This document shows, piece by piece, positions 1 through 41,934 of a stretch of DNA of 41,934 nt; within the stretch, counting starts at the first letter, position 1; the number at the start of each line of letters is the position of its first letter. Both the position numbers and the translations under genes were made by a program. The notes under the pieces were generated by a model. That model was not told the origin of the DNA and did not search any database. It saw only the letters and a list, made by a program, of their open reading frames with translations. The DNA comes from a virus: positions 1 through 41,934 of the IMG/VR virus record IMGVR_UViG_3300036466_000070; one strand, 5' to 3'.

Positions 1-46
1 AAGAGATACGTCCGGGGCTATATACTGCAATTTTCATCTTGTTCAT
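1..46 (-). CDS. 5' fragment of the 105-aa late protein (duplicate of 41808-41853)
   Basis: These 46 bases repeat the first codons of the gene encoded at 41536-41853. The fragment exists only because the contig ends overlap; on the circular genome there is one copy. The start codon is at 46-44, preceded by a GAGG ribosome site. Confidence 0.85.
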   Translation of the reverse strand, partial: MNKMKIAVYSPGRIS

Positions 47-68
47 GTGTACCTCGAAGGTTGAAGTT

Positions 69-97
69 AAAACAGCCAGAGTACAAATTTAGGCTGT
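69..97 (-). terminator. Weak terminator-like hairpin upstream of the distal late cassette
   Basis: On the minus strand ACAGCC (97-92) can pair with GGCTGT (77-72) across a 14-nt loop, followed by a short T run. It lies between the 120-aa gene and the 105-aa gene. The stem is only six pairs, so termination would be partial at best. The same sequence is present in the right-hand copy of the terminal repeat. Confidence 0.35.
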
Positions 98-115
98 GGT
101 GTTAGTGTCGCCCAT

Positions 116-144
116 CCCGCCGTAGGTTATACCAAGAGGGCGGG
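116..144. repeat. GC-rich inverted repeat in late intergenic gap
   Basis: CCCGCC (116-121) and GGCGGG (139-144) form a perfect six-base inverted repeat with a 17-base loop. It sits in the 150-base gap between the genes ending at 197 and starting at 46. There is no adjacent T run, so it may be an RNA hairpin rather than a terminator. No promoter or gene is visible in this gap. Confidence 0.45.
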
Positions 145-196
145 GAGGACTTCCAGTACGTCTACTGGCATTATCTAGTTCTGTATCTAGTTTGTA

Positions 197-559
197 TTAA
201 GGTGCAGGAGCTGCAGGCACCCAGCCTTGCTCAGTAAGCAAGTACTCAACTTGAGCCAAAACATCAGCTTGAACCTCTGCACCGCCATGGGCAGCAGCAT
301 GATCTACAGCCATCTCGTGCTTCCTACGGAAGTCTCGCAGCTCAGGGTAGGTTGCATAGGCTGCAAGTGTACTAGGTACTACAGCGTCTGCTGGGGCCTC
401 TAGGACCGTGCCAGAGATAGCAGCTACCTCGTTCTCGATCTGCCTACCGCGCTCTGGGGTATTGCGATTGATCACGGTATGCAGTCTACTGATCTCGCCA
501 CGAAGGTCAAGAGCAGGAGTAAGTTCAGTTACAGGGAATTCGTCTCTCAGAATAGCCAT
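197..559 (-). CDS. Hypothetical late protein, 120 aa
   Basis: I do not recognise a family. The product is soluble-looking, with an acidic and alanine-rich C-terminal half and an Ala-Pro tail (PAAPAP). The ATG at 559 is chosen because a CGAGG site lies eight bases upstream; an open frame extends further upstream but without a better site. The start overlaps the end of the lipoprotein gene by 13 bases, suggesting translational coupling. The position after the terminase and spanin-like genes indicates late expression. It could be an accessory lysis or virion protein; nothing in the sequence decides this. Confidence 0.7.
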   Translation of the reverse strand: MAILRDEFPVTELTPALDLRGEISRLHTVINRNTPERGRQIENEVAAISGTVLEAPADAVVPSTLAAYATYPELRDFRRKHEMAVDHAAAHGGAEVQADVLAQVEYLLTEQGWVPAAPAP

Positions 560-903
560 CGGATAAACCTCGGTTGTGGTAGTATCATTCCAAATACCAG
601 TGAGCCCGCAATGAACCACCAGATCGGAATGCCGTTATTAGTTGTGTTCAGCACCTCAGAGGTCACTGAATCTATCTTGCCAGATTTCACAGCGGCTCCT
701 GTAGCCGTCTGGGCCTCCTGTGAGGACTCGTTCGTAGTTACCGCTGTGTTGGTATTACTCTGTTCCTGAACGTCCCGTGCAGAGACTCTCAGGGCCGTCT
801 CCTGCTCCTGCGAGGTTTCCTGTCCCTGAGTACTCCCTGTTAATGGATTCGAGGAGCAGCCAGCGAGTATAGAGAGGGCGAGTAAGAATGTCGGCCACTT
901 CAT
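547..903 (-). CDS. Lipoprotein with C-terminal membrane segment; candidate unimolecular spanin
   Basis: The 118-aa product begins with a short charged N-terminus, a hydrophobic stretch and a lipobox, LSILAGC, with the lipidation Cys at residue 16. A Ser/Thr/Gln-rich linker follows, and a hydrophobic segment (about residues 91-110, GIPIWWFIAGSLVFGMIL) closes the protein. An outer-membrane lipid anchor at one end and an inner-membrane segment at the other is the known topology of unimolecular spanins such as phage T1 gp11, which disrupt the outer membrane at lysis. The gene overlaps its upstream neighbour by ATGA and lies just after the large terminase, close to where T7 places its spanins. No separate Rz/Rz1 pair was found. 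Function is inferred from topology only. Confidence 0.6.
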   Translation of the reverse strand: MKWPTFLLALSILAGCSSNPLTGSTQGQETSQEQETALRVSARDVQEQSNTNTAVTTNESSQEAQTATGAAVKSGKIDSVTSEVLNTTNNGIPIWWFIAGSLVFGMILPQPRFIRWLF

Positions 904-1199
904 ACCTTCGCCTTATCTACTCGTGCAGTAGCCTTACGTGGGCCTGTCGTCTTCTGTGCAGGCTTTTTAGCTTGCACTGGTGCCGTAGGTGCCCCCTTGT
1001 CCTCCGGTCCGTCTGAGGGCTCTGAGAGGCTGTCTAAGAGAAACTGCAGAGTCTCACGGTATTTAGCTGCCATGCTCTTGCTTAGTCGAGCTGAGTTCCG
1101 GAGCTGCACTAGCTTCTGCCGGATACCCGGGAGCTGGTTCATTGAGTCCCGAGGCATGTCGGTAATCTCGATACGGTCTTTGATAGTAAACTGTGGCAT
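900..1199 (-). CDS. Hypothetical late protein, 99 aa, basic C-terminus
   Basis: No family is recognised. The N-terminal 60 residues look helical with scattered charges, and the C-terminal 40 residues are a Pro/Ala/Lys-rich basic tail ending near KATARVDKAKV, which could bind nucleic acid or be disordered. The ATG at 1199 is preceded by AAGGAG at good spacing and lies one base after the large terminase stop. The stop overlaps the next start by ATGA, so the gene is in a tight late operon with terminase and the spanin-like gene. Confidence 0.7.
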   Translation of the reverse strand: MPQFTIKDRIEITDMPRDSMNQLPGIRQKLVQLRNSARLSKSMAAKYRETLQFLLDSLSEPSDGPEDKGAPTAPVQAKKPAQKTTGPRKATARVDKAKV

Positions 1200-1200
1200 A

Positions 1201-2988
1201 TTATCTCCTTCTACTCGGTCTGACATGCGCCAGCATATTTGGGCCGCTGCTTGCTGGGATGTTGTAGGGGTTAACGCCTGTGCCGAACGGGTCGCGCATC
1301 CAGTCGTTGAATTCTTGCTCTCGCTTCTTGGCGATAGCCTGATCTTCGTTCACCGCCATCATGTCCATAAGCTGACGCACAGCGCCTGCAAAGGCATCCA
1401 GTCTATCATCGTGGATCAGGGCACCCTTGTCGCGGGTGATCTTCTGCATCTGGAAGAAGAGCTGATACACGCTGCGCTTCTCGGTCGGGTACTTCTTGCA
1501 GAGGTCTACGTCCTTCTGGAGCAGAGACTCGTTAATAATTACCCGGTGCCGGGACATTACTGACTCCAGCCGCTCAATGATCCTGAGTTCTTTCTGGCCG
1601 GATTCGTATACGTCGGTGGCTCCGATGGTAGGATCGAACTGGTGCCACATCTTTGCGAAAGCGCCCTTACCGTAGTTCTCCTCTACGCAGACCTCTCGTA
1701 CATTAAAGGCCTCCTTAATGGCGCTCAGGCCGGCATACACGTCTTCTGAGTAGCCGCCAGGGAATGCACCCATGTCCACTAGGAACAGGTAACCGTTCAG
1801 AGCATAGACTACAGCGTATGCAGTCTCGTCCCCGTTCTGGCCGCCGCCAGCAGGGTCAACGTACATCAGCTTGTGTGTATACTCGAAGTAGTCGCTACCG
1901 ATAGGGACAGCTCTGTAGAAGTCCTCGGTGCATGCTGACTGTGCAGCCCGGTTCACCAGATGGTCTGGGGTGGGTTGCCACACGAACTTGCCCGGTGCCT
2001 GCTCAAGATCAAGCGGGTACACCATCAGGTTCCTGATCTTCAGAGGGAACCTCTCTTGGTCCGTCAGATCAGTACACAGCATGTGCTGAAGTTGGAAGTA
2101 GCTCGGACCTTGATCCAGCTCTTTGCTGACCAGAAGTTCTTCCGGGAGAAGGACCGGATCAGTGGGCTTACCGCGGTTTAAACTAGGTCCGCCTCCTTCT
2201 TGCAGTGAGGGGTTATTCTCAAGCCGCTCTCTGATTAGAGGCGCGAGGTTGTCCCCGTAGCCCGGTAGCTCTTCTTCTGTTGGGTATCGACCCGGCCAGA
2301 TTCTGATCTTGAATCCCCGGCCCGGGAGACTGTTGTAAATACTGTCGCCAGATTGCGGCGTACCGAGATAAAGAATCTCACCTGATTGACAGATGGATGT
2401 AAAGTCTCGGCTGTAGTGCATGAGCTTCTCGCGCTGTACCGGTGTACGGGAGTTCTTGCTGGATTCGATGTCGTCCGCCAGCAGGATGTCTGCCCGCTTA
2501 CCCTGCATGTTAGACTCAATTCCGAGGCAGGCTACGCTGGGCGACTTCTCAGGACCCTTCAGAGAGTGATGCACGTCGAAGGCGTCGATACCTGCACGGT
2601 CACCAGCCTGACGGTCTGGTTTCAGCGGAGCAAGAATGTCCCAGCTCAGGATGATCTGAATGATCCAGCCACTGATCTCACTGGACATTGTAGCGCCGGC
2701 AGAGAAGATCAGTACCCGCTTAGTGGGATCATGGATCAAGTTCCAGACGCAATAGAAGGCGGCGATAGTTGTCTTCGCCTGACTCCGCTGCGCCTGAATC
2801 ATCTTGAACTTGTGACTATCAAGGTCCATGAACTCAGCAATGTCTAGCTGAATGTCTGTACAGGTGAAGCCCATGAGCTGAGTGATGCCATCGTACAAGA
2901 AGTCACGGAAGCGAGGGTAGTAGTCCTGCACTGCCTTGAGGTCTTCCCACCTCTGTAGGGCGAGTACCCCCGATTCTTTGTCAGCCAT
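1201..2988 (-). CDS. terL: Terminase large subunit (DNA packaging ATPase-nuclease)
   Basis: The 595-aa product matches T7 gp19 in length (586 aa) and layout. It powers packaging of concatemeric DNA into the prohead through the portal and cuts the DNA. An N-terminal ATPase is visible: a Walker A-like QAQRSQAKTT (65-74, Lys72) and a Walker B region ADILLADDIE (Asp172-Asp173 then Glu). The C-terminal RNase H-like nuclease shows acidic residues in YVDPAGGG (Asp378), VEENYG (Glu436) and IHDDRLDAF (Asp527, Asp531). The start lies four bases after the small terminase stop, as expected for a terminase pair. Confidence 0.96.
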   Translation of the reverse strand: MADKESGVLALQRWEDLKAVQDYYPRFRDFLYDGITQLMGFTCTDIQLDIAEFMDLDSHKFKMIQAQRSQAKTTIAAFYCVWNLIHDPTKRVLIFSAGATMSSEISGWIIQIILSWDILAPLKPDRQAGDRAGIDAFDVHHSLKGPEKSPSVACLGIESNMQGKRADILLADDIESSKNSRTPVQREKLMHYSRDFTSICQSGEILYLGTPQSGDSIYNSLPGRGFKIRIWPGRYPTEEELPGYGDNLAPLIRERLENNPSLQEGGGPSLNRGKPTDPVLLPEELLVSKELDQGPSYFQLQHMLCTDLTDQERFPLKIRNLMVYPLDLEQAPGKFVWQPTPDHLVNRAAQSACTEDFYRAVPIGSDYFEYTHKLMYVDPAGGGQNGDETAYAVVYALNGYLFLVDMGAFPGGYSEDVYAGLSAIKEAFNVREVCVEENYGKGAFAKMWHQFDPTIGATDVYESGQKELRIIERLESVMSRHRVIINESLLQKDVDLCKKYPTEKRSVYQLFFQMQKITRDKGALIHDDRLDAFAGAVRQLMDMMAVNEDQAIAKKREQEFNDWMRDPFGTGVNPYNIPASSGPNMLAHVRPSRRR

Positions 2989-2991
2989 AGA

Positions 2992-3285
2992 TTAGTCTCC
3001 CACGGCGCGTAGCTTGTTCTTGCCTTTTTCGCGCATCTCTCTGAGTTTCTTTTGTACCTCGGAAAGCTCTCCGTCGGTATCCGCATCAGCGGTAACCTCG
3101 TTCTGCTTCAGAAAGTTGTTCATTGCTGTCAGCTCAGCCGGCGACAGCGGCATAACGAAGTTCTCTTCTTCGTCTTCTTCATGTTCTTTCTCGGCGTCCT
3201 TGAGCACAGTGTCTAGCCGGTAGTTGTAGTACCGGGTAAGCATACCGTGTAGTTTACCGAGATCGTCAACGTGCCCCTTGCTCAT
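2992..3285 (-). CDS. terS: Terminase small subunit (DNA recognition)
   Basis: The 97-aa product is the size of T7 gp18 (89 aa) and sits directly before the large terminase. It should form the ring that recognises phage DNA ends and activates the large subunit. The centre is strongly acidic (a run of Glu/Asp around residues 32-42), followed by VMPLSPAELTAMNNFLKQN, a motif I associate with small terminases of phiKMV-like phages. The C-terminus is helical and basic. The ATG at 3285 has a GAGAGAGG site and overlaps the preceding membrane-protein gene by 20 bases. Confidence 0.85.
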   Translation of the reverse strand: MSKGHVDDLGKLHGMLTRYYNYRLDTVLKDAEKEHEEDEEENFVMPLSPAELTAMNNFLKQNEVTADADTDGELSEVQKKLREMREKGKNKLRAVGD

Positions 3286-3505
3286 ACCTCTCTCGCTCCT
3301 CTATCTTGGTTTCAACCCGGACCATTATGCGAGTCAGGTTGTCTACCTTACGGACCAGTTCCCTCTGTATTTCTGTTGAGTTCTTGTTATCTGTTTCGAG
3401 CACTGTAATCCTCTCGGAGTGCCCCAGTGTAAATGTGCCTACTACCCCCAATGTGGCAGCGGCCACTGCGGGGGCAGCATAATCCAGAAACATCTGGCGA
3501 ATCAT
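3266..3505 (-). CDS. Small membrane protein with coiled coil; holin or i-spanin candidate
   Basis: The 79-aa product has one hydrophobic segment near the N-terminus (about residues 8-27, YAAPAVAAATLGVVGTFTLG) followed by a heptad-like charged helix to the end. It occupies the slot between tail fibre and small terminase that holds the holin gene 17.5 in T7. The ribosome site, AGGAGG seven bases before ATG, is the strongest in the late region. One membrane segment plus a coiled coil also fits the inner-membrane subunit of a spanin. Holin is suggested by position, i-spanin by topology; the sequence does not settle it. Confidence 0.6.
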   Translation of the reverse strand: MIRQMFLDYAAPAVAAATLGVVGTFTLGHSERITVLETDNKNSTEIQRELVRKVDNLTRIMVRVETKIEERERYEQGAR

Positions 3506-3525
3506 ACTGCCTCCTGAATTGTTAA

Positions 3526-3672
3526 CTAATCTGCTGTTCTAGCCGAGCCAATATCCATATCGGCGGGCGTGTCGGCTGCGTGGATGATGATCTTGGTTAT
3601 CTGTCTCATCTTCTGTTCCTTTATCCGCGCCTCACCACAGCAAGGGCAGGCGAATTCGGGTGGCTTGAAGTA
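3526..3672 (-). pseudogene. Endolysin remnant: M15-peptidase-like and amidase-like N-terminal fragments
   Basis: A 48-codon frame between tailspike and the holin-slot gene reads YFKPPEFACPCCGEARIKE, which resembles the conserved start of phage M15-type peptidase endolysins. It continues in frame into a 27-codon piece starting at ATG 3609: ITKIIIHAADTPADMDIG, which closely resembles the start of N-acetylmuramoyl-L-alanine amidase endolysins, including the zinc-ligand His in IIIH. It stops at TAG (3528-3526) after about 27 of an expected 140 or more residues. The first part has AAAGGAG upstream but no usable start codon. The second has its own AAGGAA site, so a short peptide could still be made. 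Neither part can be an active enzyme. No intact endolysin gene was found elsewhere. Confidence 0.55.
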
Positions 3673-3701
3673 TCTCCTTTAGCTTATCGTCCAGCATCAA
3701 A

Positions 3702-5678
3702 CTAATTTGTTATCCTAAGCTGCCTAAAGCCTGTCCCTGCACTGTCAGAGGCTCCAGCGAAAACCTGTTTAAAGGTATAAGAGCCACCGATTAAGAAGCC
3801 CGCAAACACCGTCCCGCCCAATTCGTTAGCTGTCGCGCCAGTACGGAAAAATTCATCATTACCGGGCCGTATTGAAAGATTGTGACCAAACTGCTCAAAG
3901 TCGTTAACGGCATTACGAATTGAAACTCTCATGTTGTCAGTGCCGTTATCCGTTACTAACGGTAAACTGTTCGTGGCAACCGTAGTTGTCTCAGAGTTTG
4001 CACCAAGCGTAACAGCCATGCTTTTTGTCTCAAGAAAACTCGTCCTAGTCCTGTCAATATCGTATCCATCGCCGCCAGCGTTTTGGTGCCTCGGGCTGCT
4101 ATGATAAAAGTTGTCAATAGGCAGAGTTCCAGCGCCAGAATCAATTTTTACTGGAGTTCCAACATTTTCATATAGCGGGGCAATTATCTGTATTTGATCG
4201 CAGCTTCTATCCGTGGTGGTTACACGCAAGCCAATCTTACTATTAATGTAAGAGCAAGAAATCATAGTTAGCGATCTACAACTATCAATCAACCATGCAG
4301 GCTGGTCTCCAGAGCTGGCCACATTTGAGTTCCATGCCTTGCTTTCCTGCACCATAATTTCTTGAGTGTTCTTGATAATGACAGAAGGAACCGTCCCCGC
4401 CTCTGTAACTTTGTTTGAAAACAACTTTCTAATGCTGACAGTTTGGTTTACAGGCAGTGTGTGACCCGGCTTTAACTGAGACACAAAGCCGGATTGTGCC
4501 GCTGCAATTTGACTAATCCTAAAGTCATCAAACAAGATATTGTCATAGAGCATTTCACCGACATATCCATCACAGCCTTGCAGGTTGCAGTCAATCCCAA
4601 GGCCAACCACTCCATGACCAACAAGAGTAGCTGTAGTGTTTGGTGGAGTTGCGTAAATTACCGCGTCGCCAGTGAAGCCAGTCTGCGCTTTTATGACTGA
4701 CGTTACAGAGCCCTGACCAACCAGTCTAACACCTGCACTATAAATGTTAATCTGCTGAGAGGTTTCATACTCTCCAGCGGGAAAAACAACTTCCTGACCA
4801 TAACGGAAACCTCCGTTGTTATTTATCAGCGGAACAATGTCAATGGCCGCTTGTATAGCAGCATAAGAGTCAACACCAGTCTCATCTTTTACTGCACCAA
4901 ACCAACGAATGTCTATCTTTTCAAATCCGGTCCTTTCTGCATATTGCCCGTTACTCAAAACAACATAAATCCCCTCCAGCGGATCACTAGGAGGTGTGCC
5001 ACTCTTAACCACAAAAATACCTGACCGCCCACCTTCCTCAAGGCTGAACTGGTACCCCGCAGAAACGTCATAGGCTTTCATTTCGGTGCGGGAAGATACG
5101 CGGATTACGCGATTATCAAGCGCCTCAGTCACTGTGTCAGAGGTTCCGGTGTGGGCGATTAGGTCGGAGCCTTGGGCTGGATCGCTTGACTGCAGCTCCT
5201 GCCGGAGAACGGCAGCACTGGCTGATTCTCTGATATCCGACAGCCGCGCTGCATCTGTTGGTTCAGTGGGCTCTCCTAGATTCCGGATAAGGTTCCCGTT
5301 CAGATTCATGTCAGTCCGAATACTCTCGAATCCATAGCCATCCAATAGCTCATGGATTGAGTTCAACAGATGATCAAGTCCGCGATCTGCAGTAGCTTCA
5401 GTCAGAATCTCTCCGTCCTCGAAGTCAACAGCCGGCTCGTCTTTGTCCATAATGCGGCGGATATTGACCACTACACCAGAACCCGGGGCAGCTCCATCCA
5501 GCTCAATAAGCCCATCGTTGATCCATGTGAACGTGCGCTCTGCCGGCTCACCTAGACCGTCCACCTCGCCCTCTACAAATACGTGAACGCTGTCCCGAGA
5601 GAACAGACCGTTCGTGAAGTTCACTGCGAATTGCTTGGTAACGCCGTCACCGACAGGCGTGTTCACAGAAAAAGCCAT
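3702..5678 (-). CDS. Tail fibre/tailspike with T7 gp17-like anchor and beta-helix domain
   Basis: The 658-aa product is the receptor-binding protein. Residues 1 to about 150 (AFSVNTPVGDGVTKQFAVNF onward) match the T7 gp17 N-terminal anchor that attaches to the tail. From about residue 255, IDIRWFGAVKDETGVD followed by AIQAAIDI and a VVFPAGEYETSQ strand is the typical entry into a pectate-lyase-like right-handed beta-helix, as in tailspikes that cleave surface polysaccharides. The C-terminal end is probably a trimerisation or receptor-binding cap. Bases 3702 to about 5040 look richer in A+T than the anchor-coding part, suggesting an exchanged module. A GGAGG site precedes the ATG. Enzymatic activity and substrate are inference. 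Confidence 0.88.
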   Translation of the reverse strand: MAFSVNTPVGDGVTKQFAVNFTNGLFSRDSVHVFVEGEVDGLGEPAERTFTWINDGLIELDGAAPGSGVVVNIRRIMDKDEPAVDFEDGEILTEATADRGLDHLLNSIHELLDGYGFESIRTDMNLNGNLIRNLGEPTEPTDAARLSDIRESASAAVLRQELQSSDPAQGSDLIAHTGTSDTVTEALDNRVIRVSSRTEMKAYDVSAGYQFSLEEGGRSGIFVVKSGTPPSDPLEGIYVVLSNGQYAERTGFEKIDIRWFGAVKDETGVDSYAAIQAAIDIVPLINNNGGFRYGQEVVFPAGEYETSQQINIYSAGVRLVGQGSVTSVIKAQTGFTGDAVIYATPPNTTATLVGHGVVGLGIDCNLQGCDGYVGEMLYDNILFDDFRISQIAAAQSGFVSQLKPGHTLPVNQTVSIRKLFSNKVTEAGTVPSVIIKNTQEIMVQESKAWNSNVASSGDQPAWLIDSCRSLTMISCSYINSKIGLRVTTTDRSCDQIQIIAPLYENVGTPVKIDSGAGTLPIDNFYHSSPRHQNAGGDGYDIDRTRTSFLETKSMAVTLGANSETTTVATNSLPLVTDNGTDNMRVSIRNAVNDFEQFGHNLSIRPGNDEFFRTGATANELGGTVFAGFLIGGSYTFKQVFAGASDSAGTGFRQLRITN

Positions 5679-5718
5679 AGGATTCCTCCAAAATTAGAAG
5701 GGACCAGCAGGCCCCTGT

Positions 5719-8700
5719 TTATTCTTCTAGCATTAGCTGCATCAGCGATTTGCCGAAAATAGTAGTGCTTAGCGGCAGAGCCATAAAGGCACCGCGAATG
5801 TCTGCGTCAGATACGTCACCCATGAGCGCCTTGCCCGGTAGTGCCCCGGCCTTGGCGAACTTGTTGATCTGGCTTGCAGCCGGAATGAAGTCGATAATGT
5901 CGAACTCATCCACTCTGTTACCTGTATGCCCCATCTTCCGGGTGTTCAGTACATCAGGTGCCAGTCCTAGCTGGTTAGCCACTGTCCCGATCTCAGGCAG
6001 CACAGAGGCCATGCCCATATAGTTCACGGTCTGCTTGATCAGGTCTTCCTGCTCGAGCTCTCGGTCGCTCATAGCAGCCTTGATAGACTGTACGCCATAA
6101 GACGCAGCGAAGCCGTACAGGATAGTCTGCATTGTAGCTTGGTCATGGAACCGCAGATTCCGCAGTAGCTGCTTCTCGAACGCCACCATAGGGAAGTGCC
6201 TGAACTGGGTTAGCAACGATCCAACGGTCTTGTGCATCCAGTTAGATGTCTCTCCGGCAAGCTGACGCTGTACCACCTGTGCTGTATGCCGATTGATAGC
6301 AATAGCGAATTGCTCTGCTGTTTCTTCAGGCCACTTGGTCAGGTTGATCTTTGTCATCGCGCCGTTGGCATCGAACTCTGCGAACTTGTTGATCTGCTTG
6401 ATTGCATCCTGCAGTTGCTTGGGGTCCATGCCAATGTCTTCCATACGGGCAGCAGACTTAGCCAGCTTCTCGGGATTCCGTGCCAGATCAGCGAATTTGT
6501 TGATCATCATCTTGGCCGCCATCCTGTGCTCCATGTGACGAACTGTGTTCATACCACTGGCATAGCCAAGCAGCACACTGCCTCGACCAAGGCCCTTGTC
6601 CAGAACCTTACCCCATGTTTGTAGGTCCATAGCACCGCTGATCTTATCGTCGATCACGATGTCAGGGCGATACAGTAGATGGTCATAGTCGAACTCGCCA
6701 AGCAGGGGACGTAGCTCATCAATCACTCCACCGGCCTTCTTTGGTGTCCGGGCAAATGTAACAATGTCGTCTACTGCAGGCATAGCCTTAGCGGCAGCCT
6801 TCAGACCGAGCCTTCCTACTACAGTACCAAGCTCAGCAAGCTGTGCAGCACCGACCATACCCAACGAGGAGATAGTAGCTGCTTGCTGCAGGCGGCGGGC
6901 ATTCTTGTTGATACCGCCGGCAATAGGTGTAGCGGTGAAGTAAGATTTGATGTCGTCCAAGAACTCAGACAGGTTATCGTCCTGTCCGTCCGCCAGCCCG
7001 GCAACCCGGGCATTATCTTTCATGGCAGCAGACTTCCAGTTGTTCCAGATCGTATCGTTAGTGAAGCCCTTCTTCGCCATTGCAGACCTACCAGCAACAT
7101 CACGAGCATACTTGCTTGCGATACCGTTGAGGTCATTGTCTACAAGGTCAATCAGGGACAGATCATTTACCTGCTGGTTCAGATCAATCTTTGTCCGACC
7201 CTTGGTAAAGCTGGGTCCAGCCTTTGCTTCTCGTGCATCAAGTACCCTCATCATTCCGTTAATCTGCTCATCTCCGATCCCCATCCTTTCAAGGGCTGTG
7301 CGGAGCTGTCCGCGCTGGTTCTTCTGCAGGAGTCCAGCAATGTTGGCATCTACGCCAGCAGTACCGTCCAGTGCCCGCTTAACTACAGCGGCTGCAATCT
7401 CGTCGGCCATCTCTTTCGGGATGTCAACGGACTGGTAACCTCGGCTGATCAATGCTGTTGATTTACGCTTGCCGGCGCGTAGGATAGCCTGTCCACTCCA
7501 TTGCAGAGGTACATAGCCCTTGCGCGTTGGAATGTCCTGCATAGCCTCCCAGCCAGACTTCTTACCGATGTTCAGGGCCTCTTCCATCATCTCGTCCCAC
7601 TTGTCGGCAGCAGCAATAATACGAGGATTCGTGATCTGCGTTTCCCGGCCAGTAGTCCTAGACTCCAGAACCTCTCGTACCTGACGGTCGAATTTGGCCC
7701 GGGCCTCTGTGTGGAAGTTACGCTTCCAGAAGTTGTAGCCTGATTCCTTGGCCCACGCAGCAGCTTCCTCGTTCAGAGGGATCATGCCCCGGGATAGGAT
7801 TCTACGCTCATACATATCCTTGTACATAGCGGCTGAGTTCTGCCGGCCCAGTGTACCTGTGCCGCCCTCAAGCAAGTCATTGGCAATACGCTTAACTACG
7901 TTGGATGGGTGGTTCATCAGGCGTGTAAAGTCACTAGACAGAATCTTGCTTTTGACAGCAGCAGTGTTTGTGAGGTCTGCATCAAGCCGCTCTTTAATGC
8001 GGTTGGAGGAAGCCCACTCGTTTGCGGCATCCAGAATATCATCCTCTGTGCCGGAAGTGTCTACAATCTGAGGCTCGTAGTTTCTGTTCCTCATAGCGCC
8101 AGCAGAGTCGTCTGCTGACATAGCAGCATCTTCTACCAGCTTGCGATCCATATCATCTCTGAGCTTCTTGCTGGCGGTCTTCATGTCCGCCTGAAGGTCT
8201 TCCCACGAACCAGCAACCCGTTCACTGATTGTAACAGTCTTGGTTCCTCGTGGCTCAATACCCGCGAAGCTGTACGCCTCATCCATACGCTCAGCAATGT
8301 CAGAGCCTACGTTAGCCTCTGGGTCTAGCCTGCTGATCTGACGAGCTACATCTTCCTGTACTCTGGCTCTCTTGGCATTACTCACTGTCTTCAGGTTTGG
8401 CAGAGAGTCCAGTACCTCTTCAGCCTCGATACGAGCAGATACCTCAATGGGTCCTGTCCTACGCTCAGCTCTGCGTCCTGTGGACACTACAGCGTCTCTG
8501 GTAACGGTTTGTGGTCTAGGAGGACCGTACACATCAGTTAGGTCTGTAACGCTCTCACGGACGCCTGTGGTAGCTCCAGCGGCCTCTGTCGCTGCTTCAG
8601 TAGCAGGACGGGCAGCATCATCGGCGGCACGGGCAGGAGCACCCGGGACCTTGGGCTTCACAGCAGCGCCAATGGCACCACCAAGCACAAAGCCGAATGT

Positions 8701-9279
8701 GCCGGCATACAGGATATCTTCGCCGTCTTTCGTGTAATCGTTCGCGGCCAGTACAGCTTCTGCACCGGCAGCGGTTCCACTGGTTACCAAGCCCAGCCGC
8801 ACAGCGTTAGCCATGCGGTTCGCTTTGTTAGTCCAGCTTGCCGCAGCAGTCCACGGCACATAGTTCTCAGGAGACAGGACAGCGCCGATGAAGCTGGCGG
8901 TGATACCTGTGAATCCTGAGTCTGCAATAATTTGTTGGTCAGCTAGATCGTCTAATGCCCGCTGCCGTTCGTAACGGGCTGCGTCCAGCGAAGCCTCCCG
9001 GGCAATGCTTGGGTGCATGTGCTCAGGGAGTCCTTGTAGAAGTTCATCCTTGTGCTCCTCGAAACGATAGGACAAGTCAATGTCTTCCGGCTTCTCAGAT
9101 GCCAAAGATTCAAGTACATTGTATGCGAGGTTCTCCCTTCGGAAACCTGCACCTACAGTCTCAAAGAAACCCGGGGATTGCTCCTCGGGCTTCACTTGAG
9201 TGTAGCGTTTCATCCAAGAAGGGGCCGACGCAGCGGGGTCTTGTTGTTGCTGTTCGACATTCTCTGTTACATCGGCCAT
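5719..9279 (-). CDS. Internal virion (core/ejection) protein, gp16-like
   Basis: The 1186-aa product corresponds by position and size to T7 gp16 (1318 aa), the largest internal-core protein, ejected at infection to help build the channel for DNA across the envelope. The C-terminal 250 residues, with LTQFRHFPMVAFEKQLLRN, resemble the conserved C-terminal region of gp16-type proteins. Long helical, Ala-rich stretches dominate, and Gly/Ala-rich hydrophobic segments occur around residues 150-210. I see no N-terminal transglycosylase domain of the kind T7 gp16 carries; the muralytic domain is instead in the neighbouring gene. An AGGAGG site precedes the ATG. Confidence 0.87.
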   Translation of the reverse strand: MADVTENVEQQQQDPAASAPSWMKRYTQVKPEEQSPGFFETVGAGFRRENLAYNVLESLASEKPEDIDLSYRFEEHKDELLQGLPEHMHPSIAREASLDAARYERQRALDDLADQQIIADSGFTGITASFIGAVLSPENYVPWTAAASWTNKANRMANAVRLGLVTSGTAAGAEAVLAANDYTKDGEDILYAGTFGFVLGGAIGAAVKPKVPGAPARAADDAARPATEAATEAAGATTGVRESVTDLTDVYGPPRPQTVTRDAVVSTGRRAERRTGPIEVSARIEAEEVLDSLPNLKTVSNAKRARVQEDVARQISRLDPEANVGSDIAERMDEAYSFAGIEPRGTKTVTISERVAGSWEDLQADMKTASKKLRDDMDRKLVEDAAMSADDSAGAMRNRNYEPQIVDTSGTEDDILDAANEWASSNRIKERLDADLTNTAAVKSKILSSDFTRLMNHPSNVVKRIANDLLEGGTGTLGRQNSAAMYKDMYERRILSRGMIPLNEEAAAWAKESGYNFWKRNFHTEARAKFDRQVREVLESRTTGRETQITNPRIIAAADKWDEMMEEALNIGKKSGWEAMQDIPTRKGYVPLQWSGQAILRAGKRKSTALISRGYQSVDIPKEMADEIAAAVVKRALDGTAGVDANIAGLLQKNQRGQLRTALERMGIGDEQINGMMRVLDAREAKAGPSFTKGRTKIDLNQQVNDLSLIDLVDNDLNGIASKYARDVAGRSAMAKKGFTNDTIWNNWKSAAMKDNARVAGLADGQDDNLSEFLDDIKSYFTATPIAGGINKNARRLQQAATISSLGMVGAAQLAELGTVVGRLGLKAAAKAMPAVDDIVTFARTPKKAGGVIDELRPLLGEFDYDHLLYRPDIVIDDKISGAMDLQTWGKVLDKGLGRGSVLLGYASGMNTVRHMEHRMAAKMMINKFADLARNPEKLAKSAARMEDIGMDPKQLQDAIKQINKFAEFDANGAMTKINLTKWPEETAEQFAIAINRHTAQVVQRQLAGETSNWMHKTVGSLLTQFRHFPMVAFEKQLLRNLRFHDQATMQTILYGFAASYGVQSIKAAMSDRELEQEDLIKQTVNYMGMASVLPEIGTVANQLGLAPDVLNTRKMGHTGNRVDEFDIIDFIPAASQINKFAKAGALPGKALMGDVSDADIRGAFMALPLSTTIFGKSLMQLMLEE

Positions 9280-9288
9280 ATAGCCTCC

Positions 9289-12231
9289 TTATTTAAAACG
9301 TGGTTGGTTCATAATGCTGATAAGTTTCTCTGCATATTCCGGATCGGTGGCATAGCCGGCCTCTTGCAAGGCTCTGGCTTGCTCCTCCGGACTTTCTGCA
9401 GCAAGGGCTTTCTTATAGCGAGGGTTCTCGTAGAGGAAGTCCCTAAAGCCCTGCACAGCCTCGGGGAAGCTGTTGAACTTCCTGAAGTTGTCCACCATGT
9501 TCACCCGCTTGCCGTCGATGATCTCGTGGGTCAGGAACTTTTGACCGTCGCCCTTGATACCGAAGTAGTTATTACCTTTAACAGACGATCCCCACCCAGA
9601 CTCAAGTGCGGCCTGTGCAGCAGCGACCTCTGGGAAAATCTCTGTATCCGCAAGCAAGGCACGGGTAGTTCTCAGTGCGTCTTGTGCGAATGCCTCCGGC
9701 GAGTCAGCTCGTGGCGTCTTCGGGAGGTCCGGGTTACGGCTGAGTTGGTATTCGTCCAGCTTCCCGGCTTCGAGCAAGCGTTGCTGTTCAGGGGTATTCT
9801 GGTTACGTGTTGCATCTCGAGTCCGCTTCCACGACTCGAATTCCTCATCGCTCCTTAATCCCTTATCTTTGATCACCTTCGATTTCATGGCCCTACGAGC
9901 CAGATGTTCCTCGTTGCGGTCCATGTCCAACTTCACATCTATCATAGAGTCGATAAGCCTATCAACCTCTTCTTGAGTGCGCTTACCTGTAGCGACATCC
10001 TCTTGCAGAGTGCTGCTTGCGAGTACCTGCTGCCGAAGATCAGCACGAAGGGGCTCTTGCTCTTCAGCAACCGCCGCATCAACACGGGACTCTAGTACGA
10101 ATGAACCGAGCCAGTTCGACAACGCGGCCTCTGCCTGTTTCTCTGTATAGATTCCTGTATTGACTGCTTCCTCCATGAGCTTCATCTTTCGGGCCTGTTC
10201 TTTCTCTGCAGCTCCCATTTCACGCAGTTGTGCCGCGTCTTTTGGAACCAGTACGTCAGCATGGTAAGCTGCGCCGGCTGCCTGCAGGTCAACAGACACT
10301 ACATCAGAGATCACTCCGTTCTCGTTAAGGTTACCGAACATAAGAGCGTTACTCAGGGGATCACCCATAATCACAAGATTATCTCCGTCAAAGTCTGGGT
10401 TCGCCTCAAGGATTGCATTCTTCTGATATTCGATTGCTCCCTCCAGCTGCTTGTCGCCAATGTTCATACGAGATGCAAGGCTCTGTCCGCCATTGTAGAT
10501 AAGCGAGTCTCCAACCTGTTCATGCGTCTCCATGATCTTAATACGGGCAGCTTCTACTGCAGCCTCTGGATCAGTATAGCCTGTCTGCATATAGGTCTCT
10601 GACAACCGAGTGATACGCTCACGCACCATTCCCTCATTTCTGATAGGAGTAGTAACGCCAATGGCATCCGTCCAGCTGCGGACATTGAAGAACCCTTTAC
10701 CCATCACAGTGTCTACTTCTGCTGTGACACGCTTGCGCATGTCAGTCCGCTCTTCTATGGTCAGCTCTCTGGCGTTCTCCTTGTTCGTGCGGACCATAGC
10801 CGCTGCATCACGCAGAGCCATTCCGCCGTACTCACTGAGGTTGTAGATGTTCTTGAACTTCACCCGGTTCTCTGCGCTCAAGTGCTGCATTGCCAGATCA
10901 GGGTTCTTCCTGTAGTACGAGACTGTTTCAGCGTAGGTTGCCTCGAAGTCCGGGTTAACTGTGCCGTCATCGTTGAACGGGTTTGTAAAGCCAGCATCCC
11001 AGCGAGTCTTCTTATCATCGTGCACTACATTGTTATCGGACCACAGAGACTGTTTCTGGCGTTCTTTCTGCTCAGGTGTAAGCTCTGGGTTGTTCTCGAT
11101 CTCGGCCTCTACTGTACGTACAACCTCTTGGTGCTGCTTGTTGGTCATGCCCGGGACCTTAGCCAGATCACCGTTCTGGTAATCCTCTGTCCTTACACTG
11201 ATCAGCATGTTCTTGTTCTTAGCTTCTCTCCACTTGCCCTCAAGGCTTGCGAAGTAGTCGTTGGTCTTGCGCTCAGGCCACTGCTCTTGGAACTGTGCAG
11301 CCATCTCCCGAACTTCAAGTACAGAGGACGCGGTGCCTATACCGGCCTCAAGGTCAGCGAGATCGTATTGATACGCGGTATCCAGCGCACTTCGCTTATT
11401 GGCTGTATACCGCGTCTCTGCAGCAAGCAGACTGCGCTCCTGTTCCGGGCTGAACTGAATACCTTGATCCCGCACATAGTTCAATGCAGTAGGGTCACCC
11501 ATGTCTAGCCCAAGGGCCGCCACATCAGCATAGGTCTGCTGTCGAAGTGCGGGGTCAGAAATCACAGGCATCTTCAGTGCATTCAGCATTCTAGCTCTTG
11601 CGTTGGCTTCGCCCTTCACATCACCAGTCTTCTGTGCCTCTTTCAGCAGGCGGATACTTCCAGTGACATCAGCGGTAGTCTGAGCAATAGCGTCAGCCCT
11701 GCGGCGCTTTACATTGGAGTTGGTCTGATACCGACCAAGCTCCGATACGAGAGGTAGTGCAGCTTCTGTGATCATGCTGTCCAGCTCGCGGTCGCCTGTG
11801 AGCATACCCTTGATCCTTCCGGCTACAGTAGAGCCGTACTCCAGTGGATCAATCTCGTTCTCACCTTCGTCGATCCGTCGCTTCTGTTCGGCATACCATT
11901 CCTGAGTCTTGATCTTGGCATCCATTGCTTTGTAGCCTCGACGGGTAGGAGGAGCTACACCTTCGGCCATTTCCTCGCCAGCAGCCCGCATCGTCTGCCC
12001 CTGCAAGAAGTTAGCCTTGGCCTGCTTCTCCATCTCCACTGCGCCAAGCTCTGTGCCGAATTTGGCTAGGGAGCTTAGTAGGCGATTACCCTGTACTTGC
12101 GTCTGTCCGAATACTGTACTCTGGACAGGTGCGAATGTGTCTACCGCTTGGACCATCTGGTTCCGGCCCTGTTCAGCAGCACGTTCCGCGTTGAGATCAC
12201 GGACGCCTCCGCGTTGTGGTGTTTGTGCCAT
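9289..12231 (-). CDS. Internal virion protein, gp15-like, with C-terminal GH73 glucosaminidase domain
   Basis: I start the gene at ATG 12231 (MAQTPQRGG), which has a CGGAGG site; the longer open frame runs into the neighbouring gene and is not credible. The 980-aa product is largely helical and fills the gp15 position. Residues about 844-980 form a FlgJ/GH73-type endo-beta-N-acetylglucosaminidase domain: AAAQAALESGWGSS with the likely catalytic Glu877, NNYFGIKGDG, then FRKFNSFPEAVQGFRDFL. This would open peptidoglycan during DNA ejection. A virion protein with a C-terminal muralytic domain is also the arrangement of phiKMV gp36. The GH73 assignment is from motifs I recognise. Confidence 0.9.
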   Translation of the reverse strand: MAQTPQRGGVRDLNAERAAEQGRNQMVQAVDTFAPVQSTVFGQTQVQGNRLLSSLAKFGTELGAVEMEKQAKANFLQGQTMRAAGEEMAEGVAPPTRRGYKAMDAKIKTQEWYAEQKRRIDEGENEIDPLEYGSTVAGRIKGMLTGDRELDSMITEAALPLVSELGRYQTNSNVKRRRADAIAQTTADVTGSIRLLKEAQKTGDVKGEANARARMLNALKMPVISDPALRQQTYADVAALGLDMGDPTALNYVRDQGIQFSPEQERSLLAAETRYTANKRSALDTAYQYDLADLEAGIGTASSVLEVREMAAQFQEQWPERKTNDYFASLEGKWREAKNKNMLISVRTEDYQNGDLAKVPGMTNKQHQEVVRTVEAEIENNPELTPEQKERQKQSLWSDNNVVHDDKKTRWDAGFTNPFNDDGTVNPDFEATYAETVSYYRKNPDLAMQHLSAENRVKFKNIYNLSEYGGMALRDAAAMVRTNKENARELTIEERTDMRKRVTAEVDTVMGKGFFNVRSWTDAIGVTTPIRNEGMVRERITRLSETYMQTGYTDPEAAVEAARIKIMETHEQVGDSLIYNGGQSLASRMNIGDKQLEGAIEYQKNAILEANPDFDGDNLVIMGDPLSNALMFGNLNENGVISDVVSVDLQAAGAAYHADVLVPKDAAQLREMGAAEKEQARKMKLMEEAVNTGIYTEKQAEAALSNWLGSFVLESRVDAAVAEEQEPLRADLRQQVLASSTLQEDVATGKRTQEEVDRLIDSMIDVKLDMDRNEEHLARRAMKSKVIKDKGLRSDEEFESWKRTRDATRNQNTPEQQRLLEAGKLDEYQLSRNPDLPKTPRADSPEAFAQDALRTTRALLADTEIFPEVAAAQAALESGWGSSVKGNNYFGIKGDGQKFLTHEIIDGKRVNMVDNFRKFNSFPEAVQGFRDFLYENPRYKKALAAESPEEQARALQEAGYATDPEYAEKLISIMNQPRFK

Positions 12232-12253
12232 TCGCACCTCCGAGTGTGTTAAG

Positions 12254-12862
12254 TTAGTTTCCGATACCGAGATTCCGGTTTGCATAGTCTCCGATATCGC
12301 TAAGCTCGAAGCCTGCCGACTCGAAATCCCATGCTGTTCCATAGGTAGTACGAGCCATATCAAGCCCGGTGCCAAGAGCAGCAGCCCAAGGGCTAGGCTC
12401 AGGAGTTGGAAGGAAGATGTTCTGGGTTTGCCGTGACTGTACTTCAGCCTCGATCCCTCTTCGCGTCCTCTCAAGCTCACTAACTGTTTGGTTGAGTGTA
12501 TCCATTGCATTTGCTTCTGCCTTTGCTGCGTTACGTTCAATATCCATGATGGAATCTTCAACAGACATACCGGCTGTGCCGGCTGCTGCAGCATTGACGA
12601 CCGCAGCCGCTCTGGATTTGATACGGGCTACGTCAATACTCGCGTCTGCGTTTACATACTGGCGCATTGCCCTGTTGATATTAAGTGTTACGTTGGTCTG
12701 CTTGTCATCACCTACAGAACGAGCCCGGGCATTATTCTGCGCCTGAATCTTCTGTCGATGTTCCCCGAGGATGTTGTCCATCTTGGCTTGGCGCTTGGCG
12801 CTCTCATATCCGAGAGCACCCTGCAAAGCCATTGACCCGAGGAAAAGTGCTGGTAGGGCCAT
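12254..12862 (-). CDS. Internal virion protein, gp14-like
   Basis: The 202-aa product matches T7 gp14 (196 aa) in size and order: it lies between the nozzle gene and the gp15-like gene. The N-terminus (ALPALFLGSMALQGALGYES) is hydrophobic and then becomes a long Ala/Gln-rich amphipathic helix, as in gp14, which forms the outer-membrane part of the ejection channel. A GAGGT site precedes the ATG at 12862. Confidence 0.8.
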   Translation of the reverse strand: MALPALFLGSMALQGALGYESAKRQAKMDNILGEHRQKIQAQNNARARSVGDDKQTNVTLNINRAMRQYVNADASIDVARIKSRAAAVVNAAAAGTAGMSVEDSIMDIERNAAKAEANAMDTLNQTVSELERTRRGIEAEVQSRQTQNIFLPTPEPSPWAAALGTGLDMARTTYGTAWDFESAGFELSDIGDYANRNLGIGN

Positions 12863-12869
12863 AGTTACC

Positions 12870-15305
12870 TCACGGTCTGGTTATGCGCGTACCGCGCTTA
12901 TAGAACAACCCATCCCACTCCACGTCTGAAACGGTGAATGGATACGGGGAATCTGATCGAATGGTAATCCTGCTTCTGTCATTCCTTGCACGTACAGGTA
13001 CAGGGAACTGCCCAGTAGTAAGAATGAAGTCGCCAATGGTGGCGCTCTCCTGTCCAAGAACACGGCCAGCATTTCGCTCTGTGTAGCTGTACTCAGCCGC
13101 TACATCTACATCGAAGTCCCCGGAGTCGAGGAAGTTGATATACATGGAGCCGATTGTTAGCTGCGACGTGCCGATTGCTCTATTACTGTCATCCCGTACA
13201 AAGGGCTGAGAGGGAGATACAAGGCTATTGTACTTCACCCCGATATAGACATCACCTCCCTGCATATCGCGTCTCAGAGTGGCAGTAGAGCCGTCCCACG
13301 AGTCAATAGGAATACGCATACCCGGGTAGGGGCAACCGACGCCCTGAACAGCGTCCAGTAAGGTGATGTCATTAGGCAGATGATCTAGCCCTGTAATGGT
13401 TGTGTTGATCCCCGTTGCCTTGGTGCGGTGATCCAGCAGGATGTCCCCCTCAAAGAATTCTTGGGTAACGTCTTGGCTGATGTCCATTCTACAGATATGC
13501 AGCTTCATGTTCACTGGGTCGTATGACAGGATAGATAGCCGGTCTTCGATGAACTCAATATGAAATACGTACAGGTCCTCCCTGAACTTCCACTTGCCCC
13601 ATGCAGACTGCAGGCGCTCTGTGTCTTCCCAGAGATACTCATACAGGTACGCAGTGCTTCCTGACGTTGCCATACACAGCATCTTGTTGATGTTGGTTGA
13701 GCTAGTCATCAGGCGGATACGGCCACGGATCAGCTTGTCTACAGCTACCGTGATAGGCCGTGCGTTATTTGAGTTCAGGTCGCTGTCCGTGTAGAACTCT
13801 CGGACACCTGAGCACACGCCGGCATTAACGGCGAAGAACAGGTTCTGCCCGGAAGCAGCCGGGCGCACCTCAGTCTGCATCACGAACTGAGTTGATTCAG
13901 TCATGGTTGCAGTGCGAGGAGTAATTGCAATGTTCCCGAGAATAGTGTACTGTGCCTTATCAGCGAACAGGACAAGGTCACGGTTATGGAGCTGTGCGAA
14001 TCTCAGAAGGTTGACTTGTACACCTGCAGAGGACAGACCGATTGGCGCATCATCTAGCAAGGTGGTTACAGTCTTCTTCCAGAAGTTAAAGAAATCACCA
14101 GACACTGACATCACTACGCCCTCAGAGTACACGAACACCAGCCGGTTCTGAAACACGGCGAGGTCTACGATCTTCTGGTCTACGAAATCAGGGAGGTCAT
14201 TCGAGTTCTGGTCACCTACGAGGCGATCCGCCCACTTGTCTATGTTAGTACCGGCTACAGTCTCGCCACCAGCACCGCCCACGAACGTGAAGGAATCCCC
14301 ACGGATAAGCATGTGCGGCATTGTAGACTGTGTAAGCTCTGCCGTACCGTACTGGGCCTCTACCCATGTACCTTCTTGGAAGTACGAGCCCGTTGCCGCA
14401 TCCTTCTCAGCAACGTCGAAGCGCATGTAGTAGTCGTCTGCGTCGTCTGTGCCTCCTACCACCTTGTAAACTGCATTAGCTTTTTCGTGGAGAGGTAAGG
14501 CATCTAGATTGGCAATTTGCTGGTTGTTGATCACCAGCATGGCGTCACCGCCAGTGGTGTCCGTTGCTTCAACGCTGTAGCTAGTTACGTTACCGCCCGG
14601 GACAATAACAGCCTCGTTTCCATCCACTGAAGTTGTGAAGTTAGCAGCGAAGTCTGTATCAGTCTCAAGCGCAGTCACCAGAGCGTTCATCGTGAAGTTC
14701 GCGCTTACCTCCAGCTCAGCATTTGCAGCAGTGCTTTCTGGGGTTGTGATCTGGGCTGATGTAGTCTTTGCAACACCTCCGACTGTATACCGGACAACGA
14801 TCTTATAGGCCCTGCTGTACTGCTCAGCCACTATAGAGACGCGAGATGGGTTAGTGTCGCCCCATTCGTCAGGCTCGTTCAGAGTACCAGCAACCTTCAC
14901 GTTCTTGTTGATGATGAAGGTGTAATCTCCTACCGTAGTAGCGGCGAGAGATGCCTTCGGGTCGGCAGTAGTAAGGTAGCTCTTCATTACCGCGCTGATC
15001 TGTGAGGTGTATTCTGTCCCGTCAGTACCATAGACATAGACATCACCATCGTTGGGGTACACAACAAGCATGTACTCCTCGTTGTCTCCTCGGGCATAGA
15101 AGTGCACGAAGATTTTAGAGGGGTCTACGTTCGGCGCTATGTGAGCCGCCTGAAACAAAGTATGTGGCCGTCTGTGCAGCATACGCAGCGGGTCAGATGT
15201 CATGTTCTCAAGATCATCTACCTGCCCCTGCAGCCTTTCTCTGTCGGGCTGCTGCGACATACCCTGCAGCAAAGTGCCGAGGGAACCATCTACTCGTTTA
15301 GCCAT
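12870..15305 (-). CDS. Tail tubular protein B (nozzle), gp12-like
   Basis: The start is ATG 15305 (MAKRVDGSLGTLLQGMSQQP), chosen for its GGAGG site and its position one base after the adaptor stop; the frame is open further upstream but that part overlaps the adaptor gene. The 811-aa product is the size of T7 gp12 (794 aa). The N-terminal phrase with GTLLQGMSQQPDRERLQGQ and RRPHT is characteristic of these tail nozzle proteins, which form the distal tail tube and hold the fibres. Confidence 0.93.
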   Translation of the reverse strand: MAKRVDGSLGTLLQGMSQQPDRERLQGQVDDLENMTSDPLRMLHRRPHTLFQAAHIAPNVDPSKIFVHFYARGDNEEYMLVVYPNDGDVYVYGTDGTEYTSQISAVMKSYLTTADPKASLAATTVGDYTFIINKNVKVAGTLNEPDEWGDTNPSRVSIVAEQYSRAYKIVVRYTVGGVAKTTSAQITTPESTAANAELEVSANFTMNALVTALETDTDFAANFTTSVDGNEAVIVPGGNVTSYSVEATDTTGGDAMLVINNQQIANLDALPLHEKANAVYKVVGGTDDADDYYMRFDVAEKDAATGSYFQEGTWVEAQYGTAELTQSTMPHMLIRGDSFTFVGGAGGETVAGTNIDKWADRLVGDQNSNDLPDFVDQKIVDLAVFQNRLVFVYSEGVVMSVSGDFFNFWKKTVTTLLDDAPIGLSSAGVQVNLLRFAQLHNRDLVLFADKAQYTILGNIAITPRTATMTESTQFVMQTEVRPAASGQNLFFAVNAGVCSGVREFYTDSDLNSNNARPITVAVDKLIRGRIRLMTSSTNINKMLCMATSGSTAYLYEYLWEDTERLQSAWGKWKFREDLYVFHIEFIEDRLSILSYDPVNMKLHICRMDISQDVTQEFFEGDILLDHRTKATGINTTITGLDHLPNDITLLDAVQGVGCPYPGMRIPIDSWDGSTATLRRDMQGGDVYIGVKYNSLVSPSQPFVRDDSNRAIGTSQLTIGSMYINFLDSGDFDVDVAAEYSYTERNAGRVLGQESATIGDFILTTGQFPVPVRARNDRSRITIRSDSPYPFTVSDVEWDGLFYKRGTRITRP

Positions 15306-15306
15306 G

Positions 15307-15912
15307 TCAGCCTCCGGGCCATGTTGGATTACGGGCACCCATACGGTGCGGTCGGATACCATACTGCAGGCGCAATGAAGCACCGCTCAACAGTACGTTA
15401 TTCCTGCGGTTCCGCTGCTCTGCCTCTTTAAGCATGAGCAATGCCATCTGGGCATCCCTGCGGAGGTCCTGTACCCGTTGTGGGTCACCGTCGAAGTCCG
15501 CTTGGAATTTACGTGCAGCTTCGTACTGGATGTAGTTAGCTGCTACAAAAGGGAGTTCATCGTAATCGAGATGAACAATCATATCCGCCACTAGGGAGGA
15601 CTTGAACTTAAATGTGTTATTCGTGGGATCGAACATACGATCTCCACGAGTAGTCAAATACGCGAAAGGATCGTGCGGGCGTACCTCAAGGGCACGGCTC
15701 GGGATAACGATCTCTTCCGCCGTGTTCGGTACAAGCGTCACGGTGCTTTCCGTATTGAACCACCAGCTTTTAGACTGGACTTCCAGAGTAGTCTGCCTGA
15801 GTCGGCTACGAGCTGCTAGGATGTCTGGGTTCGAGGATGTGATGGAACTCACCGGGGCCTTACCGATTGATCCGCGCATGAGGTTTACTGCCTCAAGTTC
15901 AGTGATCTTCAT
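15307..15912 (-). CDS. Tail tubular protein A (adaptor), gp11-like
   Basis: The 201-aa product matches T7 gp11 (196 aa). It joins the portal to the nozzle. The start MKITELEAVNLMRGSIGKAPV and the SKSWWFNTE motif are typical of this family, as is the central YLTTRGDRMFDP segment. An AGGGG site precedes the ATG. The gene lies just after the capsid terminator, as gene 11 does in T7. Confidence 0.93.
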   Translation of the reverse strand: MKITELEAVNLMRGSIGKAPVSSITSSNPDILAARSRLRQTTLEVQSKSWWFNTESTVTLVPNTAEEIVIPSRALEVRPHDPFAYLTTRGDRMFDPTNNTFKFKSSLVADMIVHLDYDELPFVAANYIQYEAARKFQADFDGDPQRVQDLRRDAQMALLMLKEAEQRNRRNNVLLSGASLRLQYGIRPHRMGARNPTWPGG

Positions 15913-15931
15913 AAATTTTTGCCCCTAAACG

Positions 15932-15963
15932 AAAAAAGGGCCTACCCCGGAGGATAGACCCTT
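15932..15963 (-). terminator. Strong intrinsic terminator after the capsid gene (Tphi-like position)
   Basis: On the minus strand AAGGGTCTATCC pairs with GGGTAGGCCCTT, a roughly 12-pair stem with two G-T wobbles and a very short loop, followed directly by a run of Ts. It lies in the 74-base gap between capsid and adaptor. In T7 the Tphi terminator occupies the same place after gene 10 and boosts capsid mRNA relative to downstream genes. This is the clearest terminator in the window. Confidence 0.9.
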
Positions 15964-15986
15964 GTTGGTCTTACTTGAACGCTACC

Positions 15987-17015
15987 TTACGCGGCGGCTA
16001 CAACGACACCAGCATGTTCTGCACGGTTCGGAGTAACACCGAAGGACAGGTAGGAATCGATGAACCACTGCAGCTCAGAATCCATGTAGTAGACCTTGGA
16101 GGTCAGAGGAATGGTTTCACCAGCCAGCAGCGCCTTGGGCAGCATTACAACCGCCTTGGTGCGGCCCTGCTCAGCAGTCACGTCATACGCATTGCTGTTG
16201 CCCGCATTGGATAGGAAGTGACCAGTGATGGCTGCCTTCGGGATACGGTTGGTCTTGATCAGCGGAAGGCCGCAAGACTTCAGAACCATACCAGAAGCGA
16301 AGTCACCGTTACCTACGCTGTACTGGCTGTTGATCAGACGGTCGTTACGCAGCAGAGTGTAGTACTCAGCCGGACCTACCAGAATCACGCCACCGTCGAG
16401 GTCAACGTCCTTCTCTTCGATACCTTGGCACACATCCTCGATTGCCTTCTGCAGCAGATCAGGATCAGCCTCATCACCGGCAGTGGTGAGGGTAACCTTG
16501 GTGCCGCCGAACCAGCCCGGGGGCAGTGCGGTTTCACCTACGCCGGGGTTCTGTGGATCAGCAGCGGCTACGATGAATGCAGACTTGATTGCCTGAATAA
16601 TGAACGCCTCGTCGAAGAATTTGCCGAGAGTCTTGCCATGCTCTTTACCCAGCTCAGAACGAACGGAGTAGTGTGCTTGGAAGTCATCGAGCAGGGCCAC
16701 GTTGTTACGGGCCAGAACGATGGTATCGACCTTGATCTTGACGTTATCGAACTGCGCTACAGAAGCGTCAGGGCGGACGCCCGGAGTAACCTTCTGCAGA
16801 GTAGCTTCACCAACGCGGTCATTGGTTACGGTATCAGTGCCGCGAATAGGCTTGATCATTACATAGGAACGCATGAAGGACTTCTTGGCGAAGGTGCCTT
16901 CTACCATGCCACCGTATTGCTCGATGTGCAGGGGATTAACGGTAGACGCGGTGCCTACAGCAGCGAGTTGTTGACCCGGACGTGACAGACCGGCTGAATC
17001 AGTGGGATAACCCAT
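15987..17015 (-). CDS. Major capsid protein
   Basis: The 342-aa product matches T7 gp10A (345 aa) and should adopt the HK97 fold of the icosahedral shell. Recognisable segments are the N-terminal region ending SFMRSYVMIKPIRGTDTV, the YSVRSELGKEHGKTLGKFFD helix, and GGVILVGPAEYYTLLRND. It lies between scaffold and adaptor, with an AGGAG site before ATG 17015. No sign of a programmed frameshift product was looked for beyond the stop, and the gene ends cleanly before the terminator. Confidence 0.96.
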   Translation of the reverse strand: MGYPTDSAGLSRPGQQLAAVGTASTVNPLHIEQYGGMVEGTFAKKSFMRSYVMIKPIRGTDTVTNDRVGEATLQKVTPGVRPDASVAQFDNVKIKVDTIVLARNNVALLDDFQAHYSVRSELGKEHGKTLGKFFDEAFIIQAIKSAFIVAAADPQNPGVGETALPPGWFGGTKVTLTTAGDEADPDLLQKAIEDVCQGIEEKDVDLDGGVILVGPAEYYTLLRNDRLINSQYSVGNGDFASGMVLKSCGLPLIKTNRIPKAAITGHFLSNAGNSNAYDVTAEQGRTKAVVMLPKALLAGETIPLTSKVYYMDSELQWFIDSYLSFGVTPNRAEHAGVVVAAA

Positions 17016-17058
17016 AGTTGTTCTCCTAATTTATTATCTTCTTAGTTCCACAAATAAA

Positions 17059-17871
17059 TTACAGACCTTGCTGTAGAGCGAACTCTCGACGCTTGTGGAG
17101 TACTTGAGCCTCATGGCTATTCTCACCCTTTTCACGGACAACTTGTTCCAGTTGCTCTGCGTACTCACGGCGAGTGATTGGCTCGATGCCCGAAGGCTGA
17201 GCCGTTGCGTCACCCTGCAGCAAGGTAGCTGGCTGGGTGAATCCGGGGGATTGTTGGTACATACGAGATAGCTCCCTTGATGCGAGTTCAGCCTGTACGC
17301 CACCAGATGCAAGCATGTCGTTGTACTGCTCCCATCCTTCTTTCGTCAGGCCAGATTTACCAGATGCGATCCATTCACAGACCCCATCCCACATTTCCTT
17401 GCCGCCAGCAGCCTCATGGACTGCTCGGGCAGTGGCCGCAGCCTCCTGTTCGATCTTCTGGTTCTCGGCTTTAACGCCGGCCAGAATACCATAGGTGGCA
17501 GCCTTGCCAATGACAGATTCGATGTAGGCCATGTCAATGTCCGCTTCGTCCCCTGACTCTGCGAACTTACTGAATGCCTTCTCGAAATCTACGCCGCCCT
17601 CGTGTAGAGAGCCTAGCGCCTCGTCGATGTACGAGTTGCCTGTCGGCTCGAACGGGAGATCATCGTCTTCTTGCTTCTCGTCTTTTTCTGGTTCCTTCTC
17701 ATCCCCCTCTTTGACTTCGGGGAGCACAGGTTTCTCTGTGGGTGCCTCCTGCTGTTCTGTGGAAGGCTGAGAAGGTTGTTCTGCTGCAGGCTGTTGTTCC
17801 TGCTGATCTGCCTCCGGATTAGGGGTAGGCATCTCATTCGTATTGGCTGGTGTAGCGTCACTCAATGACAA
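17059..17871 (-). CDS. Capsid assembly scaffolding protein (TTG start)
   Basis: The 270-aa product has the composition of T7-type gp9 scaffold: an acidic, Gln/Pro/Glu-rich N-terminal third (residues about 10-85) and helical remainder with a basic C-terminus (HKRREFALQQGL) that should contact the shell. The start codon is TTG at 17871, with CTGGAGG eight bases upstream formed by the last codons of the portal gene, which ends one base before. No ATG lies in a better position. A rare start may lower scaffold yield or couple it to portal translation. Confidence 0.88.
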   Translation of the reverse strand: MSLSDATPANTNEMPTPNPEADQQEQQPAAEQPSQPSTEQQEAPTEKPVLPEVKEGDEKEPEKDEKQEDDDLPFEPTGNSYIDEALGSLHEGGVDFEKAFSKFAESGDEADIDMAYIESVIGKAATYGILAGVKAENQKIEQEAAATARAVHEAAGGKEMWDGVCEWIASGKSGLTKEGWEQYNDMLASGGVQAELASRELSRMYQQSPGFTQPATLLQGDATAQPSGIEPITRREYAEQLEQVVREKGENSHEAQVLHKRREFALQQGL

Positions 17872-17872
17872 A

Positions 17873-19411
17873 TCACTGTCCTCCAGATTGTTTGGCTACT
17901 TCAGGTGCAGTCTTGACAGCGACCTCTTGTTCAAGAGCGGCCTGCTGCTGCTGCTGCTGCTGTTGAGCAAGCTGCTGCATCTCCTCTGGCGTGTTGAATG
18001 CCATAGACTGATCAAGGCTATTGTTCGCCGCAATGTGTTTAAGGATTCTGCCTTCGTTCAAATACTGTTTCGTCTCTGGGCTCAGCCCATCCAAGAACGA
18101 TGCGTCCTGTACGAACATCCTCCAAGACTCCAGATCACCTGAACGAGACAGTGCGTCCAATCCTGTGATGATAATCGGCTCTATCTCGTTACCCTTAATC
18201 TCAAGTCCAATGCGCTGCATGAGACGATTAGCGATAGGCATCTGTAGTGTCTGCGCCAGCCGTGTATACACACCGCCGAGGGCAGTCTCAAGATCACGGG
18301 CAATAAGCCTGATCTCTTCTGCGGTGACGCGCTCTGCATCTCGAACCTGTTCAGTGTCCATCAGGAAGGCACGGGCAAGCCGGCGCTCTTTCTTGTCGAT
18401 ATACTGCTGTAGTCCAGCTACGTCCCTGAGCTTGTCGAAGGACAACATAGCAACGTCTTCTTCTCGACCGCTGCACCATTGACCGTTCGGTGTACTGTTC
18501 AGCTCGTTGACATCAGTAACGCCGCCCGGGTTAACAAGCCCTTTGATCTGGGACATGATGCCCATTAGCTCATTGATGGCCTGTTCAGCTACAGACATGG
18601 AGTGGAAGTCTCCAGCGTAGTCCTCGACTAGACCTCGGCCATAGTCCTCGCCACGGACGAGCTTCCACGTAACAGAGATGAAGGGCAGGTTCTTGGTGGT
18701 GTATACACCTTCCTTCTCGCTGACTTGAATCTCGTCTACGTGCTGTGTCAGGATGTACTTCTTACGGTTTCCATCCCAGCGGACGTAAGTGTAGAGGTTA
18801 ACCTCATCTGTGTCCTTGGTGTACGGCTTCTTAGCCCGGAGCTGATCCTTAACTTTATCCGGCAAGAACTCAACCTGTTTCTTGTCACAGGTAATGAGCT
18901 TGATCAGCCATCCCGCAAGGTTACGCTTGACTACATAGTTCCTCAGTGAGTAAACTTGTAGCTTGTCGTCGTCTTCGCTTTCTGGTACATACAGGAGAGA
19001 GTCGCCAACAATGATCAGATGCTTTAGCAGTTCAGTCAGTGGATCACGTGCTCCCATACGGCTTAGCTCTTTTACAGACTCTTTCTCCGCATTCTGAAGT
19101 GCAGTGTCCAACTCCGCAGCCGGAACCCCAGCCGCTTCGATCTCCTGACGAATCTCTCTACTTGCATCCAGTCTGAAGAACGGACGGCTTGCACTGAACA
19201 GGCCCATCATAAGTTTGTTGCTCAGATGGTTCACGGCTTGTGCGCCGAAGGATTGGTAATCCTGTTGAATCTCTTCGCTGGCGTCGGTGCCTTCGAGCGG
19301 GAAGGCTGTCGGTATTGTCCAGCCTGCATAGCGTTCGATACGATGCTCGATTGCGCTACGCTTCCCTTCTAGCTCGTGGTACATCGACTGTACTGTTTGT
19401 GTAGGGTCCAT
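17873..19411 (-). CDS. Portal (head-tail connector) protein
   Basis: The 512-aa product corresponds to T7 gp8 (536 aa), the dodecameric ring through which DNA is packaged and ejected. The N-terminal segment with RIERYAGWTIPTAFP and the QAVNHLSNKLMMGLFSASRP motif are characteristic of podovirus connectors. Near the C-terminus a Gln-rich stretch (QQLAQQQQQQQQAALEQE) is encoded by an uninterrupted triplet run. A GAGGAG site precedes ATG 19411. Confidence 0.95.
   Translation of the reverse strand: MDPTQTVQSMYHELEGKRSAIEHRIERYAGWTIPTAFPLEGTDASEEIQQDYQSFGAQAVNHLSNKLMMGLFSASRPFFRLDASREIRQEIEAAGVPAAELDTALQNAEKESVKELSRMGARDPLTELLKHLIIVGDSLLYVPESEDDDKLQVYSLRNYVVKRNLAGWLIKLITCDKKQVEFLPDKVKDQLRAKKPYTKDTDEVNLYTYVRWDGNRKKYILTQHVDEIQVSEKEGVYTTKNLPFISVTWKLVRGEDYGRGLVEDYAGDFHSMSVAEQAINELMGIMSQIKGLVNPGGVTDVNELNSTPNGQWCSGREEDVAMLSFDKLRDVAGLQQYIDKKERRLARAFLMDTEQVRDAERVTAEEIRLIARDLETALGGVYTRLAQTLQMPIANRLMQRIGLEIKGNEIEPIIITGLDALSRSGDLESWRMFVQDASFLDGLSPETKQYLNEGRILKHIAANNSLDQSMAFNTPEEMQQLAQQQQQQQQAALEQEVAVKTAPEVAKQSGGQ
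17942..17962. repeat. Seven-unit CTG/CAG triplet run in the portal gene
   Basis: Seven consecutive CTG units on the plus strand, reading as CAG (Gln) codons in the portal gene, followed by further Gln codons. The run is a simple repeat likely to vary in length by replication slippage without breaking the frame. It falls in the flexible C-terminal end of the protein. Confidence 0.9.
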
Positions 19412-19423
19412 TGACTGCTCCTC

Positions 19424-19759
19424 TTATCGAAGGCCGCCCAAGGGAACCCGAAGTTTGCGTGAGCCCTTTGCGGAGCCTGTGGTACGGCGGCGTCCCTCGG
19501 TAGCACCAATGTCTACGTTAGGTGAACCCTTGGCCACTACGCCCGGAGTAGCACCTGATACTGGCTGCTCTGGAATGTTTACGTCCGGCATATCTGGTAG
19601 TACTGCGCGCTTAACTGCGCTTGCCGAATTCTCCAGCATGTCTGAGAAACCTACACTGCCTACAGAAATGATATCACCTAAGTCGCCCTTGAGTGCGCCC
19701 TTGACCTTACCTGCTGCGGATTTGAACCCCTTCTTTACTGACTTAACTACTGAACTCAT
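19424..19759 (-). CDS. Tail/adsorption protein, T7 gp7.3-like
   Basis: The 111-aa product has a Lys-rich N-terminal helix (VVKSVKKGFKSAAGKVKGALK), a low-complexity centre, and a basic C-terminus ending RRRTTGSAKGSRKLRVPLGG. T7 gp7.3 (99 aa) has the same composition and the same place just before the portal gene; it is a virion protein needed for particle infectivity. Similarity is in composition, length and position rather than a clear motif, so the assignment is moderate. An AGGTGA site precedes the ATG. Confidence 0.65.
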   Translation of the reverse strand: MSSVVKSVKKGFKSAAGKVKGALKGDLGDIISVGSVGFSDMLENSASAVKRAVLPDMPDVNIPEQPVSGATPGVVAKGSPNVDIGATEGRRRTTGSAKGSRKLRVPLGGLR

Positions 19760-19763
19760 AATG

Positions 19764-20180
19764 TCACCTTACCCAGTTTGAGAGGGGGAACTCATAGGTA
19801 GTCCAGCCCCTGCTTGTGTGTTCCTTGATCTGTTCCTCTGCAAGCTGCATCCGGAGGAATCTACACCACCGCATGTCTCTGCGACTGGTAGTATCAAACC
19901 CTGTGTAAAGCCTGTCAGCGCCGGAGTGAGCAAATGCCTCTGCACAGAACAGCACAACCAGAGTATAAAAATCTTTCGCGTCTTCGATCTGGCTGTTGTT
20001 GACTATCAAGCCAATCTCACCAGACCTAGCGCACATCCCAACGGCCACAGGAGCACCTGATTCAGAACGAAAGGTCCGTAAGTAAATATCTGGATCGTCC
20101 TCGTAAGCATTCTTCAAGTGCTCCTCCGTCGAAGGCTCTACTTCGTCTATGTCTCCATAACGAAAATCAGTTAAGTACAT
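19764..20180 (-). CDS. Hypothetical protein, 138 aa, possible GNAT-fold virion protein (gp13-like)
   Basis: The product starts MYLTDFRYGDIDEVEPSTEEH and contains a central pattern of strand, helix and strand (PVAVGMCARSGEIGLIV, FYTLVVLFCAEAFAHS, LYTGFDTTSRRDMRWCRFL) that recalls a degenerate GNAT acetyltransferase fold. T7 gp13, a 138-aa protein needed for core assembly, has similar size and layout, but here the gene lies before the portal. I consider this a plausible but unproven counterpart. The ATG at 20180 has a GGAAGG site and overlaps the upstream gene by 14 bases. Confidence 0.65.
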   Translation of the reverse strand: MYLTDFRYGDIDEVEPSTEEHLKNAYEDDPDIYLRTFRSESGAPVAVGMCARSGEIGLIVNNSQIEDAKDFYTLVVLFCAEAFAHSGADRLYTGFDTTSRRDMRWCRFLRMQLAEEQIKEHTSRGWTTYEFPLSNWVR

Positions 20181-20526
20181 GAGCCTTCCTTCCCTCTTTA
20201 CTCAGTCTATTCTCGATATTGTCTACTACACTCTGCTGTCCAGCATTGAAAGCTAACTCTGCTTCTGTAGTATCCTTATTCCATCTCTTCTGAGGGAATA
20301 TCTTTCTTAGTTCTTCTAAGTGCTCTCTTGAATATACCATATAGGTAGGTACTACTATCTCTCCCTCTCCTTTGTCTAGTTCTTCACTGTCGCGTATATC
20401 AACGTCGATAAATGTTTTTGAGGTTGCAGATTCTTGATCTTCTGAGAGTACAGTTTTTCGTACATGAGTTAATCCAAGAGCGAATGCGAGAAGCAGACCG
20501 AGTAAATTACGGATTCTATTTTTCAT
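20167..20526 (-). CDS. Hypothetical membrane-anchored protein, first gene of the late operon
   Basis: The 119-aa product begins with a basic N-terminus and a single hydrophobic segment (RNLLGLLLAFALGLTHV), likely a membrane anchor or uncleaved signal, followed by an acidic linker and a helical C-terminus (AELAFNAGQQSVVDNIENRL). I do not recognise the family. It is the first gene after the late phage promoter: the predicted transcript starts at 20536, giving a leader of only ten bases in which GGAGAA is both the initial transcribed sequence and the ribosome site. The region is A+T richer than its neighbours. Confidence 0.65.
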   Translation of the reverse strand: MKNRIRNLLGLLLAFALGLTHVRKTVLSEDQESATSKTFIDVDIRDSEELDKGEGEIVVPTYMVYSREHLEELRKIFPQKRWNKDTTEAELAFNAGQQSVVDNIENRLSKEGRKAHVLN

Positions 20527-20530
20527 TGGG

Positions 20531-20553
20531 TTCTCCTACAGTGAGGGGTAATA
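20531..20553 (-). promoter_or_regulatory. Phage RNA polymerase promoter driving the late structural operon
   Basis: The minus strand carries TACCCCTCACTGTAGGAGAA, with the predicted start G at 20536. The core matches two other intergenic sites in this window and resembles T7/T3 promoters (CCTCACTaaAGGGAGA in T3, CTCACTATAGGGAGA in T7). It lies between the RNA polymerase gene and the first late gene, as expected for a promoter used by the newly made polymerase. Confidence 0.85.
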
Positions 20554-20568
20554 CAGAATAGCTCTGCA

Positions 20569-22995
20569 CTACCCGAAGAAGTATTCAGAATCAAGCACTT
20601 GCTCAATGTCCATGTCGCCAAGCTCAGGCGGTGCAGGTAGCTCTGTCTCAATACCTTCCTGAATCTCTCGGCGGAACTTGTCGAGGAGATCAGAGTCTCG
20701 ATACATACGAACAAACGCTACCCGGATTGCACGGTGCAGCTCAGGGATGTCGCAGGCATGGCATCCGAAGTCATCGTGAATCATCTGGAAGCTGTTGATA
20801 CCCTCTGTCTCAAGTACTGTCTTGACGAGGTGACTGGCATCTAGGCTGTGAATGTAGTTCGGAGCTGATCCATTCTTCATGGCGCTAACGTCGATCTTGT
20901 CAGTGTATTCCCGGATGCTGTACTGGATACGGGACCCAGACAATGCCGTGTCAATACGTTTGACCGTAGAGCGTACGTCCTCCTGATGCACAAGGAAGCC
21001 TGTAGGTGTCCGCCAGATAAGCGGGCTACCTTCCTTTGCTGCAATGCTTGCTACTTGCTGCAGCCAGTCCATACCTTCCCGGGCTGCCTTGACTACCTTG
21101 CCAATGGAATCCCAGACAACATCGTTCAGGAGGTTCTTGGCGCGGTTGTACTCGCTGAACTCCGGATAGTGCTGCCCGTGCTTCTTACGGAGCCACTGGC
21201 TGATGTAGCCACCTGAGCTGTGCTTGGTCAGCCCATACGGCAGCGTCATTACAGAACGCTTGGTTGTACTCCGGTCGATTCCGAGACGTAGTAGTTTATG
21301 CCCATCCTGAGCATGATCGCTGTCCAGAGAATTAAGTCCAGAGATCGACACTCTGGCGACTTCTCCGTAGATGTCTCGCGGAGAATCCGATGGGAGTACG
21401 TTCGTAGCCAAGCCGCCAACGGAGTCTCTGAGAAGGGCTGAGAAGTTCTGCAGGCCGTTGCAGCTTCCATCAAGACCCACTGGGGAATGTGAAACGAAGT
21501 CCTCTCCGTGCTCATGCCATCCTGCGTAATCAAAACAAAAGGCAAGGAATTGTAAGGGCTTATCGGCCTCTCCAATAAACCGAGCTGTCTCGACACTGCA
21601 TGGGTCCCTGTCCGCCGCGAGGATTCTGTCTCGTAGCTCATCGTCAATGAACTGAACTCGTTCGTCATAGGTAGCCTTATCGAACCCGTAGAGGTTAGCC
21701 CCGTTGACTCTAAGCCAGTAAGCGCCATCTGCACCAAGTCGCTTGCCCTCGGAGAATCGCAGAAGTCCCTTAGAATAGTCTGCTCCCTGCGGAGATAGTC
21801 CGGACGTGACTGGATATATTCGTCCACGGAAGTCGCAAGTGTAGACAAAGTAGAAATTATCATAGGGCCTGTACTCCTCGACCATTGAATATATTCGCCA
21901 CATGCTTAGTGCTGTACCGAACCGCTTACGTTCTTCGCTGTGCAGTGCAGCAGTCTCCCGCTTCCAGCCTATCCAAGCGTCCCGCTGCTCTTCAGTGAAG
22001 TCCGCTTTGTCGATGCCAGCAACCGGGCTCGGCGGGAACTCGTAAGGCTGCGTGCTAGGCAGGCCGATGAGTTGAGTTACGCCAGACTCGATAGCCCACT
22101 GAAGGAAGTGGGCAGTGCGGGGATTGATCTGCCATGCGGTACGCTGGAGCTTGTTAACACAGGCCATGTGCTCACTGAGGTCACTGTGCTGCAGCTTGTT
22201 GCGATAGCGGCTGCGGACAAACGGGAACTTGCTCTGCATCTCTGGGCTGTAGAAACCACCGTGGTCCATGCTCTCCCAGTCTTTAGGAGGAACGATGCAC
22301 GGGCCGCCGAGTGGTCGCAGGAACTGCTGGTACTTGTTGAACCGCTGCATCCAGTCCGTGCTGTCATCAGACAATACGAACCGTGTAGGCTGCCTAGAGC
22401 CTCGTGGTGGCTTTTTTACCTCGAACATAGGCGTAGTGTCGAGTATAACTCTAACCACGTTCTCGCCGACCTTAGCGCGTTCTATGGCCGTCCAGTCATT
22501 CCACTCAACATTGAACTCTCGCATCTTGTTGGTGAGTACCCGGTGCATATGCCGGTAGTTCGTGGTGCCTTTGGTCTTGAAGTCGTTGATCACTGTATCA
22601 TAGTAATCAGGGTGCTCTTCCTTGAACTTCTTGAACTTGATGTCGTCCTCGATGCGTTGTCCGGTCTTAACGAAGCAGTCCTGTACCCCGCGCTCCCCCT
22701 CGAACACATTGTTGAACAGCTCGTTCAAGGCTACGCTGACGGAGTACATCGGATCGACCCGGGCAATCAGTGCTAGGTACTTGCTTGGCCGCCCCCGGGT
22801 TGTGGTGTTGGATACGATTGTGTCTTCGAGTACCGATACGCAATCATCAAAGAACATCTTGAATAGCTTCCGGGCTGGCTCTGTCTCTGAACCGCGACCG
22901 GCTTCTGAGGCAGACTTCATCATTGCATGATACCGCTCTGCCGTCTTCTGTAGCATCTGCTCTTCCAGAGCTAGTTGCAGTTCAATCGTTGCCAT
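20569..22995 (-). CDS. Single-subunit DNA-directed RNA polymerase (T7-like)
   Basis: The 808-aa product transcribes phage genes from the CCTCACTGTAG-type promoters. T7 RNA polymerase is 883 aa; the shortening is mostly N-terminal. Motif A is GLDGSCNGLQNFSALL with catalytic Asp509. Motif B is RSTTKRSVMTLPYG with Lys579 and Tyr587, spaced as T7 Lys631 and Tyr639. Motif C is MIHDDFG with His740-Asp741. CDFRGRIYP is also conserved, and the C-terminus ends YFFG, near the FAFA foot of T7. Residues about 680-705 should hold the promoter specificity loop. Its location next to the structural genes is the phiKMV-type arrangement. An AAGGGG site precedes the ATG. Confidence 0.98.
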   Translation of the reverse strand: MATIELQLALEEQMLQKTAERYHAMMKSASEAGRGSETEPARKLFKMFFDDCVSVLEDTIVSNTTTRGRPSKYLALIARVDPMYSVSVALNELFNNVFEGERGVQDCFVKTGQRIEDDIKFKKFKEEHPDYYDTVINDFKTKGTTNYRHMHRVLTNKMREFNVEWNDWTAIERAKVGENVVRVILDTTPMFEVKKPPRGSRQPTRFVLSDDSTDWMQRFNKYQQFLRPLGGPCIVPPKDWESMDHGGFYSPEMQSKFPFVRSRYRNKLQHSDLSEHMACVNKLQRTAWQINPRTAHFLQWAIESGVTQLIGLPSTQPYEFPPSPVAGIDKADFTEEQRDAWIGWKRETAALHSEERKRFGTALSMWRIYSMVEEYRPYDNFYFVYTCDFRGRIYPVTSGLSPQGADYSKGLLRFSEGKRLGADGAYWLRVNGANLYGFDKATYDERVQFIDDELRDRILAADRDPCSVETARFIGEADKPLQFLAFCFDYAGWHEHGEDFVSHSPVGLDGSCNGLQNFSALLRDSVGGLATNVLPSDSPRDIYGEVARVSISGLNSLDSDHAQDGHKLLRLGIDRSTTKRSVMTLPYGLTKHSSGGYISQWLRKKHGQHYPEFSEYNRAKNLLNDVVWDSIGKVVKAAREGMDWLQQVASIAAKEGSPLIWRTPTGFLVHQEDVRSTVKRIDTALSGSRIQYSIREYTDKIDVSAMKNGSAPNYIHSLDASHLVKTVLETEGINSFQMIHDDFGCHACDIPELHRAIRVAFVRMYRDSDLLDKFRREIQEGIETELPAPPELGDMDIEQVLDSEYFFG

Positions 22996-22997
22996 TG

Positions 22998-23129
22998 TTA
23001 CCCCTTGATGATTTCTAGTGCCTGCTCTACGATCTTTCTCTGCTCTGGCTTCAGCTCATGCAGACTCGCCTTGCCCTCCGCAATTAGGAGGGCTATTGTC
23101 ATCTCTCTTACTGTGAATGCGGACTGCAT
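22998..23129 (-). CDS. Small protein, 43 aa, upstream of RNA polymerase
   Basis: ATG 23129 follows a GAGG site, and the 43-codon frame ends three bases before the RNA polymerase start, leaving no gap. The product reads MQSAFTVREMTIALLIAEGK then a helical, mixed-charge C-terminus ending EQALEIIKG. It fills what would otherwise be a 130-base gap in a dense operon. No function can be assigned; it could also act mainly as a coupling leader for the polymerase. Confidence 0.65.
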   Translation of the reverse strand: MQSAFTVREMTIALLIAEGKASLHELKPEQRKIVEQALEIIKG

Positions 23130-23137
23130 TAAATTCC

Positions 23138-23710
23138 TCAATCTGTCAGTAGCTCCTGCAGGAATTGTACTGCCGGCAGCGGGTTGTCTTCTTCAAGATA
23201 GAAATCAAGCTCAGTGGCTGCGCTGCCATATATGTACCGCCGGGAATCTGTTCCGAAGTCGAATCCATTACGGAACAGACGCACCACATACACAGTATCT
23301 TGGCCGAACTTATCGACCACAGCATTCACCTCTTCAATGAAGCCTCCATCGGAGATCACATGATGGATGTACTTACCGTACCAAAGGTCGGCAGCAGCAC
23401 GGCCAAAGAAGTCAGAGCCTTTGTCTTTCTTCACCACCATCTCAGATGTGATCTGAAGCCAGCGTCGAACAGATAGGCCACCGATCCACGGCTGTTCTTT
23501 GAGGGCGCGGTCTTCGTTACGTTCTTTTACTTCGACCTCACTGATCTCCGGTCCGCCAAAGTCATCCGAGATTTCTGTAAGTAGCATGGCCGTCTGTAAG
23601 TACAGTTGCCCCTTGAACTCACCCCGGAGAACCGGGGCTACCTTACAGAGCATGTTGGCTATGGTGTCCTTACCACAGCCTGGAGGTCCATTCAGAATGA
23701 TTACCTTCAT
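23138..23710 (-). CDS. P-loop nucleotide kinase (dNMP kinase-like)
   Basis: The 190-aa product opens with a beta strand and a perfect P-loop, ILNGPPGCGKDT (Gly8-Thr16). The size and the Asp after the P-loop Lys suggest a nucleoside or deoxynucleoside monophosphate kinase feeding dNTP synthesis. A helical lid-like region (about 85-115, including GSDFFGRAAADLW) follows. I start at ATG 23710, two codons inside the longest frame, because GAGGTGACT precedes it. Substrate cannot be read from the sequence. Confidence 0.8.
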   Translation of the reverse strand: MKVIILNGPPGCGKDTIANMLCKVAPVLRGEFKGQLYLQTAMLLTEISDDFGGPEISEVEVKERNEDRALKEQPWIGGLSVRRWLQITSEMVVKKDKGSDFFGRAAADLWYGKYIHHVISDGGFIEEVNAVVDKFGQDTVYVVRLFRNGFDFGTDSRRYIYGSAATELDFYLEEDNPLPAVQFLQELLTD

Positions 23711-23717
23711 AGTCACC

Positions 23718-24728
23718 TCAGAGAGTCAGTGCGCCATTGAGCTTACCAGTATATCGACCGTGATTATCCATAGGCATAGGAATCAGCAGGGGGTGCGAGT
23801 CGATGATTGCGCTGCAGCCAATGATAGGCTTCTTCGGGAATAGCTTTCCGTATGCAAAAGCATAAGCCTTGCGGTCGATCAGGCAGCCAGATACCATAGC
23901 CCAGTACAGGGCAGAGGTGCTGCTGCGGTATCGGATATAGAAATCACCGTGCTCGTGTCCCTGCACAATGTTCGCACGTTCATGTGCTGCGTTGTTCAGG
24001 ATGTCGCCTGAGCTTTGGTGCTGATAGATCAACTTGTCACCATTAGGCAGGATCACTGGGATACGCTCGTGCCAGCTCCAGCCTTCGCCGCCGCCATCTG
24101 GGAACAGGATGTCCCGGTACGTCTTGATGTACTGAGTGGGGATGCCGTGCTTCAGGGCTCTGCGGTAGATAAGACTGCCGTGGTTACTGTGGCACACGTC
24201 CTGTACCGGGAACATCTTGGCAAGTGCCTGAATGAATTCCTTGGCCTTCTCCAGCTCTACGCCGGCAGAGTCTAGGTTAGGATCACTATCGTGGAATGAC
24301 ATAGCGTGTCCGTCTGTCTCGTCACCAAGGTTGATTACCCGGGTAGGTCGTAGCTTAGCCGCAACATCGGCAAGGAACCAGAGGGTATCTGGGTGCTGGT
24401 ACGGGGCATGCTGGTCTGGGATGTTCATGATACGGGAGTTGTCAGGAGTAGTATCGAAGAGCTTCTGGTCATCTTCAGGAGACGGGACCCGTAGCTCCAT
24501 CTCTTCCCTGATCTGCCGGTCGAGCACAGTTGTCCCTACATACGGCTCACCGTTCGCTCTACGAGTGTCTAAGTGACGTGCCCAGTACCGTACCAGTTCA
24601 CGGGAGATCGTCAAGCCACGGAGTTCTGAAAGCTGCTTAGCGGCAATCGTGTAGCTGCCTCCAGCCTCGATAATTGCCGACTGGATTTCTGAGTTCGTGA
24701 ATTGCTTGCGTAGTTTGCCTTGGCTCAT
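23718..24728 (-). CDS. Calcineurin-like metallophosphoesterase with N-terminal HTH
   Basis: The 336-aa protein has two parts. Residues about 1-55 look like a helix-turn-helix (TNSEIQSAIIEAGGSYTIAAK, then RELVRYWARHL). From about residue 98 all metallophosphoesterase motifs are present in order: DQH (105-107), NLGDETDGH (Asp136), SNHGS (Asn182-His183), YQHQS (His237) and GHEHGD (258-260). These bind two metal ions and hydrolyse phosphoesters. phiKMV-type phages carry phosphoesterases in this operon; whether DNA, RNA or nucleotide is cut is unknown, and the HTH suggests DNA targeting. It overlaps endonuclease VII by four bases. Confidence 0.85.
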   Translation of the reverse strand: MSQGKLRKQFTNSEIQSAIIEAGGSYTIAAKQLSELRGLTISRELVRYWARHLDTRRANGEPYVGTTVLDRQIREEMELRVPSPEDDQKLFDTTPDNSRIMNIPDQHAPYQHPDTLWFLADVAAKLRPTRVINLGDETDGHAMSFHDSDPNLDSAGVELEKAKEFIQALAKMFPVQDVCHSNHGSLIYRRALKHGIPTQYIKTYRDILFPDGGGEGWSWHERIPVILPNGDKLIYQHQSSGDILNNAAHERANIVQGHEHGDFYIRYRSSTSALYWAMVSGCLIDRKAYAFAYGKLFPKKPIIGCSAIIDSHPLLIPMPMDNHGRYTGKLNGALTL

Positions 24729-25105
24729 GTGTTCCCCTTCGCTTTTGCCCGGGCCAGCCGAGCCTTCTTGTTTCGTTCAAGCCGCTTCTCTTCATCCGTC
24801 TTATGCGACGGGTACAAGAAGGGCCTCGGATTCTCATGGTAGTACCGCCAGTATGCGGCCAGATTCTCCAGCCACTCGATCATGTTCTCGCCAGTGGCGG
24901 CCCGGATGGCGGCGGTCTTGACCTTGCCTTCCATACCATTACAATTTCGGCAGAGGGTGGCCCGGACTGAGCCGGAGCCGTGGCAGTGATCCAGTACTGC
25001 GCCCTTCTGCTTCAGGTTACCGTTGCACAGTGGACATCGCTGCCCCTGTTTAGCCGCCAGCTTGTCGCGGATAGCGGGAACCTCAGACTGTTTCAGTTTC
25101 TGCAT
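24725..25105 (-). CDS. Recombination endonuclease VII (junction-resolving)
   Basis: The 126-aa product has the zinc and active-site layout of endonuclease VII: CPLC (Cys24, Cys27), VLDHCHGSGSVR (Asp39-His40), and LCRNCNGMEG with the second Cys pair (Cys52, Cys55) and catalytic Asn56. These enzymes cleave Holliday junctions and branched DNA before packaging. A Lys/Arg-rich C-terminus follows. T7 uses an unrelated endonuclease I for this job; endonuclease VII is usual in phiKMV relatives. Confidence 0.93.
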   Translation of the reverse strand: MQKLKQSEVPAIRDKLAAKQGQRCPLCNGNLKQKGAVLDHCHGSGSVRATLCRNCNGMEGKVKTAAIRAATGENMIEWLENLAAYWRYYHENPRPFLYPSHKTDEEKRLERNKKARLARAKAKGNT

Positions 25106-25106
25106 A

Positions 25107-25349
25107 TCAGACCTCGCTGATTTCTTTCACGAACTGATTGAACTTGTCCTCGTTGAACTCTCGGCAGGCTTTGATCCAGCGGTCCTCTGAGGTCGCCGCG
25201 GCGTCCAGAGCAATGCTCGATTGGATACCCTGCTTGTTGATAGCCAGTACCCTGCTCCGGCTGGTGTTCAGCTCCAGAGACACCTTGCCGAGTTCAGTAT
25301 CTACAAAGGTAGACTTGATCTTGAGAAAGCTGTTCTTCATTTCAGGCAT
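25107..25349 (-). CDS. Hypothetical protein, 80 aa
   Basis: The product alternates strands and short helices (FLKIKSTFVDTELGKVSLEL, then a charged C-terminal helix). I do not recognise it. The ATG at 25349 shares its A with the TGA stop of the upstream gene, implying translational coupling; GGGGG lies just upstream. It lies inside the replication operon directly before endonuclease VII. Confidence 0.7.
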   Translation of the reverse strand: MPEMKNSFLKIKSTFVDTELGKVSLELNTSRSRVLAINKQGIQSSIALDAAATSEDRWIKACREFNEDKFNQFVKEISEV

Positions 25350-25579
25350 CAATATACCCCCGGGAATGCTTCTTTGATGTAGAGCTTAGCTTGCTGGCGG
25401 TTCAGGCCGAGGGCCTTCAGCACCTTGATAAGCTCCTGCTTGACGAAACCGTAGTCGTCGCCTTTTGAGAAGCTGGCGGCTGTAACTGTGACAGTCTCGC
25501 CTACTTCATTGTTGTGCGGGATAACGAACCGGGTGTCTTCTTGAAGAATCCGGTTCTTGTCCTTCTTGTACTTCGCCAT
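25349..25579 (-). CDS. Hypothetical protein, 76 aa
   Basis: I start at ATG 25579 (MAKYKKDKNRI), which overlaps the upstream stop as TAATG and has GGAG before it; the longer frame reads back into the previous gene. The product has a basic N-terminus, a strand-rich centre (TRFVIPHNNEVGETVTVTAA) and a C-terminal helical hairpin. No family is recognised. Confidence 0.7.
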   Translation of the reverse strand: MAKYKKDKNRILQEDTRFVIPHNNEVGETVTVTAASFSKGDDYGFVKQELIKVLKALGLNRQQAKLYIKEAFPGVY

Positions 25580-26136
25580 TAAATTACTCCATTGCCGTAG
25601 AATGATCCGGTCAGCTCTTCGTATCGGCGTTGACCGAGAGTGCTGTCCCATTTATCCTGCATGCGGTGCCGACGCTCCTCTACACGAGGATCGAACTTGA
25701 GCTGAATCAGACCTTGATTGAGGTCAGTCTTACCAGCATACACGGGGCCTATTCCGGGCTCCCAGTAGAACTGGTTGATGTTGAAATCAAAGCCGTCAAT
25801 CAGGCCGTCGAGTGTCTCCATGAAGATTATGTCTAACCCCGGGCAGCGAAGCACGGCGAGGCGATGTCTGTCGTCCTCTGTACCGTACATGTTGAACTCT
25901 TCATAGGGTATACCCATGTCATCAAGACGCTGCTCGATGTCATCCATGTTTCCTCTGCCGATTCCGTCTGCTGGCGGGACCCACTCTACCCAGCAGTCAA
26001 TGTCCTTCGGAGTGATTCCAAAGAAGGTATCCCGGGCGTATCCGCCAGCAATATGCCAACGATGTCCTGCTAGTACCTTCTCGGCATCTTCAAGTTTGCA
26101 GCCGGGATGTGCTTCCAACAGTGAATTAAAGATCAT
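25579..26136 (-). CDS. Nucleotidyltransferase-fold protein (CCA-adding-enzyme-like motif)
   Basis: The 185-aa product shows the signature of the class II poly(A) polymerase/CCA-adding nucleotidyltransferase head: WHIAGGYARDTFFG then PKDIDCWV, i.e. GG (31-32), RD (35-36) and the metal-binding DxD (Asp45, Asp47). A third carboxylate may be Asp103 or nearby. The C-terminal helical RNA-binding domains of true CCA-adding enzymes are absent, since the protein is less than half their length. It overlaps exonuclease by four bases. Target is unknown: tRNA, another RNA or a small molecule are all possible. Confidence 0.75.
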   Translation of the reverse strand: MIFNSLLEAHPGCKLEDAEKVLAGHRWHIAGGYARDTFFGITPKDIDCWVEWVPPADGIGRGNMDDIEQRLDDMGIPYEEFNMYGTEDDRHRLAVLRCPGLDIIFMETLDGLIDGFDFNINQFYWEPGIGPVYAGKTDLNQGLIQLKFDPRVEERRHRMQDKWDSTLGQRRYEELTGSFYGNGVI

Positions 26137-27191
26137 TTGCAGCTCTCCAAGAAGTTGAACACGTCCCTGCCGTCATTGACTCGACGCATCCAAAGTAGGT
26201 ACGCCTGTTCAAGCAGCATCTGGTAGTATGTGCGGGTGTATGTCTTGCCTCGCCAGTCGGTGAACTCGAACGGCTCAGTTCCGTAGTAGTCCATGTACGC
26301 TACTTCTACTGCGCAGAAAGCATCGTAGTCATTAATGCAGTCGCTGAGATAGTCGGCAACAGACCCAGCACCGCACGGCCTCATCTTGAACTCGGCCTTG
26401 ATCTTGTCGATCTTGTCGCGGGCAGCGTCTAACTGCTTCGGAGTACACTGCTTACCGGAGGGCATTGTAAGCTCACGGAGTCTACGCTCTTGCTCAAGCA
26501 GAGGTGCAGTAGGCCAGTGCCGTATACTGAGATTCCGGCTAAAAGCTGGGAGGCCGGGGATGTCGTCGGCAGTGTCTCCCATAAGCATCTGGTGCCAGAA
26601 GAAGCTAGTACCCCAGCCAGTAGTCTTTGACTTCTCGGCATCATACCAGCAGCCACCGTACCCCTGCACGTCAACGATCTTGCCCGTGTCTGGGCAGAGA
26701 TGCAGACCCTGTACCATTCTGAGGTCTTTATCTGTGGAATCCAGTACACATAGGTGCCGCTCGTCGCGGTCAAGGTACTCTTGTTGAGTCTGGGCAAGAC
26801 CGTCGTCTGCCTCTTGGTCCATGTGGACTGCCGCTTTCAGATTGGTAGCCATGTATTTGCGCGCAAACTCAAGCTGTCTTGGCTTGGGTTTCCCTACTCG
26901 TGATGCTTGGTACTGGCGGACACAGGCAACATCATGCCGATTGCCCTTGTCTGATCCAGTGCCTGTCAGGTGCAGGATGTAATGATCAGCACCTACCTGC
27001 TGCATCTTGTTCTTGATCTCTGCTTCGATGTTGTAGACCACTTCCTCTCGGGTAGTGTCGTCATTGCCGGCGCAGTTGTACGCCACAATGTCAGCATCAC
27101 AGTTAAGTACTCGACCGGGAACAACATCAGGAACAATGAAGTCACTGTTGTCTAGCTCAAGGTCGTCGAGGTTAACGCCACCTATATTCAT
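26133..27191 (-). CDS. 5'-3' exonuclease (T7 gp6-like, FEN/PIN family)
   Basis: The 352-aa product carries the acidic clusters of the 5' nuclease family: CDAD (Asp32, Asp34), EADD (127-130), STDKD (Asp154, Asp156) and MLMGDTADDIPGLP (Asp206, Asp209-Asp210) leading into the helix-hairpin-helix region. In T7 this enzyme degrades host DNA to supply nucleotides and removes RNA primers. A good AGGAG site precedes ATG 27191, and a stable hairpin lies just upstream. Confidence 0.93.
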   Translation of the reverse strand: MNIGGVNLDDLELDNSDFIVPDVVPGRVLNCDADIVAYNCAGNDDTTREEVVYNIEAEIKNKMQQVGADHYILHLTGTGSDKGNRHDVACVRQYQASRVGKPKPRQLEFARKYMATNLKAAVHMDQEADDGLAQTQQEYLDRDERHLCVLDSTDKDLRMVQGLHLCPDTGKIVDVQGYGGCWYDAEKSKTTGWGTSFFWHQMLMGDTADDIPGLPAFSRNLSIRHWPTAPLLEQERRLRELTMPSGKQCTPKQLDAARDKIDKIKAEFKMRPCGAGSVADYLSDCINDYDAFCAVEVAYMDYYGTEPFEFTDWRGKTYTRTYYQMLLEQAYLLWMRRVNDGRDVFNFLESCK

Positions 27192-27205
27192 ATCGTCTCC
27201 TGAGT

Positions 27206-27225
27206 GGGGCAGCCGAAGCCGCCCC
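27206..27225 (-). promoter_or_regulatory. Stable TTCG-tetraloop hairpin between SSB-like gene and exonuclease
   Basis: On the minus strand GGGGCGGC pairs with GCTGCCCC around a TTCG loop, an eight-pair stem (one G-T wobble) closed by C-G, the very stable cUUCGg form. No T run follows, so it is not a typical intrinsic terminator. It may slow the polymerase, protect the 3' end of upstream mRNA, or be a processing site. It lies 15 bases upstream of the exonuclease start codon, close to its ribosome site. Confidence 0.7.
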
Positions 27226-27243
27226 CGGTTCTAGGGTTTCAGA

Positions 27244-28182
27244 TTAAGCGAGGCCGGCAGCTACGAGGGGGTCCTCATCGTCTTCCTGCTCTTCCTCTTC
27301 AGGTTCTTCTTTGGGCTCAGGTTCAGGCTCTTTCTTCTTCTCGGCCTTCTTCTTGGCAGGCTTCTTCTCTTCATTGGCCGGCTCGTCATCTAGCTCTTCG
27401 TCACCGTCGATGGGCAGGTCCTCAAGCTCTGCGGCAGAGTTACCCTCAACGATCTGCTTCAGGCGGCTGGTGTCGTAGGTCAGGGAATCCTGAATCAGTT
27501 CCTGAATCCAGTTTTTGCTCTGGCCTTTCTTGTCACCAGACTCGTGCTCACCCTCGATATACAGGGCATCCCACAGAGCTTTGTAGTCTGCGTCACCAAT
27601 GCCCGCATTCTCAAACATGAACACCTGCGGATCACCATCTAGCTCAGGTACAGGAACAGTAGATACCTCGCCGGTAGCCGGATTCTCAAACGCAGGGGCC
27701 GTGAATGTCCACGCCTTGTTCTTGTCGAGGTTGGCGTAGGTCTTCTCGTTATCCTTGCCTTCGTTCACTACGTTGTGAGTGATCTCTGCCAGCCATGCAC
27801 CCTTGCCGACCATCTGGGCGAAGTGCCTGAACTTTCCACTGTAGTTCAGTGCAGTGAACAGGCGACCATACTTGGATGTCTTGCCGCCCTTCGGCAGACG
27901 CATGGTGATCTGGTTCGGAATCTTGGTGCCGTCATCCAGCTCGATCAGGTGCTTAGGGCTGTTGACCTCGAAGCGGAGCATAACCTGCTCGGCGGGCTTG
28001 TACTTAGGGTTGTTCGAGGGCTGCTTGCCAAGCTCGATGTACTGTTGCAGTCGGACAGTGCAGCGGCCTGCTGGCGGAACCGGGCGGTCAAAGCCGCCAC
28101 CGCCTTCTTTCATCTTCGTCTGGTCTTCGCTCTCTGCGGCTGCGTTTGCAATGGCGTCAAAATCAATGTTCGGCGTAGTCAT
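27244..28182 (-). CDS. Putative single-stranded DNA-binding protein with acidic tail
   Basis: The 312-aa product has a globular part (about 1-240) followed by a Lys/Glu/Pro-rich linker and a very acidic tail (EEEEQEDDEDPLVAAGL). Acidic C-termini that contact polymerase and helicase are known for T7 gp2.5 and other phage ssDNA-binding proteins. The N-terminus includes PPAGRCTVRLQQYIELGKQP, compatible with an OB-fold entry. Position between DNA polymerase and exonuclease supports a replication role. The assignment rests on layout and context, not on a diagnostic motif. Confidence 0.7.
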   Translation of the reverse strand: MTTPNIDFDAIANAAAESEDQTKMKEGGGGFDRPVPPAGRCTVRLQQYIELGKQPSNNPKYKPAEQVMLRFEVNSPKHLIELDDGTKIPNQITMRLPKGGKTSKYGRLFTALNYSGKFRHFAQMVGKGAWLAEITHNVVNEGKDNEKTYANLDKNKAWTFTAPAFENPATGEVSTVPVPELDGDPQVFMFENAGIGDADYKALWDALYIEGEHESGDKKGQSKNWIQELIQDSLTYDTSRLKQIVEGNSAAELEDLPIDGDEELDDEPANEEKKPAKKKAEKKKEPEPEPKEEPEEEEQEDDEDPLVAAGLA

Positions 28183-28200
28183 ATAAGGTAATCTCCGTAA

Positions 28201-28244
28201 AAATTCTAGGGTATTCAGGGATTTGAGTAGTTCAGGCTGTACGC
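28201..28244 (-). repeat. Intergenic repeat element, copy A
   Basis: A 44-base element upstream of the SSB-like gene. On the minus strand it includes CAGCCTGAACTACTCAAATC and later ACCCTAGAATTTTT. Copies B (33331-33374) and C (34926-34958) share most of this sequence, and a partial copy lies at 27225-27245. All are in gaps between genes, in the same orientation relative to transcription. It could be an RNA-processing or regulatory element; function is unknown. Confidence 0.7.
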
Positions 28245-28246
28245 TA

Positions 28247-28567
28247 TCAGAGCTTGATACCAGTACCTTGCTCTAGTTCATACAGGTCAGCATAGTACTT
28301 GCTGGATTTATCCTCTAGCTTCAGCTCCTGTGCTGCTGCAATCTTGTCAGCCTGCTCCTTCTGGATAGCAGCCTGCTTAGCTGCCTCGTCGATCTTTCGG
28401 ATACGCTCTGCCTCTGCCCGCTGCTGTGCATCCCGGCGTTCCTCGTGGATGCAGGCGAATTGTTTATTACTGTCTGCAATCTTGCACTGGATAGATTTTA
28501 GGCAGCGTCGGGCAAATGCGGAAGCTGCACGGGCGAGAATAATAGCTACTCGGGTACGGATACTCAT
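28247..28567 (-). CDS. Hypothetical coiled-coil protein, 106 aa
   Basis: I start at ATG 28567 (MSIRTRVAIILARAASAF), which has a GAGGA site; the longer frame overlaps DNA polymerase. After a short hydrophobic-basic N-terminus, residues about 40-90 form a long charged helix rich in Ala, Glu, Gln and Lys. The family is not recognised. Membrane association through the N-terminus is possible but weak. It lies between DNA polymerase and the SSB-like gene. Confidence 0.65.
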   Translation of the reverse strand: MSIRTRVAIILARAASAFARRCLKSIQCKIADSNKQFACIHEERRDAQQRAEAERIRKIDEAAKQAAIQKEQADKIAAAQELKLEDKSSKYYADLYELEQGTGIKL

Positions 28568-28574
28568 AAGGTCC

Positions 28575-30887
28575 TCACTTGATGTAATGTTTTGAATTGA
28601 AGTGGTGCAGGGACAGCATGTTGTCGCCGTACTCTGCGTCAACGCGGAATACTACTCCGCAGTCAATGTCGAAGTGTTTCTGTAGGAACAGGGGTATAGC
28701 CTGCATCACGCGGATTGCGTCGTTTAGTACCTTATCGCGGACCTCCTTCTTGTAATCGAACCACACACAGTCGTGTACGGTATTCACAAGGTAGGCTTTG
28801 CCGCCGTACCTGCCATTGCTCAGGAACAGCCTGAACAGCTTACCAAGTACCATCTGGACAACTTCACCGCCTGTGCCCTGTATAGGGTAGTTCTTCAGGT
28901 CGGGAGGGCTGAACGATGTACGCTGGCCGCGCTTCTGCAGGAACTCAGGTGCCTCAGACTCCCTGAAGGTATACTTGGTCCCAGTCGGTGCGAACCATGA
29001 ACCTACACCTACCTTGGCGATACCGGCCTTGGTATAGAGCACATCGTCGCTTTCTCGGCGGCTCTTGTGTACCAGCTTAGACACGTCCTCGTTGAAGGAT
29101 TCAATGCCCGGGTACAGTTGACGCTCTGCCTCGATAAGCTCTTCGACTTCCTCTATTCCCAGTCCTGTCGCTTCAGCAATCGCCGCTGCGCCCGCTCCAT
29201 ACGCCCTTTGGAACGAGAAGCCTTTGACTCCTGTTCGCATGACTGAGTATACGGGATAGTCCGGGTGTTCTTCATCTTTTGCTTTTTGCTTGACGACTGC
29301 ATAATCCTCTCCGAGCTTCTGTGCCAATCGCTTACAGTGGAAGTCAATCCCATTCAGGATGTCTTCTCTGAGCTGCTTATCGCCACTGAGCCAGCCCTGT
29401 ACGATGACCTCAAGCTGGCTGTAGTCAATCTCTCCCATCTCTCCGTCTTCACCGAAACGGCTGACGAATAGTCCCTTGACTGTGGACTTGTCACCTCTGC
29501 TTAAATTCTGACAATTCGGATCGGAGGAGGATAGCCGGGTGGTCACGGTGTTCGTGTGGTTCAGGCTGTGATGGATACGTCCATCGAACTCTGAGATCAG
29601 GGTGAGCATGCCCTTACGGTCGCCGTTCTTGTCTTCCTTCCAGTAGTATGTGCCGAGGTCTTTGTCGATCTTCTGGCGTTCGGCCAGTAACTGCAGGAAA
29701 GGTACGTTCCGGTTACCTAGTGCCTCGATGACATCTGAGCTTGTAGAATAGACAGGGCCGCCCTTAGCGTCCTCCCCTGCAGCCTTCCACTTCTCCGCAC
29801 CGTGAGTATACCCGGGGAACTTGAAGCTGTAGTCCTGCTTCGAGCCCTTGGGCTTGTCGTAGTCAGGCACTGTGACGTTCTTGAACTTCCCCGTGCCCTT
29901 ATTCTTACCGCTCTTATAAGTGTCCTGTGCCTGTAGACAACCGTCGTCTTCCCGTCTTCTGTAGTAGAGTTGATCGGCTCCCAGTTCACATCCTGCATCG
30001 GGTACGATGGGCTGTCCATCAAATAGAGGCCACTTCTCAGTCTTGTTCGCATACAACGGCTCCAACGTTTCTGGATCAGTGTGTTGAGTCCAGCGTTGAT
30101 ACTTGGCGTATCCGCCAAAGATCAGAAAGGACTTGTGGAATCGAGAGCCCCAGTTGAACTCAAGTTCAGGAGGCAGCTCAGGGATATACTGCAACAGGTC
30201 AGCGTCCAGCTTATCAAGGCGCTCCTGCAGCTCCTGTCGCTGCGTCTCGCCCTTCTCTGCGTCCAAGCATAGGCCATTGTACTCCATCTCTGTAGTAGCC
30301 AGCAGGCCGTCCATACGGAGCTTCAGCATCTCCATGAAGTTAGGGTGCTGCTTCATTGCTCGCTTGAGCTGACCGAGGAACACCTTCTCTGTGTTCACAC
30401 CGTCGCCCTCGCTGTACTCCTGCAGGATGTCCTCTTGGATGTCCGGTGTATCGATGCCCTGATCCCAGTGCTGCTTCACAACGTCAGGCTTCAGTGCACC
30501 GCCGTACTTCTCCACGATACTATCAAGGCTGCACATCTGCGACTCAAGGGACTGGCCTTCGAGTAGATACTCAGCGTACTGGGTATCCCAGATACGGCCA
30601 CCTCGCTTCAGGAAGTCCTGTAGCTCGTCGAGGTGCCATGAGTACAGCAGATCAAACTTGAGGTTATGACCGACAAGCAGGGTAGTACCGGGCTTGATGC
30701 CGATAGTGAACTGCTTGGGATCAGTGCTGAAGTCTCTATAGTAGGCCGGCAGGAACCGAACCTCTACATCCTTCTTGAACTCCTTGTTGATTACGATTAG
30801 TGCATTGTTGTCTGGGTGGAACGGAGAAGCCTTGCGCTTCTTGTACCGGAGGATGTTCGTTTCATAGTCTAGCACTAAGTAGCTCAT
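28575..30887 (-). CDS. DNA polymerase, family A (T7 gp5-like) with 3'-5' exonuclease
   Basis: The 770-aa product is the replicative polymerase. The exonuclease domain is intact: LDYET (Asp7, Glu9), VGHNLKFD (Asp79), and YSEGD near residue 162. The polymerase domain has motif A GEIDYSQLEV (Asp488), motif B RTGVKGFSFQRAYG (Arg551, Lys555, Phe559, Tyr563) and motif C VNTVHDCVW (His705-Asp706). It is somewhat longer than T7 gp5 (704 aa), with inserts around residues 255-380. The ATG overlaps the upstream stop by four bases. Confidence 0.97.
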   Translation of the reverse strand: MSYLVLDYETNILRYKKRKASPFHPDNNALIVINKEFKKDVEVRFLPAYYRDFSTDPKQFTIGIKPGTTLLVGHNLKFDLLYSWHLDELQDFLKRGGRIWDTQYAEYLLEGQSLESQMCSLDSIVEKYGGALKPDVVKQHWDQGIDTPDIQEDILQEYSEGDGVNTEKVFLGQLKRAMKQHPNFMEMLKLRMDGLLATTEMEYNGLCLDAEKGETQRQELQERLDKLDADLLQYIPELPPELEFNWGSRFHKSFLIFGGYAKYQRWTQHTDPETLEPLYANKTEKWPLFDGQPIVPDAGCELGADQLYYRRREDDGCLQAQDTYKSGKNKGTGKFKNVTVPDYDKPKGSKQDYSFKFPGYTHGAEKWKAAGEDAKGGPVYSTSSDVIEALGNRNVPFLQLLAERQKIDKDLGTYYWKEDKNGDRKGMLTLISEFDGRIHHSLNHTNTVTTRLSSSDPNCQNLSRGDKSTVKGLFVSRFGEDGEMGEIDYSQLEVIVQGWLSGDKQLREDILNGIDFHCKRLAQKLGEDYAVVKQKAKDEEHPDYPVYSVMRTGVKGFSFQRAYGAGAAAIAEATGLGIEEVEELIEAERQLYPGIESFNEDVSKLVHKSRRESDDVLYTKAGIAKVGVGSWFAPTGTKYTFRESEAPEFLQKRGQRTSFSPPDLKNYPIQGTGGEVVQMVLGKLFRLFLSNGRYGGKAYLVNTVHDCVWFDYKKEVRDKVLNDAIRVMQAIPLFLQKHFDIDCGVVFRVDAEYGDNMLSLHHFNSKHYIK

Positions 30888-31078
30888 CGGTTATCCCTTA
30901 TGCTCAGCTCTGCGGTGGCTGGGTATGTGTACACAGCTCCGCTCTTCATTCGGAGTATATATACCCGGCCATCGGCCAACCTTACATCGACCACGTTATT
31001 GAATGTTGACTGCTTGCCCGTATCTTTGGTCACCCGGACAGTCAGCCTGTCAGTGGAGTTCTCTGCAATAGTTATCAT
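30884..31078 (-). CDS. Small beta-rich protein, 64 aa, between helicase and polymerase
   Basis: The product alternates short strands (RLTVRVTKD, VVDVRLADGRVYILRMKSG, AVYTYPATAELSI) and looks like a small beta-barrel. It overlaps its neighbours by one base upstream (TGATG) and four bases downstream (ATGA), so it is translated as part of the replisome block. No family is recognised. A role as a replication accessory protein is suggested only by its position. Confidence 0.7.
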   Translation of the reverse strand: MITIAENSTDRLTVRVTKDTGKQSTFNNVVDVRLADGRVYILRMKSGAVYTYPATAELSIRDNR

Positions 31079-32361
31079 CAGTCTGCATCCATGTACCTTG
31101 CGCCATTGCCGTCGAAGAAGACTTCAGCTCGTGGGTCACCCGGCATACCCGGAACTCTGAGCTTATTCTTCACTACGCCGATGCCACGAAGGCTCTCTGA
31201 GTTGAAGTCATTGCTGCGTCCGATCATTATCTGGAAGTCCACAGCGCCTTGCTTGCCGGTCTTGCTGTCCTTCAGCATTGAGATAGTAGGGAACAGAAGC
31301 CCGTCTCCTTCGTTGCTGATCTGACTTGTGGCGAGTCCTATTGCGTCGTACTTTACGCACCACTCCCTTGCCTCCTGATACATAGCCTCAAGTGCTTGGT
31401 CAGTACGTGAACCCTGTGCCATGCCGGCGAACCTGATGTTGTCGATCATGTCGAACACGATGATGCAGGGCCTTGTCTGCTTGATCACATCCTCTACATC
31501 GTAGTGGTTCCATCCGTGTATATCCAGAATCCTGATGCGGTTCAGTGCACCTACTGCCTTGACATAGGCGTCAACCAGCTTTCCCTTCTTGTGCAGTGCT
31601 ACGCACTCAGGCAGGGACAGGCCAACAGCAGACTGGTACAGCCGGGGCTTGATCCTTCGCCCGGGCCCCTCGTTGTTCAGCCAGAGTATGAATGGCTCCT
31701 CCCGGTCAGGGAATGCTTCCGGCAGTTGAGGTGCCATGTACGTGAGGTTGTCTGTCAGGAATGTAGTCTTGCCCGTGTCAGGGCGGCCACACACCAGTCC
31801 AAAGTCACCTGATGCCATCGGTCGGATAGACTCTTGAAGGCACCTCAGACGCCATCTGACGCCTCTCACGTCCTCATCTGCGGATAGGAGGTCACCAATG
31901 TCATCGTCAACGAACTGAATGTCGCTCTTCTTCTCCAGATCAAGCTCAGCTTTCTCTACCAGCTTAGCGATCTCTCGGGTGATGTTGACATCCCCGCCGT
32001 CGTTGTACTTGGTCAGTAGCTCCGCCATCTTGGCAGCATAGTCCTGCTCAACGATGTTCGATACGAAGTTCTGGCGTATGCTGTCTGGCACTGACTCCTT
32101 CAGGGCTTGCTTCAGCACCAGACTGTAGTGCGTCTTCTGTTCAGGGCTTAGCTTTGGATGCCAGAACCCGAAGAACATAGACTTGAATGATTCAAGGTTG
32201 ATCCTCTCTTCATCTGGGTTGTCTTTGAAATACCTGCCGTAGTCTTTGAGTATCGTGTCGGTTGCTGGATCAAGCAGAGCTTCAGGTATGATTCTCCTGA
32301 GCCTGTCGTAATCCTCCCGCTCTCGCAGAATACGGAGACAAGTTAGGTCAACTTGTGCCAT
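31078..32361 (-). CDS. Replicative DNA helicase (DnaB-like, RecA fold)
   Basis: The 427-aa product unwinds DNA at the fork. The N-terminal 150 residues are helical; the RecA-type core has Walker A GRPDTGKTT (192-200, Lys198) and Walker B IIVFDMID (Asp304). Primase is a separate gene here, unlike T7 gp4, which joins both activities. It overlaps the primase gene by 19 bases. An AGGAGATGTT ribosome site precedes the ATG inside the primase coding sequence. Confidence 0.93.
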   Translation of the reverse strand: MAQVDLTCLRILREREDYDRLRRIIPEALLDPATDTILKDYGRYFKDNPDEERINLESFKSMFFGFWHPKLSPEQKTHYSLVLKQALKESVPDSIRQNFVSNIVEQDYAAKMAELLTKYNDGGDVNITREIAKLVEKAELDLEKKSDIQFVDDDIGDLLSADEDVRGVRWRLRCLQESIRPMASGDFGLVCGRPDTGKTTFLTDNLTYMAPQLPEAFPDREEPFILWLNNEGPGRRIKPRLYQSAVGLSLPECVALHKKGKLVDAYVKAVGALNRIRILDIHGWNHYDVEDVIKQTRPCIIVFDMIDNIRFAGMAQGSRTDQALEAMYQEAREWCVKYDAIGLATSQISNEGDGLLFPTISMLKDSKTGKQGAVDFQIMIGRSNDFNSESLRGIGVVKNKLRVPGMPGDPRAEVFFDGNGARYMDAD

Positions 32362-33200
32362 AACATCTCCTGAAGTTCTCTGTGGCTGTATAGTTTCGGG
32401 TCGCGCTCTGAGGTCATCACCCGATATGGCTGGCCTATCATCTCAAGGCTTCTCTTCAGCAGCCGGGTTGCCTTCTGGCCGGCGCTATCCGAATCGAGCC
32501 ATATCAGGCAGGAGCGGAAGGTCGAGAGGTAGTTGATCTGGCCCGGGCTAGGTGACGTTCCAAGGATTGAAACACCTGCTGCACCTTGCACCTCTCCAAC
32601 GCGAATTGCTGAGAGGATGTCCTCTGTGATGATTGCCGTCTGGCTTCGCTTATTTTCTCTCGGAGTGCTTGAGCCCGGTGGTCGATTTCTGCTTGAGAAG
32701 ACCAGGTTCGACTTGTTGACCTTCGGGTTGAGGTACTTAGGAACTTGACCATCGTGTACAGCCCGTCCCTGATAATACTCAAGCCGCCGTACACCACTCC
32801 GATTGGGAGAAGAATACACAGGCAGATACACCCTGCCATAACGAGGGCTGTACCCGATATTGTACTCAGCCATGAGGCGCTGCGTGATGCCAGCTTTCGA
32901 CAGCCAACGTACAGCAGGCCAAGGGAGATCACGCCTAGTAAGGTCGTGAGGGAGTATAATCTTGAAATCATTGTGATCACCTGCAGCGGCGTTCCACCGC
33001 TCTACGATTTTCGATAGGGCTCTTTGGCCGCGAGGCTTGAACCCGCCTTCGTGGCAACGATGGCACCAGCATCTGAACCCCTCTGCCGTGTGCTCTATGA
33101 TCATGGGCCTGCCTTCCCCGCAGTCGTGGCTTACACGGGCTGACCGGCCTTCTGGTAGTCGTTGCGCCTGTTGTAGCCACTCGCTGTAAGGTATTGACAT
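32343..33200 (-). CDS. DNA primase (zinc-binding plus TOPRIM)
   Basis: The 285-aa product makes RNA primers. The N-terminal zinc-binding motif uses HDCG (His25, Cys27) and CWCHRCHEGG (Cys44-Cys49 region). The catalytic TOPRIM fold shows the Glu in IITEDILSA (Glu193) and the DxD in CLIWLDSDSAG (Asp236, Asp238). A GAGGTGAGG site precedes the ATG. Together with the downstream helicase it replaces the fused primase-helicase of T7. Confidence 0.92.
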   Translation of the reverse strand: MSIPYSEWLQQAQRLPEGRSARVSHDCGEGRPMIIEHTAEGFRCWCHRCHEGGFKPRGQRALSKIVERWNAAAGDHNDFKIILPHDLTRRDLPWPAVRWLSKAGITQRLMAEYNIGYSPRYGRVYLPVYSSPNRSGVRRLEYYQGRAVHDGQVPKYLNPKVNKSNLVFSSRNRPPGSSTPRENKRSQTAIITEDILSAIRVGEVQGAAGVSILGTSPSPGQINYLSTFRSCLIWLDSDSAGQKATRLLKRSLEMIGQPYRVMTSERDPKLYSHRELQEMLWHKLT

Positions 33201-33210
33201 GCCTCACCTC

Positions 33211-33321
33211 TTAGTAATCGTAACCTTCTTCCCACTGCTCGTCGATGAAGTCCCCTTCGAAGGTCAGTTCACCGGTCAGCTCTCTCATTACTGGCTCTTC
33301 CTGTTCTTCTGTTTCGTCCAT
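33211..33321 (-). CDS. Very small acidic protein, 36 aa
   Basis: ATG 33321 is preceded by GGAG, and the 36-codon frame ends ten bases before the primase start. The product is highly acidic (MDETEEQEEPVMRELTGEL ... EQWEEGYDY). Such acidic peptides can act as DNA mimics or inhibitors, but there is no direct evidence. It follows repeat element B. Too short for standard callers, yet it fills the gap and has a proper ribosome site. Confidence 0.6.
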   Translation of the reverse strand: MDETEEQEEPVMRELTGELTFEGDFIDEQWEEGYDY

Positions 33322-33330
33322 ATGTACTCC

Positions 33331-33374
33331 AAAATTCTAGGTGTTTAAGGATTTGATGAGTTCAGGCTGCATGG
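33331..33374 (-). repeat. Intergenic repeat element, copy B
   Basis: Copy B of the element at 28201-28244. The minus strand reads CAGCCTGAACTCATCAAATC followed by ACACCTAGAATTTTGGAG, the last bases forming the ribosome site of the 36-aa gene. Preceded, in transcript order, by a hairpin at 33374-33391. It also contains an 11-codon frame (MQPELIKSLNT) that could be a leader peptide. Confidence 0.7.
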
Positions 33375-33391
33375 CACGTCCCTGTGCCAGC
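33374..33391 (-). promoter_or_regulatory. Short hairpin before repeat element B
   Basis: TGGCAC and GTGCCA form a perfect six-pair stem with a six-base loop, located just after the stop of the upstream gene. No T run follows. It may protect or process the mRNA end, or work with the adjacent repeat element. Confidence 0.5.
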
Positions 33392-33395
33392 TCTG

Positions 33396-34043
33396 TTACT
33401 TCTCCAGAATAACCTGCCATGCAGCAATCTTGCGTACATTCTGGCGCTGGAATTCCTTCTTACGTTCTACCCGGGCCTCCAGCTTCCTGATTTGTTTCTC
33501 CAGAGACTCGTTCTCTGCTACCAGCTCATCGTGTGACTGAATGTGCTTCTCAGGAACAGTATCGTCCACAACAGCAAAATCAGCCTTTGCTCCCCGTAGC
33601 ACCACTACAGCCTGCAGCTCATGGTGGTCGTATATGTGATTGCCTAGCCCGTTGTCTAGGGCGACCAGAATATGAGCCGAGCGGCCCGATGTTCCGGGGT
33701 ATTCCGCCTCCTTAACCTCGCCGTACCCGTTGAGCCCCTCGTCCATCAGGTGGTTACTTCCGTAGGCCCCTTGACTTACGATCTTAACCCGGTCTCCATT
33801 TTTGAACTGGATAACGTGTGCATCTTCCTCTTTCACCTTCTCCAGCTCACTTGGCTTGTAGTCGTATGACCACGTGAATGTAGGATGAGACACACTAATA
33901 CGATCATTAAATACACATCGCACCGTTCCAATTTCACCTCTAACATGCTGCATCTCTTCGGCCATACCATAGCGTGCACTGTCGCCCTCGCCAATCAGGA
34001 TACGTACCTTGTCGCCTGCCGTAATGCCGTGTGTAGTTTCCAT
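33396..34043 (-). CDS. Hypothetical protein with two KOW/SH3-like repeats and coiled coil, 215 aa
   Basis: Residues about 7-67 (ITAGDKVRILIGEG ... GEIGTVRCVF ... WSYDYKPSELEKV) and about 80-145 (FKNGDRVKIVSQGAYG ... GYGEVKEAEYP ... IYDHHELQAV) look like two copies of a small beta-barrel, with GDxVxI at the start, a G-E-turn in the middle and an xxELxxV end. Such barrels bind nucleic acid or protein. The C-terminal 50 residues are a charged coiled coil (ENESLEKQIRKLEARVERKK). Family and function are not recognised. It lies in the second transcription block after the promoter at 34989. Confidence 0.7.
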   Translation of the reverse strand: METTHGITAGDKVRILIGEGDSARYGMAEEMQHVRGEIGTVRCVFNDRISVSHPTFTWSYDYKPSELEKVKEEDAHVIQFKNGDRVKIVSQGAYGSNHLMDEGLNGYGEVKEAEYPGTSGRSAHILVALDNGLGNHIYDHHELQAVVVLRGAKADFAVVDDTVPEKHIQSHDELVAENESLEKQIRKLEARVERKKEFQRQNVRKIAAWQVILEK

Positions 34044-34053
34044 ATCGCTCTCC

Positions 34054-34626
34054 TCAGAACCAGTCAGGTGTTTCGTAAAGTGGGAAGGCGGCCAGTGCCT
34101 CTTCTTGCGTGTCGATCTCTACATCATCCGGGGCCTCGTCAATAGAAGACTCCCAGAGATTATCGCCGTCTATTCCATACAGGTCCACCAGCAGGCTGGA
34201 GTACTCTCTCAGGTACTCAATGAACCGCTCATCTTCCTCATCTACTGCACGGATAAGACGTTCAATGCGGCTGATACCATCATCCAGACAGTTATCCCAG
34301 TCTGAATTAAACAGGTAGGAGAAGACGAAATTCTCTTTGCTGTACACCTCGTCAATCAATCGGGAATAGTCCCGGAACCTAAGAGTTTCCTTATGGAACT
34401 CAGGAATAGCTGCAGTCCATCCAGCGAGGCACAGAGTAGTGCCGCAAGGTGTATCACCTGCCCATTGGTCGATCTTCTCGGCCACTCGTTGCGGGTTCGC
34501 GCTGATACTGCAGAAGGACTCCATGTCAAGCTGACGCTCAACCATATCGTAGTTGTCCTTCAGGAACTGCAACAGAATCTTCAGGTTGTCTGCGTTAATG
34601 ATCTCACGTACAGGAATGCTGCTCAT
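34054..34626 (-). CDS. Hypothetical protein, 190 aa, with CGTTxCxAGW motif
   Basis: I start at ATG 34626, which shares its A with the upstream TGA; a GTG one codon earlier is possible. The product includes DTPCGTTLCLAGWTAAIP, a Cys-containing motif I have seen in many phage proteins of unknown role. The C-terminal half is very acidic. No catalytic assignment can be made. The upstream GGAG site and tight overlap indicate coupling to the 74-aa gene. Confidence 0.7.
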   Translation of the reverse strand: MSSIPVREIINADNLKILLQFLKDNYDMVERQLDMESFCSISANPQRVAEKIDQWAGDTPCGTTLCLAGWTAAIPEFHKETLRFRDYSRLIDEVYSKENFVFSYLFNSDWDNCLDDGISRIERLIRAVDEEDERFIEYLREYSSLLVDLYGIDGDNLWESSIDEAPDDVEIDTQEEALAAFPLYETPDWF

Positions 34627-34850
34627 CACTTGAACTCCCTCAGCTTACGCTCGATGAATTCAGCCTCACGCTGGAGACGCGCCTTGTCTTTGTTCAGTTG
34701 TTTCCTGAACTTGTGCGGAGTAATGCTGATCTGCTTTAGCTTCTGTTCAAGCTGGTAATAGCAGTGATTAAGTGCTCGCTCAAAGAACACTGGTGTGCGG
34801 TCGCCGTTCAGGCCGGCACCGAACAGGGTAGAGCTAGTTGCATGTGTCAT
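34626..34850 (-). CDS. Hypothetical helical protein, 74 aa
   Basis: Residues about 25-74 form a basic amphipathic helix (YQLEQKLKQISITPHKFRKQL ...). No family is recognised. It is the first gene after the internal phage promoter at 34989 and repeat element C, with an AAGGTA site before ATG 34850. Confidence 0.65.
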   Translation of the reverse strand: MTHATSSTLFGAGLNGDRTPVFFERALNHCYYQLEQKLKQISITPHKFRKQLNKDKARLQREAEFIERKLREFK

Positions 34851-34925
34851 GGTAGTACCTTTGTGTAGAGATGGGCGGATTGCCCGGGATATGTGTGTTT
34901 GGTGTTGTGCGTGGGTTGGTGGTGG

Positions 34926-34958
34926 ATTTAGGAATCCGAAGAGTTCAGGCTGTACGCC
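34926..34958 (-). repeat. Intergenic repeat element, copy C
   Basis: The minus strand reads GCGTACAGCCTGAACTCTTC followed by GGATTCCTAAAT, matching copies A and B over about 33 bases. It lies in the transcribed leader between the phage promoter at 34989 and the gene starting at 34850. The rest of this 150-base leader shows no gene. Confidence 0.65.
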
Positions 34959-34983
34959 ACCTCGAATCCCGGTTTGTTTGGTT

Positions 34984-35006
34984 GTCTGCTACAGTGAGGG
35001 TCTATT
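34984..35006 (-). promoter_or_regulatory. Phage RNA polymerase promoter for the replication block
   Basis: The minus strand carries AGACCCTCACTGTAGCAGAC, with the predicted start G at 34989. It shares CCCTCACTGTAG with the sites at 20536 and 39583. It lies at the boundary between early genes and the block leading to primase, helicase and polymerase, a natural place for middle-gene transcription by the phage enzyme. The -17 side overlaps the last codons of the upstream gene. Confidence 0.8.
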
Positions 35007-35205
35007 CTTCTGGCTGCTCCCAGCTACTGATCTCAGCAGCCAGCTCATACTCCTCCTCGGCATCCAGCTTACCTCGGCAGAAGTCTGTGAACGCCTCGGT
35101 AGCTGGCTGGTATGGATTGTACTCACGTCCGGCCCGGTAGAACATCTTGCCGAGCTGGTACGCAGTGGGCTGCTGATTGTCCGCAGTTTCTCTTGTGTCC
35201 TGCAT
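35002..35205 (-). CDS. Hypothetical early protein, 67 aa
   Basis: ATG 35205 (MQDTRETADNQQPTAYQLGK) is chosen for the AGGAGAACAGC site upstream; an in-frame ATG six codons earlier lacks one. The product is acidic at its C-terminus (EISSWEQPEE) and includes GKMFYRAGREYNPYQPATEAF. It overlaps the preceding gene by 83 bases, an unusually long overlap in this genome. No family is recognised. Confidence 0.65.
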   Translation of the reverse strand: MQDTRETADNQQPTAYQLGKMFYRAGREYNPYQPATEAFTDFCRGKLDAEEEYELAAEISSWEQPEE

Positions 35206-35746
35206 TGCTGTTCTCCTGTGCATCGTATAGCTCTTGTAGGGTAGCGTCGAGCTTATAGGTTAATGCTAAATCACATAGGTGAATCATCTCATCCCTGTGT
35301 GCGATCATCTGGAACTGTCCGGCATGGCTGAACTCTTTCGAGACGATGTATACGCCAATGACAGAGTACTCCTCCTCGTCCTTCAGACGGTCCTCTACGA
35401 AGAACCAGTTCTTGTACTGGCCGAACTTGTCGAATCCAAACAGGTACTTCGTGGCCTCGTCCCGGGATAGGTCGCCCCAAGGTCCGGCTAAGCCTGCGTC
35501 ATTGTGGGGCGTAGGGTGAGTGTCTCTCAGGTCAGCATCGCCGGTTCCAAATACATCATGGATACAGCGATCCACTGCCCCGTTGTTGTACGCACCAAAA
35601 CGCTGGCCGGGAGCCTCTGTCCTAGACTCGACCCTAAGCATTACCCGGCACTCACCGGAGCGGAGCATAGCCAGCGCCTCATCTCGGCTTAGTGGCTCCT
35701 TGTCTTCGATACCAAAGAACTCAGATACAATTCCAGAGCGTAACAT
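35123..35746 (-). CDS. Hypothetical early protein, 207 aa
   Basis: ATG 35746 (MLRSGIVSEFFG) has a GAGGTG site and is preferred to the longer frame. The product is mixed alpha-beta with LSRDEALAMLRSGECRVMLR near the N-terminus and a similar LSRDEATKYLFGFDKFG later, possibly an internal repeat. Its last 28 codons overlap the following gene, so the C-terminal residues are constrained by two frames. Function is unknown. Confidence 0.65.
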   Translation of the reverse strand: MLRSGIVSEFFGIEDKEPLSRDEALAMLRSGECRVMLRVESRTEAPGQRFGAYNNGAVDRCIHDVFGTGDADLRDTHPTPHNDAGLAGPWGDLSRDEATKYLFGFDKFGQYKNWFFVEDRLKDEEEYSVIGVYIVSKEFSHAGQFQMIAHRDEMIHLCDLALTYKLDATLQELYDAQENSNAGHKRNCGQSAAHCVPARQDVLPGRT

Positions 35747-35762
35747 GACGCACCTCAACTAA

Positions 35763-35858
35763 CTAGAATCTAAAGAAACAGGCCCAGTAAACCAGACCCA
35801 GCGCAACCAATGGGGCACCCGCTTGTACTGCAGCGGGTAGGATTTCATAGACCGGCAT
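35763..35858 (-). CDS. Tiny predicted membrane peptide, 31 aa
   Basis: The frame MPVYEILPAAVQAGAPLVAL continues into GLVYWACFFRF and stops at 35763. Residues 8-29 form a single membrane segment. The ATG overlaps the last codons of the upstream gene and the peptide fills the gap to the next start. The ribosome site is poor (AGAGCG), so translation would rely on coupling. Small early membrane peptides are common in T7-like phages, but this one is only a candidate. Confidence 0.4.
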   Translation of the reverse strand: MPVYEILPAAVQAGAPLVALGLVYWACFFRF

Positions 35859-36168
35859 GGTGTTTCGCTCTAGCTACTTGCCATCCTGAGCTGAACTCTG
35901 TACCGTCATCCCAGTACCATATAAAATCCTTCTGGTAGATACCTTGGCACCCTTCAGCTTGAAGCAGGCCATTAAGGCGCTCTTTTGTGGTGACTGTTTC
36001 CCAGCCCGCAGAGCTTACATGCAGGCCGTCGGCATCACGGAAGGCAATCAGGTTACCATGCAGGTACATAGCATCCCTGAAGATGTTACACGCCACCTCA
36101 GTGTTACCCTGCCTGAAGTCCTCATTATTCCTGAAAGCATTAACTGCGTCTCGTGTGATCTTTCTCAT
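35845..36168 (-). CDS. Hypothetical early protein, 107 aa
   Basis: ATG 36168 (MRKITRDAVNAFRNNEDF) has an AGGTGA site and overlaps the upstream stop by four bases; the longer frame is out of register with the operon. The product contains FIWYWDDGTEFSSGWQVARA near the end and a central MYLHGNLIAFRDADGLHVS strand pair. I have a sense of similar short proteins in other podoviruses but cannot name a family. Confidence 0.65.
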   Translation of the reverse strand: MRKITRDAVNAFRNNEDFRQGNTEVACNIFRDAMYLHGNLIAFRDADGLHVSSAGWETVTTKERLNGLLQAEGCQGIYQKDFIWYWDDGTEFSSGWQVARAKHHAGL

Positions 36169-36422
36169 GTTGTCACCTGCTCGCTTTGGAGGTAGTAGGA
36201 AAGGCGATGTATGATGTCCCGTACTGCCGCCCGGTTGTTGAGTAAATGGAGGCACATGTTGTGCTGATCCTGCCTAGTTATATGCCCGCCAGTCGCCTGT
36301 ATGGCAGTGAGAAGTAGCCCGTCGAACTCACGTCCTATGCAATCAAGATCGTGATCCAGTGCTTTTTGACTGTCAGAAAACAGTGTTCCGTCTACTGCCT
36401 CGTAGGCTTCGACCTCTTTCAT
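36165..36422 (-). CDS. Hypothetical early protein, 85 aa
   Basis: ATG 36422 (MKEVEAYEAVDGTLFSDSQK) follows AAGGTGG, two bases after the upstream stop. The pattern YEAVDGTLFSDSQKALDHD followed by a helical domain occurs in many small phage early proteins. The remainder is helical (MCLHLLNNRAAVRDIIHRL). Function is unknown. Confidence 0.65.
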   Translation of the reverse strand: MKEVEAYEAVDGTLFSDSQKALDHDLDCIGREFDGLLLTAIQATGGHITRQDQHNMCLHLLNNRAAVRDIIHRLSYYLQSEQVTT

Positions 36423-36423
36423 A

Positions 36424-36567
36424 TCATGCCACCTTGCGGAGTTCTTCGATACGCTCCGCTGCTTCTGCTTTGGTATCCCGGGCCTCAATGAAGACGCCCC
36501 GGAACATGATGTGCCAGCTTACACGGGCTGGGCTCCGCTTGATCTCGAAATCGTCTCTATCTAGCAT
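36424..36567 (-). CDS. Small early protein, 47 aa
   Basis: ATG 36567 is preceded by AGGGGTG and the frame ends one base before the next ATG. The product reads MLDRDDFEIKRSPARVSWHI, then MFRGVFIEARDTKAEAAERI and a short basic end, a beta-beta-alpha pattern. It closes a gap in the operon and has clear coupling on both sides. No family is recognised. Confidence 0.65.
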   Translation of the reverse strand: MLDRDDFEIKRSPARVSWHIMFRGVFIEARDTKAEAAERIEELRKVA

Positions 36568-36784
36568 GGAACACCCCTACATAGTCCGCTTTACTGTGAG
36601 AATACAGCCACTCCTCTAGCTCCTCCTCTGTCCAGCTTGTATCTATGTGTACCTGAGAGTAGTTCACATCCTCCTTGTACACCCCTGCATCCCGAACGCT
36701 AAACACTTCAGGCTGATCAGCCAGCTCGACTATGAGCAATGACTGATCATCTGTAAGAACGTCAATACCTAGTACATTAGACAT
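36557..36784 (-). CDS. Hypothetical early acidic protein, 75 aa
   Basis: ATG 36784 has a GAGGTG site. The product is acidic with a beta-rich first half (LGIDVLTDDQSLLIVELAD) and a C-terminal helix (SWTEEELEEWLYSHSKADY). It overlaps the following 47-aa gene by 11 bases. No family is recognised. Confidence 0.65.
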   Translation of the reverse strand: MSNVLGIDVLTDDQSLLIVELADQPEVFSVRDAGVYKEDVNYSQVHIDTSWTEEELEEWLYSHSKADYVGVFHAR

Positions 36785-36793
36785 AATTGCACC

Positions 36794-37189
36794 TCAAAAC
36801 ACACGCTGCATGAATACGACATCCGGCTGTCCCGGTGTCCAGTTAGCTACCCGGTCAACTTCCATGAAACCGTTCCGCTCATAGAATCCGACGAGGTACC
36901 CGTCGAAGCAGTCCAGACGGTTTGCTCCTCGTTCGATGGCCTGCTTCACCAGCTCATCACCTGAACGGCGGACCATGCTGAAAAGGGCGATCAATTCACC
37001 GTCTTGCTTCACAATGAAACCATACCGGCCATTGAAGTCCAGATAAAAGCCGTCCTCTTCCGTGGTAGCTTCAGCCACCTCATACACCGGGCTAGTGGCG
37101 TCATTGATCTTGTCGCTGGACTGCTTAGCTTCAGCAAATACAGCCAGAAACACGGTTTTACTTACAGGCACTACAGGATCAATAGTCAT
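36794..37189 (-). CDS. GNAT-like acetyltransferase, 131 aa
   Basis: ATG 37189 (MTIDPVVPVSKTVFLAVFAE) is preceded by GGGGGA. The C-terminal half, with DGELIALFSMVRRSGDELVK, NRLDCFDGYLVGFYERNGF and a final strand, follows the GNAT order of strand, acetyl-CoA loop helix, strand, and the YERNGF motif typical of these enzymes. The usual R/Q-x-x-G-x-G/A loop is not clean (VRRSGDEL). As an early product it may modify a host protein; the target is not known. Confidence 0.7.
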   Translation of the reverse strand: MTIDPVVPVSKTVFLAVFAEAKQSSDKINDATSPVYEVAEATTEEDGFYLDFNGRYGFIVKQDGELIALFSMVRRSGDELVKQAIERGANRLDCFDGYLVGFYERNGFMEVDRVANWTPGQPDVVFMQRVF

Positions 37190-37203
37190 AAATCCCCCGG
37201 GGA

Positions 37204-37536
37204 TCAATAAAAATGCGAGTCAATATCAGCGGCGATGCGCTCAGCAATTCCGTGATCGGTGAAGTCTGCAATAAGCTCATAAGGAGCGTTACCCTGTACT
37301 AGCCAGAAAGACAAAGTTCTCCCGTGTATCCCTTCGGCTATATCAGGGTGCACAAAAGTCAGCGAGCTTGTCTCAGTATCCAAGGCCAGCTTGATTATCT
37401 GATCATCTGTGAAATCAGACGAGACAAAGATGGACTCCTCCTCGTCTGTAATCTCGACAAGGGAATACCCCTGTTCTCTGACCAGATTCAACAGACGGTT
37501 TACTACTGCGTAATACTCAGAACGGCGGTTAGACAT
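37204..37536 (-). CDS. Hypothetical early acidic protein, 110 aa
   Basis: The product starts MSNRRSEYYAVVNRLLNLVR, with a helical N-terminus, then acidic strand-helix stretches (EITDEEESIFVSSDFTDDQI). The excess of Asp and Glu would suit an inhibitor that binds a basic surface, but there is no direct evidence. An AGGGGGA site precedes the ATG. A hairpin lies in the 108-base gap upstream. Confidence 0.65.
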   Translation of the reverse strand: MSNRRSEYYAVVNRLLNLVREQGYSLVEITDEEESIFVSSDFTDDQIIKLALDTETSSLTFVHPDIAEGIHGRTLSFWLVQGNAPYELIADFTDHGIAERIAADIDSHFY

Positions 37537-37593
37537 AGATCCCCCTTAGAGCTGCTATATGAGAGCCTCAGAAGCCCTCCAGTGGATTTACTC

Positions 37594-37623
37594 GGCCACC
37601 CTATACGTTGGCATAGGATGGCC
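37594..37623 (-). promoter_or_regulatory. Early intergenic hairpin (possible RNase III site)
   Basis: GGCCA-C-CCTAT (37594-37604) pairs with ATAGG-A-TGGCC (37613-37623), ten pairs interrupted by one mismatch, with an eight-base loop. No T run follows on the minus strand. T7 early mRNA is cut by RNase III at imperfect hairpins between genes; this could be an equivalent. Confidence 0.6.
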
Positions 37624-37644
37624 CGATAAAGCCGCTGTACCTTA

Positions 37645-37878
37645 TTACAGTGCCTCCCACACAAGGCTCGCTACACCGGCGTATACTTCACGGTGTACCC
37701 CATCGGAATCCCTGACAGTAACATAGCCAGAGCTTCCCGGCCTATGCGGAGCCCTTGCGGACACAATTTCAACCAGCTCACCCCGAAAGGTAATTACATT
37801 ATCCCCCTTGAACACGGGCTTCTTTGATTTTGGGTCGATCAGCTGGAATTCCTGATCATTGTAGCCAATGCGTAACAT
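37645..37878 (-). CDS. Hypothetical early protein, 77 aa, beta-rich
   Basis: The product (MLRIGYNDQEFQLIDPKSKK, then NVITFRGELVEIVSARAPHR, then GYVTVRDSDG) looks like a small beta-barrel with a KPVFKGDxV start recalling the SH3-like barrels of the 215-aa protein. No family is recognised. A strong AGGAGAACAGC site precedes the ATG. Hairpins flank the gene on both sides. Confidence 0.65.
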   Translation of the reverse strand: MLRIGYNDQEFQLIDPKSKKPVFKGDNVITFRGELVEIVSARAPHRPGSSGYVTVRDSDGVHREVYAGVASLVWEAL

Positions 37879-37905
37879 GCTGTTCTCCTGCTGTACATTT
37901 CGGTT

Positions 37906-37947
37906 GGTATTATCGAAGGCACTCCGAAGAATGCCTTCTGTAATACC
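37906..37947 (-). promoter_or_regulatory. Long early intergenic hairpin
   Basis: GGTATTA (37906-37912) and GAAGGCA (37915-37921) pair with TGCCTTC (37932-37938) and TAATACC (37941-37947), giving two seven-pair stems separated by a two-base internal loop. The terminal loop is ten bases. On the minus strand no T run follows, so RNase III processing or mRNA protection is likelier than termination. Confidence 0.75.
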
Positions 37948-37959
37948 CTCGGCCTAGTA

Positions 37960-38538
37960 TTAAGCCGCTTTCTTGGCCATGGCGGTAACAGTGCCGGTGT
38001 TCTTCTTCAGACTATCCGGCTTTTTGGGCATATCTGCAGCGCCTACTTGGCTTTGAACAAACTGCTCCAGTGCCTTCAGCTCTTTGTCGGACATGTGTAC
38101 CTTGTCTGCCTTCTCGGCATCCTTAGCCGCTTCACTGGCCTGATAAGCCTGCTTCAGTTGCTTGATCAACATTGCCTTGAAGTCAAAACCCTTGTACGGG
38201 TTCGCCTTCTTGACCTCGAACCAGTTAACCGCCTTGGCCTCGTTGAAGTTCTCCACGGTCAGCATGGACTTGTCCAGTGACACGTTGCCCTCCTGATCGA
38301 AGTTGATTCCCACCTTGGCAAACCAAGCGACCAGAGAATCACAGCGCACACCAGCACCCAAACCATCTACCAGCTTTTTGGCCCGTGTCACGTTGCCTGA
38401 TCCCTTGCCAGCAGCATGGCTTACAATGCCAATGGCAATCTGCTGAATCATTTCTCGCTGATTACGCGCTCCGACAATGATCTGATCGATTGCGGTGTCC
38501 AGTTGCTTAACGGTTTTGAAAGTCATTACGATAGACAT
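37960..38538 (-). CDS. First early gene: hypothetical basic protein, 192 aa
   Basis: This is the first gene downstream of the early promoters. The ATG at 38538 has an AGGTGAATT site; an in-frame ATG lies four codons later. The product is mainly helical with a Lys/Ala-rich C-terminus (KKPDSLKKNTGTVTAMAKKA). The N-terminal part contains DQIIVGARNQREMIQQIAI, and the region AVNWFEVKKANPYKGFDF follows mid-protein. Basic first-expressed proteins often bind nucleic acid or host enzymes, but no family is recognised here. Confidence 0.75.
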   Translation of the reverse strand: MSIVMTFKTVKQLDTAIDQIIVGARNQREMIQQIAIGIVSHAAGKGSGNVTRAKKLVDGLGAGVRCDSLVAWFAKVGINFDQEGNVSLDKSMLTVENFNEAKAVNWFEVKKANPYKGFDFKAMLIKQLKQAYQASEAAKDAEKADKVHMSDKELKALEQFVQSQVGAADMPKKPDSLKKNTGTVTAMAKKAA

Positions 38539-38565
38539 AATTCACCTGTTCTAGTTGAGTTCATC

Positions 38566-38597
38566 GAAAAAGGCACTCGGTATTGAATGCCCTTTCT
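38566..38597 (-). terminator. Attenuator-like hairpin in the early leader
   Basis: On the minus strand AGAAAGGGCA (38597-38588) can pair with TGCCTTTTTC (38575-38566), whose T run overlaps the stem, 28 bases before the first start codon. The same AAAGGGC can instead pair with GCCCTTT at 38628-38622, so two exclusive folds exist, as in attenuators. It lies downstream of both boxA elements. Termination efficiency cannot be judged by eye. Confidence 0.5.
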
Positions 38598-38943
38598 AAT
38601 GGCCCCTTGCCTACTATGGACAAAGGGCAGAAAGCTGCAGCAATATCCATCCAGCCTAAACCGAATGGTATTGTGGCGCGCTACGGATTGGATACGGCTC
38701 GTGACACCTCATTACTGCGCGCATTTTCTCGAACAGATTAGATACTTATTCCTTCCCGTATTGTGCCGGCCCTCATCTCCGGATTTTACGATCAGCAAAT
38801 AATACGCTTTCAAGCAGTCGATACCTGCAACCGTGCACTTCCCATGAATCAGTCACTCCCTTCGTCAGGGGCGGTGTCATAGCTACGCCAGTTGGTCATC
38901 CGTCGCTTTACTAACGTACCTCGGCTAACCGAACGATACACTA

Positions 38944-38978
38944 GAAAGAAACTTTCACTAACCCGAATTGTTAAAGAG
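38944..38978 (-). promoter_or_regulatory. rrn-type boxA (copy 2) with downstream hairpin
   Basis: CTCTTTAACAA on the minus strand (38978-38968) matches the core of the bacterial rRNA-operon boxA (TGCTCTTTAACAA in E. coli), which binds NusB and S10 for antitermination. Eleven bases further on, GAAAG-ttt-CTTTC (38956-38944) forms a small hairpin in the position of a boxB. It lies about 25 bases after the expected start of the candidate promoter at 39008-39037. Confidence 0.65.
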
Positions 38979-39007
38979 TGACCGAATGTTCGCCAGTCGA
39001 TGGTGCT

Positions 39008-39037
39008 ATTCTCTCATACTTGCTTACCGTGTGTCAA
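39008..39037 (-). promoter_or_regulatory. Candidate host sigma70 early promoter
   Basis: A perfect TTGACA (39037-39032) is followed after 18 bases by GAGAAT (39013-39008), which matches four of six bases of TATAAT. It is the only perfect -35 hexamer seen in the region. Transcription would start near 39001, just upstream of boxA copy 2. Confidence 0.55.
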
Positions 39038-39171
39038 CTCCCTGTTTTCTTGTCAGTGCAAACTTTCGTTTCGGAGTATCCGCCGTTAATAGCGGTTCCG
39101 TTTCATGTCCTCAACCTAGATAACTATTATGTATTGTCTAGGCTGGCACTAACTGCAGGGAGTTAGATATA

Positions 39172-39215
39172 AGAAAGCCAAAGACTTTCTAAAGGCAAGC
39201 GAGTTGTTAAAGAGC
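39172..39215 (-). promoter_or_regulatory. rrn-type boxA (copy 1) with downstream hairpin
   Basis: CGCTCTTTAACAA on the minus strand (39216-39204) matches twelve consecutive bases of the E. coli rrn boxA and resembles the boxA of lambdoid nut sites. Thirteen bases later, AGAAAG (39190-39185) and CTTTCT (39177-39172) form a hairpin with a seven-base loop, like a boxB. The module repeats at 38944-38978. Confidence 0.7.
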
Positions 39216-39237
39216 GTATCCGTATTGGATGATTCAT

Positions 39238-39266
39238 AATTTACACATAGATGAGACTGTGTGCAA
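39238..39266 (-). promoter_or_regulatory. Weak candidate sigma70 promoter before boxA copy 1
   Basis: TTGCAC (39266-39261), 17-base spacer, TAAATT (39243-39238). Half of the -35 and four of six -10 bases match. Its place about 20 bases before boxA copy 1 mirrors the better promoter before copy 2, but on sequence alone it is weak. Confidence 0.35.
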
Positions 39267-39278
39267 GCTCTTTCTGCA

Positions 39279-39308
39279 ATTATTTTCTAACTTTCTTTAT
39301 TTCTTCAA
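39279..39308 (-). promoter_or_regulatory. Candidate host sigma70 promoter in AT-rich stretch
   Basis: TTGAAG (39308-39303), 18-base spacer, AATAAT (39284-39279), matching four and five of six consensus bases. It lies in A/T-rich sequence that would act as an UP element. It could start the transcript that carries both boxA copies. AT-rich DNA yields chance matches, so confidence is limited. Confidence 0.4.
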
Positions 39309-39552
39309 TAAATACAGATAGTTACTGACAGCTCTACGGTTCTATGCCGTATATCTGCCTGTGTTCTTTCTCTGTATCTATCTGTTTTATATAGATATTT
39401 TAGACTTTCTAGATATCTATTCTTTCTGTCTGTCTATCTAACTTATTGATTCTATTACTATTCTGCTAGTACTGATTCTATATACAGATACAAGATTACT
39501 GCAGGATTTCTGTAAGTGTATGAAATCATTAGAAAAATAATAGACATTGATT

Positions 39553-39568
39553 AGCTATTGGTAGTTCT
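39553..39568. repeat. 16-base direct repeat, copy 1
   Basis: AGCTATTGGTAGTTCT occurs here and at 39628-39643, flanking the phage promoter, and is followed in both places by a similar T-rich stretch ending TTCTG. It may reflect duplication of the promoter region or a binding site. Confidence 0.8.
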
Positions 39569-39577
39569 GTGTTCTGT

Positions 39578-39600
39578 TTCTCCTACAGTGAGGGTTAAAT
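39578..39600 (-). promoter_or_regulatory. Phage RNA polymerase promoter at the left end
   Basis: The minus strand reads TTTAACCCTCACTGTAGGAG, with the start G at 39583. It is very close to the T3 promoter (TTAACCCTCACTAAAGGGAGA) and shares CCCTCACTGTAGGAGAA with the late promoter at 20536. It lies upstream of all early promoters and could both transcribe the genome from its left end and prime replication. Confidence 0.85.
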
Positions 39601-39627
39601 AAAACGTAAATAAAACAGGAACTTAAG

Positions 39628-39643
39628 AGCTATTGGTAGTTCT
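39628..39643. repeat. 16-base direct repeat, copy 2
   Basis: Second copy of AGCTATTGGTAGTTCT (first at 39553-39568), 75 bases away and on the other side of the phage promoter. Confidence 0.8.
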
Positions 39644-39649
39644 ATATTC

Positions 39650-40030
39650 TGCAGGGAGTGGAGACAAGGCAGGAACAGGGCAGGGATGCAAAGAGAAGAT
39701 AGATACTAGCCGCTTCTCTCCGCTGTACACCTTGCGGAGCTATGGCGCTGCCTGTGCTACTAGTATCTAACTGCGGCACTGTCCGTGCCTCTCGCCGGCT
39801 ACAGTGGCGGTTCCATAGCGGAGCCATGGCAATGCACAGGTAGCCATTACAGGCCACTGCAGCGCACCACAGGCAGCCAGAAGTCTCCCTTCATCTAGTA
39901 GCTGGACACATGGCGTACCCGTCCCGGCAATCGATGAGCTCAGGCGGTTCACAGGCGGCACGCTGGAGGCCCTATGGGGGTAATCAGAGCGCGTTGGTCT
40001 ATGAATTACCCCCTCGTACCTCTGACCCGT
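39650..40030. other. GC-rich non-coding segment with several inverted repeats; probable genome-end region
   Basis: No supported gene is present. Perfect inverted repeats include AGATACTAG (39701-39709) with CTAGTATCT (39760-39768), CTCCGC (39718-39723) with GCGGAG (39734-39739), and GGGGGTAAT (39976-39984) with ATTACCCCC (40005-40013). A degenerate promoter-like CCACTGTAG lies near 39790. The segment separates the last late gene from the left-end promoter, which is where linear T7-like genomes have their terminal repeats, so packaging signals are likely here. Confidence 0.5.
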
Positions 40031-40038
40031 TTTAACAT

Positions 40039-40314
40039 TTACCCTTTATAGGGCTGCGGCTGAGCCACTGATCGAACTAGGGCCATAAACCCTGTCTCGA
40101 TGTCTGTGCGGGCAATACTATTCCAGCGTAGTGCTTGGGCACGGTCAGTGCGCTCTGCCTCTTCTGGCTCGTACCCGGCCTTAACAAGACCATGTTTAAC
40201 TTCATCCACTAGAACAAGTACCTCTGCCTCCAGCCGCTTCGCTTTATTCATAAGGTCGATCTCTGCCTGCGACAGATCACGATACCCACTGATCTTCTTG
40301 TGTTGATCTTTCAT
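40039..40314 (-). CDS. Acb2-like anti-CBASS cyclic-nucleotide sponge
   Basis: The 91-aa product starts MKDQHKKISGYRDLSQAEID and ends with RWNSIARTDIETGFMALVRS followed by VAQP. This two-part signature (DQHxxIxGYRDLS at the start; W-x-I-A-R-T-D-x-x-x-G-F-M-A-L-x-R-x-V-A-x-P at the end, with helices between) is that of the Acb2 family, helical-hairpin proteins that form hexamers and bind cyclic di- and trinucleotides, blocking CBASS and in some cases Thoeris defence signalling. I start at ATG 40314 with an AGGAG site; the longer frame is spurious. It is the last late gene before the non-coding region, an odd place for an anti-defence gene unless left-end promoters read it first on a permuted map. 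Confidence 0.85.
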   Translation of the reverse strand: MKDQHKKISGYRDLSQAEIDLMNKAKRLEAEVLVLVDEVKHGLVKAGYEPEEAERTDRAQALRWNSIARTDIETGFMALVRSVAQPQPYKG

Positions 40315-40373
40315 AGTATCTCCTATTGGTACGGGCCACAAGGACCCCCTCGCATTCCTGAAAGGTTTTAAGA

Positions 40374-40745
40374 TTAAGACTGTACCTGCACCGCCTCCAG
40401 CCCCCAAGCCTTAAACTGCTCATGCGGATTAACATCAACCGCCACCAGAATCTCCCCCGACTGTATCGCTGCCACAGCGGCCTCGGCTTGTGTGCGGTCG
40501 TACTCAGGCGGTACGTGATCTGGGTCAGGTGGTAGCGTCATGGTTGACAGGGCATCGGTGACGACTGGCTTGCAGACTGTGTGCGCTACGGCGTAATCCG
40601 TGGTGCCGTTGGTGTAGGTGGCCTGACGGAAGGTTTCGATGTCTGCGCTGGATTCGCCCATGAGGCAGGCGAGGTGATTGGCCTCGGTGAGCAGGGAGGC
40701 TGGAGCGGCTATGGTTACGCGATGTTTGTAGGCTGATATGATCAT
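40374..40745 (-). CDS. Hypothetical late protein, 123 aa
   Basis: The product has an Ala-rich N-terminal half (IAAPASLLTEANHLACLMGE) and includes DIETFRQATYTNGTTDYAVA, then PLPPDPDH and an acidic helical end. Proteins of this type accompany LamG-like and small structural genes in several phages, but I cannot name the family. It overlaps the LamG-like gene by four bases (ATGA), so the two are co-translated. Confidence 0.7.
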   Translation of the reverse strand: MIISAYKHRVTIAAPASLLTEANHLACLMGESSADIETFRQATYTNGTTDYAVAHTVCKPVVTDALSTMTLPPDPDHVPPEYDRTQAEAAVAAIQSGEILVAVDVNPHEQFKAWGLEAVQVQS

Positions 40746-41539
40746 GGCAAAGTTATTCCAGCTTTTTGGGCGAGATACTGGCGAGTAGACTGCCTTTCGG
40801 TCTCACCTAGATTCCTACCAATAAAGACAGTTCCATAATGCTTGCCATTCCATCTTTGTCCGGCAGGTAGGGCGCTTCCAACAATAATGTCATTGGTTAT
40901 TGGAATTGAACCGAAAGTTCCGGAAAGCGTAGATACGATTGCCCCGTCCTGAATGAATTCAATAGATGTCGGTGAATAGTGAATCTCAACAACCGTAGGG
41001 ACGCCACTTCCGAACGTAAAGGAACTCGTTCTATAGGGTCCATCCGAAACGCCGCTCGTGTTTCCTGTGCGAATCAGGATAAATTTGTCTGCAGATGATA
41101 GCGCATTGTCTCCGGCCTTAAATATTCCTGCTATCTTGGCGGGATCGTTTGTCGTGCATGCCACAAATACCGAAAACTCTGTCACTGTAAAGTTCGTAGT
41201 TGTATTTCTCAGAAAGTCATCAGTGCCGTCAAATTCTTCGGAACTAGTGCCTGAAGTGAGATCATAGGTTGGCCTACTTGTAGACGTGCCCTGTGACAAA
41301 TCGAGAGCATTAGGTGATTTATCTTCATTAAGCCCAACAGGATCACCGTCCGCCGTGACAGGGGTTGTGCCTGCGGCGTCTTGGTAGAGGGTGGTCAGGT
41401 CGGAGGGGTCGTACCATGCGCCTTGTTCGCCGTTGGCGAATAGGGAGAGAGGAGAAAACAGCTCAGAGCCCAACGGGCTGTTACCCCAGACCGACCTGAA
41501 CAAGCTGCCTCTCGTCCAAGGAGGATGCCATACGCTCAT
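40742..41539 (-). CDS. LamG/concanavalin-like virion-associated protein, 265 aa
   Basis: The N-terminus carries SPLSLFANGEQGAWYDPSDL and TLYQDAAGTTPVTADGDPVG, a module common in phage tail or decoration proteins. Residues about 110-250 alternate strands (FSVFVACTTND, KFILIRTGNT, VVEIHYSPTSIEFIQDGA) in the pattern of a concanavalin-like lectin fold, suggesting carbohydrate binding on the virion surface. A GGGAGGTG site precedes ATG 41539. The middle of the gene is A+T richer than the flanks. Role as a receptor-binding or decoration protein is inference. Confidence 0.75.
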   Translation of the reverse strand: MSVWHPPWTRGSLFRSVWGNSPLGSELFSPLSLFANGEQGAWYDPSDLTTLYQDAAGTTPVTADGDPVGLNEDKSPNALDLSQGTSTSRPTYDLTSGTSSEEFDGTDDFLRNTTTNFTVTEFSVFVACTTNDPAKIAGIFKAGDNALSSADKFILIRTGNTSGVSDGPYRTSSFTFGSGVPTVVEIHYSPTSIEFIQDGAIVSTLSGTFGSIPITNDIIVGSALPAGQRWNGKHYGTVFIGRNLGETERQSTRQYLAQKAGITLP

Positions 41540-41853
41540 TTAGACACCTCCCATGTACTGGCCCCTGTGCTGACGAGGCGCAATGCAGTAACAGCCCCTT
41601 CAATGGAAGCAGCGGTGAGTACCGTTACGTCGCCTTCTGGCCAATCAACCCAGATACCAGCTTCACTGTCGATAGCATCAGGATGGCTAATACTGTACTG
41701 CACCTTGGCGCTGGTCCCGGGTTGCACTACAACAATGGCGGGCTTATCGTTGATCTCAATGGACAGTGGATCAGACGTACCGTCGGTTACGGTTTCAGTG
41801 TGCCGGTAAGAGATACGTCCGGGGCTATATACTGCAATTTTCATCTTGTTCAT
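41536..41853 (-). CDS. Hypothetical late beta-rich protein, 105 aa
   Basis: The product starts MNKMKIAVYSPGRISYRHTE and is strand-rich throughout (DPLSIEINDKPAIVVVQPGT, then SAKVQYSISH), resembling small virion decoration or fibre-associated proteins. It overlaps the LamG-like gene by four bases, so the two are likely used together. A GAGG site precedes the ATG. The first 46 bases are duplicated at the left end of the contig. Confidence 0.7.
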   Translation of the reverse strand: MNKMKIAVYSPGRISYRHTETVTDGTSDPLSIEINDKPAIVVVQPGTSAKVQYSISHPDAIDSEAGIWVDWPEGDVTVLTAASIEGAVTALRLVSTGASTWEVSK

Positions 41854-41934
41854 GTGTACCTCGAAGGTTGAAGTTAAAACAGCCAGAGTACAAATTTAGG
41901 CTGTGGTGTTAGTGTCGCCCATCCCGCCGTAGGT
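41808..41934. repeat. Terminal direct repeat, right copy (contig overlap)
   Basis: Identical to bases 1-127; see that entry. It covers the 5' end and leader of the 105-aa gene, including the weak hairpin. Confidence 0.9.

Follow-up and report, generated by a model that had tools for sequence, protein, structure and literature searches.

The window analysed here is the whole of a 41,934-base IMG/VR virus record. Its two ends share a 127-base repeat, and because of this overlap we consider the assembly to be closed. The record has an Autographiviridae gene set with a single-subunit RNA polymerase (PHROG 414, E = 3e-250) and a nozzle protein, and its terminase subunits are akin to those of Rhizobium, Alteromonas and similar phages. 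The same phage is present in a second sample (contig L010, 99.99%), where the sequence does not cover the region discussed below. On the minus strand, a gene for an internal virion protein with a C-terminal GH73 domain (9289 to 12594) is followed by a further internal virion protein gene (5719 to 9279), a tailspike gene (3702 to 5678), a short slot, a holin-like gene (3266 to 3505), the small and large terminase genes, gene 900-1226 and a spanin-like gene (547 to 903). The tailspike gene was named on the basis of the similarity of its N-terminal part to that of related phages, its size and its position. The predicted holin-like gene, which might also be Rz-like, encodes an N-terminal hydrophobic stretch and a coiled coil, as judged from hydropathy, and gave a weak match to an Rz-like spanin family of PHROG (E = 0.007). 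According to sequence and hydropathy, the product of 547-903 resembles a unimolecular spanin, having a lipobox (LAGC) and a C-terminal transmembrane stretch; this gene comes straight after 900-1226, with no endolysin gene in between.

The slot between the tailspike and the holin-like gene contains a minus-strand frame (3678 to 3526) that encodes RRYFKPPEFACPCCGEARIKEQKMRQITKIIIHAADTPADMDIGSARTAD and then stops. The initial annotation had recognised two endolysin-like starts in this short frame, one of the M15 type and the other of the amidase type, and had regarded them as remnants of two different endolysins; both statements are borne out by similarity searches. The first part of the frame, YFKPPEFACPCCGEARIKEQK (3612 to 3678, minus strand), matches over 38 residues the N-terminus of an intact Peptidase_M15_3 (PF08291) protein encoded by phage contig L032 (tblastn, 40.8 bits), and the underlying DNA is 84% identical over 45 bases. 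The L032 protein itself is a clear member of this family (PF08291, E = 2e-19). The second part (3526 to 3609, minus strand), running from an ATG through 27 codons to a TAG, matches positions 13 to 43 of the 215 positions of the amidase profile PHROG 822 (E = 4e-4), that is, a region near the N-terminus, and its DNA is 87% identical (46 of 53 bases) to the start of the intact amidase gene of L027. When the slot was shuffled 2,000 times at the dinucleotide level, the score of neither head was reached. The isolated M15 head was not scored by PHROG or Pfam, and PF08291 has no match in the window; its identification therefore leans on the pairwise and DNA matches.

Neither head is attached to an enzyme. 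For the M15 head, there is no in-frame ATG, GTG or TTG, and the slot contains no open frame with a start codon that could encode the zinc-binding and catalytic body of an M15 endolysin. The amidase head is preceded by a Shine-Dalgarno-like AAAGGA (3622 to 3617) and starts with the ATG at 3609, but its product has only 27 residues; beyond the first ~30 residues, the zinc ligands and the fold of Amidase_2 (PF01510) are absent, as the frame ends at 3526. Only 20 bases separate the stop codon of the stump from the start of the holin-like gene, in which neither enzyme body fits, and this rules out a frameshifted or split endolysin running on downstream. We also observed that the 11-mer ATTAGTTAACA, present as a single copy in the window (3520 to 3530, minus strand) before the Shine-Dalgarno sequence of the holin-like gene, is likewise present as a single copy in the related phage contig L045 (12900 to 12910), before the M15 stump described below. 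This shared 11-mer may be due to chance or mark an old boundary.

Comparison with related phages revealed that the tailspike gene is a mosaic. Codons 1 to ~124 (5308 to 5678) consist of sequence of the phage's own clade, and the DNA similarity to the relatives L045, L046 and L047 (69-70%), which spans the internal virion gene and the start of the tailspike gene, ends near position 5308. Homology to L045 (78%) restarts at 3515, which is the Shine-Dalgarno sequence of the holin-like gene. The segment bounded in this way by homology to relatives (3515 to 5308) would be of foreign origin; it comprises the tailspike gene from its hinge region on and both endolysin stumps. From the hinge on, the G+C content is 46.8%, compared with 51-55% in the neighbouring genes. 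Alignments showed that the hinge (about 4939 to 5204) is common to unrelated phages, with DNA identities of 88% for L057, 83% for L032, 82% for L043, 79% for L069 and 74% for L062. The outer part of the tailspike gave no match in any donor among the viral contigs and phage records searched.

Several of the phages that share the hinge have an intact endolysin gene directly behind the hinge-type tailspike gene, namely an M15 gene in L032 and L062 and a Hydrolase_2 gene in L057. L032 matches at the hinge as well as at the M15 head, and the two are collinear with the window; this contig was retrieved by two independent queries, the slot peptide and the tailspike. L043 was retrieved with the slot peptide and was then seen to share the hinge DNA. 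This 138-kb contig of a large phage has, at positions 5930 to 6189, the same hinge followed by a truncated and frameshifted M15 gene, the probable ATG of which lies in another frame, and, judged from its sequence, it is a parallel example of an endolysin remnant after a tailspike gene. Intact amidases of the type matching the second stump are encoded directly after tail fibre genes in L031 and L033; in L027, two small genes intervene. The relatives of the amidase stump follow fibres that are unrelated, and no donor combining the tailspike hinge with such an amidase was found. The open reading frames flanking the hinge-type genes suggest a resemblance to genes of long-tailed phages. Among prokaryote genomes, the hinge was found at a single locus, in a Marinobacter MAG, where no endolysin lies behind the tailspike gene.

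L045, which originates from a different sample, was the only relative covering the slot that was returned when all viral contigs were searched with a degenerate holin pattern. Its slot contains another M15 stump, VVYAQHFSAEEFRDWAEAMSRAL, followed by a stop codon. The L045 stump matches the M15 protein of L062 with 27.7 bits, a score that was reached by none of 2,000 shuffles; used alone against phage records, for which it is too short a query, it gave no matches. In L003, the slot is a 46-base gap without a comparable ORF. An intact endolysin gene in the slot was found in none of the relatives examined. For the six relatives with a recognised endolysin, three locations of the gene were seen: after the large terminase gene, within the early region and between the genes for internal virion proteins. 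The first of these places is used by L002 (GH24), L003 (GH19-type), Caulobacter phage Cd1 and Paracoccus phage ParMal1, the second by Rhizobium phage Paso and the third by Alteromonas phage R8W (gp43).

The break in homology to relatives at ~5308 and 3515, the hinge shared with unrelated phages, the endolysins of the donor-type phages, the stump in L045 and the location of the endolysins of relatives at other places together lead us to the view that the stumps are hitchhiking scars of the replacement of a receptor-binding gene, and not what is left of a lysis enzyme that was the phage's own, a view that we hold with good, if not full, confidence. That the outer part of the tailspike was replaced from donors whose next gene encodes an endolysin is well supported. 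According to this model, recombination would have supplied the outer part from unrelated phages with an endolysin gene directly behind the tailspike or tail fibre gene. The downstream crossover would have taken place just inside the donor endolysin gene, so that its first codons were carried along and the remainder was left behind. A swap with a fibre-amidase donor may have come earlier and left the amidase head, which adjoins the holin-like gene, with the M15 head, which adjoins the tailspike gene, stemming from the latest swap; an earlier amidase swap and a later M15 swap would account for the observed nested order, and there were probably two such nested events. The earlier swap is proposed tentatively, because a donor with both hinge and amidase was not found. 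The stumps would be non-functional, and the slot would never have been the phage's own endolysin place.

Several observations count against this model. The outer part of the tailspike matches no donor, the tailspike of L045 lacks the hinge type of the window, three of the hinge-sharing contigs (L069, L066 and L073) have no endolysin behind the tailspike gene, no hinge-type donor had an amidase, and the model leaves the empty endolysin place after the large terminase gene unexplained. The last of these speaks for the explanation put forward in the initial annotation, in which the slot is the phage's own decayed endolysin locus. An amidase and an M15 endolysin would then have been acquired whole in turn, would have displaced the gene after the terminase and would have been deleted, with lysis now being brought about by, for example, the GH73 domain. 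Indeed, the place that holds the endolysin gene in L002, L003, Cd1 and ParMal1 is empty, and the spanin-like gene has been kept. However, in this course of events an essential function would have to be fully acquired twice and lost twice, and in none of the relatives does the slot hold an intact endolysin gene. In addition, all three stumps are truncated very near to their start, for which a crossover is a better explanation than random decay. The endolysins of relatives are encoded elsewhere, the stumps fall within a foreign segment, and unrelated phages sharing the hinge have intact endolysins directly behind the tailspike gene. We consider decay of an own locus rather unlikely, and the claim made for the slot is probably wrong.

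It could also be argued that the assembly represents a variant with a deletion, or that alternative cassettes were collapsed in it, and that in the population the slot of most genomes contains an intact endolysin gene. The record is a metagenomic assembly in which a lysis enzyme is otherwise missing, but the assembly is closed by its 127-base end overlap, and L045, from another sample, likewise contains only a stump; we regard this explanation as most improbable. Alternatively, the stumps might be kept for a function, either as a short translated peptide or as a leader providing translational coupling to the holin gene. A Shine-Dalgarno-like sequence plus a start codon is present in both the amidase stump and that of L045, and both stumps stop a short distance 5' of the Shine-Dalgarno sequence of the holin gene. 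A precedent exists at a bacterial locus, where the retained endolysin fragment TcdL, whose ribosome-binding site is good, lies beside the holin gene tcdE (PMC6200909). Like TcdL, the stumps of the window are short, inactive endolysin fragments adjoining a holin gene, but TcdL belongs to a conserved bacterial locus and protein interactions have been reported for it (PMC6200909), whereas stumps of the window's type differ between relatives, which does not suggest conservation. The amidase stump has no sequence in common with the stump of L045, the 46-base gap of L003 has no such ORF, and start signals would be expected anyway from a crossover just inside a gene. A function of the stumps is therefore very unlikely in our opinion.

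If the stumps are scars of tailspike exchange, lysis would have to proceed via another muralytic activity. The statement in the initial annotation that no intact endolysin is encoded elsewhere holds as far as tested: PHROG and Pfam scans, which covered nearly all other genes apart from a 47-aa ORF and some of the replication and head genes whose function is obvious, did not detect an endolysin, and the place after the terminase is empty. There, the candidates 900-1226, 547-903 and 197-619 gave no match to an enzyme; 197-556 was also modelled with AlphaFold from its single sequence, and the all-helical model was, with a mean pLDDT of 56, too poor to search with. The early region, where Rhizobium phage Paso has its endolysin gene, was also considered as a location; 33396-34043, located upstream of the primase gene, and its neighbours gave no match to lysis proteins.

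A single muralytic domain, GH73, was found in the record, at the C-terminal end of the internal virion protein encoded by 9289-12594 (residues 979 to 1097; Pfam Glucosaminidase, E = 7.9e-30, profile positions 6 to 120 of 123). It is 57-64% identical to the corresponding domains of L045, L046 and L047, and our best guess is that it would be the lysis enzyme. Judged from sequence, a role in lysis is plausible; we do not rate it higher because such domains of virion proteins normally function in entry, and because in Paso and ParMal1 a separate endolysin exists beside the virion enzyme. An internal start that would release the domain was considered, but no convincing Shine-Dalgarno sequence or ribosome-binding site was seen upstream of it. 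Instead of GH73, present in L045 to L047, the end of the internal virion protein has a lysozyme-like domain in L012 and another lysozyme-like domain in L009, and L049 has the type of L009 in a separate frame (L009, L012 and L049 were assigned by eye). Since the muralytic module varies among relatives (window 9289 to 9800; L045-L047, L009, L012, L049 and L059), the end of the virion protein also looks like a site of exchange. A muralytic enzyme or domain at the internal virion protein genes is also found in the Foturvirus R8W, whose gp43 was taken as the endolysin by its authors (PMC8228385); gp43 is a stand-alone lysozyme-like gene, whereas the GH73 domain of the window is fused to a virion protein.

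Mosaic exchange of phage receptor-binding proteins has been reviewed and quantified (PMC10684548). As in the cases treated there, the N-terminal part of the window's tailspike is conserved, the outer part is replaced and homology extends across unrelated phages; in contrast to them, the exchanged segment passes the stop codon and carries truncated endolysin starts, apparently in layers. A search of the literature found nothing like endolysin stumps beside tailspike genes. Mosaicism of receptor-binding genes is well known, and what is unusual here are the layered stumps and the lack of an ordinary endolysin; the mosaicism is of a known kind but unusually legible. Whether this points to something more general, namely a lineage without a dedicated endolysin that lyses by GH73 and in which tailspike exchange is repeatedly bounded at the start of the neighbouring endolysin gene, leaving layered stumps, is a broader proposal that we consider unlikely. 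The stumps reveal the type of donor and their order suggests a succession of swaps, so that a gap between two genes becomes readable evidence for the movement of receptor-binding genes between phages. They also call for caution, as a stump beside a tailspike gene is insufficient for concluding that a phage is endolysin-defective or that a locus once held an endolysin gene.

Some other regions of the record deserve mention. Two minus-strand genes without an assigned function downstream of the terminase genes (40374 to 41539) are shared with L067 (2848 to 4142), with protein identities of 76% and 32%. L067 also has a tailspike with the same hinge as the window, and the gene pair is possibly a tailspike-associated cassette. 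The C-terminal part of the product of 40039-40407 (minus strand) matches Pfam Acb2_Tad1_hairpin (PF24729, E = 1e-16) and also PHROG 717; by sequence, it is possibly related to the proteins that act against bacterial defence as cyclic-nucleotide sponges, or may merely have a hairpin in common with them. Finally, a stretch of ~1.5 kb (38540 to 40038) has convincing genes on neither strand, and perhaps contains the physical genome end and the early promoter region.

Follow-up and report, generated by a model that had tools for sequence, protein, structure and literature searches.

The boxA element of bacterial rrn operons is necessary and sufficient for the antitermination complex, and in pre-rRNA the proposed role of boxA-bound NusB is to retain the leader strand for pairing with the trailer (PMC10250234). 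The consensus GYTCTTTAANA was derived for the boxA of gamma-proteobacteria by Baniulyte et al. (PMC5725501), who describe rRNA as intrinsically Rho-resistant, with the Nus factors there mainly aiding RNA folding. Phage T7 also has a boxA, and in the account that Shadrin et al. 2013 (PMC3709561) give of Savalia et al. 2010 it is an anti-termination element downstream of the early promoters, mutations in which make Gp2 dispensable; boxA-antiterminated transcription by the host polymerase otherwise disturbs the infection. As far as that account reaches, the principle of an early-leader boxA in a T7-like phage is already known from T7, and the preliminary description of the locus discussed here, which knew of no such case among T7-like phages, was wrong for T7 itself. 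That boxA matters genetically is likewise drawn from this T7 literature, and is reported there for T7 only. A literature search whose coverage left out most subscription papers returned nothing on boxA in other T7-like phages or on helices between boxAs, and tandem promoter-boxA units linked by long pre-rRNA-like helices appear to be undescribed.

The DNA analysed here, which we call the window, is a stretch of 41,934 nucleotides (IMG/VR virus record IMGVR_UViG_3300036466_000070) from a T7-like phage with genes for a T7-type RNA polymerase, DNA polymerase, DnaB-like helicase, primase, terminase, and capsid and tail proteins (Table 1). Its single-subunit T7-type RNA polymerase identifies it as a member of the Autographiviridae, and all genes with an assigned function are read from the minus strand. 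The early leader, bounded by the ORF at 40039-40407 and by the first early ORF (37960-38538), contains no convincing gene and has no match in Rfam. Because the phage RNA polymerase gene is about 16 kb downstream, the gene order suggests that host polymerase presumably travels far before the phage enzyme is made. The first early protein found no relatives in IMG/VR, and the DNA polymerase found one 64% relative, whose contig ends short of the leader. A terminator-like hairpin with a T-run lies directly 5' of the first early ORF; it is missing both from the terminator and promoter scan list and from the minimum free energy (MFE) fold, and could be an attenuator to be passed by a modified polymerase, or a late terminator.

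Table 1. Coordinates of the features discussed, numbered from the first base of the window.
Feature	Position	Strand	Basis
T7-type RNA polymerase gene	20569-22995	(-)	PF00940 E 2.8e-95, phrog_414 E 3.1e-250
Non-coding early leader, 1500 bases	38539-40038	(-)	sequence, ORF list, PHROGs
First early ORF after the leader, phrog_1448, function unknown	37960-38538	(-)	ORF list, PHROGs
Candidate intrinsic terminator GGCATTC-AATACC-GAGTGCC-TTTTT	38567-38594	(-)	read from sequence; low confidence
Candidate sigma70 promoter P1: TTGCAC (39266-39261), 17 nt, TAAATT (39243-39238)	39238-39266	(-)	homology to relatives' promoters
boxA1 GCTCTTTAACAA	39204-39215	(-)	full match to consensus GYTCTTTAANA
5' arm of closing helix (39203-39194, 39165-39156, 39153-39146)	39146-39203	(-)	folding, pair probability
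Small hairpin AGAAAGTC-TTT-GGCTTTCT, side branch of long helix	39172-39190	(-)	folding
3' arm of closing helix (39059-39052, 39044-39035, 39028-39018)	39018-39059	(-)	folding
Candidate sigma70 promoter P2: TTGACA (39037-39032), 18 nt, GAGAAT (39013-39008)	39008-39037	(-)	scan score 10/12
boxA2 ACTCTTTAACAA, then TTCGG	38968-38979	(-)	core exact; A where consensus starts with G
Small hairpin GAAAG-TTT-CTTTC after boxA2	38944-38956	(-)	sequence; present in MFE

The sequence CTCTTTAACAA occurs twice on the minus (coding) strand, at 39214-39204 and 38978-38968, and nowhere else in the window as an exact copy. Both copies are inside the leader, and none of 2000 dinucleotide shuffles of the leader holds two or more (mean 0.0005), which bears out the earlier observation of two boxAs on the transcribed strand; their spacing had been given as 237 bases, and the starts are 236 apart. 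Both copies are of the rrn type on the transcribed strand, boxA1 over the full consensus and boxA2 over the core only. Each is preceded by a candidate sigma70 promoter. P1, 23 nt upstream of boxA1, is weak (its -35 hexamer is TTGCAC) and is not called by a consensus scan, and it is supported because the homologous unit in Vibrio phage Vp670 reads TTGACA-17-TAAATT, a counterpart that recurs in A318 and VP-HS15. P2 lies 29 nt upstream of boxA2. The promoters proposed in the preliminary description thus stand as candidates, P2 by its scan score and P1 by its Vp670 homologue, and the region as a whole is no richer in promoter-like sites than expected (2 against 3.1).

At the DNA level the leader has matches in Vibrio phages only, over some 43 bases, a block that extends from the -10 TAAATT through boxA1 and is 93% identical to the Vp670 leader; outside this promoter-boxA block there is no DNA match. 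The arrangement itself is more widely shared. Two to five tandem boxAs are present in the early leaders of the Kaohsiungvirus phages Vp670, A318, VP-HS15, and R15Z, likewise in the related phiVP140, R24D, R25D, and 15E36.1, and in VEN, and many of those in the Kaohsiungvirus and related leaders sit 21-26 nt behind a TTGACA-17-TAwwwT promoter. The early leader of 526E57-1 has a single, exact boxA, and that of its relative Cyclitvirus 1.204.O has one in the variant form TTCTTTAATAA. Exact copies are found in the leaders of T7 (position 813), gh-1 (728), SP6 (656 and 926), and VEN (682 and 899). The element is therefore conserved across T7-like phages of Vibrio, Pseudomonas, and enterobacteria, in the sense strand of the early leader and downstream of host promoters, which are candidates only.

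Several further occurrences were seen. Vibrio phage Vc1 (KJ502657.1 24299-27401) has four early-leader boxAs with helix arms nearly identical to those of Kaohsiungvirus, and its filing under Drexlerviridae may be wrong. The pattern TTGACA-N35-60-boxA is present in at least 119 IMG/VR stretches from many phage types, with 67 of 120 matches outside ORFs of at least 80 codons, a count in which nut sites and T7-type leaders are pooled. Promoter-boxA units also lie in the terminal repeats of the Providencia and Proteus phages PR1 (118.5 kb; KY363465.1) and Stubb (104 kb; MH830339.1), and a similar match is found near position 1400 in Erwinia and Serratia phages of about 355 kb; boxA may be used at the very start of infection by other lytic phages. 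Capture of an entire host rrn promoter-leader block was considered and rejected, as Vibrio rrn leaders share boxA alone with the phage.

Among 80 IMG/VR loci anchored on a T7-type RNA polymerase and chosen for their similarity to T7, boxA is strongly biased in strand and position. All 57 consensus matches lie upstream of the polymerase gene and on its sense strand; the opposite strand has none, and neither strand has any in the 666 kb that begin with the polymerase gene; at least one boxA is present in 54 of the 75 loci with at least 1.3 kb upstream, although these loci are mutually related and T7-selected, and the counts are not independent. Across 47 distinct sites the core is invariant and the flanks are variable, and in several loci that lack a consensus match, a variant differing by one or two bases occupies the same context. 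A 3' extension, YNYGGA, is also conserved; it matches the boxA of the 16S-23S spacer (TCTGGA in E. coli, TTTGGAAAGCTGA in Vibrio) and does not match that of the 16S leader.

The element is not universal, since it is missing from phiKMV (first 6 kb) and from several two-polymerase Vibrio phages. Among 80 loci anchored on the helicase the consensus lies upstream in only two, so that the nearest kin of the window by replication genes are mostly without boxA, and the variant CTCTTTGACA is not enriched in these loci. One helicase-anchored contig, GC-rich at 63% (L182:1533), carries GCTCTTTAACAATTCGCAGCGTGAAAG, which is similar to the boxA2 context of the window, TTCGGGTTAGTGAAAG. boxA is absent from the whole genomes of four Vibrio phages that carry more than one polymerase gene, and two Alteromonas phages with two polymerases have single consensus matches only, far from the leader. 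We also note that the two-polymerase Autographiviridae without an early-leader boxA comprise Tawavirus JSF7 and phiV141, Foturvirus H4/4 and R8W, and K385, that PhPV1.2, which has several RNA polymerase annotations, is likewise without one, and that, in contrast to the two-polymerase phages, the single-polymerase Vibrio relatives have it.

In the window and in Kaohsiungvirus, VEN, and SP6, a long helix is predicted to close the RNA between one boxA and the next into a domain. In the window the RNA from boxA1 to boxA2 folds with -77 to -82 kcal/mol and a z-score of -4.5 to -6.1, depending on the segment, the segment of the closing helix scoring -5.7 to -6.1, and the long-range pairs have a mean pair probability of 0.93. 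boxA1 is followed directly by the 5' arm, and the 3' arm shares bases with the -35 and the spacer of P2, so that the predicted arms lie just after one boxA and just before the next, as in pre-rRNA. The duplex of the two arms, at -42.3 kcal/mol, is equalled by 3 of 1000 shuffles; the number of closing pairs is inside the shuffle range. With the 3' side cut at 75 nt the window's own arms rank fifth of 12 against cross pairings, and with 90 nt of the 3' side, in a comparison with shuffles, they do better than nearly all of these.

The relatives have an equal layout between successive boxAs with quite different arm sequences (z -2.1 to -7.7), and the arms of the window are unrelated in sequence to theirs. 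Among 11 arm pairs from ten related phages or loci, 242 of 248 pairs are standard, two-sided changes affect 16 of 24 helix columns, and a phage's own arms pair at 98% versus 77% for arms swapped between phages; these arms were taken from predicted folds and their alignment was manual, a procedure that favours pairing, whereas the z-scores are independent of how the arms were chosen, and the covariation is for the relatives only. The arm behind boxA also pairs, in 526E57-1 and 1.204.O, with part of a second promoter, TTGACA/TTGACG-TACATT, and across the T7-like loci the 150 nt from boxA onwards have a median z of -1.9 versus -0.2 for the upstream stretch. The conserved RNA feature is the long helix between successive boxAs, not the small hairpins, and it probably serves as a domain for RNase III or for folding. 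The closing helix reaches into boxA itself in about half of the segments (e.g. CTCTT with GAGAG), as at 39011-39015 with 39210-39214 in the window and also in Vp670, VP-HS15, and 526E57-1; a helix running into boxA would free or displace the factors bound there once the segment is complete.

We consider it likely that the two rrn-type boxAs of the early leader act on host polymerase through NusB-S10, and that they bound a helix-closed domain as in pre-rRNA. Host RNA polymerase would start at P1 or P2, each with its -10 some 20-30 nt upstream of a boxA, and NusB-S10 would bind the nascent CUCUUUAACAA. Together with NusA, NusG, and other proteins of the Nus complex it would convert the polymerase into a processive, rrn-type elongation complex able to cross the long untranslated leader and the approximately 16 kb to the phage RNA polymerase gene, and the inter-boxA RNA would close into the long helix anchored just after boxA1 and before boxA2. 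The sequence, position, strand bias, and conservation of boxA, the predicted helix, and the covariation in relatives are what we observe; NusB-S10 binding, antitermination, and RNase III cleavage are inferred for the window phage. The central proposal of the preliminary description, that a boxA of the rrn type in the early leader acts on host RNA polymerase, is well supported by the exact consensus, its strand, position, and conservation, and the T7 report. A benefit from reduced Rho termination is doubtful because rRNA is held to be intrinsically Rho-resistant, with Nus factors serving mainly in folding (PMC5725501). The gain for the phage may lie in processivity, in folding, or in both. We tentatively extend the reading to the early leaders of the window phage, the Colwellvirinae, and the SP6-like phages, which could be structural mimics of pre-rRNA whose tandem promoter-boxA units combine Nus-driven processivity with chaperoning of the helices, and with processing that gives transcripts from different promoters a common 5' end.

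A related model is that the boxAs serve mainly RNA folding and processing, not processivity: NusB-S10 would keep the RNA directly behind boxA at the polymerase while the segment loops out, this RNA would pair with the arm that precedes the next boxA, and RNase III would then cut the helix. The recurrence of the order boxA, arm, loop, arm, boxA with changed arm sequences is consistent with this, as are the role in the leader-trailer helix proposed for boxA (PMC10250234) and the view of RNA folding as the main Nus function in rRNA (PMC5725501). However, T7 and many T7-like phages have a single boxA, with no second one to bound a domain, and the T7 boxA is nonetheless called an anti-termination element in the passage of PMC3709561 on which we draw, so we regard a predominantly folding role as possible but rather unlikely.

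The presence of two to five copies in several phages also fits a model in which boxA RNA is a decoy that draws NusB-S10 off the rRNA operons and lowers host rRNA synthesis. A decoy would not need its copies to lie directly behind candidate promoters, on the sense strand, and at similar spacing, and we think this role improbable. Lambda-type nut sites, which depend on an N-like protein of the phage and on a boxB hairpin, are a highly improbable reading, although a small hairpin does follow each window boxA, as in lambda nut. The hairpins that the preliminary description placed 11-13 bases behind each copy are present and predicted to fold, AGAAAGTC/GGCTTTCT starting 13 bases past boxA1 and GAAAG/CTTTC 11 bases past boxA2. 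However, they are not conserved in the related leaders, where the suggested search for boxA with a 3' hairpin recovers the boxA and not the hairpin; we have accordingly rejected them as a boxB or conserved module, and the functional weight placed on them falls away. The T7 boxA is moreover reported, in the same passage of PMC3709561, as acting with host polymerase, and a scan of early proteins, most of which had no informative match, turned up no N-like family. That the motif arose by chance or is a neutral leftover of a captured rrn fragment, as its likeness and that of its 3' extension to the host 16S-23S spacer boxA might suggest, is close to excluded because the motif is kept in distant relatives with diverged flanks, its core invariant and its strand and position strictly biased across phages, while the shuffles never reproduce the pair and Vibrio rrn leaders are without the phage flanks.

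The finding extends a little-known T7 feature to a wide set of gammaproteobacterial T7-like phages and links that feature with an RNA domain that is conserved. The machinery with which the host transcribes rRNA would then serve these phages as an early host factor in general. The finding also bears on why such phages require the host polymerase to be shut off strongly at a later stage (by Gp2 in T7), and the boxA-bounded helices would offer a small model for Nus-guided long-range RNA folding.

The known systems resemble the phage leader to different degrees. The suhB boxA (Baniulyte et al. 2017, PMC5725501) is similar in lying outside rRNA, where it is bound by the Nus complex, but it is near a start codon and represses, whereas the window boxAs are more than 400 nt upstream of the first ORF. 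The lambdoid nut sites, boxA-boxB acting with N, share a boxA close behind an early promoter, but the phage boxA has the rrn form CTCTTTAACAA, and a conserved boxB and an N protein were not found. T7 has GCTCTTTAACAA at 813 on the sense strand, downstream of the host-polymerase promoters A1-A3 and upstream of the first early gene; there, however, three promoters share one boxA, whereas the window has two units, with a separate candidate promoter for each boxA and a long helix that closes off the intervening segment. The rrn operons of E. coli and Vibrio have the same boxA core and complementary arms just after one boxA and before the next, and the TNTGGA extension of their 16S-23S spacer boxA is present in the window's relatives. 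The phage loop differs in holding no rRNA, in a second promoter that overlaps the 3' arm, and in an arm that is nearer to boxA than boxC is (18-19 nt in Enterobacteriaceae), but the phage order of boxA, arm, loop, arm, and boxA is identical to that of pre-rRNA.
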